A stretch of DNA of 64,000 bases from Antiquaquibacter metalliresistens. GTDB taxonomy: Bacteria; Actinomycetota; Actinomycetes; Actinomycetales; Microbacteriaceae. A model generated the notes under the pieces. It had not been told where the DNA came from. It worked only from the letters and a program-made list of their open reading frames with translations, and ran no database searches. Shown here piece after piece: positions 1 through 64,000 of this stretch. The first letter of the stretch is position 1. The number at the start of each line of letters is the position of its first letter. The stretch lies in assembly GCF_029211225.1 (NCBI RefSeq), contig NZ_JARGEM010000005.1, positions 186,001-250,000 of the forward strand. Reading direction: 5' to 3'. The position numbers and the translations under genes were made by a program.

Positions 1-138
1 GACGATGCCGTAGCGCCGTCCTTCCGGCAGGCGTCTGGCGAAGACCTCGAAGATGCACTCGCGATCGGCGGTGCCGGAACCGATCGCGGCATCCAGCATG
101 GTCAGCTCGTAGCGGTCGGTGCGCAGGGCGGTGCTCAT
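1..138 (-). CDS. pncB: Nicotinate phosphoribosyltransferase, N-terminal 46 codons only
   Basis: The first 46 residues of a minus-strand gene that runs off the left edge. The N-terminus reads [19 protein letters not shown], followed by [24 protein letters not shown] and the FxVFxRxLPxGR segment are typical of the start of bacterial nicotinate phosphoribosyltransferase, which makes nicotinate mononucleotide in NAD salvage. The ATG is 9 nt downstream of a minus-strand TACTAT -10 hexamer, so the mRNA is probably leaderless or nearly so. It is divergent from murI with only 27 bp between the two start codons. The catalytic part lies outside the window, so intactness cannot be judged. Confidence 0.85.
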
Positions 139-147
139 GGGACGACG

Positions 148-157
148 ATAGTAGAGT
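148..157. promoter_or_regulatory. Overlapping divergent -10 hexamers for pncB and murI
   Basis: On the minus strand TACTAT (153-148) lies 9 nt from the pncB ATG. On the plus strand TAGAGT (152-157) lies 8 nt from the murI ATG. The hexamers share two bases, so the two promoters probably cannot be occupied at once. No good -35 boxes are visible. Confidence 0.5.
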
Positions 158-165
158 CGATCACC

Positions 166-1002
166 ATGACCGACGCGCCAATCGGAGTCTTCGACAGTGG
201 CGTCGGTGGACTCACCGTGGCGCGCGCGATCATCGACCAGCTGCCGCAGGAGTCGATTCTCTATGTCGGCGATACCGCGCACTCGCCCTATGGACCCAAG
301 CCCATCGCGGAGGTGCGTGGCTACGCCCTCGCCGTCATGGACGATCTCGTCGCGCAAGGGGTGAAGCTGCTTGTGATCGCCTGCAACACGGCGTCGGCGG
401 CGATGCTGCGGGATGCCCGCGAGCGCTTCACCGAGGGCTACGGCATTCCCGTGGTCGAGGTCATCCAGCCCGCGGTCCGGGCCGCGGTGCGCCAGACCCG
501 CAACCGCCGCGTCGGCGTGATCGGCACCGAGGGCACCATCAAGTCGAAGGCCTACGAGGATGCGTTCGCCGCGGCATCCGACCTCGAGCTGTTCACCGCC
601 GCCTGCCCCAGGTTCGTGGAGTTCGTCGAGGCCGGTATCACCAGCGGCGCCGAACTGTTCGAGGTCGCCGAGGGCTACCTCGCGCCGCTGAAGGCGGCGG
701 GCGTCGACACGCTCGTGCTCGGCTGCACGCATTACCCGCTGATGTCGGCGGCGATCCAGTACGTGATGGGACCCGAGGTCACCCTCGTCTCCAGCGCCGA
801 GGAGACCGCGTTCGACGTCTACCGCACCCTCGTCGCGCACGACCTGGAACGGCACGCGCTCACCCCACCCACCCATGAGTTCGAGGCGACCGCCGACACG
901 GCCGGATTCAAGCGCCTGGCCTCCCGATTCATCCCGGAGGTGGTGCGCGTCGAGACGTTCGAGACGGGCGCCATCCCGATCACACAGAGAGAAGCACGAT
1001 GA
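166..1002 (+). CDS. murI: Glutamate racemase
   Basis: 278 aa, normal length for the family. It interconverts L- and D-glutamate in the cytoplasm to supply D-Glu for peptidoglycan. The N-terminal signature [10 protein letters not shown] is at residues 9-18. The two catalytic cysteines are in ACNTAS (Cys73) and GCTHYPL (Cys187), the arrangement of cofactor-independent Asp/Glu racemases. The gene overlaps rph by 4 bp (ATGA), and rph overlaps rdgB in the same way, so the three form a translationally coupled operon. The start is 8 nt after a TAGAGT -10 hexamer with no clear Shine-Dalgarno, which suggests a leaderless message. Confidence 0.95.
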
Positions 1003-1724
1003 CCCGCAGTGATGGCCGCGAGGCCGACCAGCTCCGACCCGTCACGATCGAACGCGGTTGGAGCGAGCAGGCCGAGGGCAGTGCGCTCATCTCGTTCGGC
1101 AAGACGAAGGTGCTGTGCACGGCATCCTTCACCAACGGCGTGCCGCGCTGGCTCACCGGCAAGGGCAAGGGCTGGGTGACCGCCGAGTACGCGATGCTGC
1201 CGCGCTCGACCAACGACCGCATGGACCGCGAGTCGGTCAAGGGCAGGATCGGCGGACGCACGCACGAGATCTCGCGCCTGATCGGCCGTTCGCTGCGGGC
1301 CGTCATCGACACCAAGGCGCTCGGCGAGAACACGATCGTGATCGACTGCGACGTGCTGCAGGCCGACGGCGGCACGCGCACCGCCGCGATCACGGGCGCC
1401 TACGTCGCGCTCGCCGACGCGATCGAGTGGGGCCGTTCCAAGGGGTTCATCGGCAAGAACGCGAAGGCGCTGCACGACTCCGTCGCCGCGGTGAGTGTCG
1501 GCATCATCGACGGGGTACCCCTGCTCGACCTCGCCTATGTCGAAGACGTGCGCGCCGAGACCGACATGAACGTCGTCGTCACCGGTCGCGGGCTCTTCGT
1601 CGAGGTGCAGGGCACCGCGGAGGGCGCGCCCTTCGATCGTCACGAACTCGACTCGCTGCTCGACCTCGCCCTCGGTGGTGCCGCCGATCTCACGCGACTG
1701 CAGACGGAGGCGCTCGCCGGATGA
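999..1724 (+). CDS. rph: Ribonuclease PH
   Basis: 241 aa. A phosphorolytic 3'-5' exoribonuclease that trims tRNA 3' ends, working as a hexameric ring. Family motifs are present: [14 protein letters not shown], the [19 protein letters not shown] stretch, and [19 protein letters not shown], which contains the phosphate- and metal-binding region. The ATG overlaps the murI stop (ATGA, 999-1002) and its own stop overlaps the rdgB ATG. The murI-rph-rdgB order is a common actinobacterial arrangement. No truncation or odd residues are seen. Confidence 0.95.
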
Positions 1725-2302
1725 TCCAGCTCGTGCTCGCCACGCACAACTTGCACAAGGTGCAGGAGCTGCAGCGCATCCTGGGCCCGTCTCTCGACGG
1801 CATCGAGCTGCTCGCCTACGAGGGTCCCTCGCCGGTCGAGGACGGCGACAGCTTCGCGGCGAACGCGCTCATCAAGGCGCGGGCCGCGGCGGCCTTCACC
1901 GGGCTGCCGGCGATCGCCGACGACTCGGGCATCTCGGTCGACGCGCTGGGCGGCGCGCCCGGCATCGACTCCGCCCACTACTCGGGCGAGCGGGATGACG
2001 CGGCCAACGTCGCCCATCTGCTCGCCGCTCTCGGCGATGCCCCCGACCGCGCGGCGCACTTCACCTGCGCCGCCGCCCTCGTCAGCGGCACCGACGAGTT
2101 CGTGGAGCTCGGAATCTGGCCCGGCACCGTGCTGCACGAACCGGCCGGGCCGAACGGCTTCGGCTACGACCCGATCTTCAAGCCGGCGGGCTTCTCCGTG
2201 AGCGCCGCCGAGCTGCGCCCCGACGAGAAGAACGCGATCAGCCATCGCGCGCTCGCGTTCCGACAGCTCATGCCGATCGTGCGCCGCGAGTTGCTCGGCT
2301 GA
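1721..2302 (+). CDS. rdgB: XTP/dITP diphosphohydrolase (Ham1/RdgB)
   Basis: 193 aa. It hydrolyses non-canonical purine nucleoside triphosphates (dITP, XTP) to monophosphates, keeping them out of DNA and RNA. The N-terminal [11 protein letters not shown] is the family substrate/phosphate motif. [17 protein letters not shown] carries the metal-binding acidic residues, and [10 protein letters not shown] is the conserved C-terminal block. The ATG at 1721 overlaps the rph TGA. A longer reading in the same frame runs upstream through rph but is not credible, because the family N-terminus begins exactly at this ATG. Confidence 0.95.
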
Positions 2303-2382
2303 GTTCCAGCGGCCCGATGGGCCGAAAGCCTCTGTGGCGCCTGCGTGCCGACTGCGACCATTCCCGTGGAACGGAGCACGTC

Positions 2383-2820
2383 ATGCAGCAGCGCACACGA
2401 ACGACGATCGCGAAGACCCTCGCGATCCTGGGCACCGTGCTCGTGGGGATTCCCCTTGCCGCCCCGATCGTATTCGGCATCGCTTTCCTGATCGCCAGAG
2501 GCGGCCTCCATCTCGACGTGCTGATGCCCGGCGAACTGTTCGTGCTGGTGTTCATCGGTGGCGCCCTGCTGCTCGCGAGCAGCCTTCTCGCGCGTCGGCA
2601 GCGCTGGACGACGGGTGTGCTGCTCGCCGCCGCGGTGCTGTTCCTGGCGGTGATGGCGTGGGCGGCGCAGGCGACCGGGCTCGCCTCGGGTCGCACGGCC
2701 GCCGAGGGATGGCCGCTGGCGCTGGTGACGGGCGTCTACGCGCTGTACGTGGCGGCCACGATCGGGCTGTTCGTCGTCGGCGTGCTGCTCTGCCGCGCAC
2801 TGTTCGCCCGGTCGGCCTAG
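2383..2820 (+). CDS. Four-helix membrane protein of unknown function
   Basis: 145 aa from the ATG at 2383, which is preceded by GGAACGGAG at 2369-2377. An in-frame ATG at 2317 has no such site, so the shorter start is preferred. Four hydrophobic segments are visible: roughly residues 11-38, 48-66, 73-92 and 110-135. They are separated by short basic loops (ARRQRW). I recognise no conserved catalytic motif. It is 80 bp downstream of rdgB and could be read through from that operon. Its stop codon overlaps that of the convergent lactate dehydrogenase gene by 3 bp. Function unknown. Confidence 0.7.
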   Translation: MQQRTRTTIAKTLAILGTVLVGIPLAAPIVFGIAFLIARGGLHLDVLMPGELFVLVFIGGALLLASSLLARRQRWTTGVLLAAAVLFLAVMAWAAQATGLASGRTAAEGWPLALVTGVYALYVAATIGLFVVGVLLCRALFARSA

Positions 2821-3770
2821 ATCCCGAGCGCCGCGAGCGATTCGCCCAGGGTCTGGGCCGACCGAGTCAGCGACTGCGCCTCTTCCACGGAGTAGGGCAC
2901 GTCGATGACGTGCGAGACCCCGCCGGCGTCGACCACGCTCGGCACGGAGAGGGCGATGCCGTCGATGCCGTGGTAGTCGTGCAGCACGCTGCTCACCGGA
3001 AGCACCACGCCTTCGTCCCGCAGGATCGCCTCCACCGTGCGAGCGGCCGACAACCCGATGGCGTAGTTGGTGGCGCCCTTGCCGACGATCACGCGATATG
3101 CGGCGGTCTTGACATCCTCGGCGATGATCGCGAGCTCGGCGAGGGTCAGCGGCGTCCCCGTCTTCGGCTGCCATTCCAAGATCGGCACGGGCCCGATGCG
3201 CGCCTGCGACCACAGCGCGAACTCGGAGTCGCCGTGCTCACCGACGATCATGGCGTGCACGCTCGACGTGGAGACGCCCAGACGCTGGCCCAGCAACCAG
3301 CGCAGCCGTGAGGAGTCGAGCACGGTGCCCGAGGCGAACACGCGAGCCGGTGGCAGACCGCTGATGCGCTGCGCCGCGACCGCGAGCACGTCGCACGGGT
3401 TCGAGACCACCATGAACACCGCGTTCGGCGCACGCTCGACGAGCTTGGGCATCATGTCGCGCAGCAGCTCGACGTTGACGGCGGCCAGGTCGAGGCGGGA
3501 CTGCCCGGGATGCTGCTTGGCGCCCGCGGTGATCACGACCACGTTCGACCCCTCCACCATCGTGAGATCGGTGCCGCCGGTCACGCTCGCCGACCCCGTG
3601 AACTGGGAACCATGGGCCAGGTCGAGCACTTCGGCTTCGACCTTCTCGGGCCGGATGTCGTACAGGGCGATCTCGCGCGCGCTCTCGCGGATCATGGCGG
3701 CGTACGCCACGGAGGTGCCCACCGCCCCGGCTCCGATGATGGTCAGCTTCGAGTTCTCGATCACGCTCAT
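2817..3770 (-). CDS. ldh: L-lactate dehydrogenase
   Basis: 317 aa. Cytoplasmic NAD-dependent interconversion of pyruvate and L-lactate. The Rossmann glycine motif IIGAGAVGTS is at residues 11-20 and the NAD-binding asparagine region is VVSNPCDVLAV. The catalytic His lies in GEHGDSE (His179). In the substrate-specificity loop AKQHPGQSRLDL, Gln86 sits where lactate dehydrogenases have Gln102 and malate dehydrogenases have Arg, which supports lactate. The catalytic arginine equivalent is Arg92. The ATG at 3770 (MSVIENSKLTIIGAG) fits the family start; longer in-frame readings add a non-family extension. It is divergent from mntH. Confidence 0.93.
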   Translation of the reverse strand: MSVIENSKLTIIGAGAVGTSVAYAAMIRESAREIALYDIRPEKVEAEVLDLAHGSQFTGSASVTGGTDLTMVEGSNVVVITAGAKQHPGQSRLDLAAVNVELLRDMMPKLVERAPNAVFMVVSNPCDVLAVAAQRISGLPPARVFASGTVLDSSRLRWLLGQRLGVSTSSVHAMIVGEHGDSEFALWSQARIGPVPILEWQPKTGTPLTLAELAIIAEDVKTAAYRVIVGKGATNYAIGLSAARTVEAILRDEGVVLPVSSVLHDYHGIDGIALSVPSVVDAGGVSHVIDVPYSVEEAQSLTRSAQTLGESLAALGI

Positions 3771-3825
3771 GCCGTCAGCCTGGGCCAGATCGCTCCGGAG
3801 GTCTAGGGGCGATGGGCCCACACCA

Positions 3826-3848
3826 GTAGTATTTCGGTGTGCCGAAAT
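3826..3848 (+). promoter_or_regulatory. mntH promoter with palindromic operator over the start codon
   Basis: A TAGTAT -10 hexamer (3826-3831) stands 7 nt before the GTG start at 3839, predicting a leaderless mRNA. A perfect inverted repeat, ATTTCGG-TGTG-CCGAAAT (3831-3848), overlaps the end of the -10, the predicted transcription start and the GTG. Its position would block RNA polymerase. The DtxR/MntR-type repressor encoded directly downstream of mntH is the obvious candidate ligand; that link is inference. Confidence 0.65.
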
Positions 3849-5101
3849 CTCCCAATGCCGTGAGACCCGAGACCAAGGGACCTGTGGGAGGTCGGGCGCG
3901 CGCGACGCTGCTGCTGCTCGGTCCCGCCTTCGTCGCCGCCATCGCCTACGTCGACCCCGGCAACGTCGCCGCGAACCTGACGGCCGGTGCGCGCTACGGC
4001 TACATGCTGCTGTGGGTGCTGATCGTCGCCAACGCGATCGCCGTGCTGGTGCAGTACCAGTCCGCCAAGGTCGGGCTCGTCACCGGACGCAGCCTGCCTG
4101 AGTTGCTCGGCGACCGGTTGAAGCCGTGGCCTAGGCGCCTCTACTGGCTGCAAGCCGAGCTCGTCGCGGCGGCGACCGACATCGCCGAGGTGATCGGCGG
4201 CGCGATCGCGCTCTACCTGCTGTTCGGGGTGCCCCTGCTGGCCGGCGGGGTCATCGTCGGCGTGATCTCCATGGGCCTGTTGATGCTGCAGTCGACCCGC
4301 GGTCAGCGGCCGTTCGAGGTCGTCATCATCGGCCTGCTCGCCGTGATCGTCGTCGGCTTCGTCACCGGCCTCGTCGTCAACGGCCTGGACTGGGGCGCTG
4401 CGCTCGGCGGCGTCGTGCCACGCTTCGAGAACACCGATTCGGTGCTGCTGGCCACGAGCATGCTGGGTGCCACCGTGATGCCCCACGTGATCTATCTGCA
4501 TTCGGCGCTCGCGCGCGACCGTCACGGGGTGAGCGACGATCCGGTGCGCATCCGCTCGCTGCTGCGGGCGACGAAGTGGGATGTCGGTGCCGCCCTGCTC
4601 ATCGCCGGCGCGGTGAACATCTCCATGCTGCTGCTCGCCGCCGCCGCGCTGCGTGGCGTGGACGGCACGGACACCATCGAGGGCGCGCACGCCGCGATCG
4701 TCGCGGCGCTCGGCCCGGGCATCGGCGTCGTGTTCGCGATCGGGCTGCTGGCCTCCGGCCTGGCGTCGACGAGCGTCGGCACCTACGCGGGGTCGGCGAT
4801 CATGGGTGGGCTGCTGAAGATCAAGGTGCCGCTGATCGTGCGCCGGCTGGTCACGCTCATCCCGGCGCTCATCATCCTGGGCGTTGGCTTCGACCCGACC
4901 GAGGCGCTCGTGCTCAGTCAGGTGGTGCTGAGCTTCGGCATCCCGTTCGCCCTGATCCCGCTCGTGGCGATCGCGAGTTCGCGCAAGCGCATGGGGGAGT
5001 TCGTCAACGCCACGTGGTTGAAGGTGGCGGGCTGGGTGTCGGCCGTCGCGATCACGGCGATCAACATCCTGCTGCTCGTGCTGGTGGCGACCGGCACGTG
5101 A
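3839..5101 (+). CDS. mntH: Nramp-family divalent metal (Mn2+) transporter
   Basis: 420 aa with about 11 hydrophobic segments, matching bacterial Nramp proteins. It is a proton-coupled Mn2+ (or Fe2+) importer in the cytoplasmic membrane. The two metal-coordinating motifs of the family are intact: DPGN at residues 39-42 in TM1, and MPH at 214-216 in TM6 (ATVMPHVIYLHS). The GTG start lies inside an inverted-repeat operator and 7 nt from a -10 hexamer, with no Shine-Dalgarno. Its stop overlaps the GTG of the repressor gene by 4 bp. The pairing with a DtxR/MntR regulator points to manganese homeostasis. Confidence 0.93.
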   Translation: MPKSPNAVRPETKGPVGGRARATLLLLGPAFVAAIAYVDPGNVAANLTAGARYGYMLLWVLIVANAIAVLVQYQSAKVGLVTGRSLPELLGDRLKPWPRRLYWLQAELVAAATDIAEVIGGAIALYLLFGVPLLAGGVIVGVISMGLLMLQSTRGQRPFEVVIIGLLAVIVVGFVTGLVVNGLDWGAALGGVVPRFENTDSVLLATSMLGATVMPHVIYLHSALARDRHGVSDDPVRIRSLLRATKWDVGAALLIAGAVNISMLLLAAAALRGVDGTDTIEGAHAAIVAALGPGIGVVFAIGLLASGLASTSVGTYAGSAIMGGLLKIKVPLIVRRLVTLIPALIILGVGFDPTEALVLSQVVLSFGIPFALIPLVAIASSRKRMGEFVNATWLKVAGWVSAVAITAINILLLVLVATGT

Positions 5102-5700
5102 GAATCGCCATCGAGGACTACGTCAAGGTGATCTACAGCCACACCGAGTGGCAGCCGGACCCGATCACGACCGGTGCGCTCGCCGCCCGGCTCGGGCTGG
5201 CCGCGAGCTCGGTCACGGAGATGATCAAGAAGCTCGTGGCGCAGGGTCTGGTGCGGCACGAGCCGTACGGCGCCATCGAACTGACGGCGGATGGCACGGC
5301 GCTGGCCGTGCGCCAGGTGCGCCGTCATCGCCTGATCGAGACCTGGCTCGTGCAGCGCATGGGCTACGCCTGGGACGAAGTGCACGACGAGGCGGAGGTG
5401 CTCGAGCACACCGTCAGCGACCGCCTGCTGGAGGCGATCGATGTGCAGTTGGGGCGACCCGTTCGCGACCCCCACGGCGATCCGATTCCGGCGGCGGACG
5501 GCGCGGTGTCGCGGCCGGACGCGGTGACGCTGGCCGTGGCATCCGGCGGCGGTCGCATCGTGCGCATCAGCGACCGCGACCCGGTGCTGCTGCGCCACCT
5601 CGAGGCGGAGGGGCTCGTCGTGGATGCGCTCGTCACACCCGCCCAGCGAGCCGAGCTCGCGCGCGAGGCGCTCGAGTCGATCTGGGTGACGGCCGGGTGA
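5098..5700 (+). CDS. mntR: DtxR/MntR-family metal-dependent repressor
   Basis: 200 aa from a GTG that overlaps the mntH stop (GTGA). An N-terminal winged helix contains the recognition stretch AARLGLAASSVTEMIKKLV. A dimerisation/metal-binding helix follows (HDEAEVLEHTVSDRLLEAID), and then a C-terminal SH3/FeoA-like domain as in long DtxR proteins. In IEDYVKVIY, Asp7 aligns with Asp8 of Bacillus MntR, where DtxR has Met10; this favours Mn2+ sensing over Fe2+. The residue aligned with MntR Glu11 is Lys, so the binuclear site differs from Bacillus MntR. It probably represses mntH-mntR through the 3831-3848 palindrome. Confidence 0.88.
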   Translation: MRIAIEDYVKVIYSHTEWQPDPITTGALAARLGLAASSVTEMIKKLVAQGLVRHEPYGAIELTADGTALAVRQVRRHRLIETWLVQRMGYAWDEVHDEAEVLEHTVSDRLLEAIDVQLGRPVRDPHGDPIPAADGAVSRPDAVTLAVASGGGRIVRISDRDPVLLRHLEAEGLVVDALVTPAQRAELAREALESIWVTAG

Positions 5701-5757
5701 ACTCGGTCGTTCTCGTGCGTCGGGCCCTCGCGTTGGTGGGTTCTGGGGCGTTCGCGC

Positions 5758-5775
5758 GGCCCGCCTAGCGGGGCC
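5758..5775 (+). terminator. Candidate terminator hairpin after mntR
   Basis: GGCCCGC-CTA-GCGGGGCC forms a strong GC stem with one bulged G. It lies 58 bp after the mntR stop in the convergent gap before dedA. There is no T-tract, which is usual for actinobacterial terminators. Confidence 0.4.
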
Positions 5776-5792
5776 CTCGGGACGTTCGCAGA

Positions 5793-5813
5793 ATCAAGGA
5801 CAGTATCCTTGAT
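5793..5813. promoter_or_regulatory. Orphan palindromic operator-like site between convergent genes
   Basis: ATCAAGGA-CAGTA-TCCTTGAT is a perfect 8-bp inverted repeat with a 5-bp spacer, in an AT-rich pocket of a GC-rich gap. It contains a -10-like hexamer on each strand (TATCCT at 5804-5809 plus; TACTGT at 5805-5800 minus). The layout resembles a TetR-type operator, yet the flanking genes mntR and dedA converge here. No gene starts beside it, and the rest of the 5701-5912 gap holds no recognisable ORF. Confidence 0.45.
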
Positions 5814-5912
5814 CTTCCGAGTCGGCGAGCCGCCTCAGCGGCAGGCCGAACTCCCGGGCCGGCGGTCGGCGTCGCCGGGTCGGGCGCGGAAGGGCACTGA
5901 TCGCAGAAGGGC

Positions 5913-6644
5913 CTAGTCGCCCAGCTTCTGGTCGAAGTCCTTCGGGTGCAGCGCGAGGGCTTCGGCCTCGGCATCCGTGAGGATCTTCGCATCGGCCGCG
6001 CGCTTCTTCGCCTTGCGCGTGGACTGCCAGTAATGGAAGGCGGTCGGGATCACCGTGATCAGCACCGCGCCGATCAGGATGATGTCGATGTACTCGCGCA
6101 CGAAGTCGCCGAGGATCGGTACATAGCCCAGCAGGTAGCCGAGGAACGTGAGACCCACACCCCAGATGACCGCGCCGATGAGGTTGTAGAGCGTGTACTT
6201 GCGGTAGTCCATGTGCCCGACGCCCGCGGCCACCGGCGCGAACGTGCGCACGATCGGCACGAAGCGGGCGAGGATGACGGCGAGGCCGCCGAAGCGCTCG
6301 AAGAACTTGTTGGTGCGCTTGACGTTCTCGATCGAGAACAGCCCGGTCTCCTTGCGCTCGAAGATCCTGGGCCCGGCCTTGTGACCGATCAGATACCCCA
6401 CCTCGCCGCCCAGGAACGCCGACAGGCCGATCGCGAGCGCCACCCACCAGACGTCGAAGCCGATGCCCGGGTAGAACGCCAGCAGGCCGGTGATCACCAG
6501 CAGCGTGTCGCCCGGCAGCAGAAAGCCCACGAGCAGGCCGGTCTCGGCGAACACGATGAAGCACACCACGAGCAGCGCCCACGGGCCGGCACCCTGGATG
6601 ATCGTCTCCGGGTCGAGCCACGGGATGAGGGCCATAGGTACCAA
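5913..6644 (-). CDS. DedA-family membrane protein
   Basis: 243 aa. DedA/SNARE-associated-type proteins sit in the cytoplasmic membrane; some members flip polyprenyl phosphate or phospholipid. Conserved blocks are seen: the ETGLLVGFLLPGD segment near residue 35, and ARFVPIVRTFAPVAAGVG with the essential Arg, followed by a Trp-Gly helix. There are about five hydrophobic segments and a basic C-terminal tail (STRKAKKRAADAK). The TTG at 6644 has GGAG 6 nt upstream. The ATG at 6635 (MALIPW) would be 15 nt from that site, so TTG is preferred. A TACCCT -10 (6711-6706) lies about 62 nt upstream. The exact substrate is unknown. Confidence 0.85.
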   Translation of the reverse strand: MVPMALIPWLDPETIIQGAGPWALLVVCFIVFAETGLLVGFLLPGDTLLVITGLLAFYPGIGFDVWWVALAIGLSAFLGGEVGYLIGHKAGPRIFERKETGLFSIENVKRTNKFFERFGGLAVILARFVPIVRTFAPVAAGVGHMDYRKYTLYNLIGAVIWGVGLTFLGYLLGYVPILGDFVREYIDIILIGAVLITVIPTAFHYWQSTRKAKKRAADAKILTDAEAEALALHPKDFDQKLGD

Positions 6645-6705
6645 GGTGAACTCCAGTCGTCGGTTTGCCAGTCGGCCAATCGGCGGCGGTCAGGGCGTTC
6701 TGAAC

Positions 6706-6711
6706 AGGGTA
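6706..6711 (-). promoter_or_regulatory. -10 hexamer for dedA
   Basis: TACCCT on the minus strand, giving a leader of roughly 55 nt that contains the GGAG site. It lies between dedA and the tRNA-Leu gene, which is transcribed towards it. Confidence 0.35.
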
Positions 6712-6725
6712 CTAGTTCGGTGCCG

Positions 6726-6807
6726 TGCGGAAGGCGGGACTTGAACCCGCACGCTCGAAAGCACAGGAACCTAAATCCTGCGTGTCTGCCAATTTCACCA
6801 CTCCCGC
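6726..6807 (-). tRNA. tRNA-Leu (anticodon UAG)
   Basis: A full class II cloverleaf. The acceptor stem GCGGGAG/CTTCCGC has one G-U pair. The D stem is GTG/CAC. The anticodon stem CAGGA/TCCTG closes loop TTTAGGT with anticodon TAG. The long variable arm is GCT-TTCG-AGC, and the T arm is GCGGG-TTCAAGT-CCCGC. The discriminator base is A, and CCA is not encoded. The long variable arm and A73 fit leucine identity. It reads CUA codons, rare in this high-GC genome. Confidence 0.95.
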
Positions 6808-6833
6808 GTGATTACGAGTCTAGGACGGGACCC

Positions 6834-7232
6834 CTAAGCCTGGCCGTAGACCCAATCGACGAAGAGCTGTCCCGGAACGAGCACGAGGTAGGCGATCGCG
6901 AGGATTCCCGCCACCATGAGCACCCACAGACCCGCAGTGCGCCAGCGGCCGACGACGCGCCGCTTCGTGATCGGGTTCCAGAAGCTGAAGCGGAACCAGG
7001 CGACCGCGGCCGCGAACGCCGCGAGGATCACGAGCGCACCCGCGCCGATGCTCGCGACCGTCGGCCGGATCGAGTCGGATGCCGCCCACGCCGCCATGCC
7101 CGCGACAAGTCCCGTGATGGTCACCACCACGATGCCGGAGAAGGTGCGCGTGGTCACGTCCCGCCAGAACGATTCCGTGCGCACCCACTCGGCGATCCAG
7201 GTGCGGGGTTCGGTGGGGGTCTCATCGGTCAT
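6834..7232 (-). CDS. Small membrane protein of unknown function
   Basis: 132 aa with three hydrophobic segments, near residues 31-50, 58-80 and 100-121. A charged N-terminus (TDETPTEPRTWIAEW) and a basic loop (NPITKRRVVGRWR) between TM2 and TM3 suggest a cytoplasmic N-terminus. I recognise no family motif. The ATG is exactly 6 nt from a TAGGCT -10 hexamer, so the message is probably leaderless. It lies upstream of tRNA-Leu on the same strand, and read-through into the tRNA is possible. Function unknown. Confidence 0.7.
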   Translation of the reverse strand: MTDETPTEPRTWIAEWVRTESFWRDVTTRTFSGIVVVTITGLVAGMAAWAASDSIRPTVASIGAGALVILAAFAAAVAWFRFSFWNPITKRRVVGRWRTAGLWVLMVAGILAIAYLVLVPGQLFVDWVYGQA

Positions 7233-7238
7233 GGCGGG

Positions 7239-7244
7239 AGCCTA
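7239..7244 (-). promoter_or_regulatory. -10 hexamer, leaderless start at 7232
   Basis: TAGGCT followed by CCCGCC and then ATG, a 6-nt spacing typical of leaderless actinobacterial genes. Confidence 0.5.
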
Positions 7245-7287
7245 GCGACCTGCGCGACGAAGGTTGCGCGCGAATGTGGACAGTGTT

Positions 7288-7293
7288 TACATT
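7288..7293 (+). promoter_or_regulatory. -10 hexamer, leaderless start at 7300
   Basis: TACATT followed by GGTGGC and then ATG. The spacing of 6 nt leaves no room for a leader. Confidence 0.5.
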
Positions 7294-7299
7294 GGTGGC

Positions 7300-7872
7300 A
7301 TGCAGAAGGTCGTGCTCTACGCATCCGTCTCCATCGATGGCTACGCCGCAGGCGTGGACGACGACATGCGGGTGCTGCACGGCTGGGCGTTCGGCGACCC
7401 GCGTCAGGCGATCGATCCGGCTGTCTCGGCAGAGTTCTTCGGCGCCGGGGCCGTCATCTTCGGCGCCGGGACGCTCCGCGCCGGCGACCGGGAGTGGGGC
7501 GACGAGGACATCTTCCCGATGCCGGTCTTCGTGCCCATGCACGAGCCGCGTGCGCCCGTGCACCGCAACGGCTCGCTGTTCACCTTCGTCGCCTCGGTCG
7601 ACGAGGCCCTCGCGCGGGCTCGGGCCGCCGCGGGGGACAAGGACGTCTACATCATGGGCAGCCCGAACGTGGCCCAACAGTTGCTGGCCGCGGGCGAGAT
7701 CGACGAGCTCGAACTCGCACTCACCGAGGTGATCCTCGGCGACGGCATCCCGCTCTTCGATCGCTCGGCGGTCGCTCCGGCCCGGCTCGATCGGGTGCGG
7801 GTGGTGGAGTCGCGCGGCATCGTGCACGTGCGGTATCGGGTGCAGCGGCCTGTGGATAGCGCCCAGCGCTGA
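7300..7872 (+). CDS. Dihydrofolate reductase-like (RibD C-terminal domain) protein
   Basis: 190 aa. The start MQKVVLYASVSIDGYAA is the characteristic opening of the RibD-C/DHFR-like family (xxxxSxDGY). The glycine-rich NADPH-binding turn is YIMGSPNVAQQLL. DELELALTEVILGDGIPLF is the conserved C-terminal block (hP..LG.G..LF). These are NAD(P)H-dependent reductases, mostly of unknown substrate and seldom real DHFRs. The ATG at 7300 is chosen because the family start begins there and a TACATT -10 lies 6 nt upstream. It stands alone before the Tad locus. Confidence 0.8.
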   Translation: MQKVVLYASVSIDGYAAGVDDDMRVLHGWAFGDPRQAIDPAVSAEFFGAGAVIFGAGTLRAGDREWGDEDIFPMPVFVPMHEPRAPVHRNGSLFTFVASVDEALARARAAAGDKDVYIMGSPNVAQQLLAAGEIDELELALTEVILGDGIPLFDRSAVAPARLDRVRVVESRGIVHVRYRVQRPVDSAQR

Positions 7873-7898
7873 GCCGCGGCATCCGCGAGCATGGCGGC

Positions 7899-9128
7899 AT
7901 GAACGCGCAGGCCGACATCGCGCAACGGGTGCGGGAGCGCGTGCGGCTCGACGGCGTCGACCTCGGCGCCGACCGGGATCTCGCGGCGAAGTATGTGCAC
8001 GACGAGGTGCGCCGCTACAGCGAGCGGGCGCTCGGCGGGTCGTTGCCGCTGTTGGAGAACGAGGCGGAGACCGCGCGGCAGGTGGTCGCGAGCCTGACCG
8101 GGTTCGGGCCGCTGCAGCCCTACCTCGACGATCCCGAGATCGAGGAGGTGTGGATCAACGCGCCCGATGCCGTGTTCGTCGCCCGGGGCGGCGTGCCCGA
8201 GCCGACCGGGCTGACCCTCACCGATGGGGAGGTGCGCGACCTGGTCGAGCGGATGCTGCAGTCCTCCGGTCGACGCGTCGACCTCAGTTCCCCGTTCGTC
8301 GACGCCTCGCTGCCCGACGGCTCCCGTCTGCATGTGGTGATCCCGGATATCACCCGCCGACACTGGGCGATCAACATCCGAAAGTTCAGCCGTCGGGTGC
8401 GCGACCTGCAGCGCCTCGTTGCCCTCGGCAGCCTCAGCCACCAGGCGAGCGAGTTCCTGCGGATGTGCGTGCTCGCGGGCTGCAACATCCTGGTCTCCGG
8501 CGCGACCCAGTCGGGCAAGACGACGATGCTCAACGCGCTGCTCGCGGCGGCGCGGCCGAGCGAGCGGGTCGTGACCGTGGAGGAGACCTTCGAGCTGGCG
8601 CCGGCATCCCGCGACGCGGTCGCGATGCAGTGCCGGCAGCCCTCCCTCGAGGGCACGGGCGAGGTCACGCTTCGTCGTCTCATCAAGGAGGCGTTGCGCA
8701 TGCGCCCCGACCGTCTCGTGGTCGGCGAGGTGCGCGAGGCGGAGTCCCTCGACCTGCTCATCGCGCTCAACTCGGGGTTGCCGGGCATGTCGAGCATCCA
8801 CGCCAACAGCGCGCGCGACGCGCTCGTGAAGCTCTCCACCCTGCCGCTGTTGGCGGGACGCAACATCGACTCCGGGTTCGTCGTGCCGACCGTGGCCGGC
8901 TGCATCGACCTCGTCGTGCACTGTGAACTCGGACGCTCGGGACAGCGGCGCGTCGTGGAGATCGTCACCCCGAGCGGCAACGTGACCGCGGGGGTGATCG
9001 AGGCGAGCCCCATCTTCGCGCTCTCGGGCGGTGAGCTCGTCGCGACCGGGGGATACCCCGCGCGCACGGGCAAGTTCGCCGCCGCCGGACTCGACCCGGC
9101 CACGGTGCTCGCGCGGGGTGCGGCGTGA
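7899..9128 (+). CDS. cpaF: Tad/Flp pilus secretion ATPase (CpaF/TadA)
   Basis: 409 aa. A cytoplasmic type II/IV-secretion ATPase that powers Flp pilus assembly. The N-terminal domain carries LTGFGPLQPYLDDPEIEEVW, typical of CpaF. Walker A is GATQSGKTT (201-209), the Asp box is TVEETFEL, and Walker B is RLVVGEVRE (272-280). The His box is in SSIHANSARDAL. It overlaps tadB by 4 bp (GTGA). There is no cpaE/ssd-type partner or prepilin peptidase in this window, so those components must lie elsewhere. Confidence 0.92.
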   Translation: MNAQADIAQRVRERVRLDGVDLGADRDLAAKYVHDEVRRYSERALGGSLPLLENEAETARQVVASLTGFGPLQPYLDDPEIEEVWINAPDAVFVARGGVPEPTGLTLTDGEVRDLVERMLQSSGRRVDLSSPFVDASLPDGSRLHVVIPDITRRHWAINIRKFSRRVRDLQRLVALGSLSHQASEFLRMCVLAGCNILVSGATQSGKTTMLNALLAAARPSERVVTVEETFELAPASRDAVAMQCRQPSLEGTGEVTLRRLIKEALRMRPDRLVVGEVREAESLDLLIALNSGLPGMSSIHANSARDALVKLSTLPLLAGRNIDSGFVVPTVAGCIDLVVHCELGRSGQRRVVEIVTPSGNVTAGVIEASPIFALSGGELVATGGYPARTGKFAAAGLDPATVLARGAA

Positions 9129-9979
9129 CGCTCGTCGCCGGCCTCGCGCTCGGGGCCGGACTGCTGCTGGTCATCTCGCCGTTCCTCTGGCCGCGCACCG
9201 CCCGCACCCCGCGGCGCGCGCTGCCCGGGTTGCGCGACCGGCTCGTGCAGGCGGGGCTGCAGCGCGTGAGTCCCGCCACCGTCATCGCCGTGTCGGTGCT
9301 GCTCGGCGTCGCCGGGGCGGCCCTCGCGTACGGCATCGTGCGGGTGAGCGTGCTCGCGGTCGCGGCGGGGGTCGTGGCATCCGTGACGCCGATGCTGGTG
9401 ATCTCGTGGCGCGCCCGCATGCGGCGTCGCGCTGTGCGGGTGATGTGGCCGGATGTCGTCGACCACCTCGTCTCGGCCGTGCGCTCCGGGCTCGCGCTGC
9501 CCGACGCTCTCGCGGGCCTGGCGGCCGCTGGGCCCGAGAGCTTGCGTCCCGCGTTCGCCGTGTTCGCTCGTGAGTACCGCGCGAGCGGCAACTTCGGGCT
9601 CTGCCTCGACGAGCTCAAGGCGCGGCTCGCCGACCCGGTTGCGGACCGCATCCTCGAGACGCTGCGCATGGCACGCGAGGTCGGCGGCAGCGAGTTGACG
9701 ACGGTGCTGCGCAACCTGGGCGCTGCGCTGCGCACGGATGCCGCGATCCGCTCCGAGGTCGAAGCCCGCCAGTCCTGGGTGGTGGTCGCCGCCCGCCTCG
9801 GGCTCGCGGCGCCCTGGATCGTGCTCGTGCTGCTCGCCACCCGGCCGGAGGCCGCGGCCGCCTACGACTCGCCGGGCGGCGTGGCGCTGATCGTCGGTGG
9901 GCTGGTCGTGACCGTGATCGCCTACCGCGTCATGCTCGCGCTCGGACGACTGCCCGAGGAACGGCGGTGGTTCGCGTGA
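9125..9979 (+). CDS. tadB: Tad pilus platform protein TadB (type II secretion F-domain)
   Basis: 284 aa. It starts with GTG overlapping the cpaF stop. There are hydrophobic segments near residues 2-20 and 55-105, and two at the C-terminus. Between them lies the cytoplasmic T2SSF helical domain (VVDHLVSAVRSGLALPDALAGL, then ILETLRMAREVGGSELTTVL). It should form the inner-membrane platform with TadC around the CpaF ATPase. Its stop overlaps the tadC GTG by 4 bp. Length and order match actinobacterial Tad loci. Confidence 0.88.
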   Translation: MTLVAGLALGAGLLLVISPFLWPRTARTPRRALPGLRDRLVQAGLQRVSPATVIAVSVLLGVAGAALAYGIVRVSVLAVAAGVVASVTPMLVISWRARMRRRAVRVMWPDVVDHLVSAVRSGLALPDALAGLAAAGPESLRPAFAVFAREYRASGNFGLCLDELKARLADPVADRILETLRMAREVGGSELTTVLRNLGAALRTDAAIRSEVEARQSWVVVAARLGLAAPWIVLVLLATRPEAAAAYDSPGGVALIVGGLVVTVIAYRVMLALGRLPEERRWFA

Positions 9980-10905
9980 GCGTCGCGCTCGCTTGGGCCG
10001 TGCTCGCCGGCCTCGCCCTCGGCGTGGGGTTGTGGAGCCTCGCCAGTCTCGCGCCGCGCATGAGCCGACCGCGCCTGGCCCGCCGCGTCGCGCCATACCT
10101 CGGTGACATCTCGCCCGCCGCCCGTGAGGCGCTCGCACCCCCGGCGCCCGGGCCGCTGCCGGTGTTCGGGGTGCTGCTGCAACCGCTGCTCTCGCGCGGG
10201 CAACGCCTCCTGGGCGGGGTGCTCGGTGGCTCGGAGATCCTGGCTCGGCGTCTGCGCCAAGCGGGCTCCTCGCTGACCGTCGAGGCCTTCCGCGGTCAGC
10301 AAGTGCTGTGGGGACTCGTCGGCGCCGCGCTCGGGGTCGGCGCCGCGCTCGCCGGCGCGCAGCTCCCGCTCGGGGTGCGGGCCGTCACCGTGGTCGTCTT
10401 CGCCGTCGGCGGCGTCGTCGGCAGGGATGTCGTACTCCAACGTGCCGCGAAGGCCCGCCTCACCCGGCTGTCGAGTGAGCTGCCCGTCGTGCTCGAGTTC
10501 CTCACGCTGAGCCTCTCCGCGGGGGAGGGACTGCTCGACGCGATCCGGCGGGTGGCGCGGGTCAGTCGCGGTGAGCTCGCGGTGGAGTTGGCGGGGGTCG
10601 TGGCATCCGTCAACACCGGCTTGCCGTTCGGCGAGACGCTCGCCGCGCTCGCTCGCGACCTCGAGCTGCCGGCCTTCACGCGCTGCGTCGAACAGTTGGT
10701 CGGCGCGCTCGAGCGCGGCACGCCGCTCGCCGAGGTGCTGCGCGCCCAGGCGCAGGACGCCCGCGACGACGCCAAGCGCGAGCTGCTGGAGACCGCGGGC
10801 AAGAAGGAGGTCGCGATGCTGTTCCCGCTGGTCTTCCTGATCCTGCCGGTGACGATCGCGTTCGCGATCTTCCCGGGGATCTTCGTGCTGCAGGTGGGGT
10901 TCTAG
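9976..10905 (+). CDS. tadC: Tad pilus platform protein TadC (type II secretion F-domain)
   Basis: 309 aa from the GTG at 9976, which overlaps the tadB stop (GTGA). An in-frame GTG at 9967 would overlap further and is less likely. The T2SSF domain is ELPVVLEFLTLSLSAGEGLLDAIRRV, then the GLPFGETLAALARDLELPAF region and LLETAGKKEVAMLFPLVFLILPV, the conserved C-terminal helix of TadC. Transmembrane helices lie near residues 5-25, 110-150 and 280-300. It partners TadB in pilus assembly. The pilin and minor pilins that normally follow directly are displaced 3.4 kb downstream. Confidence 0.88.
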   Translation: MSVALAWAVLAGLALGVGLWSLASLAPRMSRPRLARRVAPYLGDISPAAREALAPPAPGPLPVFGVLLQPLLSRGQRLLGGVLGGSEILARRLRQAGSSLTVEAFRGQQVLWGLVGAALGVGAALAGAQLPLGVRAVTVVVFAVGGVVGRDVVLQRAAKARLTRLSSELPVVLEFLTLSLSAGEGLLDAIRRVARVSRGELAVELAGVVASVNTGLPFGETLAALARDLELPAFTRCVEQLVGALERGTPLAEVLRAQAQDARDDAKRELLETAGKKEVAMLFPLVFLILPVTIAFAIFPGIFVLQVGF

Positions 10906-10906
10906 G

Positions 10907-10924
10907 TTGCTAGCATTGCTAGCA
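10907..10924. promoter_or_regulatory. Tandem operator in front of the FitAB toxin-antitoxin
   Basis: Two perfect head-to-tail copies of TTGCTAGCA (10907-10915 and 10916-10924). Each contains the palindrome GCTAGC. They end in the AGGAGG ribosome-binding site of the antitoxin gene. Ribbon-helix-helix antitoxins bind short palindromes in tandem, so this is the likely autoregulatory operator. Confidence 0.6.
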
Positions 10925-10933
10925 GGAGGCGAG

Positions 10934-11161
10934 ATGGCGGCGATCACCGTGCGGAACCTGGATGACGACGTGCAGCGTCGCATCAAGCTGCGCGCCGCTC
11001 GCAACAACCGCTCGATGGAGGCGGAAGCCCGGGCGATCCTGACCTCGGCGGTCGAGCGCGGCGGTTTCGTGGAGGCGTGGCTCGAACTCGCCGACGAGCA
11101 TCGCGGACTCGAACTCGCGCTCCCGGAGCGCAGCAGCGCGCGGGACGTCGACCTCGAGTGA
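10934..11161 (+). CDS. FitA/VapB-like ribbon-helix-helix antitoxin
   Basis: 75 aa from the ATG at 10934, with AGGAGG 4 nt upstream. The N-terminus MAAITVRNLDDDVQRRIKLR and RAARNNRSMEAEARAIL match the FitA/StbC class of ribbon-helix-helix DNA-binding antitoxins. The C-terminal tail (EHRGLELALPERSSARD) would wrap and inhibit the PIN toxin. Its stop overlaps the toxin GTG by 4 bp, the usual coupling for a toxin-antitoxin pair. A second start codon 27 nt upstream lies inside the operator repeat and is not credible. Confidence 0.85.
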   Translation: MAAITVRNLDDDVQRRIKLRAARNNRSMEAEARAILTSAVERGGFVEAWLELADEHRGLELALPERSSARDVDLE

Positions 11162-11565
11162 TCCTGCTCGACACCAACGTGCTGTCCGAGCCGCTGCGGC
11201 AGCGCCCGGATGCCGCGGTGCTCTCGTGGCTCGCAGTCCACCCGGAGGCGGCGATCACCGCGATCACGGTCGGTGAGCTGCTCGTCGGGGTCGGGCGCCT
11301 TCCCGCCGGAGCGCGCCGTGAGAGTCTCGCCACCGCGATCGACCGCGCGATCGGGCGGGCCGACGTGCTCGACTACGATGAGGCGGCCGCGCGCGCCTAC
11401 GCACGGATTCAAGAGCAACGACGCGGCGCCGGGCACCCACTCGCCGTCGAAGACGGGATGATCGCCGCGATCTGCCTCGCCAACGACGCCGCGCTCGCCA
11501 CCCGCAACACGCGCGACTTCGAGGGCCTCGGTGTCGAGCTCATCGATCCCTGGGAGCATACCTAG
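11158..11565 (+). CDS. FitB/VapC-like PIN-domain toxin
   Basis: 135 aa from a GTG overlapping the antitoxin stop. It is a PIN-domain endoribonuclease toxin. The N-terminal ILLDTNVLSEPLRQ carries the first catalytic Asp (Asp5). VGELLVGVGRLP supplies the conserved Glu, and VEDGMIAAICLANDAALATRNTRDF supplies the remaining acidic residues, matching FitB. With the RHH antitoxin it forms a type II pair. It sits in an islet that interrupts the Tad pilus operon between tadC and flp. The likely targets are tRNA or rRNA, as for other VapC/FitB proteins (family knowledge). Confidence 0.87.
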   Translation: MILLDTNVLSEPLRQRPDAAVLSWLAVHPEAAITAITVGELLVGVGRLPAGARRESLATAIDRAIGRADVLDYDEAAARAYARIQEQRRGAGHPLAVEDGMIAAICLANDAALATRNTRDFEGLGVELIDPWEHT

Positions 11566-11598
11566 AACCACGCTGTACCTAGAACCGCAAGGTATAGT
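11559..11598 (+). promoter_or_regulatory. padR promoter with repeated operator elements
   Basis: Two exact copies of TACCTAGAACC (11559-11569 and 11576-11586) lie 17 bp apart. The second also forms an inverted repeat TACCT...AGGTA (11576-11580/11590-11594). A TATAGT -10 (11593-11598) is 6 nt from the GTG of padR, predicting a leaderless mRNA. Autorepression by the PadR protein is the likely role. The first copy overlaps the stop of the toxin gene. Confidence 0.55.
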
Positions 11599-11604
11599 GG
11601 CCGC

Positions 11605-11952
11605 GTGAACATCGACAAGGACCTCGTCGCCGCGATGGCGACCCCTCTCGTGCTCGCGATCCTCGTGGAGGGCGCGAGCTACGGCTACGCGATCCTCAAG
11701 CGGGTGCGCGAGCTCTCCGGCGGCGATCTGGAATGGACCGACGGGATGCTTTACCCGCTGCTGCACCGCCTGGAACGCCTCGGCAGCATCCGTGCGGAGT
11801 GGGGAGTCTCGCCCGAGGGCCGACGCCGCAAGTACTACGAGATCACCGAGCAGGGCACCGCGCAGCTCGCGGAGCAGCGTAAGCAGTGGGAGACCGCCAA
11901 CCGCACGCTCGGCGGCCTCTGGGGTCTGACGGCGCCGGCGGTGGGCGCATGA
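11605..11952 (+). CDS. PadR-family transcriptional regulator
   Basis: 115 aa. A short PadR protein with a winged helix-turn-helix. MATPLVLAILVEGASYGYAILKRV and TDGMLYPLLHRLERLGSI are the hallmark blocks (SYGYxI...LYPxLxRLExxG), followed by the wing RRKYYEITEQG. The GTG start is 6 nt after a TATAGT -10. Its stop overlaps the ATG of the following membrane protein (ATGA). Pairing with an N-terminal HAAS/permease-prefix protein is a recurring PadR context, usually with autorepression of the pair. Confidence 0.9.
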   Translation: MNIDKDLVAAMATPLVLAILVEGASYGYAILKRVRELSGGDLEWTDGMLYPLLHRLERLGSIRAEWGVSPEGRRRKYYEITEQGTAQLAEQRKQWETANRTLGGLWGLTAPAVGA

Positions 11953-13289
11953 GCGCGGCGCTGGAGGCACGCATCGACCAGTGGCGCGTCGCGGTGCTGC
12001 GCGGCCGCACGGTCGACGCGGCGGACGCCGACGAGCTCGAGAGTCACCTGCGCGAGCAGATCGCCGACCTCGAGACCGCGGGCCTGAGCGATGACGAGGC
12101 GTTCCTCATCGCGGTGCGGCGGCTCGGCGCGGCCGACCGGCTCACCGCCGAGTTCGCGCGCGAGCACGGCGACCGGCTGTGGAAGCAGCTGACCGTCGCC
12201 CCCGTCGAAGAGGGGCCGCGGCGGCAGCTGCTGGTGATGCTCGGCTTCGCCGCGGTCGCGGCGGTGCTCATCCAGGTCGGCCGCCTCACGGCTGAGGCAT
12301 CGGGCCCCAGCACCGGGTGGATTCTGCGTGACGCGAGCCTGTTCGTGCTGCCCGTGCTCATCGCCTACTTCGCGGTGCTGCGACGGATGCCGTGGCGCCG
12401 CATCGTCGCGCTCGCCGGCACGGTCGTGCTGCTCGCCGCGATCGCGAACGTGTTCCCCTTCGTGCTGGGCGGCAGCACCGAGGTGCTCGTCGCTATTCAC
12501 CTTCCGGTGGCGCTGTGGCTCGTCGTGGGTGCGGCCTACCTCGGCGGCGACATCCGTTCCTCGAACCGCCGCATGGATTTCGTGCGCTTCAGCGGTGAGT
12601 GGGCGATCTACTTCACCCTGATCGCGCTCGGCGGCGCCGTGCTGCTCGGGCTCACCGCGGCGGTGCTCACCCCGATCGCACCCGATGCGATGCAGCCGAT
12701 TCTCACGTGGGTGCTGCCATCCGGCGCGGCTGCCGCCGTGATCGTCGCCGCGTGGCTGGTGGAGGCCAAGAAGAGCATCATCGAGAACCTCGCGCCCGTG
12801 CTCACCGCCATCTTCACGCCGCTGTTCGCGGTGATGCTGCTCGGCTCGGCGCTCGCCTATGCGATCACCGGTCTCGGCCGCGACTTCGATCGCGACCTGC
12901 TCACGGTCTTCGACGTGCTGCTACTCGTCGTCGTCGCGCTCGTCGTCTACGGCATCTCCGCTCGCGACGCGACCCGCGGCGCCGGGGCGATGGACGTCAT
13001 CCGGCTCGTCGCGGTCGTCGCGGCGATCGTGCTCGACCTGCTCGTGCTCGTCGCGATGCTGGCCCGGGTCGGCGAGCTGGGATTCACGCCGAACCGGCTC
13101 GTGGCGCTCGGCCTCAACGTGATCCTGCTCGTCAACCTGCTCGGCACGGCGTGGCTCACGCTGCGGCTGCTCACCGGGCACGGGCAAGCGGTGCGCATCG
13201 AGCGCTGGCAGACCGAATATCTCGCCGCGTTCGCCGTGTGGGTGGCGTTCGTGCTCGTCGCGGTGCCCCCGATCTTCGGGTTCGCGTAG
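11949..13289 (+). CDS. HAAS/permease-prefix-domain membrane protein
   Basis: 446 aa. The N-terminal ~80 residues form the soluble helical domain often found downstream of PadR genes (ELESHLREQIADLETAGLSD, then DEAFLIAVRRLG). About eleven hydrophobic segments follow from residue ~95 to the end. There is no ABC-permease or catalytic motif. The ATG overlaps the padR stop, so the two are coupled. By family analogy it probably senses or responds to membrane conditions with PadR controlling its level; the function itself is not known. Its stop lies 3 bp from the convergent lipase gene. Confidence 0.75.
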   Translation: MSAALEARIDQWRVAVLRGRTVDAADADELESHLREQIADLETAGLSDDEAFLIAVRRLGAADRLTAEFAREHGDRLWKQLTVAPVEEGPRRQLLVMLGFAAVAAVLIQVGRLTAEASGPSTGWILRDASLFVLPVLIAYFAVLRRMPWRRIVALAGTVVLLAAIANVFPFVLGGSTEVLVAIHLPVALWLVVGAAYLGGDIRSSNRRMDFVRFSGEWAIYFTLIALGGAVLLGLTAAVLTPIAPDAMQPILTWVLPSGAAAAVIVAAWLVEAKKSIIENLAPVLTAIFTPLFAVMLLGSALAYAITGLGRDFDRDLLTVFDVLLLVVVALVVYGISARDATRGAGAMDVIRLVAVVAAIVLDLLVLVAMLARVGELGFTPNRLVALGLNVILLVNLLGTAWLTLRLLTGHGQAVRIERWQTEYLAAFAVWVAFVLVAVPPIFGFA

Positions 13290-13292
13290 GGC

Positions 13293-14234
13293 TCAGATCG
13301 CGGCGGTCTCGATCGCCTGGTGCACCGCCTCGAGCACCTCCGGGTCCCAGGTGAGCGCGGTGCTCCAGTCGAGCCCGGCGGCATCCGAGATGAAGATGCT
13401 GTGCGTGCGTTCGAAGGTCAGCGTGCGCCGGTGCGGCAGCACGGATGCCGGCACCTCGGTCGCGAGCGCGCTCCAGGGCGACACGAGCCCGTCGTGGGGC
13501 CAGTACTCGGGAGAGCCGTCGGCGGTGAAGCGCGAGCCGGCGATGAGCATGACCGGGATGTCATCGAGCACGCCGGTCTGGAACTCGTTCCAGCCGCCGG
13601 GGCCGGTGAGGTACCTCCTGGTGACCTCCTGCGCGGCGCCGACCGGGATCGAGTCGGCGCGCTTCTTGAACTCCTGCACGACGAGCTCCGAGAAGCGGTC
13701 GCCGGCGCACACCGAGAGGTCCACATCGCCCACCGCGTAGTCGGAGACGATCGCACCCTGCCACGGGGTGCCGAGCGTCGTGAGCGACCGCACACGGATC
13801 GGGGATGCCGTGGCCTTCAGCACCCGGATCGCCGCCCGCGAGAACAGCCCACCCATCGAGTGCGCCACGAGGTCGATCGTGTCGACGCCGTAGTCGCTGT
13901 GCAGAAAGCCGAGGAATCGCGCGAGGTGCTCCCCGGCGAGATCGATGTCGCCCGTGGAGTTGACCGTGAGGTGATCGGGGAGGTCGAACGGCATCCCGCC
14001 GAACGGCCCGAAACCGGTGAGCTGCTCGACGACTCGGCCGCGCGCGTTCATCGCGGGAGAGGTGTAGACGGCGTGGCCCCTGGCGAGCAGGAACTCGCGC
14101 AGGGCGGTGTCGGTGTTGCCGGCGGCGAGGCCTGTCGTGCAGGCGCGGTCGGGCGTCGTGAACGGCGAGATGGCATCCCCACCGGAGACGATGACGACGG
14201 CGCGGGACGAGGAGGCGGCGGGATCGGTGACCAT
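13293..14234 (-). CDS. Alpha/beta-hydrolase, lipase-like
   Basis: 313 aa. The nucleophile elbow is VAHSMGGLFSRA near residue 128 (A-H-S-M-G), typical of triacylglycerol lipase/esterase folds. The catalytic Asp is likely in EYWPHDGLVSPWSA and the His in ERTHSIFISDAAG near the C-terminus. An upstream strand with VVIVSGGDAISPF may give the oxyanion loop. No signal peptide is visible, so a cytoplasmic location is likely. The ATG at 14234 is used; further upstream the frame is open but lacks a family-like sequence. It is part of the islet splitting the Tad locus and is transcribed against it. Substrate unknown. Confidence 0.72.
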   Translation of the reverse strand: MVTDPAASSSRAVVIVSGGDAISPFTTPDRACTTGLAAGNTDTALREFLLARGHAVYTSPAMNARGRVVEQLTGFGPFGGMPFDLPDHLTVNSTGDIDLAGEHLARFLGFLHSDYGVDTIDLVAHSMGGLFSRAAIRVLKATASPIRVRSLTTLGTPWQGAIVSDYAVGDVDLSVCAGDRFSELVVQEFKKRADSIPVGAAQEVTRRYLTGPGGWNEFQTGVLDDIPVMLIAGSRFTADGSPEYWPHDGLVSPWSALATEVPASVLPHRRTLTFERTHSIFISDAAGLDWSTALTWDPEVLEAVHQAIETAAI

Positions 14235-14312
14235 GGCAATGAGCAGTATCCCACCGCGGCGGGCTGTGGATAGGCACGAACGTCCCGTGCTCGCCGCGCG
14301 CACAATGCCAGC

Positions 14313-14477
14313 ATGCGCACACTCATCAAGCGGCTGGCCTCCGACCGCGGCGACGTGCCCGGCTGGGTGCTCATCACGCTCATGACGGCCGGCCTTGTGA
14401 TCATCATCTGGGGCCTCGCGGGCCCGGCGCTCGGCAGCGTGTTCCAGCAGGCGATCGAGCGGGTCACCGGGTTCTGA
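14313..14477 (+). CDS. Small Flp-type pilin-like protein of the Tad locus
   Basis: 54 aa: a charged leader (MRTLIKRLASDRGDVPGW) followed by one long hydrophobic helix (VLITLMTAGLVIIIWGLAG) and a short tail. Short single-helix proteins of this kind sit between tadC and tadE in actinobacterial Tad loci and are taken as Flp-like pilin or pilin-like subunits. The DRGD-V-PGW boundary could be the processing region, but no clear G/XXXXEY prepilin peptidase site is visible. It is separated from tadE by 3 bp. Easily missed because of its size. Confidence 0.7.
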   Translation: MRTLIKRLASDRGDVPGWVLITLMTAGLVIIIWGLAGPALGSVFQQAIERVTGF

Positions 14478-14480
14478 GCG

Positions 14481-14870
14481 GTGCGGCGACTGGGGGATGA
14501 CACGGGCTCCGCGGTCGCGGAGTTCGTGATGGTCTCGGCGCTGCTGACCGTGCTCGTGCTCAGCGTCATCCAACTGGGACTCGTGCTGCTGATCCGCAAC
14601 ACCGTACTCGACGCCGCCGCGGAGGGCGCGCGGTTCGGCGCGCTCGCGGACAACTCGCTGGCCGATGGCGTCGCTCGTGCCGAAGACCTGATCGCCGCCG
14701 CGCTCGGCCCGAGTTACGCGAACGATGTCGCGGCGTCCACGGGCAGCTATCTCGGGCATCCCGCGGTCATCGTTACCGTGCGGGCACCGCTGCCGCTGAT
14801 CGGCCTGGTCGGTCTGCCGGACGGGATGGAGGTGACCGGTCATGCCGCGATCGAGACGCTCGGTCGATGA
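14481..14870 (+). CDS. tadE: TadE-family minor pilin/pseudopilin
   Basis: 129 aa from a GTG 3 bp after the flp-like stop. The TadE signature is DDTGSAVAEFVMVSALLTVLV: a Gly-Ser-Ala..EF motif followed by a single N-terminal transmembrane helix. The short extracytoplasmic domain follows (AAAEGARFGALADN...). TadE-like proteins are minor pilins required for Flp pilus formation. The 3' end overlaps the next gene by 29 bp. Confidence 0.85.
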   Translation: MRRLGDDTGSAVAEFVMVSALLTVLVLSVIQLGLVLLIRNTVLDAAAEGARFGALADNSLADGVARAEDLIAAALGPSYANDVAASTGSYLGHPAVIVTVRAPLPLIGLVGLPDGMEVTGHAAIETLGR

Positions 14871-15333
14871 GCGCTGGGCCGAGGCGCGCGGGGCTGACAC
14901 GCGCTGGGCCGATGAGCGCGGATCGGCATCCCTCGAGTTCATCGGGGCGGGCCTCGTGCTGCTCGTGCCGCTGGTCTACCTCGTGCTCGTGATGGCGGCG
15001 ATCCAGGCCGGTGCGCTCGCGGTGGAGGGGGCGGCCCGGCAGGCGGCGCGCGTCTTCGTGCAGTCGGCCGATGCCGGCAGCGCCGAGGCGGCCGCGATCC
15101 GTGCGGTCGAGTTCGCGCTGGCCGACCACGGGCTGGATGTCGCCGACGCCGACATTGCCGTCACCTGCTCCGCGAGCCCGTGCCTGACCCGCCGCGAGTT
15201 CGTCACCGTCACCGTCGGGCTCGAGGTGCCGCTGCCGCTCGTGCCCTCGGTGCTGCAGGGCTCGTTCCCGCTCGCGGTGCCGCTCGACGCGCAGGCGACG
15301 CAGCAGGTCTCGCGGTTCTGGGGCGGCCGGTGA
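14842..15333 (+). CDS. Second TadE/TadF-like pilus protein
   Basis: 163 aa from an ATG that lies 29 bp inside the end of tadE. The N-terminus contains a short internal repeat (RWAEARGAD / RWADERGSA), then SASLEFIGAGLVLLVPLVYLVLVM, a TadE/F-type helix with the conserved S..EF before it. The exported part contains a Cys pair (TCSASPCLT) that could form a disulfide. It overlaps the next gene by 4 bp (GTGA). The order matches the tadE-tadF-tadG minor pilins of other actinobacteria. Confidence 0.8.
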   Translation: MPRSRRSVDERWAEARGADTRWADERGSASLEFIGAGLVLLVPLVYLVLVMAAIQAGALAVEGAARQAARVFVQSADAGSAEAAAIRAVEFALADHGLDVADADIAVTCSASPCLTRREFVTVTVGLEVPLPLVPSVLQGSFPLAVPLDAQATQQVSRFWGGR

Positions 15334-15758
15334 ACCTGCGTGACGACGAGGGGTCCACCCTGCCGCTGACGATCTTCTTCGGCTTCCTCTCGCTCGTGCT
15401 CGTGCTGCTCGTCGTCTCCGCGACCTCGCTCTACCTCGAACGCAAGCGGCTCTTCACCCTCGCCGACGGTGCTGCGCTCGTCGGCGCCGAGGCGTTCGAG
15501 CTCGCGGACGTGCGCGCGACGGCCGCGGGCTTCCGCCCAACCCTGGAGTCCGCGGATGTCGCCGCCGCCGTCACCGCCTACCTCGCCGGCCATCCCGCCG
15601 ACTTCGCCGACCTCGCCGTCGATCGGGCCGAGACGGTGGACGGCCGCAGCGCGACCGTGGAGCTCTCGGCCACGTGGCATCCGCCCGTGCTCTCGCTGCT
15701 CGTGCCCGAGGGCCTGCGCATCGAGGTGACGGCGGTCGCCCGTTCGGTGTTCTCGTGA
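15330..15758 (+). CDS. TadG-like (Rv3654c-type) pilus-associated protein
   Basis: 142 aa from a GTG overlapping the previous stop. The N-terminus NLRDDEGSTLPLTIFFGFLSLVLVLLVVSAT is a G-S-x-L-P-L motif followed by one transmembrane helix, as in actinobacterial TadG-like/Rv3654c proteins. The helix is followed by LYLERKRLFTLADGAALVGAEAF, the conserved R..L...D.AA..GA block of the TadG N-terminal domain. It is the last gene of the Tad locus. A role in the pilus or its surface assembly is inferred from position. Confidence 0.8.
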   Translation: MNLRDDEGSTLPLTIFFGFLSLVLVLLVVSATSLYLERKRLFTLADGAALVGAEAFELADVRATAAGFRPTLESADVAAAVTAYLAGHPADFADLAVDRAETVDGRSATVELSATWHPPVLSLLVPEGLRIEVTAVARSVFS

Positions 15759-15824
15759 CGCGGCTGCGGTCACGACACCCCGCGGGGCTTTCGGTGAGCG
15801 TTCCTCGCCTGGCAGGATGAATCG

Positions 15825-16178
15825 ATGAGCGTCATCCTCGCCCTGCTGCCCCTCGTCCTCATCATCGTGACTCTCGCCGACGTCATCACGCGCGAGGAGT
15901 GGCAGGTGAAGCATCTGCCGAAGCTCGTGTGGATTCTGCTGGTGATCTTCCTGCCGCTCGTCGGCAGCATCCTGTGGTTCGCGATCGGGCGGGACTGGGG
16001 TTCCGCCCGTGTCGGGCCGAGCTCGTTCGATCGACCTCGCACCGCCGCGGCCACATCCGAGCGGGGCATGTCGCAGACCGAGCGGGAGCTGGCCGCCCTC
16101 GAGGACGAGATCGCCGCCGACCGCCTGCGGCGTCTCGAGGCGGAGGTCGAGGCGAAGCGACGCGCTCGCGAGCAGTAG
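15825..16178 (+). CDS. Phospholipase D N-terminal-type (PLDc_N) membrane protein
   Basis: 117 aa. Two transmembrane helices (residues ~4-20 and ~33-52) carry the PLDc_N pattern, including LPKLVWILLVIFLPLVGSILWFAIGR, where the P-x-x-G-x-x-x-W-F segment is diagnostic. The second half is a charged coiled-coil-like tail (TERELAALEDEIAADRLRRL). The family is widespread in Actinobacteria without a defined function. A CAGGAT hexamer at 15813-15818 is 6 nt from the ATG, an imperfect leaderless -10. Confidence 0.78.
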   Translation: MSVILALLPLVLIIVTLADVITREEWQVKHLPKLVWILLVIFLPLVGSILWFAIGRDWGSARVGPSSFDRPRTAAATSERGMSQTERELAALEDEIAADRLRRLEAEVEAKRRAREQ

Positions 16179-16183
16179 CGGGG

Positions 16184-16996
16184 TCAGTCGGCGCGCACCG
16201 TGACGCTGCCGTTGACCGTGTGCGCGACGATCGTGCGGTCGGCCTGCGGGTCGTTGACTACCTTGACGAGGTCGGTGTCGCCGTTCACGGTGGCGAGGTC
16301 GATCGCGTAGGCCTCGTCGGCATCCGTCAGTTCGATGGTGATCGAGCCGTTGGTGCCGCTGGCCCGCACCTCGTCCGGCGATGCCGCGAATCGCAGCGAG
16401 ATCTCGCCGTTCACGGTGGATGCCGCGACCCGCGCCGACTCGGAGTCCGTGAGTTCGACGGACCCGTTCGTGGTGCTCAGCTCGAGCGCGCCGGCGGAGC
16501 CGTCGACGGCGACCCTGCCGTTGGTGGTGCCGATGGAGAGGTCGCCGGTGAGGTCGGTGACGGTGACATCGCCGTTCAGGCCGGCGACGGTCACCGGCAG
16601 CGCCGGAGGCATCGCGATGGTCACGGTGATCGAGCACGCCGCCGTCCAGGGGCCGATGCTCGGGCACCCGCCGTCGACGAGCGTCACCCCGCCGTTCGTC
16701 TCGACGGTCACCTCGGGCTCGTCGAACAGGTAGCGGCCCTGCACCTCGACGGAGACGGTCTGGTCGTCGGCGGGCACCAGCACGATCGTGCCGTTCGGAA
16801 TCCTGACGTCGACGCTCGTGCCCGCCTCGGCGGACGCGCTCGCCTCGACCGTGGACCGGCCCGTGCCCAGCAGCACCGCCGTCACGACCGCGCCGACGAC
16901 GAGCAACGCGACGACGACGATGCCGATCGTCAGGGCGACCCGCCCTCCCGTGCTCATCCTGGGGCGGTTCGGTGCAGGCGTCGTGGCCTCGGTCAT
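16184..16996 (-). CDS. Membrane-anchored DUF4097-like beta-repeat protein
   Basis: 270 aa. A short cytoplasmic N-terminus, one transmembrane helix (about residues 19-44), then an exported domain built of repeated short strands. Each repeat has an Asn-Gly turn (NGTIVL, NGDVTV, NGRVAV, NGSVEL, NGEISL, NGSITI, NGSVTV). This is the pattern of DUF4097-type beta-solenoid 'adhesin-like' domains. One Cys pair (GGCPS...AACSIT) could form a disulfide. The ATG has GAGAGGA upstream and a TAGCGT -10 at 17029-17024. It is divergent from moxR. Such proteins are linked to envelope stress in other bacteria; the role here is unknown. Confidence 0.75.
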   Translation of the reverse strand: MTEATTPAPNRPRMSTGGRVALTIGIVVVALLVVGAVVTAVLLGTGRSTVEASASAEAGTSVDVRIPNGTIVLVPADDQTVSVEVQGRYLFDEPEVTVETNGGVTLVDGGCPSIGPWTAACSITVTIAMPPALPVTVAGLNGDVTVTDLTGDLSIGTTNGRVAVDGSAGALELSTTNGSVELTDSESARVAASTVNGEISLRFAASPDEVRASGTNGSITIELTDADEAYAIDLATVNGDTDLVKVVNDPQADRTIVAHTVNGSVTVRAD

Positions 16997-17023
16997 GGCA
17001 TCGTCCTCTCGATCGCAGCTTCG

Positions 17024-17130
17024 ACGCTAGCCAGCCCTCGGTGCCCGGATGCAGTCCGAAGGTCCCGCGGTCGTCGCGTTCTGGCCAGGTTAGCCAGGCA
17101 CGGCGCCGCACCGGCAGGGGGCTAGCCCCC
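17024..17130. promoter_or_regulatory. Divergent regulatory gap with a 14-bp palindrome
   Basis: On the minus strand TAGCGT (17029-17024) is a -10 for the DUF4097-like gene, with a leader of about 20 nt. Within the gap GGGGGCTAGCCCCC (17117-17130) is a perfect 14-bp palindrome, 69 bp before the moxR ATG. It could be an operator or a hairpin. I see no clear plus-strand -10 next to moxR (GAGACT is only a partial match). Confidence 0.4.
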
Positions 17131-17198
17131 GAGATGCTGCGGGGGCTGACGGCGGATTCCCAGGTGGCGGACGCCGCGGGGTCTGCGAGACTGCTGGC

Positions 17199-18217
<1,019 letters not shown>

Positions 18218-18218
<1 letters not shown>

Positions 18219-19495
18219 TGTCCGGCCGGCCGGCGTCGCTGCGCGCGCGGTTCGCGATCGCCGGAGTGGCCCTGACCGGTCGGGGCGCCGCCTTCGCGGT
18301 GCTCGGCGTGCTGGCGGTGCTCGCGGCCTATGCGAGCGGGCGTCCGCTGCTGCTCGCCGTCGGCATCCTGCTGCTCGCGCTGCCGGTGCTCGCCGTCGTC
18401 GTGGTGCGGATGCGTCGGCCGAAGTTCGCCGTGTCCCGTCACTTCGCGCCCGAGGTGGTCGCCGCCGGGCACGGCACGTCGGTGCGGCTGAGGCTCACGA
18501 ACCGTGCGCGCACGCGCAGCACCGGCGCGCTCTGGTGGGAGCGGCTGCCGTGGGGTGCGACAAATCCCCGCAGACTGCCGAGCGTGCCCGCCGGTCGCAC
18601 GCTGCAGCTGGACTACGAGCTGCGACCGCCACGTCGCGGCGTGTTCGGGATCGGGCCGCTCGTGATCGAGTTCGGCGACCCCTTCGGCCTCGTGGTCGCC
18701 CGCATCGAGGCCGGCGGCGGCGACGAGCTCGTCGTGACACCGGAGGTGGTCGCGCTCGGCGAGTCCACCCTCACGGTGCCCGCTGGGTCGGGCGAGGCGC
18801 AGCTCGTGCAGCGGCGAGCGGCGGGGGATGACGACGACGTCATGACCCGCGAGTACCGCACGGGCGATGCGATGCGGCGCGTGCACTGGCGGGCGACCGC
18901 TCGCCACGGCGAGCTCATGGTGCGGCAGGAGGAGCAGCGGTCGCTGCCGCGGGCGCGCGTGCTCGTCGACACCCTGACGAGCGGCTACCGGGGCGACGAT
19001 GACGCCTTCGAGTGGGTCGTGCGCATGCTCGCCTCCGTCACCGTGCACCTGCGGCGAGCGGGCTTCGACGTGACCGTCGAGGAGAGCGGTGAGCCGCAGC
19101 TGCACCCGATCGCGCGCCGCCGCACCTGGGGCGACGAGGAGTTCCTCGCCTCGCTCGCCCCGCTGCAGCCGGTGGACGAACACCGGAACGCCGCCCCGCA
19201 GCAGCCCGTCGAGGGGCCGGTCGTCGCCATCGTCGGCGAGCCCGACGCGGCCACGTTCGAGTGGCTCTCGCGTCGGCGGGTCGCGGGATCGCTCGCCGTG
19301 GCGTTCATGGTGAGATCGGCCTCATCCCTCGACGTGCTGAACCGTTCGTTCGGCGTGCCGACGGCGGCCAGCGGCCAGGGCGACCGGCTGCTCGACGAGG
19401 GATGGCTCGTGGTGCCGGTGCGCGCCGACGACGACCATGCCGCGGCCTGGGATGCCGTGGTGATCGAGACAGGACGCTCGCGTGCGCCCCGCTGA
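18218..19495 (+). CDS. DUF58 domain protein (MoxR partner)
   Basis: 425 aa. Two adjacent N-terminal transmembrane segments (residues ~25-62) precede an immunoglobulin-like part. The DUF58 core follows with the diagnostic TREYRTGDAMRRVHWRATAR near residue 210-230 (R.Y..GD..R.IHW..SAR) and VRQEEQR. The C-terminus resembles a von Willebrand A-like fold. The ATG overlaps the moxR stop. It is expected to sit in the membrane with its DUF58 domain contacting MoxR. It overlaps the next gene by 14 bp. Confidence 0.88.
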
Positions 19496-21695
19496 GCGCC
19501 CGGTCGGCGATCGCGCGCGGGACTGGGCGAGCGTCTCGATCGCGTTGATCGCGCTGGGCGTCGCGCTCGGCGGCCTGCACCTGGTGCTCGTCGGCGCGCA
19601 GTGGTGGCTGGTCGGCATGGTGATGGCCGTCGTCATCCTGATCTCGGGGGCGATCGTGCGCTCCTTCGCCCGTCATCGGCTGTGGGGGGTCGTCGCGCAG
19701 GTGCTGGTCGGAGGTGCCGTGCTCACCGCGATGCATGCACCACGGCAGGCCCTGCTGGGGGTCATCCCGACGGAGGCCGTGTTCGAGCGGTTCGGCGAGT
19801 TGGTCGCGTCCGGCGGCGCGGCGATCGCGAGCCAGGGCAGTCCCGCGCAGGCGGGGGAGGGCATCCGCTTTCTCGTGGCGCTCGGTGTCGGCGCGCTCGC
19901 GCTCGCGCTGGACCTGTTCGTCTCGAGCGCCAGGATGCCCGTGCTCGCCGGCCTGCCCCTGCTGGTGCTGCTGCTCGTGCCGACGACCGTCGACCCCCAG
20001 TTGCACGACCCGCTCACCTTCGTCTTCACCGCGCTGGCCTACCTCGCCCTGCTGCTCGTCGGAAACGGCGGCGCGAGACGCGTGGCCGTCGTGGTCGGTG
20101 CCGCCGCCGTGGTGCTCGCCCTCGCGGTGCCGCCGTTGCTGCCCCCGGTGCAGGCACCGACGAGCACCGGCGCCGGAGGCGGCAGCAGCCTGAACCCCCT
20201 GATCTCGCTCGGGGACGATCTGCGGCGAACCGATCCGGTGATCGCCTACACCTACCGGTCGGAGACGCCACAGTACTTCCGGCTGACCGTGCTCGACGAT
20301 TTCGGAGGTGTCACCTGGTCGCCGGACACCGCGACCGTGGGCACGGAGGGGATCGACCGGATCGGCCCGGTGCCCGGGCTCGACGACGACGTGCCGACGA
20401 CGGCCGTGACCTCCGCCGTCACGGTCGGCGACGTGCGCTCGTCGTGGCTTCCACTGCCGTACGCGCCACGCGCCGTCAGCGGTCTCGAGGGCAGGTGGCG
20501 GTGGGATCCGCGCAGCCTCGCCGTGCGCGGCGACGGCGCGAACGCGCGCGGGCAGGTCTTCGAGGTGAGCAGCCTGACCGTCTCGCCCTCGATCGCGCAG
20601 CTCGTCGAGGCCGGCACTCGAGTGCCGACGAGCTATCAGCACTACACGGTGCTGCCCTCCGATCTGCCGCCCGTGGTGGCCGAGACGGCCGAGCAGATTG
20701 CGGGTTCCGCCGGCAGCAACTACGAGGCCGCGATCGCGCTGCAGTCGTGGTTCCGCAGCGGTGACTTCGTGTACTCGGAGCGGGCGCCGGTGCAGCAGGG
20801 CTATGACGGTGGCGGTGCGAGCGTGCTCGACGACTTCCTCGCGGCCAAGGCCGGGTATTGCGTGCACTTCGCGTCGGCGATGGCCGCGATGGCGCGCACG
20901 CTCGACATCCCGGCGCGCATCGCCGTCGGCTTCACCCAGGGCACGCCGATCGTGCAGGGCGGCGAGACGGTCTATCGGGTGACCACCCACGAGTTCCACG
21001 CCTGGCCCGAGCTGTTCTTCGACGGCATCGGCTGGGTGCGTTTCGAGCCCACGCCGGGGCGCGGGGATGTCCCGGCCTTCGCTCCCGCCGTCGCCGACGA
21101 CCCCGCGACGCCCGACGTGGACGAGTCGGTGCCGGCCCCGCCCGTGCAGGCGCCCGCCCCCGATCCGCAGGCCAGCGGCGCACCGGTCGCGGAGGGCGAG
21201 GGGGTGGAGGAGGAGCCCGCCGACGAGAGCGCGGCGACCCCGGCATCCGCGCCACCGATCGGCTGGATCGTGATCGCGGCACTCGCCGTGCTGCTGGCGC
21301 TGCCGACGGCGGTCAGGATCGTGGTGCGCGAGCTGCGCATGTCCCGCGTCGCGCGCGGCTCGGCCGAGTCCGCCTGGGCGGAGCTGCGCGCCACCGTGCA
21401 CGACCTCGGTCGGCCGCTGCCCGACGCCCTCACCCCGCGGCAGGTCGCGGACGATCTCGAGTTCCGCATCTCGGCCTCGGCGCTGCCGGCGCTGGAACGG
21501 CTCACCGCGTCGATCGAGCACGAGGCGTACGCGCGCGACGCTCGGCCGCCGAGTGTGCAGGATGTGCGCCTCGTTCGGCGCGCGCTGTCGCGACGGGCCG
21601 GTGTCGTCTCCCGCGTGCTCGCCGTGGTCGCGCCCCGGTCGCTGTTCGCGCGGCTCAGTCCAGCGGACTCAGCGCGATCACCGGTCGCTTGGTGA
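19482..21695 (+). CDS. TgpA-like membrane transglutaminase
   Basis: 737 aa. The N-terminal half has about six transmembrane segments (residues ~17-58, 67-84, 128-147, 154-169, 180-195 and 200-220). An exported DUF3488/transglutaminase domain follows. The catalytic Cys is in AGYCVHFASA (Cys460) and the catalytic His in TTHEFHAWPE (His506), followed by GWVRFEPTP. Then come a Pro/Ala-rich linker (residues ~540-590), one more helix and a cytoplasmic DUF4129-like tail. It completes the MoxR-DUF58-transglutaminase unit, probably acting on cell-surface proteins. Its 3' end overlaps the convergent ABC ATPase gene by 41 bp. Confidence 0.88.
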   Translation: MRPAERPVGDRARDWASVSIALIALGVALGGLHLVLVGAQWWLVGMVMAVVILISGAIVRSFARHRLWGVVAQVLVGGAVLTAMHAPRQALLGVIPTEAVFERFGELVASGGAAIASQGSPAQAGEGIRFLVALGVGALALALDLFVSSARMPVLAGLPLLVLLLVPTTVDPQLHDPLTFVFTALAYLALLLVGNGGARRVAVVVGAAAVVLALAVPPLLPPVQAPTSTGAGGGSSLNPLISLGDDLRRTDPVIAYTYRSETPQYFRLTVLDDFGGVTWSPDTATVGTEGIDRIGPVPGLDDDVPTTAVTSAVTVGDVRSSWLPLPYAPRAVSGLEGRWRWDPRSLAVRGDGANARGQVFEVSSLTVSPSIAQLVEAGTRVPTSYQHYTVLPSDLPPVVAETAEQIAGSAGSNYEAAIALQSWFRSGDFVYSERAPVQQGYDGGGASVLDDFLAAKAGYCVHFASAMAAMARTLDIPARIAVGFTQGTPIVQGGETVYRVTTHEFHAWPELFFDGIGWVRFEPTPGRGDVPAFAPAVADDPATPDVDESVPAPPVQAPAPDPQASGAPVAEGEGVEEEPADESAATPASAPPIGWIVIAALAVLLALPTAVRIVVRELRMSRVARGSAESAWAELRATVHDLGRPLPDALTPRQVADDLEFRISASALPALERLTASIEHEAYARDARPPSVQDVRLVRRALSRRAGVVSRVLAVVAPRSLFARLSPADSARSPVAW

Positions 21696-22437
21696 TCGGG
21701 TTCTCGAGCACGGTCGCCTCCACCCGATAGACCGCGCGGATGAGCGACGGCCGCAGGGTCTGCGCGGTCGGGCCGGCGGCGACCACCCGTCCGTCCTGCA
21801 GCACGACGACGTGGTCGGCGTAGGTCGCGGCGAGCGAGAGGTCGTGCAGCGCGGCGACGACGGTGACCCCGTCGGCGGCCAGCCGGCCCAGCAGGCCGAG
21901 CACGGTGAGCTGGGCGTGGATGTCGAGGTGGTTCGTCGGCTCGTCGAGCAGCAGCAGCCGGGGTTGCTGCGCGAGGGCCCGGGCGAGCATGATCCGCTGC
22001 CGTTCTCCGCCGGAGAGGCTCGCGAACTCGCGCGCGGCGAAGGCGGTCATCTCCACGGTCGCGAGGGCGTCGGCGACGATGCGCGCGCCGTCGGCGGGCT
22101 CGTCTCCGAAGATCGACTGGTGCGGCATCCGGCCGAGGGCGACGACGTCGGTGACGCTCATCGCGGTGTCGGTGGCGATGTCCTGCTCGACGAAGGCCAG
22201 GATGCGGGCGCGCTCGCGTCGCGACATCGCCCCGAGATCCTGGTGCTCGAACCGCACCGCGCCCTGTTCCGGGCGCGGCAGCGCCGCGAGCGCGTGCAGC
22301 AGCGTGGTCTTGCCCGCCCCGTTCGGGCCGATCAGGGCGGTGACGGCGCCCGTCGGCATGGTGCAGTCCACGCCGTCGACGATGAGGCGACCGCCGGCGG
22401 TGACGGTGACGCGGGATGCCTCGAGCCCGCCGGTCAC
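21655..22437 (-). CDS. FecE/BtuD-type ABC importer ATPase (putative F420-0 transporter)
   Basis: 260 aa from a GTG that overlaps the permease stop (GTGA). Walker A is LIGPNGAGKTTL, the Q-loop is FVEQD, the signature is LSGGERQRIMLARAL, Walker B/D-loop is LLLLDEPTNHLD, and the switch His is in AALHDLSL. It is the ATPase for the FecCD/FecB-type importer encoded just upstream on the same strand. Substrate class (iron-siderophore, haem, cobalamin or F420-0) cannot be told from the ATPase alone; see the binding protein. The last 41 bp run antisense to the transglutaminase gene. Confidence 0.88.
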   Translation of the reverse strand: MTGGLEASRVTVTAGGRLIVDGVDCTMPTGAVTALIGPNGAGKTTLLHALAALPRPEQGAVRFEHQDLGAMSRRERARILAFVEQDIATDTAMSVTDVVALGRMPHQSIFGDEPADGARIVADALATVEMTAFAAREFASLSGGERQRIMLARALAQQPRLLLLDEPTNHLDIHAQLTVLGLLGRLAADGVTVVAALHDLSLAATYADHVVVLQDGRVVAAGPTAQTLRPSLIRAVYRVEATVLENPITKRPVIALSPLD

Positions 22438-23438
22438 GTCGCGCTCCGGCGCCGGGCCAGCAGCAGTGCGAAGACGGGCGCGCCGATGATCGCGGTCACG
22501 ATGCCCACCGGCAGCTCGCGCGGGTCGAACAGGGTGCGCGCCGCGGTGTCCGCCCACACCAGGAAGATCGCGCCGGTCAGCGCCGCGAGCGGTAGCAGAG
22601 CGCGATGGCCGGGGCCGACGAGCAGCCGCACCGCGTGCGGGAGCACGAGCCCGACGAAGCCGATCGACCCGCTGACCGAGACCATCGCCCCCGTCAGCAG
22701 CGCGGATGCGGTCAGCAGCACCCAGCGCGTCGCCGCGACGTTGACCCCGAGTGAGGCGGCGGTGGCGTCGCCGAAGGCGAAGGCGTCGAGCACGCGCCCG
22801 CCGAGTGCGATCGGCACCCCGGCGATGAGGATCGCGGTGAACGCGATCGCGACGGCGGGCCAGCGCGCGCCGGCGAGCGAACCGAGCAGCCAGCCGAGGA
22901 TCTCGCGGTAGGAGTCACCGGTGACGGTCCAGAAGATCACGAGCGAGGTGACCGCGCCGGCGAGCGAGGACACCGCGAGCCCGGCGAGCACCGTGCGGGT
23001 CGGGGTGATCGCGCCCAGCGAGCTGGCCAGCAGCAGGGTGACCACGAGGGCGACCATCGCCCCGGCGAACGCCGCGAGCGGCAGGGCGACCGCGACCCCG
23101 AGCAGCAGCACCGACACCGCTCCGAGCGAGGCACCGGATGACAGCCCCAGCAGATACGGGTCGGCCAGCGGATTGCGCGTGATCGCCTGCATCACCGCAC
23201 CCGAGATCGCCAGCCCCGCACCGACCGCCGCCGCCGTGAGCACGCGGGGCAGCCGCAGCTCCCACACGATGCCGTCGCGCAGGGTGGACAGCGGGCTGTC
23301 GCCGATGCCGAGGTGGCTCAGGATCGAGGCCCACACCTCGTCGATGCGGATGTCGGCCGGCCCGAAGGTGACGGCGAACGTCACGCTCGCGATCAGTCCG
23401 ATCGCGAGCGCGACGCCCGCGATTGCCGTTCTACCCAT
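22434..23438 (-). CDS. FecCD-family ABC permease (putative F420-0 transporter)
   Basis: 334 aa, about ten transmembrane helices. FecCD hallmarks include WELRLPRVLTAAAVGAGLAISGAVMQAITRNPLADPYLLG near residue 60-100, and the C-terminal block GSIGFVGLVLPHAVRLLVGPGHR. It forms the homodimeric inner-membrane channel of a type II (BtuCD-like) importer. The ATG overlaps the end of the substrate-binding protein gene by 8 bp, and its stop overlaps the ATPase GTG. Confidence 0.88.
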   Translation of the reverse strand: MGRTAIAGVALAIGLIASVTFAVTFGPADIRIDEVWASILSHLGIGDSPLSTLRDGIVWELRLPRVLTAAAVGAGLAISGAVMQAITRNPLADPYLLGLSSGASLGAVSVLLLGVAVALPLAAFAGAMVALVVTLLLASSLGAITPTRTVLAGLAVSSLAGAVTSLVIFWTVTGDSYREILGWLLGSLAGARWPAVAIAFTAILIAGVPIALGGRVLDAFAFGDATAASLGVNVAATRWVLLTASALLTGAMVSVSGSIGFVGLVLPHAVRLLVGPGHRALLPLAALTGAIFLVWADTAARTLFDPRELPVGIVTAIIGAPVFALLLARRRSAT

Positions 23439-24396
23439 CCAGCTCGGCGATCTGCTCGTTGAGCGAGACGGCGGCCTCGACGCTGCGCACGCCGGCCTCG
23501 CCCGCGGCGAACGGCACGATGAGGTACTTGCCCTCCTTCACCGCCGTCAGATTCGCGGTGGCGGGGTTCGACTCGAGGATGCCGATCTTCTTGGCCACGT
23601 CGTTCCAGGTGGCGTCGACGAGCACGATGAAATCGGGGTCGGCGTCGACGACGGCCTCCCAGTTGAACGGCGCCCAGGTGGCGTCGATGTCGCCCGCGAT
23701 GTTCTCCAGCCCGACGGTCTCGAGCACGAGTTGCGGGGCGCCGATGCCGGCGCCCACGTACGGGGTGTCCGAGCCGGACGAGAACCAGAGGGCGGTACGC
23801 CCGTCACCGGCGGGCTCGATGGCCTCGAGCGCGGCGCGCTGCTCGGCGATCAGCGGCGCGGCATCCACCCGGAAGATGTCGGCGACCTGCTGGATGTCGC
23901 CGAAGACGTTCTCGAAGCTGAGCTTGGCCGGCTGGTCGGCGCTCTGGCACGCCGACGGCGACACATAGCTGTTGACGCCGAGGGAGGCGAGCTCGGCGCG
24001 CTCGCCGGCGCCCTCCGGCGAGAAGTTGGACTCCCAGCCCGCATAGACCAGGTCGGGCTCGAGCTCGAGCACGACCTCTTCGCTCGGCACCTTGTCGGCG
24101 ATGGAGACGAGGTCGGTGGCGTCGGCAGCCCACTGTTCGGGCACGGGGCCGTCTTGGAAGGCGGTGCCCACGATGCGGTCGCCGAGACCGAGCGCGAGCA
24201 GCATCTCGGTGGAGGTCGACTTGATGGTCACGACGCGTTCGGGCGCGGCGTCGAAGACGACCTCGGTGCCGCAGTTGGTGACCTCGACGGGGCCGGCGGC
24301 AGTGGGGGTCGGGGTGGCGCCGGGCGCGGCGGTCGCGCAACCGGCGAGCAGCAGGGCTGCGGGGATGAGCAGGAGGGCGGGACGGGCGAGCTGCAT
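23431..24396 (-). CDS. FecB/BtuF-type substrate-binding lipoprotein, possibly for F420-0
   Basis: 321 aa. A lipoprotein signal peptide ends in LLLAGC (Cys20), then a Thr/Pro linker and a two-lobed periplasmic-binding fold of the cobalamin/siderophore class. The sequence resembles the actinobacterial family proposed to bind coenzyme F420-0: VTIKSTSTEMLLALGLGDRI, then a VGTAFQDGPVPEQW segment and LWFSSGSDTPYVGAGIGAP. That assignment is from memory of the family and is not proven. A luciferase-like enzyme of an F420-using family is encoded 4 kb away. GGAG lies 6 nt before the ATG, and a structured leader of about 107 nt precedes it. Confidence 0.7.
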   Translation of the reverse strand: MQLARPALLLIPAALLLAGCATAAPGATPTPTAAGPVEVTNCGTEVVFDAAPERVVTIKSTSTEMLLALGLGDRIVGTAFQDGPVPEQWAADATDLVSIADKVPSEEVVLELEPDLVYAGWESNFSPEGAGERAELASLGVNSYVSPSACQSADQPAKLSFENVFGDIQQVADIFRVDAAPLIAEQRAALEAIEPAGDGRTALWFSSGSDTPYVGAGIGAPQLVLETVGLENIAGDIDATWAPFNWEAVVDADPDFIVLVDATWNDVAKKIGILESNPATANLTAVKEGKYLIVPFAAGEAGVRSVEAAVSLNEQIAELDG

Positions 24397-24515
24397 GGTT
24401 GCTCCAGGGAAGGGTCGATCGACGGGATGGGGGAGAACGCACTCCCGGTCGAGCCGCTGCAAACCGTCAGCGGCGCCCGCCGCCATGCACGGCACGGGGA
24501 CCTGTGCCGATCCTA
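24397..24515 (-). promoter_or_regulatory. Promoter and structured leader of the putative F420-0 importer
   Basis: A TAGGAT -10 (24515-24510) lies immediately after the mocR-type gene. It would start an untranslated leader of about 107 nt. Three hairpins can be drawn on the minus strand: CGGCAC/GTGCCG with an 8-nt loop, GCCGCTG/CAGCGGC with an 8-nt loop, and GGGAG/CTCCC. I do not recognise a cobalamin or other known riboswitch consensus. Confidence 0.4.
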
Positions 24516-24519
24516 TCCT

Positions 24520-25842
24520 TCACGCGCGGGCCGCCGCGGCCAGGGCGGTCGCGACCGAGTGCAGGTCGGCGGAGACGAGACCGACCGTGACGCGTACGTG
24601 CGGTCGCGGCATCCCCACCTGGAACGGCACCCCGGGTGCGACGCGGATGCCCGCGGCGGCCAGCTGCACGATGGCGGCGCGCTCGTCGGCGACCGGCAGC
24701 CAGGCGTTGAGCCCATCGCCGACGATCGTCGGGATGCCCGCCGCCGACATCGCGGACGCGAACCCCGCCTGGCGCCCCGCATACGCCGCCCGCGCCCGTT
24801 CGACGTGGGCGACCGCCCCCGGATCGGTGAGCACCGCGTGCAGCAGCCCTTGGATCATCCGCGAGGTCCAGCCGGGACCGAGCAGTCGCCGCGCGACGAT
24901 GCGGTCGATGATCTCCCGCGGTCCGCCGAGCGCCCCCACCCGGAGGTCGGGTCCGTGGGACTTGGAGTAGCTGCGCACGTGCAGCACGCGTTCGGGCAGC
25001 CAGTTCGCGAGGCTCACCGCGGGAGCGGAACTGATCAGGGCGGAGTGGTCGTCCTCGATCACGATCGCGTCGTCGGCGGTGCGGGAGCGAGCGAGCAGGG
25101 CCGCGAGCCGCTCGGCGCGTGCCGGGGTGATCGATCGTCCGGTCGGATTGTGCGAGCGGGGTTGCAGCAGCACAGCGCTGGGGGAGTGCAGCAGGGCGGC
25201 GGCGAAGGCGTCAGGGTGCATCCCCTCGTCATCCAGCTCGACGGGCAGCGGTTCGAGTCCGTAGGTCTCGAGCAGGTCGAGGAAGGGGGGAAACGTCGGC
25301 TGCTCGATCACCACGCGGTCGCCGAACCGGGTGACCGCGGACAGCGAGCGGTCGATCGCGTCGAGGGCGCCGTTGGTCACCGTCAGCGATTCCACGGGGG
25401 CGGGCCAGGTCGCGCGCAGCAGGTCGTGGAGTTCCGGGATGTCGGGCTTGAGCTGGTAGCTCGCCGTGCCCGCCCGATCCCAGAGGCCGGCCATCGCCGG
25501 CCCGAGCGGCGGCAGCAGGGCCGGGTCCGGGGTGCCGCGCGAGAGATCGAGTCGTGCGTCGGCGCCGCCCTCGAGGCCACGGTAGCGCTGCGGCAGCCAC
25601 TCCCGCGGCAGCGAGCGCACGACGGTGCCGCTGCGACCGCGGCTGACGATGAGGCCGGCGGCCGAGAGCGTCTGCCAGGCGTGACTGACCGTGGCGGGGC
25701 TGACCCCGAGCTCTCCCGCGAGTGCCCGCACCGTCGGCAGCCGGTCGCCGGGTGCGAGGTCGCCGCTCGTGATCAGTCGCGCGATGCCGCCCGCGATGCC
25801 GCGCGGAGTGGGCTCCTCGATCGCGAGGGCTACCGACTTCAT
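24520..25842 (-). CDS. MocR-type GntR regulator with aminotransferase domain
   Basis: 440 aa. The N-terminal GntR winged helix covers residues ~10-80 (PGDRLPTVRALAGELGVSPATVSHAWQTL). A class I aminotransferase-like domain follows. The PLP lysine is in RSYSKSHGPDLRVG, with QPRSHNPTGRSI and IEDDHSAL supplying cofactor contacts. MocR proteins are PLP- or amine-responsive regulators, usually acting on the divergent gene; here that is the ureidopropionase/hydantoinase operon, 119 bp away. It precedes the putative F420-0 importer on the same strand. Inference: it senses an amino-type intermediate of the operon, such as a beta-amino acid. Confidence 0.88.
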   Translation of the reverse strand: MKSVALAIEEPTPRGIAGGIARLITSGDLAPGDRLPTVRALAGELGVSPATVSHAWQTLSAAGLIVSRGRSGTVVRSLPREWLPQRYRGLEGGADARLDLSRGTPDPALLPPLGPAMAGLWDRAGTASYQLKPDIPELHDLLRATWPAPVESLTVTNGALDAIDRSLSAVTRFGDRVVIEQPTFPPFLDLLETYGLEPLPVELDDEGMHPDAFAAALLHSPSAVLLQPRSHNPTGRSITPARAERLAALLARSRTADDAIVIEDDHSALISSAPAVSLANWLPERVLHVRSYSKSHGPDLRVGALGGPREIIDRIVARRLLGPGWTSRMIQGLLHAVLTDPGAVAHVERARAAYAGRQAGFASAMSAAGIPTIVGDGLNAWLPVADERAAIVQLAAAGIRVAPGVPFQVGMPRPHVRVTVGLVSADLHSVATALAAAARA

Positions 25843-25856
25843 GTCAACCGCCGTAG

Positions 25857-25927
25857 GTTCGAGGGATCGCGAACGGGTTTAACGCGAAAGTCATGATTCG
25901 TAACGTTCGAGAAATGTTTAGCGCTAA
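25857..25927. promoter_or_regulatory. MocR/hydantoinase divergent control region
   Basis: An unusually AT-rich gap. Direct repeats GTTTAACGC (25877-25885) and GTTTAGCGC (25916-25924) are 39 bp apart, close to four helical turns, as expected for MocR dimers that bind direct repeats. TTAGCGCTAA (25918-25927) is a perfect palindrome. GTTCG-N8-CGAAC (25857-25874) is a further inverted repeat. TAACGT (25901-25906) is a possible plus-strand -10 between the repeats. Confidence 0.5.
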
Positions 25928-25961
25928 GAATAACAAAAGGCACCAACGAGAAAGAGCAACC

Positions 25962-26810
25962 ATGACCGTTGTACGCGCAGCCATCACACAGACCACCTGG
26001 ACGGGCGACAAGGCCTCCATGCTCGACAAGCACGAGGAGTTCGCGCGCGAGGCCGCCGCGAAGGGCGCCCAGGTCATCTGCTTCCAGGAGTTGTTCTACG
26101 GGCCGTACTTCGGCATCACCGAAGACAAGAAGTACTACGCCTACGCCGAACCCGCCGACGGACCCATCGTGCAACGCTTCGCGAAGCTCGCCAAGGAGCT
26201 GAACCTGGTGATGATCCTCCCGATCTACGAGGAGGAGATGCCGGGCGTCTACTACAACACCGCGGTCGTCGTCGACAACGACGGCACGATCCTCGGCAAG
26301 TATCGCAAGCACCACATCCCGCACCTCGACCGGTTCTGGGAGAAGTTCTACTTCCGACCCGGCAACCTCGGCTACCCCGTGTTCAAGACCGCGGTCGGCC
26401 CGATCGGCGTCTACATCTGCTACGACCGGCACTTCCCGGAGGGATGGCGCGAACTGGGCCTGAACGGTGCCGAGATGGTCTTCAACCCCAACGCCACCAA
26501 GCCGGGCCTGAGCAACCGGCTCTGGGAGGTCGAAGGCCCCGCCGCCGCGGTCGCCAACGGCTACTTCGTGCTGCAGCCCAACCGGGTCGGCAAGGAGGAC
26601 AACGAGTACGGCGACCTCGCCGTGGACTTCTACGGCACCAGCCAGGTGATCGACCCGCGCGGCAACTTCGTGGGCGAGCGCGGTTCGGGCGAGCACGAGG
26701 AGATCGTGATCCGCGACATCGACCTCGACATGGTGCGCCAGATGCGCGATGACTGGCAGTTCTATCGCGACCGCCGGCCGGAATCGTACACGTCGATTCC
26801 GAAGCCGTAA
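25962..26810 (+). CDS. Beta-ureidopropionase / N-carbamoyl-amino-acid hydrolase (nitrilase superfamily)
   Basis: 282 aa. Hydrolyses N-carbamoyl-beta-alanine (or a related N-carbamoyl amino acid) to the amino acid, CO2 and ammonia. The catalytic triad is visible: Glu43 in CFQELFYGPYF, Lys116 in GKYRKHHIPHLD, and Cys153 in YICYDRHFPEGWREL. The active-site sequences match beta-alanine synthases more than nitrilases. The start has GAGAAAGAG upstream. It is the first gene of the operon, followed after 11 bp by the hydantoinase. It catalyses the last hydrolytic step of reductive pyrimidine or hydantoin breakdown. Confidence 0.88.
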   Translation: MTVVRAAITQTTWTGDKASMLDKHEEFAREAAAKGAQVICFQELFYGPYFGITEDKKYYAYAEPADGPIVQRFAKLAKELNLVMILPIYEEEMPGVYYNTAVVVDNDGTILGKYRKHHIPHLDRFWEKFYFRPGNLGYPVFKTAVGPIGVYICYDRHFPEGWRELGLNGAEMVFNPNATKPGLSNRLWEVEGPAAAVANGYFVLQPNRVGKEDNEYGDLAVDFYGTSQVIDPRGNFVGERGSGEHEEIVIRDIDLDMVRQMRDDWQFYRDRRPESYTSIPKP

Positions 26811-26821
26811 GGGAGTCACCC

Positions 26822-28285
26822 ATGACCACGACCCTCATCACCGGTGGCACGGTCGTCACCGCCACCGGCCGATCCCAGGCCGACGTGCTCATCGACGGCG
26901 AGACGATCGTCGCCGTGCTCGCCCCCGGTTCGGTGCTGCTCGGCTCGAATCTCGCGTCGACGGTCGATCGCGTCATCGACGCGACGGGCAAGTACGTCAT
27001 CCCGGGCGGGATCGACGCGCACACCCACATGGAGCTGCCGTTCGGGGGCACCGCGGCATCCGACACCTTCGAGACCGGCACGCGCGCGGCCGCGTGGGGC
27101 GGCACGACGACGATCATCGACTTCGCCGTGCAGACCTACGGCCAGAAGGTGATGGACGGCCTCGCCGCGTGGCACGAGAAGGCGGCAGGCAACTGCGCGA
27201 TCGACTACGGCTTCCACCAGATCATCGGCGAGGTCAACGACGACTCGCTGGCGGCGATGAAGCGGTTGCCCGACGAGGGCGTCTCGAGCTTCAAGCTCTT
27301 CATGGCCTACCCCGGCGTCTTCATGTCGGATGACGCGCAGATCTTCAAGGCCATGCAGGTCTCCGCGGAGACCGGGATGATGACGATGATGCACGCCGAG
27401 AACGGGCCGGTCATCGACGTCATGGTCAAGCAGCTGCTGGCGCAGGGCAAGACCGACCCCTACTACCACGGGGTCGCCCGCGCGTGGCAGATGGAGGAGG
27501 AGGCGACGCATCGCGCGATCATGCTCGCGAACCTCACCGGCGCCCCGCTCTACGTCGTGCACGTCTCCGCGAAGCAGGCCGTCGAGCAGCTCGCCGCCGC
27601 GCGCGACATCGGGCAGAACGTGTTCGGCGAGACGTGCCCGCAGTACCTCTACCTCTCGCTCGAGGAGCAGCTCGGTGCATCCAGCGATGAGTGGGGCAGC
27701 TTCGAGGGCGCGAAGTGGGTGTGTTCCACGCCGCTGCGATCGAAGGCCGAGGGCCACCAGGACCACATGTGGCAGAGCCTGCGCACCAACGACATCCAGA
27801 TGGTCTCGACCGACCACTGCCCGTTCTGCATGAAGGGCCAGAAGGAGCTGGGACTCGGGGACTTCTCCAAGATCCCCAACGGCATCGGCTCCGTCGAGCA
27901 CCGCATGGATCTGCTCTACCAGGGCGTCGTCGACGGGCTCATCTCGCTCGAGCGCTGGGTGGAGATCACCTCCACCACGCCCGCGCGCATGTTCGGCCTC
28001 TACGGCAGGAAGGGCGTCATCCAGCCCGGCGCGGACGCCGACATCGTGATCTACGACCCCAAGGGGCACACGTCGATCGGGTACGACGTCGACGGCAACG
28101 GTGAGCCGACAGGCCGCACCCACCACATGAACATGGACCATTCCGCGTGGGAGGGCTTCGAGATCGACGGCCACGTCGACACCGTGCTCTCGAGGGGCAA
28201 GGTCGTCATCGACGGCAACGAGTACCTCGGCGCCAAGGGCGACGGGCAGTACCTCAAGCGCGGCCTCTCGCAGTACCTGATCTGA
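26822..28285 (+). CDS. Dihydropyrimidinase / D-hydantoinase
   Basis: 487 aa, normal for the family. Zinc-dependent cyclic amidohydrolase that opens 5,6-dihydropyrimidines or 5-substituted hydantoins to N-carbamoyl acids. Metal ligands are all present: His67 and His69 in GGIDAHTHMELPFGG, the carboxylated Lys158 in SSFKLFMAYPG, His191 in MMHAENG, His247 in YVVHVSAKQ and Asp331 in VSTDHCPFC. The RBS AAGGGAG precedes the ATG. Its product is the substrate of the upstream ureidopropionase. The stop overlaps an ATG (TGATG) that opens a small coupled reading frame. Confidence 0.92.
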   Translation: MTTTLITGGTVVTATGRSQADVLIDGETIVAVLAPGSVLLGSNLASTVDRVIDATGKYVIPGGIDAHTHMELPFGGTAASDTFETGTRAAAWGGTTTIIDFAVQTYGQKVMDGLAAWHEKAAGNCAIDYGFHQIIGEVNDDSLAAMKRLPDEGVSSFKLFMAYPGVFMSDDAQIFKAMQVSAETGMMTMMHAENGPVIDVMVKQLLAQGKTDPYYHGVARAWQMEEEATHRAIMLANLTGAPLYVVHVSAKQAVEQLAAARDIGQNVFGETCPQYLYLSLEEQLGASSDEWGSFEGAKWVCSTPLRSKAEGHQDHMWQSLRTNDIQMVSTDHCPFCMKGQKELGLGDFSKIPNGIGSVEHRMDLLYQGVVDGLISLERWVEITSTTPARMFGLYGRKGVIQPGADADIVIYDPKGHTSIGYDVDGNGEPTGRTHHMNMDHSAWEGFEIDGHVDTVLSRGKVVIDGNEYLGAKGDGQYLKRGLSQYLI

Positions 28286-28473
28286 TGAGCATCCACGCGC
28301 GCATCCTCGCCACAGCATCCTTGCGGCGGGAGTCGTTCACGCTTGGCGGGATCAATGACTCTCGCCACCGAGAGATTCCTCCCTCCGCATGCGGGATTGC
28401 TCCCGCCGTGCGCGATCTGCTCCCGCCGCCCGGGTCCACGCCTGGAGCACGAGACGAAATGAGAGTCCACTGA
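28285..28473 (+). CDS. Candidate 62-aa coupled small ORF between hydantoinase and LLM enzyme
   Basis: ATG at 28285 overlaps the hydantoinase stop (TGATG), and its TGA (28471-28473) overlaps the ATG of the next enzyme (TGATG). The frame therefore bridges the whole 187-bp gap. The predicted peptide begins MSIHARILATASLRRESF and ends GARDEMRVH. I recognise no family. Against it: third-position GC is clearly lower than in neighbouring genes, and the second half is Pro/Gly-rich. A stem GCGGGA-TTGC-TCCCGC (28391-28406) and imperfect repeats around GCTCCCGCCG also suggest structured untranslated RNA. Either reading is possible. Confidence 0.3.
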   Translation: MSIHARILATASLRRESFTLGGINDSRHREIPPSACGIAPAVRDLLPPPGSTPGARDEMRVH

Positions 28474-29489
28474 TGGATTTCGGGGTCGTTCTGCAGACCA
28501 ACCCGCCGGCCAGTCGCACGGTCGCGCTCGCCAAGCTCGCCGAGCAGCACGGGTTCAGCCACGTGTGGACGTTCGATTCGCACATCCTGTGGCAGGAGCC
28601 GTACGTCATCTACAGCCAGATCCTCGCGGAGACGCGGCGGGTGAAGGTGGGCCCGTTCGTCACCAACCCGGCGACGCGCGACTGGACCGTCACGGCATCC
28701 GTGTTCGCGACGCTCAACGAGATGTACGGCAACCGCACGGTCGTCGGCATCGGTCGCGGAGACTCCGCGGTGCGAGTCACCAACGGCAAACCGACCACGC
28801 TCGCCGAGCTGCGTGAGTCGATCCATGTGATCCGCGAGCTCGGCAACAGTCGCGAGGTCGAGTACCAGGGCTCGACGCTGCGCTTCCCATGGAGCGTCGG
28901 CAGCGAGCTCGAGGTGTGGGTGGCCGCGTACGGACCGCTCGCGCTCAAGCTCACGGGTGAGGTCGGCGACGGCTTCATCCTGCAGCTGGCCGACGTCGAC
29001 ATCGCGAAGTGGATGATCAAGACGGTGCGCGACTCCGCCGAGAAGGCCGGCCGCGACCCCGACTCGATCACGTTCTGCGTCGCGGCCCCCAACTACATCG
29101 GCGAGGACTGGGACCACATGCGCAATCAGTGCCGTTGGTTCGGCGGCATGGTGGGCAACCACGTGGCGGACATCGTGGCCAAGTACGGCAAGGACGGCAC
29201 GGTGCCCAAGGCCCTCACCGACTACATCGAGAACCGTGAGGGCTACGACTACAACCAGCACGGCAAGTCGGGCAACACGCACGCCGAGTTCGTGCCGGAT
29301 GAGATCGTCGACCGGTTCTGCGTGCTCGGCACTGCGAAGGACCACATCGCCAAGCTCGAAGAGCTCAAGTCGATCGGCGTGCACCAGTTCGCCGGCTACC
29401 TCCAGCACGACAACAAGGAGGAGACGTTGCGGGTCTACGGCGAGACCATCATCCCCGCCATGCGCGACGAGGTCACGGCGAAGGCATGA
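28473..29489 (+). CDS. Luciferase-like (LLM) flavin/F420-dependent oxidoreductase
   Basis: 338 aa. A TIM-barrel enzyme of the bacterial-luciferase/methylene-H4MPT reductase superfamily. The N-terminus MDFGVVLQTNPPASRTVALAK and FSHVWTFDSHILWQEPY, then VKVGPFVTNPATRDWTVTAS and TVVGIGRGDSAVRV, follow the Mer-like F420-binding pattern. It resembles the uncharacterised 'CPS_4043-type' F420-dependent family seen beside hydantoinases. Whether it uses F420 or FMN cannot be told by eye. It sits in the middle of the ureide operon, coupled upstream by TGATG and overlapping the next permease by 4 bp. It could act on a dihydropyrimidine or its product (inference). Confidence 0.82.
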   Translation: MDFGVVLQTNPPASRTVALAKLAEQHGFSHVWTFDSHILWQEPYVIYSQILAETRRVKVGPFVTNPATRDWTVTASVFATLNEMYGNRTVVGIGRGDSAVRVTNGKPTTLAELRESIHVIRELGNSREVEYQGSTLRFPWSVGSELEVWVAAYGPLALKLTGEVGDGFILQLADVDIAKWMIKTVRDSAEKAGRDPDSITFCVAAPNYIGEDWDHMRNQCRWFGGMVGNHVADIVAKYGKDGTVPKALTDYIENREGYDYNQHGKSGNTHAEFVPDEIVDRFCVLGTAKDHIAKLEELKSIGVHQFAGYLQHDNKEETLRVYGETIIPAMRDEVTAKA

Positions 29490-30382
29490 GGTCGAAGCGA
29501 AGCACGGCGGCGATCTGGGGGGTGCTCGGCGTCGTCGCGGTGCTCGCGATCTGGGAGCTGTACAAGCTCCTCGGGCCGGCGGAGGGCCTCGTGGTCGGCG
29601 CCATCGACGGGCAGACCGGCTCGGGCGTGATGCTGCTGCCGCGCACCAACGACCGGGCGATGCCGCACGTCTGGGACATGGTCGCGCGCCTGTTCCAGTC
29701 GGCCAGCGGCGGCAACACGCCACCGCTCATCGTGCCGGTGGCCACTGCGGCGCTCACGACCCTCGGCATCGCGGCGGCGGGGTGGATCATCGGCGTGCTC
29801 GTGGGCGCACTCCTCGGGCTCGTGATGCAGCGGTGGCGCATCGCCGAGTGGGGGCTGCTGCCCTGGATCGTCGTCAGCCAGACCGTGCCGCTCATCGCCT
29901 TCGCGCCGCTCGTGGCGAGCATCGGTACGCAGATCGATCGCGGTGGCACGCCCTGGCCCCAGTGGCTCTCCGTCGCGGTCATCGCCTCGTACCTGGCGTT
30001 CTTCCCGGTGGCGGTGGGGGTGCTGCGCGGCCTCGAGGCGCCCGACCGCATCCACCTCGATCTCATGCGCAGCTACGCCGTCGGCTACTGGCCGACGCTG
30101 CTGCGACTGCGGCTGCCCGCCGCGGTACCCCACCTGCTGCCCGCCCTGCGACTCGCCGCGGCGAACGCCGTGGTGGGGGCGGTGGTGGCGGAGGTCTCCA
30201 TCGGCATGCGCGGTGGCATCGGCCGGATGCTCATCCAGCTGGCCGGGCAGGGATCCAGCGACCCCGCAGCACCGTGGGGCCCGACGCTCGGCTCCATCGC
30301 ACTCGGACTCGTCGCCGCCGGCTCCGTCGCGCTGCTCGGCATCGGACTCAAGAACTACCGCAGGGGAGAGGCAACCGCATGA
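29486..30382 (+). CDS. ABC permease of the ureide/pyrimidine cluster (SsuC/ThiX type), first subunit
   Basis: 298 aa, about six transmembrane helices. The permease EAA-type loop is LDLMRSYAVGYWPTLLRLRLPAAVPHLLPALRLAA. The protein has a longer N-terminal periplasmic insertion (about residues 28-75, with QTGSGVMLLPRTNDRAMPHV) than the second permease. ATGA overlap with the oxidoreductase gene and with the ATPase gene shows tight coupling. With the second permease it should form a heterodimeric channel of the SsuC/TauC/ThiX class. Confidence 0.86.
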   Translation: MRSKRSTAAIWGVLGVVAVLAIWELYKLLGPAEGLVVGAIDGQTGSGVMLLPRTNDRAMPHVWDMVARLFQSASGGNTPPLIVPVATAALTTLGIAAAGWIIGVLVGALLGLVMQRWRIAEWGLLPWIVVSQTVPLIAFAPLVASIGTQIDRGGTPWPQWLSVAVIASYLAFFPVAVGVLRGLEAPDRIHLDLMRSYAVGYWPTLLRLRLPAAVPHLLPALRLAAANAVVGAVVAEVSIGMRGGIGRMLIQLAGQGSSDPAAPWGPTLGSIALGLVAAGSVALLGIGLKNYRRGEATA

Positions 30383-31176
30383 GTGACGACGCGAGAATCG
30401 CCGTCCGGGCCACCGGCGTCGGCAAGATCTTCCCAGCGAAGGCCGGGGATGTCGTGGCGCTCACCGACGTCGAGCTCACCGTCGAGGAGGGCGAGTTCGT
30501 CTCCCTCATCGGACCTTCCGGCTGCGGCAAGTCCACCCTGCTGCGGCTCATCGCGGACCTCGACGCGGCCACTTCGGGTGAGCTCGAGATCTTCGGCAAG
30601 TCCGCCCACCGGGCACGGCTCGATCAGGACTACGGCATCGCGTTCCAGCAGGCCGGGCTACTGCCGTGGCGCACGGTCGCCGGCAACATCGAACTGCCGC
30701 TGGAGCTGCACGGCATGTCCCGCGCCGCCCGTGCGGCCCGCGTGGCCGAGCTCGCCGAGCTGGTGGGTCTCACGGACTTCGTCGACCGGCATCCCGACCA
30801 GCTCTCCGGCGGCATGCAGCAGCGGGTGGCCATCGCGCGTGCCCTCGCCGAGCAGCCCCGCCTGCTGCTCATGGATGAGCCGTTCGGCGCGCTCGACGAG
30901 ATGACCCGCGAGTACCTGCAGTCCGAACTCGCGCGCATCGCCGCCGAGACCGGCGCCGCCGTGGTCTTCGTGACGCACTCGATTCCCGAGGCCGTGTTCC
31001 TCTCCGACCGGGTGGTAGTGATGAGCCCCCGCCCGGGGCGCATCACCGCGATCCTGCCGACCGACCTGGGGGAGCGCGACGAGGCCCTGCGCGAGTCGCC
31101 GGCCTACTTCGAGCGCGTCACCGCGGTGCGCGAGGCCCTGCACGGCGTCCCCGTCGAACGGGCGAACGAGCGATGA
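30379..31176 (+). CDS. ABC importer ATPase (SsuB/TauB/ThiZ type)
   Basis: 265 aa from the ATG overlapping the permease stop. Walker A is [13 protein letters not shown], the Q-loop is [13 protein letters not shown], the signature is [15 protein letters not shown], Walker B is [13 protein letters not shown], and the switch His is in [15 protein letters not shown]. The FQQ..LLPW and DEPFGALD motifs are those of the nitrate/sulfonate/pyrimidine (SsuB-like) importers. It energises the two permeases flanking it. Confidence 0.9.
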
Positions 31177-31955
31177 CACTCGACCGCGCACTGCGCCCCG
31201 GCCCCGCCTGGGTGAGGGTCGTCGCGCCGATCGTGGTCGGCGTGCTCATCCTGGCGCTCTGGATGCTCGTGGTCGACGTGCTGCGGATCGCGCCGCGCGC
31301 GCTCCCGAGCCCCGTCGCCGTCGTGAACGAGATCGTGCTGCACGCCGACATCATCGGCGAGGACATGGCGATCACCGCGACCAACGCGCTGATCGGGCTG
31401 GCGGTGGGCGCGATCGTGGCGATCGTGCTCGCGGGGCTGGCCGCGGCATCCCGACCCATCGACGGCATGCTCGCCCCGCTCGTCGCTGCGATCGCGGTCG
31501 TGCCGATCGTGGCGATCACCCCGATCCTCAACACGATGTACGGGGCGTCGAGCCAGTTCGGTCGGCAGTCGGTCGCGGCGATCGCCGCCTTCGTACCGAT
31601 CTTCATCAACGTGCTGCGCGGGCTGCGGCAGACCGATCCCGTGCACCGCGACCTCATGCGCGCCTCGGCGGCGACCGGACTGCAGACCTTCCGCGCGCTG
31701 ACGTTGCCGACGGCGCTGCCCTACCTGCTCACGGGCTTGCGCATCGCGAGTTCGGTCGCGGTGATCGCCGCCCTCGTCGCGGAGTACTTCGGCGGTCCCG
31801 CCGACGGCATCGGCACCGCGATCGCGACCTACGCGAAATCGGGCAGGGCCGCGCTCGCCTTCGCGTACGTCGCCGGCGGCATCGCCATCGGTCTCGCACT
31901 CTTCCTCGTCACCTCGCTCATCGAGCGGCTCGTGACGAGGCGAACGCCGGTCTGA
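31173..31955 (+). CDS. ABC permease of the ureide/pyrimidine cluster, second subunit
   Basis: 260 aa, six hydrophobic segments. The cytoplasmic coupling loop is VHRDLMRASAATGLQTFRALTLPTALPYLLTGLRIASSVAV, with the conserved A..G....... ..LP...P....GL spacing. ATGA overlap with the ATPase gene. It is paralogous to the permease at 29486 and shorter at the N-terminus. The binding-protein gene follows after 47 bp. Confidence 0.87.
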   Translation: MTLDRALRPGPAWVRVVAPIVVGVLILALWMLVVDVLRIAPRALPSPVAVVNEIVLHADIIGEDMAITATNALIGLAVGAIVAIVLAGLAAASRPIDGMLAPLVAAIAVVPIVAITPILNTMYGASSQFGRQSVAAIAAFVPIFINVLRGLRQTDPVHRDLMRASAATGLQTFRALTLPTALPYLLTGLRIASSVAVIAALVAEYFGGPADGIGTAIATYAKSGRAALAFAYVAGGIAIGLALFLVTSLIERLVTRRTPV

Positions 31956-32002
31956 CCGGCACCCTCGCAGCACCAGGCACCAACCATCACGAAAGGAACA
32001 GC

Positions 32003-33169
32003 ATGAGACACAGCACCAGACGCGGCCTCACCGCCGCATCCGTCGCGACCGTCGCGGCGATCGCGCTCGCGGCCTGTTCGGCTCCGGCGACCGAGAGCGA
32101 CAGCTCGGGCGACTTCGAGCCGCTCACGTCCATCAAGCTCCAGCTGCAGTGGCTGCCGCAGTCCCAGTTCGCCGGGTACTACGTGGCGCTCGACCAGGGC
32201 TTCTTCGAGGAGGAGGGCTTCGACGACGTCGAGATCATCCCCTCGGGCGGCGACATCGTGCCGCAGGACGCCCTCGTGGCCGGCGACGTCGACTTCGCCA
32301 TCGCGTGGGTTCCGAAGGTGCTCGGCACCCTCGAGGCCACCGGTGCCGAGCTCACGGACATCGCCCAGGTCTTCCAGAAGTCCGGCACCCTGCAGGTGTC
32401 GTTCGCGGGCGACGGTGTTTCGACAGTCGCGGACTTCGAGGGCAAGCGCATCGGCTCGTGGGGCTTCGGCAACGAGTGGGAGATCTTCGCGGCCATGGCC
32501 GCCGAGGGACTCGACTCGACGTCCGTCTCGATCACGACGCAGGACTTCAGCATGAACGCGCTCCTGGACGGTGACGTCGACGCCGCCCAGGCGATGACCT
32601 ACAACGAGTGGGCGCAGATCCTCGAAGTCGTCAACCCAGCCACCGGCGAGCTCTACCAGCCGGAGGACTTCGACGTCGTCTCGTACGAGGAGACCGAGGG
32701 TGCGATGCTGCAGGATGCCATCTGGGCCGACACCGCGCGATTGAACGACGACCCGGCCTACGCCGACGCCGCCGTGCGCTTCCTGAAGGCCATCACCAAG
32801 GGCTGGATCTACGCGCGGGACAACCCGGAGGATGCCGCGGCGATCGTCTACGACTACGCGATCAACGCCGAGGCGGCCTTCCCCGTCGGACCGGTGCACC
32901 AGCTCTGGCAGATGAACGAGGTCAACAAGCTCATCTGGGCCGGCGGCGCCTTCGGCCTCGTCGACACGGCGGCCTGGGACAAGACCGTCGCGGGTGCACT
33001 CGCCGCGGTCAACCAGGACGGGCTGAACCTCATCACGGCGGAGCCTTCGGCCTCGGCGTACTCCAACGAGTACATCGAGAAGGCCCTCGCCGAGCTCGAG
33101 GACGAGGGCATCGTCGTCGACGGCGAGTACACGCCGATCGACGTCGTGCTCACCGAGGGCGGACAGTAA
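32003..33169 (+). CDS. NMT1/THI5-like ABC substrate-binding lipoprotein
   Basis: 388 aa. A lipoprotein signal ends in ALAACS (Cys25). The mature domain begins with IKLQLQWLPQSQFAGYYVALDQGFFEEEG, the classical opening of the NMT1/THI5/ThiY binding proteins, which bind pyrimidines (HMP, formylaminopyrimidine) or sulfonates. GFGNEWEIFAAMAAEG and NDDPAYADAAVRFLKAITKGW are further family blocks. RBS AAAGGA lies before the ATG. Given the operon, a pyrimidine, hydantoin or ureide is the most likely ligand (inference). Confidence 0.87.
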   Translation: MRHSTRRGLTAASVATVAAIALAACSAPATESDSSGDFEPLTSIKLQLQWLPQSQFAGYYVALDQGFFEEEGFDDVEIIPSGGDIVPQDALVAGDVDFAIAWVPKVLGTLEATGAELTDIAQVFQKSGTLQVSFAGDGVSTVADFEGKRIGSWGFGNEWEIFAAMAAEGLDSTSVSITTQDFSMNALLDGDVDAAQAMTYNEWAQILEVVNPATGELYQPEDFDVVSYEETEGAMLQDAIWADTARLNDDPAYADAAVRFLKAITKGWIYARDNPEDAAAIVYDYAINAEAAFPVGPVHQLWQMNEVNKLIWAGGAFGLVDTAAWDKTVAGALAAVNQDGLNLITAEPSASAYSNEYIEKALAELEDEGIVVDGEYTPIDVVLTEGGQ

Positions 33170-33232
33170 CACCGAGTAACGTGAGCGGGGTCGGCTGCGG
33201 CCGGCCCCGCTCCATCCCGAAAGGCCAGCGCC

Positions 33233-34558
33233 ATGCACCACGAACTCAACCCCGCCGACGGCCAGCTCGCCTACGACCTGGATCGCGCGCACGTCTTCCA
33301 CTCCTGGTCGGCGCAGGCATCACTCGATCCGCTGGTCATCGCGGGAGGCCTGGGCTCGGAGGTGTGGGACTTCGACGGCAATCGATATCTGGACTTCTCG
33401 AGCCAGCTCGTCAACACGAACCTGGGGCACCAGCATCCCGCGATCGTCGCCGCGATCAAGGCGCAAGCCGACGTGCTCGCCACGGTGGCGCCTTCGCACG
33501 CCAACCTCGCGCGCGGCGAGGCCGCCAAGCGCATCCTGGGGCGTGCCGGCAGCCCGTTCGGCAAGGTGTTCTTCACCAACGGCGGCGCCGACGCCATCGA
33601 GAACGCGATCCGGATGGCGCGGCTGACGACCGGGCGCGACAAGGTGCTCTCCACCTACCGCTCGTACCACGGCAACACGGGTGCCGCGATCGTCGCGACG
33701 GGTGACTGGCGGCGCATCCCCAACGAGTTCGCGCGTGGACACGTGCACTTCTTCGGCCCGTTCCCGTACCGCTCGGAGTTCTGGTCCGACTCGCCGGAGC
33801 AGGAGACCGAGCGCGCCCTGCACCACCTCGAGCGCGTGATCGTGTCGGAGGGCGCCTCGTCGATCGCGGCGATCCTGCTCGAGACCGTGCCGGGCACGGC
33901 TGGTGTGATCGTGCCGCCGCCCGGCTACCTCGAGGGCGTGCGCGCGCTGTGCGACAAGTACGACATTCTCTGGATCGCCGACGAGGTCATGTGCGGCTTC
34001 GGTCGCACCGGCTCGTGGTTCGCCTGGCAGCAGTTCGGTGCGACCCCCGACCTCATCACCTTTGCGAAGGGCGTGAACTCCGGCTACGTGCCGATCGGCG
34101 GGGTGGCGATCTCCGAGTCGATCGCGCATGCCTTCGACCAGCAGGTCTTCCCGGGCGGGTTGACCTACTCCGGGCATCCGCTCGCCGCGGGCTCCATCGT
34201 GGGCGCGCTCGATGCCATGGAGGCCGAGGGCACCATCGAGCACGCCGCGATGATCGGGGCCGACCACCTGGCGCCGGGGCTCGCGGAGCTCGCGGACAAG
34301 CATCCGATGATCGGCGAGGTGCGCGGTCTGGGCGTGTTCTGGGCGCTCGACCTCGTCTCCGACCGCGAAACCCGCATGCCGGTGTCGGCGTCGATCGTGC
34401 TCGAGCTCAAGAAGGCGCTCATGGCCCGCGGGCTGCTGCCGTTCCAGGCCGAGAACCGCATCCATGTGGTGCCGCCGTGCAACGTCAGCACCGACGACGT
34501 CGCGCGCGCTCTCGCGATCTACGACGAGGCCTTCACCGCGGTCGAGGCCGCGCTGTAG
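33233..34558 (+). CDS. Class III omega-aminotransferase (beta-alanine transaminase candidate)
   Basis: 441 aa. PLP enzyme. The cofactor lysine is Lys279 in LITFAKGVNSGYVPIGG, and the pyridine-nitrogen Asp250 is in LWIADEVMCGFGRTG. SYHGNTG binds the phosphate. The N-terminus (HVFHSWSAQASLDPLVI) and length fit the beta-alanine/taurine-pyruvate transaminase group. As the last gene of the operon it would convert the beta-amino acid made by ureidopropionase into a semialdehyde. It is convergent with ybaK, with 3 bp between the stops and no visible terminator. Confidence 0.86.
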   Translation: MHHELNPADGQLAYDLDRAHVFHSWSAQASLDPLVIAGGLGSEVWDFDGNRYLDFSSQLVNTNLGHQHPAIVAAIKAQADVLATVAPSHANLARGEAAKRILGRAGSPFGKVFFTNGGADAIENAIRMARLTTGRDKVLSTYRSYHGNTGAAIVATGDWRRIPNEFARGHVHFFGPFPYRSEFWSDSPEQETERALHHLERVIVSEGASSIAAILLETVPGTAGVIVPPPGYLEGVRALCDKYDILWIADEVMCGFGRTGSWFAWQQFGATPDLITFAKGVNSGYVPIGGVAISESIAHAFDQQVFPGGLTYSGHPLAAGSIVGALDAMEAEGTIEHAAMIGADHLAPGLAELADKHPMIGEVRGLGVFWALDLVSDRETRMPVSASIVLELKKALMARGLLPFQAENRIHVVPPCNVSTDDVARALAIYDEAFTAVEAAL

Positions 34559-34561
34559 CGG

Positions 34562-35050
34562 TCAGCGGGCGATGTCGGCGACGACCGCGCCCGTGACCGC
34601 GACGAGGTCGGCGGGCGCGAGCTCGAGGTCGAAACCGCGCCGCCCGCCCGAGACGTAGACGGTGTCCCACAGCTCGGCGGTCTCGTCGAGCACCGTGCGG
34701 TGGCGCGTCTTCTGCCCGACCGGGCTGATGCCGCCGACCACGTAGCCGGTGCGGCGCTCGGCGAGCTTCGGATCGGCCATCTCCGCCTTCTTACCGCCGA
34801 GGGCGGCGGCGAGACCCTTGAGGTCGAGCTTGCCGGTCACGGGCACGATGCCGACGACGAGTTCGCCGTCCAGATCGGCCAGGAGCGTCTTGAACACCCG
34901 TTCCGGGTCGAGCCCCAGCGCGCTGGCGGCCTCGAGGCCGAAGTTCGTGTTCGCCGCATCGTGCTCGTAGACGTGCGCGGCGAACGGGATGCCGGCGACC
35001 GTGAGGACGAGCGTCGCCGGCGTTCCCGGTCCCTCGCTGCGCTTGGCCAC
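34562..35050 (-). CDS. ybaK: YbaK/EbsC Cys-tRNA(Pro) deacylase
   Basis: 162 aa from the GTG at 35050 (VAKRSEGPGTPATLVL). It hydrolyses mischarged Cys-tRNA(Pro) in the cytoplasm. Family blocks: FAAHVYEHD, the catalytic-lysine region DPERVFKTLLADLDGELVVGIVP, KLDLKGLAAALGGKKAEMADP, and TGYVVGGISPVGQKTRHRTVLDE. These are YbaK rather than ProX motifs. It begins 28 nt after the glgX stop on the same strand and may be co-transcribed. Longer in-frame readings run into glgX and look non-family. Confidence 0.88.
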   Translation of the reverse strand: MAKRSEGPGTPATLVLTVAGIPFAAHVYEHDAANTNFGLEAASALGLDPERVFKTLLADLDGELVVGIVPVTGKLDLKGLAAALGGKKAEMADPKLAERRTGYVVGGISPVGQKTRHRTVLDETAELWDTVYVSGGRRGFDLELAPADLVAVTGAVVADIAR

Positions 35051-35078
35051 CGGGATATGGTGCCACAGCGCGAGCGGG

Positions 35079-37139
35079 TCAGTGCGCGCGGAACAACACC
35101 ATCGAGGTGCCGGCGATCTCCAACTCGCTGCCGGGGCCGTGCTCGCCGCCGCCCCCGCCATCCGGATCGTTCGAGTCCCAGAGCAGCGTGTACGAGTGCA
35201 CGCCCTCGTGTTCGGGCAGGGTGACCGTCACCGCATCCTCGAGCCCGTGTACCACGAGCAGGATGCGGTTGAACGGTTCGAACTCGGGCGTCGACGCCGC
35301 GAGGTACTGCAGCGTGCGCTCCTCGGGGGAGTCCCAGTCCTCCACCGACATCGCCAGGCCCTGTTTGTTGTACCAGTCCATCTGTGTGGCGCTCGGCACC
35401 GTCTCGCCCCACTTGCCGTAGCGCACGGGTCGCAGCGCGGGGTTCTCTCGCCGCAGTGCGATCAGCTGGCGAGTGACGGTGAGCAGGTCATCCTGCCAGC
35501 GTTCGTGCTCCCAGGGCACCCAGGTCAGCTCGCTGTCGTGGCAGTAGGCGTTGTTGTTGCCGCGTTGCGTGCGCCCGAACTCGTCGCCGGCGGTGATCAT
35601 CGGGATGCCCGCGCTCAGCAGCAGCGTGCCCATGAGGTTGCGCATCGCCTTGCGCCGCACGCCGAGGATCGCCTCGTCGGTGGTGGGACCCTCCACGCCG
35701 TGGTTGAACGAGTGGTTGTTGTCGGTGCCGTCCCGGTTGTTCTCGCCGTTGCCGAGGTTGTGCTTCGTGTCGTAGGCGGTGAGGTCGGCCATCGTGAAGC
35801 CGTCGTGCGCGGTGATGAAGTTCAGCGAGGCGAGCGGACCCCGCTCGGCGGAGAACACGTGCGCGGACCCGGTGAGCCGGCGCGCGAGCGAGCCGATGCC
35901 GTTGGGAGCCGTGCCGTTCGCACGGTCGGCGGCGATGTCGGTGAGCCAGAAGTCCCGCGCGCGGTCGCGGTAGCCGTCGTTCCACTCGGTCCAGCCGCGG
36001 GCGGTGCCGGGACCGGGGAAGTTGCCCACCTGCCAGCCGCCCATCCCGACGTCCCACGGTTCGGCGATGATCTTCGACTCGGCGAGCGCCGGATCGTCGC
36101 GGATCGCCAGCAGCAGCGGGTGGTCGGTCTGGAACTCGTTCATCTCGTCGCGGCCGAGGGTGGCGGCGAGGTCGAAGCGGAACCCGTCCACCTGCACGTC
36201 GTTCGCCCAATAGCGCAGCGAGTCGAGGATCAGTCGCGCGGCGGCGGGGGTCGCGGTGTTCACGGAGTTGCCGCATCCGGTGACATCGACGTACTCGCCG
36301 TCGGCGGTCTGCCGGTAGTAGTGCTTGTTGTCGAGGCCCCGCAACGAGGTCGTCGGCCCTCCGAGGCCCTCCTCGGCGGTGTGGTTGTAGACGACATCGA
36401 GTACGACCTCGAGTCCCGCCTCGTGCAGCAGCTTGACCATGCCCTTGAACTCGCGCAGCACCGCGCCGGCGCCGCCCGACTGCGCCTCGCGCGTGGCGTA
36501 GGCGCCGTGCGGGGTGAAGAAGTTCAGCGTGTTGTAGCCCCAGTAGTTGGTCAGCCCCTGCTTGATCAGGCGCTGCTCACTCACGAACTGGTGCACCGGC
36601 AGCAGCTCGATCGTGGTCACCCCGAGATCCTTGAGATAGGCGATCGTGGAGGTATGCGCGAGCCCGGCGTAGGTGCCGCGAAGCTCCTCGGGCAGGTGCG
36701 GGTTGAGCTTGGTGAGGCCCTTGGCATGCGCTTCGTAGAGCACGGCGTGGTCCATGGGGATGCGCGGCTTCTCGACACCGCCCCAGTCGAAGTCGTCATC
36801 GGGCTGCACATAGGCGCGGAACTCGCCGTTCTGGGTGCGCCACAGGCCGCGAGCGTAGGGGTCGACGAGGTGCAGGCTGGGGTCGAAGGCGTGGCCGGGC
36901 TCATTGGGCCCATCGGCGCGCAGCGAGTACTTCACGCCGGGAGCGAGCAGCTTCGAGGTGACGCTCCAGACGTCGCCGGCGCCCTTGGTCAGCGGGATGG
37001 TCTTGGCCACCCAGTTGAGGTCGCGGTCGTCGAACAGGCACAACTCGATCGATGAGGCGCTGGCCGACCACACGCGCAGCTCGCCGCCCCTCGGGCCGAG
37101 GCGCACGCCCAGACCGTCGAGCGGATCGGCGTCAGGCAT
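35079..37139 (-). CDS. glgX: Glycogen debranching enzyme GlgX
   Basis: 686 aa. Hydrolyses alpha-1,6 branches of limit dextrin in glycogen breakdown. An N-terminal CBM48 domain is followed by the GH13 barrel. Catalytic residues: nucleophile Asp in VDGFRFDLAATLGRD, acid Glu in SKIIAEPWDVG, and the transition-state Asp in FITAHDGFTMADL. The GlgX-typical YNHTAEE and GDEFGRTQRGNNNAYCHD blocks are present. The ATG at 37139 lies 7 nt from a TACGCT -10, suggesting a leaderless mRNA. An open frame continues upstream but shows no homology-like sequence. It is divergent from the cysteine desulfurase gene. Confidence 0.93.
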   Translation of the reverse strand: MPDADPLDGLGVRLGPRGGELRVWSASASSIELCLFDDRDLNWVAKTIPLTKGAGDVWSVTSKLLAPGVKYSLRADGPNEPGHAFDPSLHLVDPYARGLWRTQNGEFRAYVQPDDDFDWGGVEKPRIPMDHAVLYEAHAKGLTKLNPHLPEELRGTYAGLAHTSTIAYLKDLGVTTIELLPVHQFVSEQRLIKQGLTNYWGYNTLNFFTPHGAYATREAQSGGAGAVLREFKGMVKLLHEAGLEVVLDVVYNHTAEEGLGGPTTSLRGLDNKHYYRQTADGEYVDVTGCGNSVNTATPAAARLILDSLRYWANDVQVDGFRFDLAATLGRDEMNEFQTDHPLLLAIRDDPALAESKIIAEPWDVGMGGWQVGNFPGPGTARGWTEWNDGYRDRARDFWLTDIAADRANGTAPNGIGSLARRLTGSAHVFSAERGPLASLNFITAHDGFTMADLTAYDTKHNLGNGENNRDGTDNNHSFNHGVEGPTTDEAILGVRRKAMRNLMGTLLLSAGIPMITAGDEFGRTQRGNNNAYCHDSELTWVPWEHERWQDDLLTVTRQLIALRRENPALRPVRYGKWGETVPSATQMDWYNKQGLAMSVEDWDSPEERTLQYLAASTPEFEPFNRILLVVHGLEDAVTVTLPEHEGVHSYTLLWDSNDPDGGGGGEHGPGSELEIAGTSMVLFRAH

Positions 37140-37140
37140 G

Positions 37141-37155
37141 CAGTACAGCGTACTG
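37141..37155. promoter_or_regulatory. glgX -10 region inside a small palindrome
   Basis: CAGTAC-AGC-GTACTG is a perfect 6-bp inverted repeat. On the minus strand the -10 hexamer TACGCT (37152-37147) lies inside it, 7 nt from the glgX ATG. It could be an operator for a regulator of glycogen use, or a chance feature. Confidence 0.4.
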
Positions 37156-37178
37156 ACCGTGTGCGTCATGCTTGTTAC

Positions 37179-38288
37179 ATGGCCGTCTACCTCGATCACG
37201 CGGCGACCACCCCGATGCGCAACGAGGTGCTCGCCGCCTATGTCGCCGCGCTGGCCATCGTGGGCAACCCGTCGTCGATCCACTCCTTCGGCCAGCAGGC
37301 GAAGGGGATGCTGGAGAGCGCCCGCGAGACGGTCGCCGCCGCGCTCGGGGTCGACCCGATCCAGGTGACGTTCACCTCGGGCGGCACGGAGTCGATCAAC
37401 CTCGCGATCAAGGGACTGTTCTGGTCCCGGGCGCCACGCAACAGGATCCTCGCGACCCGCGCCGAGCACCACGCGACGATCGACGCGCTCGAGTGGCTGG
37501 AGCGGCACGAGGGTGCCGTGATCGACTGGATTCCGGTGGATGCGCTGGGCCGCATCGACCTCGCGGCGCTGGAGGCCGCGATGGGCGACGACGTCGCGCT
37601 CGTCACGACCCTGCTCGCCAACAACGAGGTGGGCACGGTGCAGCCGGTGGCCGAGGTCGTGCGCATCGCCGGGGACGTGCCGGTGCACGTCGATGCGGTC
37701 GGCGCGCTCGGCCAGGTGCCGCTGCCGGCCGGGCTCGCGGCGGTCAGCATCTCCGCCCACAAGCTCGGCGGGCCGGTCGGGGTGGGCGCGCTCGCCCTCG
37801 CGCGCGGCAGCGTCGTGACCCCGCTCATCCACGGCGGGAATCAGCAGCCCTACCGTTCGGGCACGCAGGACGTCGCCGGAGCCGTCGCGCTCGCGACGGC
37901 GCTGACGCTGCCGCATCCGGATGTCGCGGCGCTGCGCGACCGGCTCGTCGCCGGCGTGCTCGCGGCCGTGCCCGACGCGGTGCTGCGCGGCGACCCGGTC
38001 GACCGGCTGTCCAGCAACGCGCACTTCACCTTCCCCGGGTGCGAGGGCGACTCCCTGCTGTTCCTGCTGGATGCCGCGGGCATCAGCGCCTCGACGGGCT
38101 CGGCCTGCCAGGCGGGGGTGCCCGAGGCATCCCACGTGCTGCTCGCGATGGGACTCGACGAGCCCACCGCGCGCGGCGCCCTGCGGTTCACGCTGGGCCA
38201 CGGCTCCACCGACGCGGACGTCGACGCGCTGCTGGCCGCCCTGCCGCCCGCGGTGGAACGCGCCCGCGCCGCGGGCCTCTCCGGCTGA
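37179..38288 (+). CDS. Cysteine desulfurase (NifS/IscS-like)
   Basis: 369 aa. PLP enzyme releasing sulfur from cysteine as a persulfide. The N-terminus [17 protein letters not shown] fixes the start at the ATG 37179. The PLP lysine is in [16 protein letters not shown], and the catalytic Cys loop is [17 protein letters not shown], the short-loop class I type. It lies 119 bp upstream of mnmA on the same strand. That suggests it donates sulfur for tRNA 2-thiouridine, and possibly Fe-S clusters. Confidence 0.92.
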
Positions 38289-38319
38289 CCGCCCGGTCAT
38301 CCGCCTCCGACCCAGCCAG

Positions 38320-38383
38320 TGCGGAGGACGACACGCCGTGCAGCAGGCCCCCAGGGTCCACGACCGGCGTGTCATCCTCCGCA
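38320..38383. repeat. 19-bp inverted repeat with 26-nt loop before mnmA
   Basis: The left arm is 38320-38338 and the right arm 38365-38383. They are complementary at 18 of 19 positions, with one C/A mismatch. The arms begin TGCGGAGGAC and end ATCCTCCGCA. No T-tract follows, and the mnmA -10 begins 11 bp after the right arm. It could be a terminator for the desulfurase gene, a dispersed repeat or a protein-binding site. Confidence 0.55.
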
Positions 38384-38394
38384 TTGGTGCTGCC

Positions 38395-38400
38395 TACACT
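38395..38400 (+). promoter_or_regulatory. -10 hexamer, leaderless start of mnmA
   Basis: TACACT, followed by 7 nt and GTG. There is no Shine-Dalgarno between hexamer and start. Confidence 0.5.
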
Positions 38401-38407
38401 GGTTTCC

Positions 38408-39532
38408 GTGAAGATCCTGGCGGCGATGAGCGGTGGCGTGGACTCCGCGGTTGCGGCCGCGCGGGCGGTGGACGCCGGTCACGAGGTCGTGGGCGTGCAC
38501 CTCGCGCTCAGCCGTCAGCCCGGCACCCTGCGCACCGGAAGCCGGGGATGCTGCACGATCGAGGACTCGATGGACGCGCAGCGCGTGGCATCCCGGCTCG
38601 GCATCCCGTATTACGTGTGGGACTTCTCGGAGCGGTTCAAGGCCGACGTCGTCGACGACTTCGTCGCCGAATACGCCGCGGGCCGTACCCCCAACCCGTG
38701 CATGCGCTGCAACGAGCGCATCAAGTTCGCCGCCCTGCTCGAGAAGGCCGTCGCGCTCGGTTTCGATGCCGTCGCGACCGGCCACTACGCCTCGATCGTG
38801 ATCGGCCCCGACGGCCAGCGCGAGCTGCACCGCGCCGCCGACTGGGCGAAGGACCAGTCCTACGTGCTGGGGGTGCTCACCGCGGAGCAGCTCGCGCACT
38901 GCATGTTCCCGCTCGGGTCGACCCCGTCGAAGGCCGAGGTGCGCGCCGAAGCCGCCGAGCGCGGCTTCACCCTCGCTCAGAAGCCCGACTCCCACGACAT
39001 CTGCTTCATCCCGGACGGCGACACCCGCGGCTGGCTCGCCGACAAGGTCGGCGCCGAGCCGGGGGAGATCCTCGACCGCTCGGGCGCCGTGATCGGCAGC
39101 CACGAGGGCGCGCTGGCCTTCACCGTCGGCCAGCGCAAGGGCCTGAACATCGGCTACCCGGCCGATGACGGCAGGCCGCGCTTCGTGCTCGAGGTGCGGC
39201 CGAAGCAGAACGCCGTCGTCGTGGGTCCGCGCGAGGCGCTCGCGGTGGGCGAGCTCGCTGGCTCCACCTTCAGCTGGGCCGGTCGGGCGCCGGATGCCGC
39301 GACCACCCCCTTCGACGTCGAGGTGCAGGTTCGCGCCCACGCCGACCCCGTGCCCGCGATCGCGCGGCTCGCGCCGCACGCGACGACCGGAGCCCCCGAG
39401 CTCGTGATCCGGCCCGCGCAGCCGATCGAGGGCGTCGCCCCGGGGCAGACCGCGGTGATCTACGACGGCACGCGCGTGATCGGCCAATGCACCATCGATC
39501 GCACCGTGTCGGCCGCGCCGGTGCCCGTCTAG
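38408..39532 (+). CDS. mnmA: tRNA-specific 2-thiouridylase MnmA
   Basis: 374 aa from GTG 38408 ([16 protein letters not shown]). It adenylates and thiolates U34 of tRNA-Lys, -Glu and -Gln. The PP-loop is [10 protein letters not shown]. The nucleophilic Cys is in [14 protein letters not shown] and the persulfide-carrying Cys in [17 protein letters not shown] and DQSYVLGVL are further MnmA blocks. The adjacent cysteine desulfurase supplies sulfur. Upstream frames are open, but the family start and the -10 seven nt before support this GTG. Confidence 0.94.
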
Positions 39533-39559
39533 CCCTCCCGGCGCGTCGGTGGCCGGGCC

Positions 39560-41794
<2,235 letters not shown>

Positions 41795-41856
41795 ACGCCC
41801 GGAGGCACCCTGGAAAATCCTCGAAACTCGTCCCCCGAACGGGGCGTTCTGTCCCC

Positions 41857-41862
41857 TAAGCT
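41857..41862 (+). promoter_or_regulatory. -10 hexamer for the DUF1023-type hydrolase
   Basis: TAAGCT, giving a leader of about 60 nt that carries GAGGAAGAG (41916-41924) 7 nt before a TTG start. Just upstream, CCCC-GAAC-GGGG could be a weak ligA terminator hairpin. Confidence 0.35.
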
Positions 41863-41931
41863 GGTGACGCACGATCGAGCCCCGGTGGGAGGCGGGGCGA
41901 TGTCGCGCACAATCTGAGGAAGAGACCCGAA

Positions 41932-43266
41932 TTGCTGTTTGACGTCGCAGCTGTTCTATCCGCCTCGGTGGCACTGGGACCCGTCGCCGAGGCCTTTGGC
42001 GTGCACGAAATCACGGCATACGACACGGCCGTGGTGCTCGTGCTCGATCTCGCGCCGGTCGTGCAGCCGATCCCCGATGCGCAGCCGGTGACCGACGGCG
42101 GATCCCGCTTCGGTCAGGCCGACGGCGTGCTCCGTCAGCTCTCGCAGATCTCGATCTCCGACATCGGCACCTTCGTGGCCGCCAACCCCGCGGCGATCGA
42201 CTCGCTGCTCACCGATCCGCCTCTGGCCGCCGAGGTCTCGATCTGGTGGAACTCCCTCGACGGTCAACGGCGCGTGGCGCTGCGCTCCGCGACGCCGCAG
42301 TTGGTCGGAAACCTCGACGGCATCCCGTTCGTCTACCGCGATATCGCCAACCGCTCGATGCTGACCTCGACCATCGACGACCTCGAGCGCGTCATCGCGA
42401 ACGAGAACGGCCGAACGGTCGTCGAGAACGCCAAGATGCAGCTGCGCATGCTCACCTCGATCTCCGAGGCGCTGGGGGGCAGGTACGCCGACTCGAGGCG
42501 CACGCTCATGAGCCTCGACGTGCGCGGTCAGGGCAAGGCGGCGATCGTGCTCGGCGATCTGCGCACCGCCGACTACGTCACCTTCATGGTCCCCGGCATG
42601 TTCTTCACCATCGAGGGGCAGATGGGTTACTGGACGGATGCCGCGGCCCGCCTCGCCGACGAGCAGCGCGCCTGGCTCGCCCTGCTCGGCGACGACCCCG
42701 ACGCGAGCGTCGCCACCGTCGCCTGGATCGGCTACCAGACGCCGAACCTCACCAACGTCGGCTCGATCGACAACGCGCTCGAGGGCCGCGACCTGCTCGC
42801 TGGCGCCATCCAGGGACTGCAGTCGCTGCGCGGTGCCGAGCAGCCGTACATCACCGTGATCGGCCACTCCTACGGGTCGACCGCCGCGCTCATGGCGCTC
42901 ACCGAGTACGACTTCGAGATCGACGCGCTCGCCGTCGTCGGCTCGCCGGGCAGCCCCGCCAAGTCCGTGAACGAGCTGCACGTGCGCAACGGCAACGTGT
43001 ACGTCGGAGAGGCTCCCTGGGACCCGGTGCCCGACAGCGCGTTCTTCGGCAGCGACCCCGGATCGGCCGGCTACGGTGCGCATGTCTTCGGCGCGGTCGG
43101 CACGACGGATCCGCTCACACACAAGGCGCTCGCCGCATCCTTCGGGCACATCGAGTACTTCAGTCCCGGTACCGAGTCGTTGCGCAACCTCGCGCTCATC
43201 GGCATCGGCGAGGGTGCGCTCGTCACCGACGGACGGCCGGCGCCGAGCGGCATCCTCGCTCACTGA
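41932..43266 (+). CDS. DUF1023-type alpha/beta hydrolase
   Basis: 444 aa from a TTG with a strong GAGGAAGAG site 7 nt upstream; no better ATG or GTG start lies nearby. An N-terminal helical region is followed by the DUF1023 alpha/beta-hydrolase domain (VTFMVPGMFFTIEGQMGYWTD; VATVAWIGYQTPNL). The nucleophile elbow is TVIGHSYGSTAAL, and a late His is in DPLTHKALAASFGHIEYFSPG. These actinobacterial hydrolases have no defined substrate. No clear signal peptide is visible. Confidence 0.75.
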   Translation: MLFDVAAVLSASVALGPVAEAFGVHEITAYDTAVVLVLDLAPVVQPIPDAQPVTDGGSRFGQADGVLRQLSQISISDIGTFVAANPAAIDSLLTDPPLAAEVSIWWNSLDGQRRVALRSATPQLVGNLDGIPFVYRDIANRSMLTSTIDDLERVIANENGRTVVENAKMQLRMLTSISEALGGRYADSRRTLMSLDVRGQGKAAIVLGDLRTADYVTFMVPGMFFTIEGQMGYWTDAAARLADEQRAWLALLGDDPDASVATVAWIGYQTPNLTNVGSIDNALEGRDLLAGAIQGLQSLRGAEQPYITVIGHSYGSTAALMALTEYDFEIDALAVVGSPGSPAKSVNELHVRNGNVYVGEAPWDPVPDSAFFGSDPGSAGYGAHVFGAVGTTDPLTHKALAASFGHIEYFSPGTESLRNLALIGIGEGALVTDGRPAPSGILAH

Positions 43267-43339
43267 TCGCGTCACCCCCGGACGGGGCCGCGCGGGTCCA
43301 CGACCACCGGTGCTACCGTGACGGACGGATCGGGGGACC

Positions 43340-43774
43340 ATGGCCAGGACATCGCGCGCGTTCGCACTCCTGCTCGTGCTGCCGTTGGCGGGCTGCGCCG
43401 TTCCGGCGGCCTGGGGTGTGACCGCCGACGACGCACGCACCCATCTGGTGCGCGCCGTCGACCAGACCCAGGAGCTCGCGGGCGGCAGTTGGACGCCGTT
43501 GGACGATGCGGTGCCGAGGGGCTGCGTCATCCCGCCCTGGACGGCGGGTTCGCGCGCGTCGGTGCTGCGCATCGGCACGCCGCCGGCCGACCCGCAGACT
43601 GCCGCCGAGCTGGTGGATGCCGCGTGGGAGTCCTGGGGCTACGAGGTCACCCGCGCGACCATCGACCCGGTCATCGAGGTGCAGGGGCGCTTCGGCGGGG
43701 AGCTCCTCGTGTTCCGCGTGAGCGAGCACGCGATGTCGCTGCAGGGCGAGGGCGAGTGCAGTCCGGCCCGGTGA
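43340..43774 (+). CDS. Small lipoprotein of unknown function
   Basis: 144 aa. The signal peptide ends in a lipobox LPLAGC (Cys19), so it is probably anchored outside the membrane. The mature part has Cys62 and Cys140, and a WESWGYEVT...DPVIEVQGRFGGELLVFRVSEHAMSL segment, but no family I recognise. RBS-like GGGGGA precedes the ATG, and TACCGT (43314-43319) could be its -10. It lies directly before gatC, which has its own promoter. Confidence 0.65.
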   Translation: MARTSRAFALLLVLPLAGCAVPAAWGVTADDARTHLVRAVDQTQELAGGSWTPLDDAVPRGCVIPPWTAGSRASVLRIGTPPADPQTAAELVDAAWESWGYEVTRATIDPVIEVQGRFGGELLVFRVSEHAMSLQGEGECSPAR

Positions 43775-43794
43775 GTGCATGCTGGAGCGCCGCA

Positions 43795-43800
43795 TAGGAT
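43795..43800 (+). promoter_or_regulatory. -10 hexamer, leaderless start of gatC
   Basis: TAGGAT followed by 6 nt and GTG (43807). Confidence 0.5.
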
Positions 43801-43806
43801 TGTCCG

Positions 43807-44106
43807 GTGTCCGAGATCACCCCTGAAGTCGTCAGCCACCTGGCCACCCTCGCGCGTATCGCGTTGACCGAGGACGAGATCCGCAGTCTCACGGGCGAGC
43901 TCGGCGCGATCGTCGACTCGGTCGCCAAGGTGAGCGAGGTCGCCACCCCGGACGTTCCGGCGACGAGCCACCCGATCCCGCTCGTGAACGTCTACCGGGA
44001 CGACGTTCCCGGTGTCACGCTCACGACCGAGCAGGCGCTCTCGGGCGCGCCGGAGCACGACGGTTCGCGGTTCAAGGTCTCGGCGATCCTGGGGGAGGAG
44101 CAGTGA
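43807..44106 (+). CDS. gatC: Asp-tRNA(Asn)/Glu-tRNA(Gln) amidotransferase subunit C
   Basis: 99 aa. Small bridging subunit of GatCAB that stabilises GatA. Typical pattern: [24 protein letters not shown], then [26 protein letters not shown], and a C-terminal VSAILGEEQ. The GTG start is 6 nt after TAGGAT. Its stop overlaps the gatA GTG by 4 bp. Confidence 0.92.
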
Positions 44107-45596
44107 GCCTCGTCGAGATGTCGGCCGCCGAGCTCGCGGCCAAGCTCGCCTCACGCGAGGTCTCCTCGGTCGAGGTCACGCAGGCCCACCTCGACCGCAT
44201 CGCGGCGGTGGACGGTGACGTGCACGCCTTCCTGCACATCAACGCGGACGCGATCGACACCGCCGCACTCATCGACGCGCAGCGCGCCGCGGGCGAGCCG
44301 CTCGGCGAGCTCGCCGGTGTGCCGATCGCGATCAAGGACGTGCTGTGCACGGTCGGGATGCCATCGACCGCCGGTTCGCGCATCCTCGAGGGCTGGATCC
44401 CACCCTACGACGCCACCCCGGTCGCCAAGCTCAAGGCCGCGGGACTCGTGCCGCTCGGCAAGACCAACATGGACGAGTTCGCGATGGGATCGTCCACCGA
44501 GCACTCCGCGTTCGGGCCGACGAAGAACCCGTGGGATCTCGAGCGCATCCCGGGCGGATCGGGCGGCGGTTCCGCCGCGGCGGTCGCGGCCTTCGAAGCC
44601 CCGCTCGCGCTCGGCTCGGACACCGGCGGCTCGATCCGGCAGCCCGCCGCCGTCACCGGCTCGGTGGGGGTGAAGCCGACCTATGGCGGCGTCTCGCGCT
44701 ACGGCGCGATCGCGCTCGCATCATCGCTCGATCAGGTCGGCCCGGTCACGCGCAGCGTGCTCGACGCCGCACTGCTGCACGACGTCATCGGCGGTCACGA
44801 CCCGCGCGATTCCACCTCGCTCAAGGACGTCTGGCCGTCGTTCGCGGCCGCGGCGCGCGAGGGCGCCGCCGCCGAGTCGCTCAAAGGCCTGCGCGTCGGC
44901 GTCGTCAAGGAGCTCGACCAGCCCGGCTTCCAGCAGGGCGTCTCCGACCGCTTCCACGAGGCGCTCGAGCTGCTCACCTCGGCGGGGGCGGAGATCGTCG
45001 AGGTCTCGGCGCCCCACTTCGAGTACGCGGTGGCGGCGTACTACGTGATCTTGCCGGCCGAGGCATCCAGCAACCTGGCGAAGTTCGACTCGGTGCGCTT
45101 CGGTCTGCGCGCCGCGGTGAGCGGCACGGTCGAGGAGGTCATGGCGGCCACGCGCGAGCTCGGGTTCGGCGCCGAGGTCAAGCGGCGCGTGATCCTCGGC
45201 ACGTACGCGCTGAGCGCGGGCTACTACGACGCCTACTACGGCAGCGCGCAGAAGGTGCGCACGCTCATTCAGCGCGACTTCGCCGCCGCCTTCGACCAGG
45301 CGGACGTGCTCGTCTCGCCCGCCGCGCCGACCACGGCGTTCAAGCTCGGCGAGAAGGTCAACGACCCGCTGGCGATGTATCTCAACGACGTCACCACGAT
45401 CCCCGCCAACCTGGCAGGCGTGCCCGGCATGGGCCTGCCGATGGGCCTGGCCGAGGACGGCCTGCCCGTCGGCTTCCAGATCATGGCTCCCGCCCGCGAA
45501 GACGCCCGGCTCTACCGCCTCGGGGCGACCCTCGAGCGCCTCCTCGAGGAGCGCTGGGGCGGACCATTGCTCGCGAAGGCGCCGAGCCTGGGCTGA
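44103..45596 (+). CDS. gatA: Asp-tRNA(Asn)/Glu-tRNA(Gln) amidotransferase subunit A
   Basis: 497 aa. Glutaminase/amidase subunit that supplies ammonia for transamidation. The Ser-cisSer-Lys triad is intact: Lys78 in VPIAIKDVL, Ser153 in [13 protein letters not shown] and Ser177 in [12 protein letters not shown]. The start overlaps gatC. The usual third gene gatB does not follow: a palindrome and a convergent CGNR gene come next. GatB must be encoded elsewhere for a working complex. Confidence 0.95.
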
Positions 45597-45610
45597 GCGC
45601 CACGTGGCGC
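45597..45610. terminator. Hairpin terminator candidate between gatA and the CGNR gene
   Basis: GCGCC-ACGT-GGCGC is a perfect 14-bp palindrome starting right after the gatA TGA, and 11 bp from the stop of the convergent gene. It could serve both directions. There is no T-tract. Confidence 0.5.
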
Positions 45611-45620
45611 GGCTGTCCCG

Positions 45621-46172
45621 TCACCGCCCCGCGACGCGCTCGCGGTAGCCCTGCTGGTTGACCCGGTTTCCGCAGCGGACGCTGCAGAAGCGTCGCGATC
45701 CGTTGCGGGAGAGGTCGAGCAGCACACCGGTGCAGTCCTCGGCGTCGCACACCCGCATCCGGCCCATCTCGTCGGTGCGGATGACGTCGGCGAAGGCGAG
45801 CGCGCCCTCCACCCGGATGCGTTCGGCGAGCGGGGCGTCGGCCTCGGTGGCGTGCAAGTGCCAGTCGAAACGGTCGTGACGGATGAGGAACGGCAGAGCG
45901 TTCGCATCCCGCAGCCAGGCGTTGACCTCCTCCACGGCGTCGTCGCGCGTCATGCTCCAGACCGCGCGCACCCGGTCGCGGGTCTCATGCACCTCGCGCA
46001 GCTCGGCGTCGTCGCGATCGAAGCGGCCGGTATAGCCGTGCTCGTCGAGCAGGGCGATGAGCTGAGCCTGCGTGGCCAGCTCGTCCTCGCCGCTGCGGGA
46101 GGCGGTCGGATGCGTATTCGCGAGTGCCGTGAGGAACTCGAGCGTGTCCTCCGTGTCAGGGGCGAAATGCAA
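45621..46172 (-). CDS. CGNR zinc-finger protein (ABATE-domain regulator)
   Basis: 183 aa. The N-terminal ABATE-like domain (FLTALANTHPT...RSGEDELATQAQL) is followed by a C-terminal CGNR finger: RVCDAEDCTGVLLDLSRN, then RRFCSVRCGNRVN, with four cysteines. CGNR proteins are putative stress-linked transcription regulators. The TTG start at 46172 has AAGGA 6 nt upstream. It is divergent from the EamA transporter gene, the probable regulatory target. A GAGTG...CACTC inverted repeat lies in the gap (46207-46226). Confidence 0.85.
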   Translation of the reverse strand: MHFAPDTEDTLEFLTALANTHPTASRSGEDELATQAQLIALLDEHGYTGRFDRDDAELREVHETRDRVRAVWSMTRDDAVEEVNAWLRDANALPFLIRHDRFDWHLHATEADAPLAERIRVEGALAFADVIRTDEMGRMRVCDAEDCTGVLLDLSRNGSRRFCSVRCGNRVNQQGYRERVAGR

Positions 46173-46242
46173 TTTGAGTCCTTATTCGATCGAGGTCTAG
46201 TGTCAGGAGTGTAATCCACTTCACTCATGACGGGCACCGCGC

Positions 46243-47382
46243 ATGATCCGCTCCACGACCTCTCGAGGCCTCCTCATCGGCCTCCTCGCCTCGCTCACGT
46301 TCGGCACCTCGGGGGCGTTCATCAAGCCCCTTCTCGAGAGCGGCTGGAGTCCGGCGGCCGCGGTCACCATGCGTGCCGGAGTGGCCGGACTTGTGCTGCT
46401 GCCGGTGGCGCTCGTGTCGCTGCGCGGTCGGTGGGATGCCCTGTGGCGGGCCCGCTGGCGCATCCTGGGCATGGCGCTCATCGGTGTGGCCGGCACCCAG
46501 TTGGTGTACTTCGCCGCGATCCAGCGCGTTCCGGTCTCCACCGCGCTGCTCATCGAGTACCTCGCACCGCTGCTGCTCGTCGCCTTCGTCTGGGCGACCT
46601 CGAGACGGATGCCGCGCCCCGTCGTGCTCATCGGCTCGGTCGTCGCGATCGGCGGCCTCGTGCTGGTGATCGGACCGGGCAGCCTCGTCGCCGCCGACGG
46701 TCTCGGTCTCGTCTTCGCCGGGCTCGCGGCGGTCGGTTGCGCCATCTACTACGTGATCGCCGCGCGGCCCTCCGACGGCCTTCCGCCCGTCGCTTTCGCT
46801 GCTGCCGGACTGGTCTTCGGCGCGATCGCACTCGGCATCGTCGGCGCGATCGGCATCGTGCCGTTCACGGCGACCTTCGGGGAGGTGCCGCTGCTGGGTG
46901 CGAGCGCACCCTGGTGGGTGCCGATCGCGATCGTCGCCGTGGTGAGCACCGCCGTCGCCTACGTCGCCTCGATCGCCGCGTCGGAGATGCTCGGTTCCCG
47001 ACTGATGTCGTTCGTCGGTCTGCTCGAGGTGGTGTTCGCCTCGTTGTTCGCGTGGGTACTGCTGGGTGAGGCGCTCAGCCCACTGCAACTGCTCGGCGGG
47101 GTGCTCATCCTCGTGGGCATCGCCTTCGTGCGCTCCGAGAAGCAGACGGATGCGCCGATCGAGGCCGGGTCGACCGACCCCGACGCTCAGTCCTTGCTGT
47201 TGCCGATGAACAGCGAGGCTGCCCCGAGCCCGATCATGAACACGCCGCCGGTCGCCCCGAGCGTCGCGAGGCGACGAGGGGAACGGCCGAACCAGTCACG
47301 CGCCAAACCGGCGGCGAGCGCCCAGACGCTGTCGGTCACCAACGCGATCGCCACGAAGAGCGCGCCCAACTCGAGCAGCTGA
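46243..47382 (+). CDS. EamA/RhaT-family DMT transporter with an antisense-overlapping tail
   Basis: 379 aa. Ten hydrophobic segments in two EamA repeats, e.g. LLIGLLASLTFGTSGAFIKPLL and SRLMSFVGLLEVVFASLFAW. The family domain ends near residue 310 (GGVLILVGIAFVRSEK). The remaining ~65 residues, rich in Pro/Ser/Ala, are encoded antisense to the end of the LysE gene (overlap 47187-47382). The tail may be real or may reflect a lost stop codon. It probably exports or imports a small metabolite. TAGTGT (46198-46203) is a possible -10. No good Shine-Dalgarno is seen at the ATG. Confidence 0.78.
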   Translation: MIRSTTSRGLLIGLLASLTFGTSGAFIKPLLESGWSPAAAVTMRAGVAGLVLLPVALVSLRGRWDALWRARWRILGMALIGVAGTQLVYFAAIQRVPVSTALLIEYLAPLLLVAFVWATSRRMPRPVVLIGSVVAIGGLVLVIGPGSLVAADGLGLVFAGLAAVGCAIYYVIAARPSDGLPPVAFAAAGLVFGAIALGIVGAIGIVPFTATFGEVPLLGASAPWWVPIAIVAVVSTAVAYVASIAASEMLGSRLMSFVGLLEVVFASLFAWVLLGEALSPLQLLGGVLILVGIAFVRSEKQTDAPIEAGSTDPDAQSLLLPMNSEAAPSPIMNTPPVAPSVARRRGERPNQSRAKPAASAQTLSVTNAIATKSAPNSSS

Positions 47383-47828
47383 AGCGGGATCGCCCCCGCC
47401 GAGTAGTCGACGAACTGCGGCAGCACGGCGATGAAGAACACGATCGTCTTCGGGTTCGAGACTCCGACGAAGAAGCCCTGCAGCAGCAGGCGCCAGGTCG
47501 AGCGGGATGCCGGACCGCTGGTCGCGGCATCCGATCGCTCCCGGCGATGCCGGATGGCCTGCACGCCGAGGTAGATCAGGTAGGCCGCACCGACGATCTT
47601 GACGATGGTGAAGATCACCACCGACTGCGCGACCACGATGCCGACGCCGAACGCCACGGCGATCACCACGACGAGTGCGCCGATCGCATTGCCGATCACG
47701 CTGAGCAGTCCGCCCAGGCGGCCGAGGGAGAGCGATCTGCCGATGACGAAAAGCACGCTCGGGCCGGGCACGAGGATGAGCGGGATCGCGACGAGACAGA
47801 ACGCGAGGAGGTTCGCGGTGGGCACCAT
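47187..47828 (-). CDS. LysE/RhtB-family amino acid exporter
   Basis: 213 aa, six hydrophobic segments. The N-terminus carries VAIPLILVPGPSVLFVIGRSLSLGRLGGLLSVIGNAIGA, the RhtB/LysE signature (PGP...V...S...G...G.....G...G). The basic loop (RHRRERSDAATSG) after TM3 and the GFFVGVSNPKTIVFFIAVLPQF block are also typical. The ATG is 6 nt after TAACAT. It overlaps the EamA gene tail-to-tail by 196 bp. The exported amino acid or homoserine lactone is not predictable. Confidence 0.88.
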   Translation of the reverse strand: MVPTANLLAFCLVAIPLILVPGPSVLFVIGRSLSLGRLGGLLSVIGNAIGALVVVIAVAFGVGIVVAQSVVIFTIVKIVGAAYLIYLGVQAIRHRRERSDAATSGPASRSTWRLLLQGFFVGVSNPKTIVFFIAVLPQFVDYSAGAIPLQLLELGALFVAIALVTDSVWALAAGLARDWFGRSPRRLATLGATGGVFMIGLGAASLFIGNSKD

Positions 47829-47834
47829 GAACCG

Positions 47835-47840
47835 ATGTTA
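47835..47840 (-). promoter_or_regulatory. -10 hexamer, leaderless start of the LysE-type gene
   Basis: TAACAT, CGGTTC, ATG: 6-nt spacing. Confidence 0.5.
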
Positions 47841-47854
47841 GAGCAGGAGCGCGC

Positions 47855-48115
47855 TCAGGGAACGTTCGTGCGGATCTGCGCCCGCCGGCCGGCGATGAAC
47901 CAGCCGAGCGCGCCGAACAGCGGCGCGAAGAACACCACGACCACCCAGAGGAACTTGCCGCCGCCGGTGTAGCGCTGGGAGCTCAGGATCGACACCAGGG
48001 CAGCGATGAACAGGATGATCTGCGCGATGCCGAGGATGATCCAACCGAGGATGATCACGATGCCGATCGCCTCGCCACGACCGTCGCCCTCGGCCATGGA
48101 GATGATGTCGAGCAT
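47855..48115 (-). CDS. Small two-helix (PLDc_N-like) membrane protein
   Basis: 86 aa from the ATG at 48115 (MLDIISMAEG). AAGGGA lies upstream, and a TAGGGT -10 (48148-48143) is too close to the upstream ATG at 48142 for that codon to be transcribed. Two hydrophobic helices are present: AIGIVIILGWIILGIAQIIL and FLWVVVVFFAPLFGALGWFI. The second carries the PLDc_N-like P-x-x-G-x-x-x-W-F pattern seen also in the protein at 15825. The short basic tail is GRRAQIRTN. Function unknown. Confidence 0.72.
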   Translation of the reverse strand: MLDIISMAEGDGRGEAIGIVIILGWIILGIAQIILFIAALVSILSSQRYTGGGKFLWVVVVFFAPLFGALGWFIAGRRAQIRTNVP

Positions 48116-48142
48116 GTTCGATCCCTTCGTCGTGTCAGCCAT

Positions 48143-48148
48143 ACCCTA
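48143..48148 (-). promoter_or_regulatory. -10 hexamer for the small membrane protein
   Basis: TAGGGT, overlapping the stop codon of the upstream MFS gene. It predicts a ~20-nt leader and supports the start at 48115. Confidence 0.45.
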
Positions 48149-49399
48149 GCGTTGACGCGGCAGGTAGCGTGGCACGTATCGGGCAAGCACACCCGCGCCC
48201 ACGAAGCCGAGCACGCCGAGCACGCCGGCCCCGACCGCGAGCGAAGCGGCCGCGGTGATCGCCGACAGCAGCAGTGGCGCGGCCGCCCCGCCGAGCCCGC
48301 CGGTGAACCGCCACGCGCCGAGGAAGGGCGCTGGGTTCGCCGGGTCTGCGAGGTCGGCGCCGAGTGTCATCAGGATGCCGCTGCCGAGCCCGTTGGCCAG
48401 CGCGAGGATCATCGCCGCGGCGATGAACCACTGCACGTTCGTGGAGAGGTCATGAGTCAGCGCGAGCGCGAGGTGACCGATGCCGAGACCGACCATCGAT
48501 GGCACGGCGGTCCACAACCGTCCGAACCGATCCATGATCGAGCCGCTGAGGTAGAACAGGGCGAAGTCGACCCCGCCGGCGATGCCGATGACGAGCGCGG
48601 CATCCGCATCGCCGACGCCGATGCTCACCGCCCAGAGCGGCAGGATCACCTGCCGACTCGCACGCAGCGCCCCGACCAGCGCCGCACCGAGCCCGAGCCG
48701 GGCGAGCACGTCGCGGCGTGCCACGAGCGTGCGGAACAGCCCGGACGACTCCTGCTCGACGAGCGCCTCGCCCTCGCGGAGCTCCCGGCCGGCGAGCCGC
48801 ACGGTGCGCACCGAACCGAAGGTCGTCGTCGGGTCGGGAAGGGTCACGAGCACGAGCGCCGTGGCGAGGCACGCGATGACATGGATCCAGAACGCGAACG
48901 CCACGACGCCCGTCAGCTGGATCACCGCGGCCGTGATGAACGGGCCGACGAAGAAGCCGAGCCGGAACACGCCACCGAGGGTGGAGAGCGCCCGGGCCCG
49001 ATACGCCAGCGGCACGAAACTGGTCAGGAACGCATGGCGGGCCAGGGCGAACACGGCCGCCGAGAGCCCGACGAGCAGCACGCCGAACGCGAGCGCGACC
49101 GGATGCGGCGCGATCAGGCAGATCACGAGCCCCACCACCGACAGCGCGGCGGCGCCGATCATCGCCGGCCGTTCCCCGATGCGCGCGACGAGCCAGCCGC
49201 TCGGGATGTTGCCGATCAGCTCCCCGATCAGCAGCAGCGCCGCGACGAGGCCCGCGATCGCGAGCGAGGCCCCGAGGTTGCTCGCGACGAGCGGGATGAT
49301 CGGGATGATCGCGCCCTCGCCGATCGAGAACAACAGCGTGGGCAGCAGCGCGGGCAGCGCGATCGCGCGCCAACTGAACGGCGGTTCGGCGGTCGACAT
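48146..49399 (-). CDS. Major facilitator superfamily transporter
   Basis: 417 aa, twelve hydrophobic segments with a central cytoplasmic loop (about residues 195-225, [21 protein letters not shown]). MFS motif A-like sequence [16 protein letters not shown] follows TM2, and a second copy [16 protein letters not shown] follows TM8. It is drug/metabolite-efflux-like, with no signature narrowing the substrate. TAGGCT (49413-49408) is 8 nt from the ATG. It is divergent from prfB. Confidence 0.85.
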
Positions 49400-49407
49400 C
49401 GTCTCCG

Positions 49408-49448
49408 AGCCTATGCCCGGGGCTCGGATGCGGTGCGCCCGGTAGGCT
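49408..49448. promoter_or_regulatory. Divergent -10 hexamers for the MFS gene and prfB
   Basis: Minus strand TAGGCT (49413-49408) is 8 nt from the MFS ATG. Plus strand TAGGCT (49443-49448) is 10 nt from the prfB ATG. The same hexamer serves both, and leaders would be absent or only a few nt. Confidence 0.45.
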
Positions 49449-49458
49449 GGACGCCGAC

Positions 49459-50568
49459 ATGGATGAACTCGACTTCTCCGGCGAGATCGCGGCCCTTCGG
49501 TCCACTTTCGCCGACATCCGCTCCGTCGTCGGCGTCGACCGGCTGCAGGCGGAGATCGCCTCGCTGAGCGAGGAGGCCGGCGTGCCCGACCTCTGGGACG
49601 ACCCGGAGAAGGCGCAGAAGGTCACGAGCGCGCTCAGCCACCGGCAGTCCGAGCTCGCCCGCATCGAGTCCATCGCATCCCGACTCGACGACCTCGAGAT
49701 CATGGTGCAGCTCGCGAACGAGGAGCAGGATGCCTCGGCCGCCGCCGACGCCCGCGACGAACTCGCCGCGATCCAGAAGACCCTCGGCGACCTCGAGGTG
49801 CAGACCCTGCTCGACGGCGAGTACGACCAGCGCCCGGCGGTCATCACGATCCGCGCCGGCGCCGGCGGGGTGGATGCCGCGGACTTCGCCGAGATGCTCA
49901 TGCGCATGTACCTGCGCTGGGCCGAGCGGCACAAGTACCCCGTCACGGTGATGGACACGAGCTACGCGGAGGAGGCGGGCATCAAGTCCGCGACCTTCGA
50001 GGTGGATGCGCCCTACGCCTTCGGCACCCTGAGCGTCGAGGCGGGCACGCACCGCCTCGTGCGCATGAGCCCGTTCGGTGCGGCGGGCAAGCGTCAAACG
50101 AGCTTCGCGGCGGTCGAGGTCATCCCGCTCATGGAGGAGACCGAGGCCATCGAAATCCCGGAGAACGACATCCGCGTCGACGTGTTCCGCTCGAGCGGGC
50201 CGGGCGGTCAGTCGGTCAACACCACCGACTCGGCGGTGCGGATCACCCACTTGCCGACCGGCACGGTCGTCTCGATGCAGAACGAGAAGAGCCAGATCCA
50301 GAACCGCGCCGCCGCGATGCGCGTGCTGCAGTCCCGGCTGCTCATCCTGCAGAAGGAGCAGGAGGCGGCCGTCAAGAAGGATCTCGCCGGCGTGATCACC
50401 GCGAGCTGGGGCGACCAGATGCGCAGCTACGTGCTCGCGCCGTACCAGATGGTCAAAGACCTGCGCACCGAGTACGAGGAGGGCAACCCCTCGAAGGTCT
50501 TCGACGGTGACATCGACGGCTTTATCGCCGCCGGCATCAAGTGGCGCAAGCGCGCCGTCGAGCAGTAG
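49459..50568 (+). CDS. prfB: Peptide chain release factor 2
   Basis: 369 aa. Terminates translation at UGA and UAA. The codon-recognition tripeptide SPF is in [16 protein letters not shown] (about residue 205), and the catalytic GGQ is in [18 protein letters not shown] (about residue 253). The reading frame is uninterrupted. The in-frame UGA and programmed +1 shift used by many bacteria for autoregulation is absent, as in most high-GC actinobacteria. In related genomes prfB lies next to ftsEX-smpB; here an SDR and a K+ channel gene are in between. Confidence 0.95.
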
Positions 50569-50591
50569 CGCGCGAGCGATCCGCGACGGCC

Positions 50592-51419
50592 CTACCCCTG
50601 GGCGAGCACCGACACGTCGTTCCAGTCCTCCCAGGTCTTCAGTCGTCGTTCGTAGTCGGCCTTCGCCAGCGGCAGCGGGCTCGTGCCGAAGAAGACGCGC
50701 AGCGGCGGCTCGGCGGCATCCACGATCCGCAGCATCGCCGCGGCCGTCGCGTGCGGGTCTCCCGTGCCGCGGCCCGCGCGCGCCTGGCGGGCCGCCTGCG
50801 CCTTCGCGTGCACTTCGGCGTACGCCGGGAGCGGCTCGGAGTGCCGTGCCGACGCACCGCCCCAGTCGGTCGAGAACGCGCCCGGCTCGACGAGCGTCAC
50901 GTGGATGCCGAACTCGGCGACCTCGGCGGCGAGCGCCTGGCTGAATCCCTCGAGCGCCCACTTGGAGGCGTTGTAGATGCCGATGTTCGGGAACGCCGTG
51001 ATGCCGCCGATCGACGACACCTGGATGATGTGCCCCGACCCCTGCTCGCGCAGCAACGGCAGCGCCGCCTGCGTGATCCAGAGGGCGCCGAAGACGTTGG
51101 TCTCCATCTGCTCCCGCGCCTCCTGCTCGGTGAGCTCCTCGATGAAGCCGAACTGCCCGTAGCCGGCGTTGTTGATCACCACGTCGAGACGCCCGAACCG
51201 CTCGTGCGCCTGCTGCACCGCGGCGAAGTCGGCCTCCCGGTCGGTGACGTCGAGTTGGATCGGCAGGATCGCATCCCCGAACCACTCGACCAACTCGTCG
51301 AGCATCGCGGTGTCGCGCGCGGTGGCGGCGACCCGATCACCGCGCTCGAGGGCGGCCGTGGCCCATTCACGCCCGAAGCCACGGGACGCGCCCGTGATGA
51401 ACCACACCTTCTGCGCCAT
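50592..51419 (-). CDS. Short-chain dehydrogenase/reductase
   Basis: 275 aa. NADP-dependent classical SDR. The cofactor motif GASRGFGREWA is at residues 9-19. VINNAGYGQFG and the catalytic Ser/Tyr/Lys region VSSIGG...YNASKWALEGFSQ are also present. Basic residues after the glycine motif (ATARD) suggest NADPH. The substrate cannot be inferred. TAGCCT is 6 nt from the ATG. The stop lies 23 bp from the convergent prfB. Confidence 0.88.
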   Translation of the reverse strand: MAQKVWFITGASRGFGREWATAALERGDRVAATARDTAMLDELVEWFGDAILPIQLDVTDREADFAAVQQAHERFGRLDVVINNAGYGQFGFIEELTEQEAREQMETNVFGALWITQAALPLLREQGSGHIIQVSSIGGITAFPNIGIYNASKWALEGFSQALAAEVAEFGIHVTLVEPGAFSTDWGGASARHSEPLPAYAEVHAKAQAARQARAGRGTGDPHATAAAMLRIVDAAEPPLRVFFGTSPLPLAKADYERRLKTWEDWNDVSVLAQG

Positions 51420-51425
51420 GCTCCG

Positions 51426-51435
51426 AGGCTAGTAT
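51426..51435. promoter_or_regulatory. Overlapping divergent -10 hexamers (SDR / K+ channel)
   Basis: Minus TAGCCT (51431-51426) is 6 nt from the SDR ATG. Plus TAGTAT (51430-51435) gives the channel gene a ~15-nt leader with GAGGAGGG. The two share two bases. Confidence 0.5.
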
Positions 51436-51457
51436 TCCGGCGAGGAGGAGGGAACCG

Positions 51458-51991
51458 ATGACGCAGCCCAGCGAGCCGACGGTATCCGGGTCGTCGCGCG
51501 GCCGACCGATCCTCACGACCCTCCTGCGCACGACGGCCGCGGTGGCCGGCCTGTATGTCGCGTATGCCTTCGTGCCGATCGGCATCTTCGATCTCTGGCC
51601 GTTCCTGGTATTCGCGGCCGGGGCGGCGCTGTTCGCGCTCGCGCTCATCGGCCAGCTTCGGGCGATCACGATCGCCGACCGGCCGACCCTGCGGGCGATC
51701 GAGGCGGTCGGCGTGCTGGTCACCCTGATCAACGTCGCGTTCGCGATCACCTACCTGATGATCGCGGATCAGCATCCCGGTGCGTTCTCGCAGCCGCTCG
51801 ACAAGATCGGCGCGCTCTACTTCACGACGACGGTGCTCTCCACCGTCGGGTTCGGCGACATCGTCGCCGTCACGGATGCCGCCCGCATCGCCGTCATGGT
51901 GCAGATGCTCGTCGATCTGGTGCTGCTCGCCGCCGGGGTGCGACTGCTGGCGGGGGCGGTCGCCCGCGGCCGGGCGGCACGCGAATCCTGA
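51458..51991 (+). CDS. Two-pore-type K+ channel domain protein
   Basis: 177 aa. Four hydrophobic segments: two N-terminal ([18 protein letters not shown] and [16 protein letters not shown]), then a pore unit of two helices flanking [26 protein letters not shown] is the potassium selectivity filter. The tail is short and basic (ARGRAARES), with no RCK domain. A strong RBS GAGGAGGG precedes the ATG. It is a small voltage-independent K+ channel candidate in the cytoplasmic membrane, inserted between prfB and ftsE. Confidence 0.87.
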
Positions 51992-52063
51992 CGGCGGGCG
52001 CCCCGCAAAGCTGGGAGTCGGCGCGTTCAGCGCGTCGCTGCGAAGTTCGCCTCGCTTCCTGCC

Positions 52064-52069
52064 TAGGCT
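52064..52069 (+). promoter_or_regulatory. -10 hexamer, leaderless start of ftsE
   Basis: TAGGCT, 7 nt, ATG at 52077. Confidence 0.5.
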
Positions 52070-52076
52070 CGCACCG

Positions 52077-52802
52077 ATGATCCGCTTCGACTCCGTCACG
52101 AAGGCCTACCCGGGCACCACGCGTCCGGCCCTGAACTCGGTGACCCTGGAGATCCTCAAGGGCGAGTTCGTGTTCCTCGTCGGCGCCTCCGGCTCCGGCA
52201 AGTCCAGTTTCCTGCGACTCATCCTGCGGGAGGAGACGCCGACCAAGGGCGAGATCCACGTGCTCGGCCAGCAGCTGAACACGCTCGCCAACCGCAAGGT
52301 GCCCTACTTCCGGCGCAACCTCGGCGTGGTGTTCCAGGACTTCCGGCTGCTGCCGAACAAGACCGTGTTCGACAACGTGGCCTTCACGCTGCAGGTGATC
52401 GGCAAGAGCCGCGGCTTCATCCAGGAGGCCGTGCCCGACGCCCTCAAGATGGTGGGACTCGCCGGCAAGTCGAGTCGCTACCCGCACGAGCTCTCCGGTG
52501 GCGAGCAGCAGCGTGTCGCGATCGCGCGCGCCGTCGTCAACAAGCCCGCCATCCTGCTCGCCGACGAGCCGACCGGAAACCTCGACCCGGCCACCTCGGC
52601 CGGCATCATGACGCTGCTCGAGCGCATCAACCTCGGGGGCACGACCGTGCTCATGGCCACCCACGACGCGGGCATCGTCAACCAGATGCAGCGCCGGGTG
52701 ATCGAGCTCGTGACCGGCCAGATCGTGCGTGACGAGCGGCAGGGCGGCTATCAGACCTCGGCGATCCCGGTGCAGGACTTCCCGGTCGGGAGCGCGCTGT
52801 GA
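52077..52802 (+). CDS. ftsE: Cell division ATP-binding protein FtsE
   Basis: 241 aa. ATPase that, with FtsX, controls peptidoglycan hydrolases at the septum. Walker A is [12 protein letters not shown], the Q-loop is [19 protein letters not shown] (an FtsE hallmark), the signature is [16 protein letters not shown], and Walker B is [13 protein letters not shown]. The start ATG 52077 ([13 protein letters not shown]) is 7 nt after a -10. Its stop overlaps the ftsX GTG by 4 bp. Confidence 0.95.
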
Positions 52803-53716
52803 GATTCGGTCTGATCATGGGCGAGGTCGCGAGCGGCCTGCGCCGCAACGTATCCATGGTGGTCTCGGTGATCCTGGTCACCTTCATCTCCCTGACCTTC
52901 GTCGGCGCGGCGATTCTGCTGCAGATGCAGATCACGCAGATGAAGGGCTACTGGTACGACCGTGCGCAGGTCGCGGTCTACCTGTGCACCGACCTCGACA
53001 CCACCGGCAACTGCACCCAGGCGGAGGCCACCCAGGCGCAGATCGACAACATCGAGCAACGGTTGCAGTCCGAGACGCTCGCCCCCTACATCGAGAAGTA
53101 CGAGTTCGAGTCACACGAGCAGGCGTACGAGAACTTCCAGAACCAGCTCGGCGACAGCCCGCTGGCCGGATTCGTCACCCCGGAGACCCTGAACGAGAGC
53201 TTCCGGGTGAACCTGATCGACCCCTCGGACGCCGACATCCTGATCGAGAGCCTCTCCGGTGAGGCCGGCGTGGAAGACGTGCAGGATCAGCGCGGATACC
53301 TCGACCAGATCTTCGCCGTGCTGAACGCCGCCTCGTACACCGCGATCGGCGTGGCGGCGCTCATGCTCGTGGCCGCGGTGCTGCTGATCGCCACCACCAT
53401 TCGACTCAGTGCGTTCAGTCGGCGGCGTGAGCTCGGGATCATGCGGCTGGTCGGGGCATCGAACCGCTTCATCCAGACCCCGTTCATTCTCGAGGGCGTG
53501 TTCGCGGCGGTGATCGGCTCGCTGCTGGCCGGCGGCGCGATCGTGGCGATCGTGCAGTTCTTCGTGCGCGGCTACCTCGCGCCGACGCTCGGGCCGAACA
53601 CGACGCTCGTGAGTCTGAGCGATGCGCTCGTGGTCGTGCCGATCCTGCTGGTCGTGGGCGCCGCGCTCGCCGCGGCGTCGGCGGGCGTCGCGATCGCGCG
53701 CTACCTCAAGGTCTAG
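52799..53716 (+). CDS. ftsX: Cell division protein FtsX
   Basis: 305 aa from a GTG overlapping ftsE. Four transmembrane helices: one near residues 20-43, then three in the C-terminal FtsX domain (residues ~180-300). The extracellular domain (~45-170) contains the only two Cys, in [15 protein letters not shown], and would contact a cell-wall hydrolase partner. The C-terminal [27 protein letters not shown] is the FtsX/MacB cytoplasmic coupling motif. Confidence 0.94.
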
Positions 53717-53753
53717 CTGGACACCGACGGCGCGACGTGGCACCATCGCGCAC

Positions 53754-54194
53754 GTGAGCACCACGGCCCGCGATCAGCGCCTGCGCGACCTTGCGCGTCT
53801 GCGCCGGGTGCGCGACCGCATCGATCGCGAGTACGCGCAGCCACTCGACGTCGAGGCGCTCGCGCGCGGCGTGAACATGTCGGCCGGTCATCTCAGCCGT
53901 GAGTTCCGGCTCGCCTACGGCGAACCCCCGTACAGCTACCTGATGACGCGGCGCATCGAGCGGGCGATGGCCCTGCTGCGCCGCGGCGACCTCACCGTCA
54001 CCGAAGTGTGCATGGCCGTCGGGTGCACTTCGCTGGGCAGCTTCAGCAGCCGCTTCACCGAGCTCGTCGGGGTGCCGCCGAGCGTCTACCGCGAGGTCGT
54101 CGCCCCCGTGGAGATGCCATCGTGCGTGGTGAAACAGGTGACGAGACCGGTCAGGAATCGAGAAGCGCCGTCGGTCGGCGTCGATCTAGCCTGA
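53754..54194 (+). CDS. AraC-family regulator (DNA-binding domain only)
   Basis: 146 aa from GTG 53754. It consists of little more than an AraC/XylS DNA-binding domain. The first helix-turn-helix is PLDVEALARGVNMSAGHLSREFRLAYGEPP, followed by YLMTRRIERAMALLRRGDLTVTEVCMAVGCTSLGSFSSRFTELVGVPPSVYR. No effector domain is present. Such short AraC proteins are often paired with VOC (glyoxalase-like) genes, as here; the -10 of the VOC gene lies inside its last codons. Confidence 0.87.
   Translation: MSTTARDQRLRDLARLRRVRDRIDREYAQPLDVEALARGVNMSAGHLSREFRLAYGEPPYSYLMTRRIERAMALLRRGDLTVTEVCMAVGCTSLGSFSSRFTELVGVPPSVYREVVAPVEMPSCVVKQVTRPVRNREAPSVGVDLA
54187..54192 (+). promoter_or_regulatory. -10 hexamer, leaderless start of the VOC gene
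   Basis: TAGCCT, GAAGCC, ATG (54199), within the 3' end of the AraC gene. Confidence 0.5.
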
Positions 54195-54198
54195 AGCC

Positions 54199-54606
54199 AT
54201 GGACATCACGATTCACTCCAGCTTCCTGCCGCAGACCGACCCGGAGGCCGCGATCGCCTTCTATCGCGACCTGCTCGGTTTCGAGGTGCGCAACGACGTC
54301 GGCTACGGCGGCATGCGCTGGATCACGGTCGGCCCGGTGGGCCAGCCCGACACCTCGATCGTGCTCTACCCGCCCGCCGCGGATCCCGGCATCACAGAGG
54401 ACGAGCGCGTCACCATCGACGAGATGATGGCCAAGGGCACGTTCGCGACGATCGTGCTCGCCAGCGCCGAGCTCGACGGCGTCTTCGAGCAGCTCGCTGC
54501 CGCCGGCGCGGAGGTGATCCAGGAGCCCACTGATCAGCCGTACGGGATCCGCGACGCCGCATTCCGCGATCCGGCGGGCAACCACGTGCGCATCAACCAG
54601 AGCTGA
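54199..54606 (+). CDS. VOC-family (glyoxalase/dioxygenase fold) protein
   Basis: 135 aa. A single vicinal-oxygen-chelate domain: IHSSFLPQTDPEAAIAFYRDLLGFEV at the start and YGIRDAAFRDPAGNHVRINQS at the end, the usual F(x)DP.GN......Q closure. Members include glyoxalase I, extradiol dioxygenases and antibiotic-binding proteins; the activity here is undetermined. The pairing with the AraC regulator suggests a joint response unit. Confidence 0.85.
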   Translation: MDITIHSSFLPQTDPEAAIAFYRDLLGFEVRNDVGYGGMRWITVGPVGQPDTSIVLYPPAADPGITEDERVTIDEMMAKGTFATIVLASAELDGVFEQLAAAGAEVIQEPTDQPYGIRDAAFRDPAGNHVRINQS

Positions 54607-54627
54607 CCGACTCGGCCCGGATCGGGC

Positions 54628-54633
54628 TACGCT
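54628..54633 (+). promoter_or_regulatory. -10 hexamer for the ABC exporter-like pair
   Basis: TACGCT, 9 nt before the ATG at 54643; little or no leader. Confidence 0.4.
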
Positions 54634-54642
54634 GACGGGATC

Positions 54643-55299
54643 ATGGCCGCGCCCGTCATCGAGCTCAGGGATGTCACCATCCGCCACGACCGCGCGGGCG
54701 CACCGCCCCTCGTGGTGGTCGAGGGGTACCGGCTCGCGTTGGAGCCCGGCCAGCTGCACTGCCTCGCCGGTCGCAGCGGCTCCGGCAAGACCAGCATCCT
54801 GCGGGTGGCCGCCGGGCTCGACCGGCCGGCTGAGGGCGAGGTGCTCTGGCACGGGGAGTCGCTCTCGGCGCTCGGCGACGACGCCGTCACCGCCCGTCGT
54901 GCCGAACACATCGGCTACCTCGATCAGGGCGGCGTGCTGCTCGACGGCCTCAGTGCACTCGAGAACGTGCTGTTGCCCGCGGTGCCGTCCGGGCGCAGCC
55001 GTGCCCTCGCCGAGCGCGCGGACCTGCTGTTGCAACGACTGGGCGTCGCCGAGCGCGCCGGCCACCGACCGGCCCAGCTCAGCGTGGGGGAGCGGCACCG
55101 CGTCGCTCTGGCTCGGGCCCTCGTGCTCGAGCCGGCGGTGCTGCTGGTCGACGAGCCGACGGCGAGCCTCGACCGTCGATCGGCGGACGAGGTCATCGCG
55201 GTGCTCGCCGGTCTCGCCGCGAGCGGCGTGGCCGTGCTCGTCGCCGCCCACGACGAGCGGCTCATCGCCGCGGCCCACACTCGCACGAGCCTGGTCTGA
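54643..55299 (+). CDS. MacB/LolD-type ABC ATPase with an atypical signature
   Basis: 218 aa. Walker A is LAGRSGSGKTSIL, the Q-loop region is IGYLDQGGVLLDGLS, Walker B is VLLVDEPTASLDR, and the switch His is in VAAHDERLIAAAH. The ABC signature reads LSVGERHRVALARAL: the usual second position Gly is Val and the Gln is Glu. It is short, typical of ATPases serving FtsX-like permeases. The permease gene begins 3 bp later, so the two form an operon. Confidence 0.85.
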   Translation: MAAPVIELRDVTIRHDRAGAPPLVVVEGYRLALEPGQLHCLAGRSGSGKTSILRVAAGLDRPAEGEVLWHGESLSALGDDAVTARRAEHIGYLDQGGVLLDGLSALENVLLPAVPSGRSRALAERADLLLQRLGVAERAGHRPAQLSVGERHRVALARALVLEPAVLLVDEPTASLDRRSADEVIAVLAGLAASGVAVLVAAHDERLIAAAHTRTSLV

Positions 55300-55302
55300 A
55301 CG

Positions 55303-57933
55303 ATGCCGAGCGCCTCCGTCCCGCGTGCGTGGCGCAGGCTGTGGCGCGATCGGCCCCGGGTGCTGGCCGTCGGGCTGCTCGCGTTGACGGCGGTGGCGGC
55401 ATCCGGACTGCAATCGACCGCGGCCCTCGTGCTGCGGGCCACGCTCGACGAGGGCTGGCGCGGCCCGTACGACATCCTGCTCACCCAGGGCGGCAAGAAC
55501 CCCGTCGACGACGGGATGCTGCGCACCGATGCGACCGTCGACGCGAGCACCGGCCGGCTCGGCTTCGACGACCTGGCATTCATCCGCTCCCTGCCCGGAG
55601 TCGAGGTCGCGGCGCCCATCGCGCTCGTGGCGGTGGCGCCCTCCGATCTCGTCGGCTCGCCCGCGGCGTGGGTGCCGATCCCGGTGGACGCGGCGGCGTC
55701 ACTCGAGCGCCCGGAGGCGTTCCGGGTCACGATCGCGAGCACGACCACGGATGCCACGGGCGAGCGCCACCTCGCCGAGCAGAGCATCACCGCCCTCGCC
55801 TACCAGCCGGTGAGCCTCGTCATCGATGCCGGGCCGGACGGCGACCCGGCCGTCGTCGCGGTGCCGGAGGGCGACGGTCCGGCGCTCCTCGCGCCGGACG
55901 GCACCGTGCGACTGGACAGCGGTGCGTACGATCCGGCGACGGGCACGATCGCCATGGGGCTCGCCATCGCCCCCCGCCCGGCCGCGAGCGTGCTGCTCGT
56001 CGACCCGGCGGCAGAGCGCGAGCTGCTGGGAGATCGCGGCGCCTTCCTCGACCCCCTGCTCGCCGACATCGACGGGCGCTCGCCCCTGCTCGTGCAGGAG
56101 CGAGCGCAGGCGCCGCTGCAGGTGACCGTGACGGTCGAACGGCTGCAGGGCATCGAACCGGGCTCGATCCCGGTGCTGGGCGCCGACGCCGGCGTGTCGG
56201 GCAACGGGGCGATCCCGCCGCGCATTCCGAACGATCCCTCGGCCGTCACGATCGCTGAGTACGAGTTCGACGGCTCACCGCTGCTCGACCCGTTCGCCGG
56301 GACCGTCCAACTGCTCGGCGGACTCGACGGCGACGCGGTCGAGGTGCGGCCGCGTGGCCGGTCCGTCTCCGTGCCGCGCTCGGTGCTCGGCGGGGACTAC
56401 CGCGTCGAGGCGGCAACCCGAGTGCTGCTCCCGCGCGGCTACGCGTGGTTCGGCGGCTACTCGCAGGCGCCGATCACTGCGGCGCCGACCGGGTCGGTCA
56501 CCGACTACGCACGGCTGTTCGGTGCGGTCGGCGCGAATCCGGCGCTCATCGACGGCATCGGTGCCGGCACCGAGATCGTCGGCGGGTTTCGAGCCGAGGA
56601 CGTGTTCGGCGACGCGATCGCTCGCGCGCCACTCGGTGGCTACGAACTTGCCTCGCCCACGCTCGACGGGGTCGCCCTCCCGACCTCGTTGACCGGATTC
56701 GGGGTGCCGGGCACGAACCCGCTCGCGATCGGAACCTTCGACCTGCTCGGCGACACCGACGGGCAGCGCCCGATCACCGCCATCCGCATCCGGGTCGCCG
56801 GCATCGACGCCTACACGCCGGAGGCGCAGCAGCGCCTGCTGCAGGCGGCCGCCGCACTGCAGTCGTTCGGCTACACCGCGACGATCGTCGCGGGTTCCTC
56901 GCCCGAACCGGTGCCCGTCACGGTGGCAGGGTACGCCTTCGCGCAGACCGATGCCGCCGGACGCCAGCCGCTCGGCGATCTGGGCGTCATCGAGCAGCCC
57001 TGGTCCCGGCTCGGTGCGGTCGTCGGGGCGGATGCCGCGGTCTCCGCCACGAGCGTCGCACTCCTGGTCGCGTGCGTGGTCGCCGTCGGCCTGCTGCTCG
57101 CGGTCGTGCAGCTCTCCCGCGTGCCACAGCGTCGCGATGCCGCGGGCGTGCTGCGCTGCATCGGCTGGCGTCGCGGCCGGATCCTGCGGTGGTACCTCGC
57201 GGAGGATGCGATCGCCCTCGGGGTGCTGGTCGTGATCGGCGCCGCGAGCGTGCTGCTGGCGACGGTGCCCGTCGTGGCCGCGGCGGGGGTGGGCTTCACG
57301 ATCGCGCTCGCCGTCGTCACCGCGCTCATCGCGGCCGTCGCGGGCTCGCGCGCCGTCACCCACGCCCGCGTCGTCGGGATGCGGTCGGCCGGCACATCCG
57401 GACGACGCCCGGCACCGCGCTCCACCGGCGTGCACGCGCCGCGCACGCTCGGTTTGCGCCGGGCGCGCGTGGCACTGGGGTCGGGCGCGATCCTCGGGGT
57501 GGCGCTGACGGTCATCGTGGTCTGCGTCGCCCTGGCGTGCGCGGCGTTCGTGCAGGGGCGGGAGCTGGCGGGGCCGAGCGTGCTCGGGGTCGCGGCATCC
57601 ACGCGGGCCTGGCTGCCGCAGGGCGTGCTCGCGGCGCTCGCCCTGGCCGCTGCCGTCGCCCTCGCCGTGCTCGTGCGACGGGCGAGCCTCGAACGTTCCC
57701 GTGATCAGCTGCGCGCCCTCACCGCCATGGGGTGGAGCCGCGCCGATCTCGCCCGCATGCTGCGCACCGAGCTCGCGGTCACGGCGGTACCGGGCCTGCT
57801 GGTCGGGCTGGGGATCGCCGCGGGCATCGCGGTGCAGTTGCCGGGCCTGCTGGCACCCGTGCTGGCCGCGGCGGTCGTCGGCGGGGCGCTCGCCGTCGCC
57901 GTGGTGCTGCTCGCCGGGCGCGGGCTAGACTGA
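55303..57933 (+). CDS. Large FtsX-like ABC permease
   Basis: 876 aa. One N-terminal transmembrane helix (residues ~18-42) is followed by a very large extracytoplasmic domain (~45-575). A first FtsX module has helices near ~583-605, 635-660 and 665-690, and a second module near ~725-745, 765-785 and 825-870. VPQRRDAAGVLRCIGWRRGRILRWYLAEDA and RDQLRALTAMGWSRADLARMLRTELAV are the two cytoplasmic coupling helices. With the ATPase it should be a mechanotransmission-type (MacB-like) transporter acting on an envelope substrate. The cargo is unknown. Its stop overlaps the smpB -10. Confidence 0.85.
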   Translation: MPSASVPRAWRRLWRDRPRVLAVGLLALTAVAASGLQSTAALVLRATLDEGWRGPYDILLTQGGKNPVDDGMLRTDATVDASTGRLGFDDLAFIRSLPGVEVAAPIALVAVAPSDLVGSPAAWVPIPVDAAASLERPEAFRVTIASTTTDATGERHLAEQSITALAYQPVSLVIDAGPDGDPAVVAVPEGDGPALLAPDGTVRLDSGAYDPATGTIAMGLAIAPRPAASVLLVDPAAERELLGDRGAFLDPLLADIDGRSPLLVQERAQAPLQVTVTVERLQGIEPGSIPVLGADAGVSGNGAIPPRIPNDPSAVTIAEYEFDGSPLLDPFAGTVQLLGGLDGDAVEVRPRGRSVSVPRSVLGGDYRVEAATRVLLPRGYAWFGGYSQAPITAAPTGSVTDYARLFGAVGANPALIDGIGAGTEIVGGFRAEDVFGDAIARAPLGGYELASPTLDGVALPTSLTGFGVPGTNPLAIGTFDLLGDTDGQRPITAIRIRVAGIDAYTPEAQQRLLQAAAALQSFGYTATIVAGSSPEPVPVTVAGYAFAQTDAAGRQPLGDLGVIEQPWSRLGAVVGADAAVSATSVALLVACVVAVGLLLAVVQLSRVPQRRDAAGVLRCIGWRRGRILRWYLAEDAIALGVLVVIGAASVLLATVPVVAAAGVGFTIALAVVTALIAAVAGSRAVTHARVVGMRSAGTSGRRPAPRSTGVHAPRTLGLRRARVALGSGAILGVALTVIVVCVALACAAFVQGRELAGPSVLGVAASTRAWLPQGVLAALALAAAVALAVLVRRASLERSRDQLRALTAMGWSRADLARMLRTELAVTAVPGLLVGLGIAAGIAVQLPGLLAPVLAAAVVGGALAVAVVLLAGRGLD
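57926..57931 (+). promoter_or_regulatory. -10 hexamer for smpB
   Basis: TAGACT at the very end of the preceding permease gene; a leader of about 38 nt follows, containing GAGAGGAGT before the ATG. Confidence 0.5.
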
Positions 57934-57975
57934 TTGGCTCACCAACCCGACCCGACGCGCCGAGAGGAGTCAACC

Positions 57976-58452
57976 ATGCCCAGGGAACGCGGCCAGAAGG
58001 TCGTCGCCAGCAACCGCAAGGCCCGGCACGACTACCTCATCGAGGACACCTACGAGGCGGGTCTCGTGCTCACCGGCACCGAGGTCAAGTCGCTTCGGCA
58101 GGGCCGCGCGAGCCTCGTCGACGGCTACGGGTTCATCGACGGCGGGGAGGCATGGCTCGACGCCGTGCACATCCCCGAGTTCAACCAGGGCTCCTGGAAC
58201 AACCACCCGCCGCGTCGCAAGCGCAAGATGCTGCTGCACAAGGAGCAGATCCTCAAGATCCACAACAAGATCAAAGAGGGCGGCTACACGCTCGTGCCGC
58301 TGTCGATCTACTTCAACGACGGCAACGCCAAGGTCGAGATCGCGGTCGCCAAGGGCAAGAAGGAGTACGACAAGCGGCAGGCGCTGCGCGAGCGGCAGGA
58401 CAAGCGCGAAGCCGATCGCGCGATCTCGGCGCGCAAGAACCTGGGCGACTAG
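57976..58452 (+). CDS. smpB: SsrA (tmRNA)-binding protein SmpB
   Basis: 158 aa from ATG 57976 with GAGAGGAGT upstream. It delivers tmRNA to stalled ribosomes (trans-translation). Core motifs: [43 protein letters not shown] and [18 protein letters not shown], followed by the basic C-terminal tail [20 protein letters not shown], which enters the mRNA channel. Its RNA partner ssrA is 3.6 kb downstream in this window. Confidence 0.96.
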
Positions 58453-58454
58453 GG

Positions 58455-58985
58455 CTAGGGCATCGGCCGATAGAGGTCGCCGGTGAGCGCCGAGCCGTCG
58501 AGTGCGACGACGGCGCAGAGGGCGATGGTGTCGCCGGCCTCGTATTGCTCCTGGCTCGGCACGGCGATCCCGACCAGGTCGTGGGTTTTGGCATCGACGG
58601 AGTCCTCCACGAACAGGCCGTACTCCAGGTAGCGATCGCAGATCTCTTCGGCCATAGTGGTCATCGCACTGAACGCGCTGTAGACGTTGGTGACGACCGA
58701 GAGGTCCATCGAGGCGACCACCTGCTGAGGATGCTCGATCTGGCAGTCCACGACGGTCCAGGTCGCGAGGTCAACGCCATCCTCGGCGAGGCAGGATCCG
58801 AGTTTCAGATCGGCTGCGGCGGTCGCCCCAAGCGCTGGCGTCGGGTTGGCCAGCACTGCGCGGAACCCAACGGTCGCGATGATGGCGACCACGACGGCCG
58901 CCGCAGCGATGAGGCCGATGCGTGCCCAGCGTGGCCCGCGCTCGGCGTCGGCAGTGACGGTCTGGGTCGGCTCGGAAGCGGTCAC
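58455..58985 (-). CDS. Membrane-anchored septum-formation-like domain protein
   Basis: 176 aa from a GTG 6 nt after TAACGT. A cytoplasmic N-terminus, one transmembrane helix (residues ~22-45), then an exported domain with four cysteines. LKLGSCLAEDG, VVDCQIEHPQQVVA, EEICDRY and PSQEQYEAGDTIALCAVVA match the pattern of the Septum_form-type domain. The lipoprotein at 62574 has the same pattern. Its precise role is unknown. The stop is 2 bp from the convergent smpB stop. Confidence 0.68.
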   Translation of the reverse strand: MTASEPTQTVTADAERGPRWARIGLIAAAAVVVAIIATVGFRAVLANPTPALGATAAADLKLGSCLAEDGVDLATWTVVDCQIEHPQQVVASMDLSVVTNVYSAFSAMTTMAEEICDRYLEYGLFVEDSVDAKTHDLVGIAVPSQEQYEAGDTIALCAVVALDGSALTGDLYRPMP

Positions 58986-58991
58986 AGCGAT

Positions 58992-58997
58992 ACGTTA
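58992..58997 (-). promoter_or_regulatory. -10 hexamer, leaderless start at 58985
   Basis: TAACGT, 6 nt, GTG. Confidence 0.5.
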
Positions 58998-59051
58998 GCG
59001 GGATGCGCGAGCCGTTCCAGCACGCGCGCCGCGGAATGGTTGAATGCTCGC

Positions 59052-59690
59052 ATGTCCACCGATCGTTCGCCGCACTCGGTGGAGATCGTCACGGCGGTGA
59101 TGCTCGGTCTCATCTCGGTCGTGACCGCCCTCGGCGCTTTGCAGTCCGCGGTCTGGACCGGCGTCGCCGACGAGTTCGAACGGGACTCGATCGACGCCCG
59201 AGACGTGAGCGTCAACCAGTCCGTGCTGGCCGAGTACGCCCGTCGAGTGGACACTGAGGCCAGCGCGGAGGCGCGCCGCTATGCCGAGCTCGCGTCCACG
59301 ACGAGTGATCCACTCGAAGCCGTGCTCAACGAGACGCTCGCCAACGCCTCCCTCAATCGTGCGACCCCAGGCCTTGCCGCACCGTGGGGTGCATGGCGGG
59401 AGTCCGGCTTCAGCGCGCAGATCGAGCCCTTGCGGCATCCCGACTATCTCGCGGCCCGCGACGGGCGCTACCAGTCCTATGGCTACACGGCGGGCGAGCT
59501 GGCGGCGTTCTCCGACGAGATGCGTTCGAAGTCCTCGGTGCTCGCGCAGGCATCACTCATCCAGGCACTTGCGCTCTTCCTGTTCGGCATCGCGGGGGTC
59601 AACCGCCTGCAGCCCGTGCGGATCGCCGTGCTGGGCCTCGGCATGGTCGTCTTCCTCGGTGGGCTCGCCCTCGCTTCGGCAGCCTTCTAG
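59052..59690 (+). CDS. Membrane protein of unknown function, paralogue A of a tandem pair
   Basis: 212 aa. One N-terminal transmembrane segment (EIVTAVMLGLISVVTALGALQSAVW), an exposed helical middle of about 130 residues rich in Ala/Glu/Arg, and two C-terminal helices (SLIQALALFLFGIAGVN and IAVLGLGMVVFLGGLALASAAF). The next gene encodes a protein with the same layout and a similar first helix, so the two are tandem paralogues. No enzymatic motif is seen. The ATG has no Shine-Dalgarno; TTGAAT 6 nt upstream is an imperfect -10. Confidence 0.7.
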   Translation: MSTDRSPHSVEIVTAVMLGLISVVTALGALQSAVWTGVADEFERDSIDARDVSVNQSVLAEYARRVDTEASAEARRYAELASTTSDPLEAVLNETLANASLNRATPGLAAPWGAWRESGFSAQIEPLRHPDYLAARDGRYQSYGYTAGELAAFSDEMRSKSSVLAQASLIQALALFLFGIAGVNRLQPVRIAVLGLGMVVFLGGLALASAAF

Positions 59691-59698
59691 GAGCGCGC

Positions 59699-60322
59699 AT
59701 GACCACGACATCCCGCGACCGGCTCGAGATCGTCATCGCGATCCTCCTCGGCCTGGTCTCTGTCGCGACCGCATTCGGGGCGTATCAGGCGGCGGCGCTC
59801 ACGCAGCAGGCCGCCGAGTTCTCCGCCGTCTCGCAGCAGTTGCGCGACCGCAACCTCACCGAGGCGCTCACCTCGCAGCTCATCTCGAGAGATGACACGT
59901 CGAAGCTGCTGGAGGCGATCGCCCTCAGTGCCGAAACCACCCTCTACCCCGAACGGCTGGCCGAGGTCACCGCTGAGCAGGAGTTCTTGATCGGCAGTGC
60001 GAGTCCCGAACTCGTCGTGGCCTGGCACGCTTGGGTGGAGTCCGAATTCGCCGAAGAACTCGTGCCGATCAGCGCCCCCGACTATCAGGCGGCGTTGTTT
60101 GCCGTGCCGCAATCCCTGCAATACGCCTCGTACGAGGCTGATCGCCTGGCCGACACGGTCAGCGCCCGAGCGACGACGTTCACACTCGCCGCGGTCGTGT
60201 TCGCGATCTCGCTCTTCCTGCTCGGTGTTGCCGGGGTGATCGTCAGTAGCAGGCTCGCTGTGTGGCTCGCCGGGGGAGCCGGCTTCGCACTGCTCGTCGG
60301 GCTCGCGATCACGCTCTTCTGA
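59699..60322 (+). CDS. Membrane protein of unknown function, paralogue B of a tandem pair
   Basis: 207 aa from ATG 59699 (RBS AGGAGC), 8 bp after paralogue A. The first helix (EIVIAILLGLVSVATAFGAYQAAAL) aligns with that of A (E-I-V-x-A-x-x-L-G-L-x-S-V-x-T-A-x-G-A-x-Q). The middle region (residues ~40-150) is helical, with a W-H-A-W-V-E-S-E-F motif corresponding to G-A-W-R-E-S-G-F in A. Two C-terminal helices follow. The pair probably forms a hetero-oligomeric membrane assembly; that is inference from tandem duplication and co-transcription. Confidence 0.7.
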   Translation: MTTTSRDRLEIVIAILLGLVSVATAFGAYQAAALTQQAAEFSAVSQQLRDRNLTEALTSQLISRDDTSKLLEAIALSAETTLYPERLAEVTAEQEFLIGSASPELVVAWHAWVESEFAEELVPISAPDYQAALFAVPQSLQYASYEADRLADTVSARATTFTLAAVVFAISLFLLGVAGVIVSSRLAVWLAGGAGFALLVGLAITLF

Positions 60323-60324
60323 GG

Positions 60325-61005
60325 CTAACTCGCCACGAACCGGGCATCGACGACGGATGCCACGGCGATCTCGTCCGGCTTGAGCTCGAGCTGCGGCGCC
60401 GCCCCACCGCCGAACCCGCGCGCCGCCATCATGCGGTCCATCGCCGGGGCGGGCATCGGACCGCCGCTCGAACCGTCGCCGAGCATCCCGGGATCGGCGA
60501 TCGCGACCGCGGTGACACCGCGCAGCCCGATCGCGTTCGCGAACACGGTCGCCTTCGCGACGGCATCCTTCACCGCGCGCGAGCGCACCTCGGCGGTCGC
60601 GCTCGTGCGTGTGGCCTCGGTGAGCTCCCACGAGACCGAGCCGACGACCGCGCCGTCGATACCGGAGACCGTCTCCACCCAGCGGGCCAGCGCCTCGAAG
60701 TCCTTGAACTTCACGGTGAAGTCCACGGCGGCGTGGAACACGATCGGCAGCTGCTTGCCCTCATTGTTCCAGGGCCGCTCCGGCCACACCCGAACGCTCT
60801 GCGAGGCCCACCAGGTGACGGGGCCGGCGCTCTTATCGAAGAGCGCCTCCACGGACTCGCGGATGACCGCAGCCGAGGCCACGGCGCGCTCGAAGACCGC
60901 ATCGCGCTTGGGGCCGTCGGTGCTCACGCTCACGTGCACGGTCGCGCGTTCGGCCGGATACCAGGCGGAGTACTCGCCCTGCACGGTGATGGTGGTGTCG
61001 GCCAT
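60325..61005 (-). CDS. SIMPL-domain (DUF541) protein
   Basis: 226 aa. ITVQGEYSAWYPAERATVHVSVS at the N-terminus, VDFTVKFKDFEALARWVETVSGIDGAVVGSVSWELTE, and AVKDAVAKATVFANAIGL are typical of SIMPL/DUF541 domains. Family members are usually periplasmic or outer-surface; this one has no signal peptide and is probably cytoplasmic. It starts 8 bp after the stop of the DyP peroxidase gene (RBS AGGAGA), so the two are an operon. A link to oxidative stress is possible from that context. Confidence 0.8.
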   Translation of the reverse strand: MADTTITVQGEYSAWYPAERATVHVSVSTDGPKRDAVFERAVASAAVIRESVEALFDKSAGPVTWWASQSVRVWPERPWNNEGKQLPIVFHAAVDFTVKFKDFEALARWVETVSGIDGAVVGSVSWELTEATRTSATAEVRSRAVKDAVAKATVFANAIGLRGVTAVAIADPGMLGDGSSGGPMPAPAMDRMMAARGFGGGAAPQLELKPDEIAVASVVDARFVAS

Positions 61006-61013
61006 GAGGTCTC

Positions 61014-61961
61014 CTAGTCCTCGGCGAGCGACTCGAGCAAAGCCATGGACGGCACGAAGTACGCCGAACCGGTGACCGCGGTCGAGAAGTCGAGGATGCG
61101 ATCGTGGGCGCCTGGCGGCTCCCCGATGAACATGCGGGTGAGCATCCGTTCGATCACCGACAGGTCGGCGGCGTAGCCGATGAAGTAGGTGCCGAACTCT
61201 CCGGCACCGGGGCGCCCGAACGGCATGTTGTCGCGCAGGATGTCGTGCTCGGTGCCGTCGGGGTCGGTGATCGTCGCGAGATCCTTGTGCGAGCCGGGCG
61301 CGCCATCCAGCTCGACGTTGTCGGCCTTGGTGCGCCCGATGATGTGCTCCTGGATGCTCGTCGGCTGCGCGTTCCACGCCGCCAGGTCGTGCAGGTACTT
61401 CTGCACCACCACGTAGCTGCCGCCCTCGAATCCGGGGTCGTCGTCGATCAGGGTGACGTCGCTCATCGCCTGCCCGGTGGGGTTCTCGGTGCCGTCGACG
61501 AAACCGAGCAGATCCCGCGCATCGAAGTATCGGAAGCCCTGCACCTCGTCGACGACCGTGACGTCGGTGCCGAGCTTGTCGAGCAGCAGGCGTTCGAGCT
61601 CGAAGCACAGGTCCTCGCGCTGCGCGCGGATGTGGAAGAGCAGGTCACCGGGCGTCGACACCGCGGTGTGGGCGCGGCCGACGACGGGAGCGAAGGGATG
61701 CAGCTGCCGCGGTTTCGACGGCTGCGCGAACCGATCCCACGCCGCACTGCCGATCCCCACGATGCAGGAGAGCTGCGCCTCGAGATCGCGGAAGCCCACC
61801 GCGCGCACGAGCCCGCCGACGTCGGCGATCACGTTCTTGACCCTGGATGCTGCGTCGTCGCCCGGGCCGATCGTCACGATCAGGAACACTGCGGACCTCG
61901 TCAGCGGCGCGGCCACGCTCTGCGGATCGATGGGAACCCGGTCGCCCTGCTGTGCTGCCAT
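61014..61961 (-). CDS. Dye-decolourising (DyP-type) haem peroxidase
   Basis: 315 aa. The catalytic GxxDG motif is LLGFVDGTENPTG. The proximal haem histidine is probably in APGSHKDLATITD, and GAGEFGTYFIGYAADLSVIERML is the conserved C-terminal block. There is no Tat or Sec signal, so it is cytoplasmic or an encapsulin-type cargo; no encapsulin gene is seen nearby. The B-type (YfeX/DyPB) subclass fits the length. TACCCT is 6 nt from the ATG, a leaderless start. Confidence 0.9.
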   Translation of the reverse strand: MAAQQGDRVPIDPQSVAAPLTRSAVFLIVTIGPGDDAASRVKNVIADVGGLVRAVGFRDLEAQLSCIVGIGSAAWDRFAQPSKPRQLHPFAPVVGRAHTAVSTPGDLLFHIRAQREDLCFELERLLLDKLGTDVTVVDEVQGFRYFDARDLLGFVDGTENPTGQAMSDVTLIDDDPGFEGGSYVVVQKYLHDLAAWNAQPTSIQEHIIGRTKADNVELDGAPGSHKDLATITDPDGTEHDILRDNMPFGRPGAGEFGTYFIGYAADLSVIERMLTRMFIGEPPGAHDRILDFSTAVTGSAYFVPSMALLESLAED

Positions 61962-61967
61962 GCTGCC

Positions 61968-61973
61968 AGGGTA
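61968..61973 (-). promoter_or_regulatory. -10 hexamer, leaderless start of the DyP gene
   Basis: TACCCT, GGCAGC, ATG. Confidence 0.5.
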
Positions 61974-62011
61974 GAGCAGCACGGGTGCTGGTGTCTGCAT
62001 CGAGTCCGGCG

Positions 62012-62017
62012 TACAAT
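62012..62017 (+). promoter_or_regulatory. -10 hexamer of the tmRNA gene
   Basis: TACAAT, close to consensus. Transcription would start near 62024, just before a GCCTCC/GGAGGC hairpin (62026-62039) and the left arm of the 22-bp processing repeat. No convincing -35 is seen. Confidence 0.6.
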
Positions 62018-62047
62018 GGAAGGCTGCCTCCCCGGAGGCGTTTGACA

Positions 62048-62069
62048 ACTCAACAGCGCGATAGCGACC
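62048..62069 (+). repeat. Left arm of the inverted repeat enclosing the tmRNA
   Basis: 22 nt beginning ACTCAACA and ending AGCGACC, complementary to 62483-62504. All positions pair, counting one G-U. With the flanking TTTGACA it resembles the TTTGAGAACTCAACAG element that precedes 16S rRNA in many actinobacteria (recalled, not checked). Confidence 0.8.
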
Positions 62070-62102
62070 CGCACCACTGGCCAGTCCGGCGCTGCGAAGC
62101 AT

Positions 62103-62479
62103 GGGGATGATCGGTTTCGACATTGCCTGCAAAACTGCGAGAAGCGGGTCGAGGATGCAGCCTTATCTCGTAAACGATGGCTGCAAAACAATAACTGCCG
62201 ATTCCAAGCGCAGTGACCTTGCTCTTGCTGCCTAGCAGCAACTAGCACAACAGGTCCGTCAGTCCGGGAACGCCCCCTACCCGGCCACTGGCGTCATCAA
62301 GGGGGATTGCTGCGCGGTCGTGTCTCAGGGCCGCGCGGGACTTGCACTGAGACTGGGCCCGTCGACCTGGGTGCTCGTGGCAAAGGTCGGGGCCGAGCAG
62401 AACGCTTGTACGAGCTACGCCCGTAGAAGGCGCAGGATTACAGCAGTGGACGGGGGTTCGATTCCCCCCATCTCCACCA
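62103..62479 (+). ncRNA. ssrA: tmRNA (SsrA RNA)
   Basis: 377 nt. The 5' end GGGGATGATCGGTTTCGAC pairs with the 3' end CATCTCC-A-CCA, with encoded CCA. The T arm GGGGG-TTCGATT-CCCCC precedes it. The tag reading frame starts at 62197 and stops at TAG 62233-62235, encoding ADSKRSDLALAA, an actinobacterial-type proteolysis tag ending in LALAA. It rescues stalled ribosomes with SmpB. The mature RNA is enclosed by a 22-bp inverted repeat. Confidence 0.97.
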
Positions 62480-62482
62480 TCA

Positions 62483-62504
62483 GGTCGCTATCGCGTTGTT
62501 GAGT
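62483..62504 (+). repeat. Right arm of the inverted repeat enclosing the tmRNA
   Basis: 22 nt starting 4 nt after the tmRNA CCA end, complementary to 62048-62069. In the primary transcript the arms would bring both ends of the tmRNA together in one helix. Confidence 0.8.
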
Positions 62505-62523
62505 CGCCGCACCGAGAACGACG

Positions 62524-62557
62524 ACGGGGGCGCGCCTCCGATGAGACGCGCCCCCGT
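62524..62557. terminator. Strong bidirectional terminator hairpin
   Basis: ACGGGGGCGCG and CGCGCCCCCGT form a perfect 11-bp stem with a 12-nt loop, between the tmRNA and the convergent lipoprotein gene. No T-tract is needed for actinobacterial I-shaped terminators. Confidence 0.75.
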
Positions 62558-62573
62558 GGACGGTGCGCGATGG

Positions 62574-63056
62574 TTAGCGGCCGGCGCCCTTGAGCGTGCC
62601 GGTGACCGGGCCGGCCGGGTCGACGATGAGGCACAGGATCTCGCGATCCCCGTTCTCCCAGCTCGACTGCGTCGGGTAGTAATACGCGAAGTCGAGCACC
62701 GAGGTCTGATAGTCGACGCCGACGAACGAGTTGAACTCGGTCGTGCAGTCTGCGACGGCCTGTTCCTCGACCACGGCATCGCCGGGGAAGTCGCCGTCTT
62801 CCATGATGATCGAGGCGTAGGCCTCGGAGGCGTGAGGCTCAGCGCAGTCGACCTTCACGACATCGCTGACCTCGCCCTCGATGTCCTGATCGTTGAGGCA
62901 GTCGCCGACGGCGATCGTGAACACGTCCACGGTCTCGCCGTTCTCGCCGTTGTCGGTGCTGGTGCCGGCGCCGGGCAGCAGGCTGCAGCCGGCGAGGGCG
63001 AAGCCCGCAGCGCCGACGGCCAGAGCAGCGAGGGCTCGCTTGAACGTTGTGGTCAT
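62574..63056 (-). CDS. Septum-formation-domain lipoprotein
   Basis: 160 aa. The lipoprotein signal ends in FALAGCS (Cys24). The exported domain has the Septum_form-type pattern: IAVGDCLNDQD, VVKVDCAEPHASEAYA, VADCTTEFNSFVG, and PTQSSWENGDREILCLIVDPAGPVTGTL, with four cysteines probably forming disulfides. It is a diverged relative of the protein at 58455. AAAGAG upstream is a weak RBS, and TAGGCT (63116-63111) is its -10, giving a ~48-nt leader. A role in cell division is suggested only by the domain name. Confidence 0.8.
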   Translation of the reverse strand: MTTTFKRALAALAVGAAGFALAGCSLLPGAGTSTDNGENGETVDVFTIAVGDCLNDQDIEGEVSDVVKVDCAEPHASEAYASIIMEDGDFPGDAVVEEQAVADCTTEFNSFVGVDYQTSVLDFAYYYPTQSSWENGDREILCLIVDPAGPVTGTLKGAGR

Positions 63057-63110
63057 CGCTGATCTCTTTCTTTCGGTGCTCGCTGTGAGGGGGAGCGTTG
63101 CTCGCCTGAG

Positions 63111-63116
63111 AGCCTA
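63111..63116 (-). promoter_or_regulatory. -10 hexamer of the septum-formation lipoprotein gene
   Basis: TAGGCT; a leader of about 48 nt follows. The gap 63057-63153 holds nothing else recognisable. Confidence 0.45.
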
Positions 63117-63153
63117 GCGAATGAGCCGTCCCCCTTCGGCGGTACAGCGTGCA

Positions 63154-63960
63154 TCAATTCGGCAACGCTTCGCCCCCGGCAAGCGTCGCGAGCACACTGT
63201 CGTGCAGCACCCCGTTGGTCGCCAGTGCATTGCCGTGCCAGGGGCCGCGCTCGCCGTCGACCGAGGTGAACCGGCCTCCGGCCTCCTCGACGATCGGAAT
63301 GAGCGCCGCCATGTCGTAGGGCTGCAGATCGAACTCGCCGACCACGTCGAGCGCGCCCTCGGCGAGCAGCATGAAGCTCCACATGTCCCCGATCGCACGA
63401 GCGCGCCACACGGCCCGCGAGAGCGCGACGAGGTCGTCGAGGCGACCGGCGCCATCCCAGCCCTGAATGCTGTTGTAGCTCAGGGATGCGTCGTCCAACC
63501 GCTCGACCCCGCTCACCTTCAGCGGCCGCGCCTCCTCGCCGTCTGCCTGCCCCCACGCGCCGTGCCCGGTCGCCGCCCACCAGCGCTTGCCGAGCGCGGG
63601 AGCGCTGACGACGCCGACGATCGGTTCGCCGTCGACGGCCAACGCGATGAGGGTGCCCCAGATGGGCACGCCGCGCAGGAAGTTCGCGGTGCCGTCGATC
63701 GGGTCGATGATCCACTGCCGGTTTGAGTCGCCCTGCGTGCCGTACTCCTCGCCGAGGATCGCGTCGTGCGGGCGGGCCGATTCGATGCCGTCGCGGATGA
63801 GGCGCTCGACGGCGCGGTCGGCATCCGTCACCGGGGTGCGATCCGGTTTCGTCGTGACCTCCAGGTCGACGGCGCGGAACCGGTCGATGGAGATGTGGTC
63901 CGCGTCGGCCGCGAGGGCCAGCGCCAGGGAGAGGTCGTCGCTCGGGGTGTACTCGATCAC
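63154..63960 (-). CDS. hisN: Histidinol-phosphatase / inositol monophosphatase family (HisN-like)
   Basis: 268 aa from GTG 63960, 6 nt after TAGCGT. A Mg2+-dependent phosphatase. Metal ligands are in ILGEEYG, WIIDPIDGTANFLRG (the family signature) and DLQPYDMAALIPIVEEAGG. The RGVPIWGTLIALAVDGEP and NSIQGW stretches resemble actinobacterial HisN (histidinol-phosphate phosphatase) more than SuhB or CysQ, so HisN is preferred. Inositol-1-phosphatase activity cannot be excluded by eye. Confidence 0.82.
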   Translation of the reverse strand: MIEYTPSDDLSLALALAADADHISIDRFRAVDLEVTTKPDRTPVTDADRAVERLIRDGIESARPHDAILGEEYGTQGDSNRQWIIDPIDGTANFLRGVPIWGTLIALAVDGEPIVGVVSAPALGKRWWAATGHGAWGQADGEEARPLKVSGVERLDDASLSYNSIQGWDGAGRLDDLVALSRAVWRARAIGDMWSFMLLAEGALDVVGEFDLQPYDMAALIPIVEEAGGRFTSVDGERGPWHGNALATNGVLHDSVLATLAGGEALPN

Positions 63961-63966
63961 GCCATC

Positions 63967-63972
63967 ACGCTA
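63967..63972 (-). promoter_or_regulatory. -10 hexamer, leaderless start of the HisN-like gene
   Basis: TAGCGT, GATGGC, GTG. The last 28 bases of the window hold a minus-strand TGA at 63993-63991 that may end an upstream gene outside the window. Confidence 0.45.
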
Positions 63973-64000
63973 CCGGTCCCAGGTGACCGATCAGCGCGCG

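What the first reader, a model, noticed from the sequence alone, without database searches (positions are those of the whole stretch)
62048..62504. A 22-bp inverted repeat encloses the whole tmRNA gene, like an rRNA processing stalk
Arms 62048-62069 and 62483-62504 pair at every position (one G-U). They lie 33 nt before and 4 nt after the mature tmRNA ends. The pre-tmRNA would close into a long double-stranded helix that joins both termini, the layout used by RNase III to release 16S and 23S rRNA. The left arm with its TTTGACA flank also resembles the element found before actinobacterial 16S genes. In E. coli the tmRNA ends are made by RNase P and exonucleases, so an RNase III-type stalk would be a different maturation route.
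Basis: partly seen in the sequence, partly recalled or inferred. Interest (0 to 1): 0.75.

Follow-up and report, generated by a model that had tools for sequence, protein, structure and literature searches.

The report
Ribosomal-RNA-style processing stalk around tmRNA
In one family of bacteria, the gene for tmRNA, the RNA that rescues stuck ribosomes, is wrapped in a long paired stem and a leader signal otherwise seen in front of ribosomal RNA, which suggests that tmRNA is made and trimmed by the ribosomal-RNA route.

Summary
Arms 62048-62069 and 62483-62504 pair at 22 of 22 positions (one G-U) around the tmRNA at 62103-62479. Of 114 distinct tmRNA loci of the same family, 101 carry such a stem. 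A structure-blind alignment of 106 loci pairs 76.5% of cells in register against 28-46% when slid, with 273 against 50-108 double-sided changes. Congeners already show two compensated pairs. The helix is therefore under selection. The left arm starts inside a 15-nt element, TTGANAACTCAACAG, whose only two exact copies in the genome lie before 16S rRNA and before tmRNA. In 30 of 30 actinomycete 16S loci the same element forms the left arm of the 16S leader-trailer helix. The element is wider spread than the stalk: in Streptomyces it abuts the mature tmRNA end, with no clear stalk. So it probably has a role of its own, most likely as an rrn-type boxA/boxC site for Nus factors. Best reading: pre-tmRNA here is built like pre-16S rRNA: Nus-type box, long-range stalk, RNase III cleavage, then RNase P and exonucleases. 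Cleavage and Nus binding are inferred. I found no report of this in the papers searched.

The parts
62012..62017 (+). Putative -10 promoter hexamer TACAAT; transcript start inferred about 62023-62026
   Evidence: Sequence; 96 of 106 family loci have TANNNT 15-70 nt before the box (no control run). The consensus scan found no sigma-70 pair here.
62021..62043 (+). Leader hairpin before the box (boxB-like position)
   Evidence: Fold of 62017-62047, -11.3 kcal/mol; in 106 family loci median -10.2 against -5.9 for shuffles
62042..62056 (+). rRNA-leader-type box TTGACAACTCAACAG (boxA/boxC-like)
   Evidence: Only exact matches to TTGANAACTCAACAG in the 3.07-Mb genome are here and in the 16S leader; 104 of 114 family leaders match a 16S-derived matrix at p<=0.05
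62048..62069 (+). Left arm of the leader-trailer helix
   Evidence: 22 pairs with 62483-62504; covariation
62070..62102 (+). Spacer between left arm and mature 5' end, with its own small hairpin; 5-61 nt in the 97 family loci with a fitted helix
   Evidence: Fold -9.8 kcal/mol; gap lengths
62103..62479 (+). tmRNA (ssrA), one-piece, tag ADSKRSDLALAA, CCA encoded
   Evidence: Aragorn, RF00023
62483..62504 (+). Right arm of the leader-trailer helix, 3 nt after CCA
   Evidence: As for the left arm; 3' gap of 0-3 nt in most of 97 family loci
62524..62557 (+). G+C-rich hairpin after the right arm, possible terminator (no T run)
   Evidence: Fold of 62505-62575; the terminator scan did not call it

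Best explanation
The tmRNA gene of this bacterium, and of most of its family (Microbacteriaceae, inferred from named genera with the same element), makes a precursor laid out like pre-16S rRNA. A short leader holds a hairpin and an rrn-type box (boxA/boxC-like). The box runs into a left arm that pairs, across about 410 nt, with a right arm 3 nt after the CCA. The helix (median 20 nt in the family) closes the two ends. RNase III most likely cuts it on both strands, leaving a short 5' leader for RNase P and a trailer for exonucleases. As proposed for 16S rRNA, NusA and partners bound at the box would hold the left arm until the right arm is made. Shown here: the helix, its covariation, the shared box, the matching 16S helix, presence of rnc, nusA and nusB. 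Inferred: RNase III cleavage, Nus binding, order of steps.
For: Helix and fold. Family: 97 of 106 box-bearing loci exceed 99% of shuffled controls and 83 exceed all 1060; 4 of 8 loci without the regular box also have it, so 101 of 114. Structure-blind MAFFT alignment of 106 loci: 76.5% paired in register against 28-46% slid by 1-3; cells changed on both sides 273 against 50-108. Congeners L220-L222 differ from the window at two stalk pairs below the box, both compensated. Box exact only before 16S and tmRNA, with a 2-mismatch copy before 23S. 30 of 30 16S loci pair the same element with the 16S trailer, each above its own 10 shuffles. RNase III, NusB and NusA genes present; NusA matches PDB chains 1k0r and 2asb/2atw (that these are M. 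tuberculosis NusA, the latter with RNA, is recalled). PMC6614801 (passages): boxC is part of the RNase III duplex of pre-16S and NusA is suggested to present it. PMC10250234 (passages and one section): a leader-trailer helix over 17 bp is critical for active 30S in E. coli.
Against: No RNA end data. 13 of 114 family loci have no stalk by these tests (one, L248, is borderline), yet all 13 genomes keep rnc, so the stalk is dispensable. The box occurs without a stalk in other actinomycetes, so likeness to the 16S box alone does not prove a cleavage role. In one search two further measures hardly separate the true register: pairs with any double-sided change 17 against 14-20, extra pair types 54 against 39-51. 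In an unanchored test only 46 of 74 loci passed the 99% shuffle level, and flanks swapped between genomes also score high (95% at 47) because the box is shared. In S. venezuelae lacking rnc, ssrA RNA rises and ssrA was not found as a direct target (PMC12096830, passages); Streptomyces has no clear stalk, so this bears little on it. In E. coli the 16S helix matters independently of RNase III (PMC10250234).
Confidence: 0.7

Rival explanations
1. The helix is a folding clamp and end protector, not mainly an RNase III site. It brings the two halves of the tRNA-like domain together during transcription and is trimmed by other nucleases.
For: In E. coli the effects of 16S leader-trailer mutations are much the same with and without RNase III, and the authors conclude that the helix itself is critical (PMC10250234, section). 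Some relatives have only about 10-14 pairs, short for RNase III (recalled). The two roles are compatible.
Against: Median 20 nt and 57 of 97 at 20 or more fits a two-turn RNase III substrate (recalled). A mature tmRNA must lose the arms somehow.
Confidence: 0.2
2. The box is not a Nus site but a DNA element of the promoter or an RNase P contact; its likeness to the rRNA leader is historical.
For: In Streptomyces and others it lies right at the RNase P site. In several class members the leader seems only about 10 nt long after a -10-like hexamer, too short for an antitermination signal.
Against: In the family it lies 20-76 nt from the mature end in 101 of the 104 leaders with a significant box and downstream of the likely start; no promoter pair was called in the window region. 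Exact copies in the genome lie before 16S and tmRNA only.
Confidence: 0.15
3. Chance repeat, or terminal repeats of a mobile element at a tmRNA attachment site.
For: tmRNA genes are frequent integration sites (abstract of PMC11915505, seen in the listing).
Against: Conserved position with compensatory changes over the family loci; 22 pairs against a maximum of 16 in 2000 shuffles.
Confidence: 0.01

Closest known systems
Leader-trailer helix of pre-16S and pre-23S rRNA (RNase III processing stalk)
   Same: Long-range helix enclosing a stable RNA, left arm containing the same box (16S: TTGAGAACTCAACAG; tmRNA: TTGACAACTCAACAG), same genome
   Different: Encloses tmRNA, whose ends are tRNA-like and made by RNase P; arms sit 33 and 3 nt from the mature ends, whereas the 16S box lies 126-294 nt before 16S and its partner 91-220 nt after it; arm sequences beyond the box differ
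rrn nut site (boxB-boxA-boxC) of E. coli and M. tuberculosis
   Same: Hairpin, then boxA/boxC-like stretch, then pairing arm; boxC inside the RNase III duplex (PMC6614801, passages)
   Different: On tmRNA; Nus binding untested; the limits of actinobacterial boxA and boxC were not verified here
E. coli pre-tmRNA (ssrA) maturation
   Same: RNase P at the 5' end; RNase III or E named for the 3' end in a review (PMC3968760, passages)
   Different: E. coli has no stalk by the same test and, by reading, a short leader without the box
boxA regulation of suhB and other genes in gamma-proteobacteria (PMC5725501)
   Same: A Nus box outside rRNA (passages and one section)
   Different: Those are mRNA leaders; ssrA does not occur in its main text and it is not among the papers holding boxA, NusB and tmRNA
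Permuted (two-piece) and intron-bearing tmRNA genes
   Same: Variant tmRNA precursors with extra processing (PMC3968760, PMC11915505, passages)
   Different: Here the gene is standard one-piece; only the flanks differ

Membership tests
rRNA-type leader-trailer helix processed by RNase III | Complementary arms enclosing a stable RNA | tested here: met
rRNA-type leader-trailer helix processed by RNase III | Pairing kept by compensatory change in relatives | tested here: met
   (two of the measures do not separate the register)
rRNA-type leader-trailer helix processed by RNase III | Left arm carries the box of the 16S helix | tested here: met
rRNA-type leader-trailer helix processed by RNase III | RNase III gene in the genome | tested here: met
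   TIGR02191, 222.9 bits against cut-off 166.25; also in all 13 stalkless relatives, so not discriminating
rRNA-type leader-trailer helix processed by RNase III | Staggered double-strand cuts in the arms | not testable with these tools
   Needs RNA end mapping
rrn nut site (Nus antitermination) | Sequence match to the genome's rRNA leader box | tested here: met
   exact in 16S and tmRNA leaders only
rrn nut site (Nus antitermination) | Hairpin 5' of the box | tested here: inconclusive
   More stable than shuffles on average; 38% of 106 loci below the 5% shuffle level
rrn nut site (Nus antitermination) | NusB/NusE or NusA binding to the leader RNA | not testable with these tools
   nusB and nusA genes present; binding unknown
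tmRNA (RF00023) | Covariance model match over the cut-off | tested here: met
   170.2 bits, positions 1-374 of 374

The most novel reading that the evidence does not exclude
tmRNA in Microbacteriaceae is made by the ribosomal-RNA transcription machine: a modified RNA polymerase carrying Nus factors assembles on the rrn-type box, holds the left arm, and closes the stalk when the right arm emerges, so that RNase III releases tmRNA as it releases 16S rRNA. Rescue RNA and ribosomes would then be produced and matured under one control. The box without stalk in Streptomyces and other actinomycetes would be the older state, in which Nus factors act on tmRNA transcription alone.
Probability: 0.35. Interest if true: 0.82.

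Novelty: new variant of a known kind. Interest (0 to 1): 0.66.

Why it matters
tmRNA rescues stalled ribosomes. A shared box and a shared stalk layout with 16S rRNA suggest that a bacterial family ties its ribosome-rescue RNA to the ribosome production line. The family offers natural controls: relatives without the stalk (13 of 114) and other actinomycetes with the box but no clear stalk. It also gives a small, non-ribosomal test RNA for the open question of how Nus factors help distant rRNA ends to find each other.

Tried and rejected
Unanchored helix test with 100-nt and 70-nt flanks: only 46 of 74 loci passed the 99% shuffle level (61 the 95% level); swapped flanks scored high because the box is shared. 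I then used a box-anchored test and a structure-blind alignment.

Mutual information at fixed anchors (92 loci): the two expected antidiagonals rank first but weakly (mean excess pairing 0.045 and 0.033), and most single top pairs are off them; length differences are the likely cause.

Stalk outside the family: 4 of 46 loci in other families of the order (one, L140, is a palindrome and probably chance), 0 of 45 in other orders of the class, 0 of 42 in other classes. Among named loci with the box at the mature end, nearly all Streptomyces, 5 of 46 passed the same rule with scores of 30-36 and right arms 29-37 nt after the CCA, unlike the family; I do not count these as the same stalk.

Box outside the class with the 16S matrix: 5 of 44 at p<=0.05, near chance.

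Stalk loss explained by rnc loss: rejected, 13 of 13 stalkless genomes keep rnc.

Internal promoter at TTGACA: the promoter scan found none at 61900-62700.

Papers: no report of a tmRNA stalk or a tmRNA boxA in searches (no hits; listings). Passages were seen of PMC12096830, PMC3848588, PMC10250234 (also one section), PMC5676007, PMC5725501 (also one section), PMC11915505, PMC5522395, PMC3386247, PMC9032294, PMC3968760, PMC6614801 and PMC12781872; no paper was read whole. The library lacks most subscription journals.

Full report
WHAT IS THERE. The tmRNA gene lies at 62103-62479 on the + strand. Its flanks hold ACTCAACAGCGCGATAGCGACC at 62048-62069 and GGTCGCTATCGCGTTGTTGAGT at 62483-62504, which pair at 22 of 22 positions with one G-U. 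The gaps are 33 nt on the left and 3 nt on the right. In 2000 shuffles of the flanks the longest helix was 16. A fold of the likely transcript 62023-62557 forms all 22 pairs with probability 0.87-1.0.

THE HELIX IS SELECTED. I compared tmRNA flanks from 114 distinct loci of the same family (loci; one identical copy dropped). 106 carry a recognisable box. Anchored at the box, 97 of 106 have a helix above 99% of controls with shuffled right flanks, 86 above 99.9% and 83 above the maximum of 1060 controls. Of the 8 without the regular box, 4 have a 21-24 nt helix above 100 shuffles and 4 have none. So 101 of 114 have the stalk. Its length has a median of 20 nt, with 57 of 97 at 20 nt or more. The right arm starts 0-3 nt after the CCA in most of the 97, while the left arm ends 5-61 nt before the mature 5' end. 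Seven of the 97 have a right arm more than 12 nt from the CCA, some of which may be chance.

COVARIATION. With helices fitted per locus, so that high pairing is partly by construction, pairs 1-12 counted from the tmRNA side are formed in 96-100% of 97 loci and pairs 13-16 in 88-93%, with G-C, C-G, A-T and T-A all in use at each of these pairs. In close comparisons 886 changes kept pairing by changing both sides, 290 kept it with one side, 141 broke it with one side and 17 with both; these counts are not independent events. To avoid fitting, I aligned 106 whole loci with MAFFT without any structure and mapped the window's 22 pairs: 76.5% of 2206 cells pair, against 28-46% with the partner slid by 1-3; 273 cells are changed on both sides against 50-108. 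Two other measures hardly differ: pairs with any such change 17 against 14-20, extra pair types 54 against 39-51. A subset of 64 gives 66.4% against 25-52%, and the four loci of the window's genus 92.9% against 24-51%. The three congeners L220-L222 read GACAACGACC/GGTCGTTGTC where the window reads GATAGCGACC/GGTCGCTATC: two pairs changed, both compensated.

THE BOX. The left arm begins inside TTGACAACTCAACAG (62042-62056). In the whole 3.07-Mb genome TTGANAACTCAACAG occurs exactly twice: before 16S rRNA and here. With two mismatches there are three more: one about 140 nt before 23S rRNA and two elsewhere; the reversed control pattern gave two. In 30 of 30 16S loci (the window's and 29 of the class, several of them close kin) the box reads TTGAGAACTCAACAG (27) or a one-letter variant (3), and its best helix with the 420-nt trailer is 15-32 nt long and includes ACTCAA; each exceeds its own 10 trailer shuffles and 29 of 30 exceed all 300. 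So the element is itself the left arm of the 16S leader-trailer helix. In the window's tmRNA it is also paired; across the family the helix takes in on average 4.6 of 9 box letters, and 17 of 97 take it in from its first or second letter. The box is thus conserved where it is not paired, which points to a second role.

DISTRIBUTION. A matrix from the 16S boxes finds the box (p<=0.05 against shuffles of the same leader) in 104 of 114 family leaders, 31 of 46 of other families in the order, 17 of 46 of other orders in the class and 5 of 44 of other classes. Among the significant boxes outside the family, 15 of 31 (order) and 10 of 17 (class) end exactly at the mature 5' end. A stalk is found in 4 of 46, 0 of 45 and 0 of 42 of those groups. 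A pattern scan of named genomes for the box 1-31 nt before the tmRNA start gave 113 stretches. Aragorn found tmRNA in 106: 53 with a stalk over 40 shuffles, 47 with the box abutting the mature end, 4 with a gap but no clear stalk, 2 without the box in the leader. The 53 are mostly Microbacteriaceae (Herbiconiux, Agreia, Curtobacterium, Agrococcus, Cryobacterium, Humibacter, Leifsonia, Frigoribacterium, Subtercola and others) plus some Knoellia, Phycicoccus, Janibacter and Nostocoides, most of these with shorter stems (Knoellia is Intrasporangiaceae; Herbiconiux Microbacteriaceae; the other families are recalled). The 47 are Streptomyces or Streptomycetaceae but for one uncultured Micrococcales record; 5 of the 46 that could be tested passed the stalk rule, weakly and with the right arm far from the CCA. 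The scan requires the box, so it says nothing about genomes without it. E. coli has no stalk by the same test and, by reading, no box.

LEADER ANATOMY. Upstream of the box is a likely -10 hexamer (TACAAT, 62012-62017), though the consensus scan calls no promoter, and a hairpin (62021-62043) of a kind more stable than shuffles on average in the family. The order hairpin, box, pairing arm is that of an rrn nut site. A G+C-rich hairpin at 62524-62557 may end the transcript; it has no T run and was not called as a terminator.

MECHANISM. For M. tuberculosis rRNA, NusA binds boxC, boxC is part of the RNase III duplex that releases pre-16S, and NusA has been suggested to present one arm to the other (PMC6614801, passages, citing Beuth 2005; that paper was not held; that its RNA is close to the box seen here is recalled). 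E. coli work shows that a leader-trailer helix over 17 bp is critical for active 30S subunits, independently of RNase III, and that boxA has a 2- to 3-fold effect (PMC10250234). The window's genome has RNase III, NusB and NusA, the last closely similar to NusA of solved structures 1k0r and 2asb/2atw. I therefore think that the pre-tmRNA stalk is closed with the help of Nus factors at the box, cut by RNase III and finished by RNase P and exonucleases. Only the anatomy is shown.

LIMITS. No RNA data. 13 of 114 relatives lack the stalk and all 13 keep RNase III. In Streptomyces venezuelae ssrA RNA rises without RNase III, and ssrA was not among direct targets (PMC12096830, passages). RNase III action on E. 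coli precursor 10Sa RNA was reported in 1990 (seen as a reference entry only), so RNase III in tmRNA maturation is not new in itself; the stalk and the shared rRNA box are what I could not find in print. That the window's family is Microbacteriaceae is inferred from the named genera that share the element; the tools gave no name for the genome.

Noticed in passing
L116, L117, L128, L157, L159 (tmRNA leaders of other Actinomycetota classes): Leaders read CTTTGANAA or similar before the mature tmRNA start (for example TTCTTTGAAAACC in L116, GTTCTTTGACAACC in L117), like boxA without the boxC part. The box may be older than the class Actinomycetes.
   Followed up: no
L200, L207, L213, L214, L219 (other orders of the class): The tmRNA leader seems only about 10 nt long after a -10-like hexamer and reads ACAACTGCACA up to the mature end, a shared stretch too short for an antitermination leader.
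   Followed up: no
L073 (G062), L235 and L236 (G186, G133), L257 (G010), L026 (G027): Family members without a stalk, several with small genomes; in L073 the box abuts the mature end as in Streptomyces. All keep RNase III.
   Followed up: partly
G075, G229, G289: Two tmRNA matches over the cut-off in one genome; in G075 they start 1.4 kb apart.
   Followed up: no
window 61014-61961 (-), 62574-63056 (-), 63154-63960 (-): Neighbours are a Dyp-type peroxidase, a protein that looks like a lipoprotein with no NCBIfam match, and a histidinol-phosphatase HisN; none of these is smpB.
   Followed up: partly
L001 3336-3350: A two-mismatch copy of the box (TTGAGAACTACACAG) lies about 140 nt before 23S rRNA, where rrn operons have a second nut site.
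   Followed up: partly
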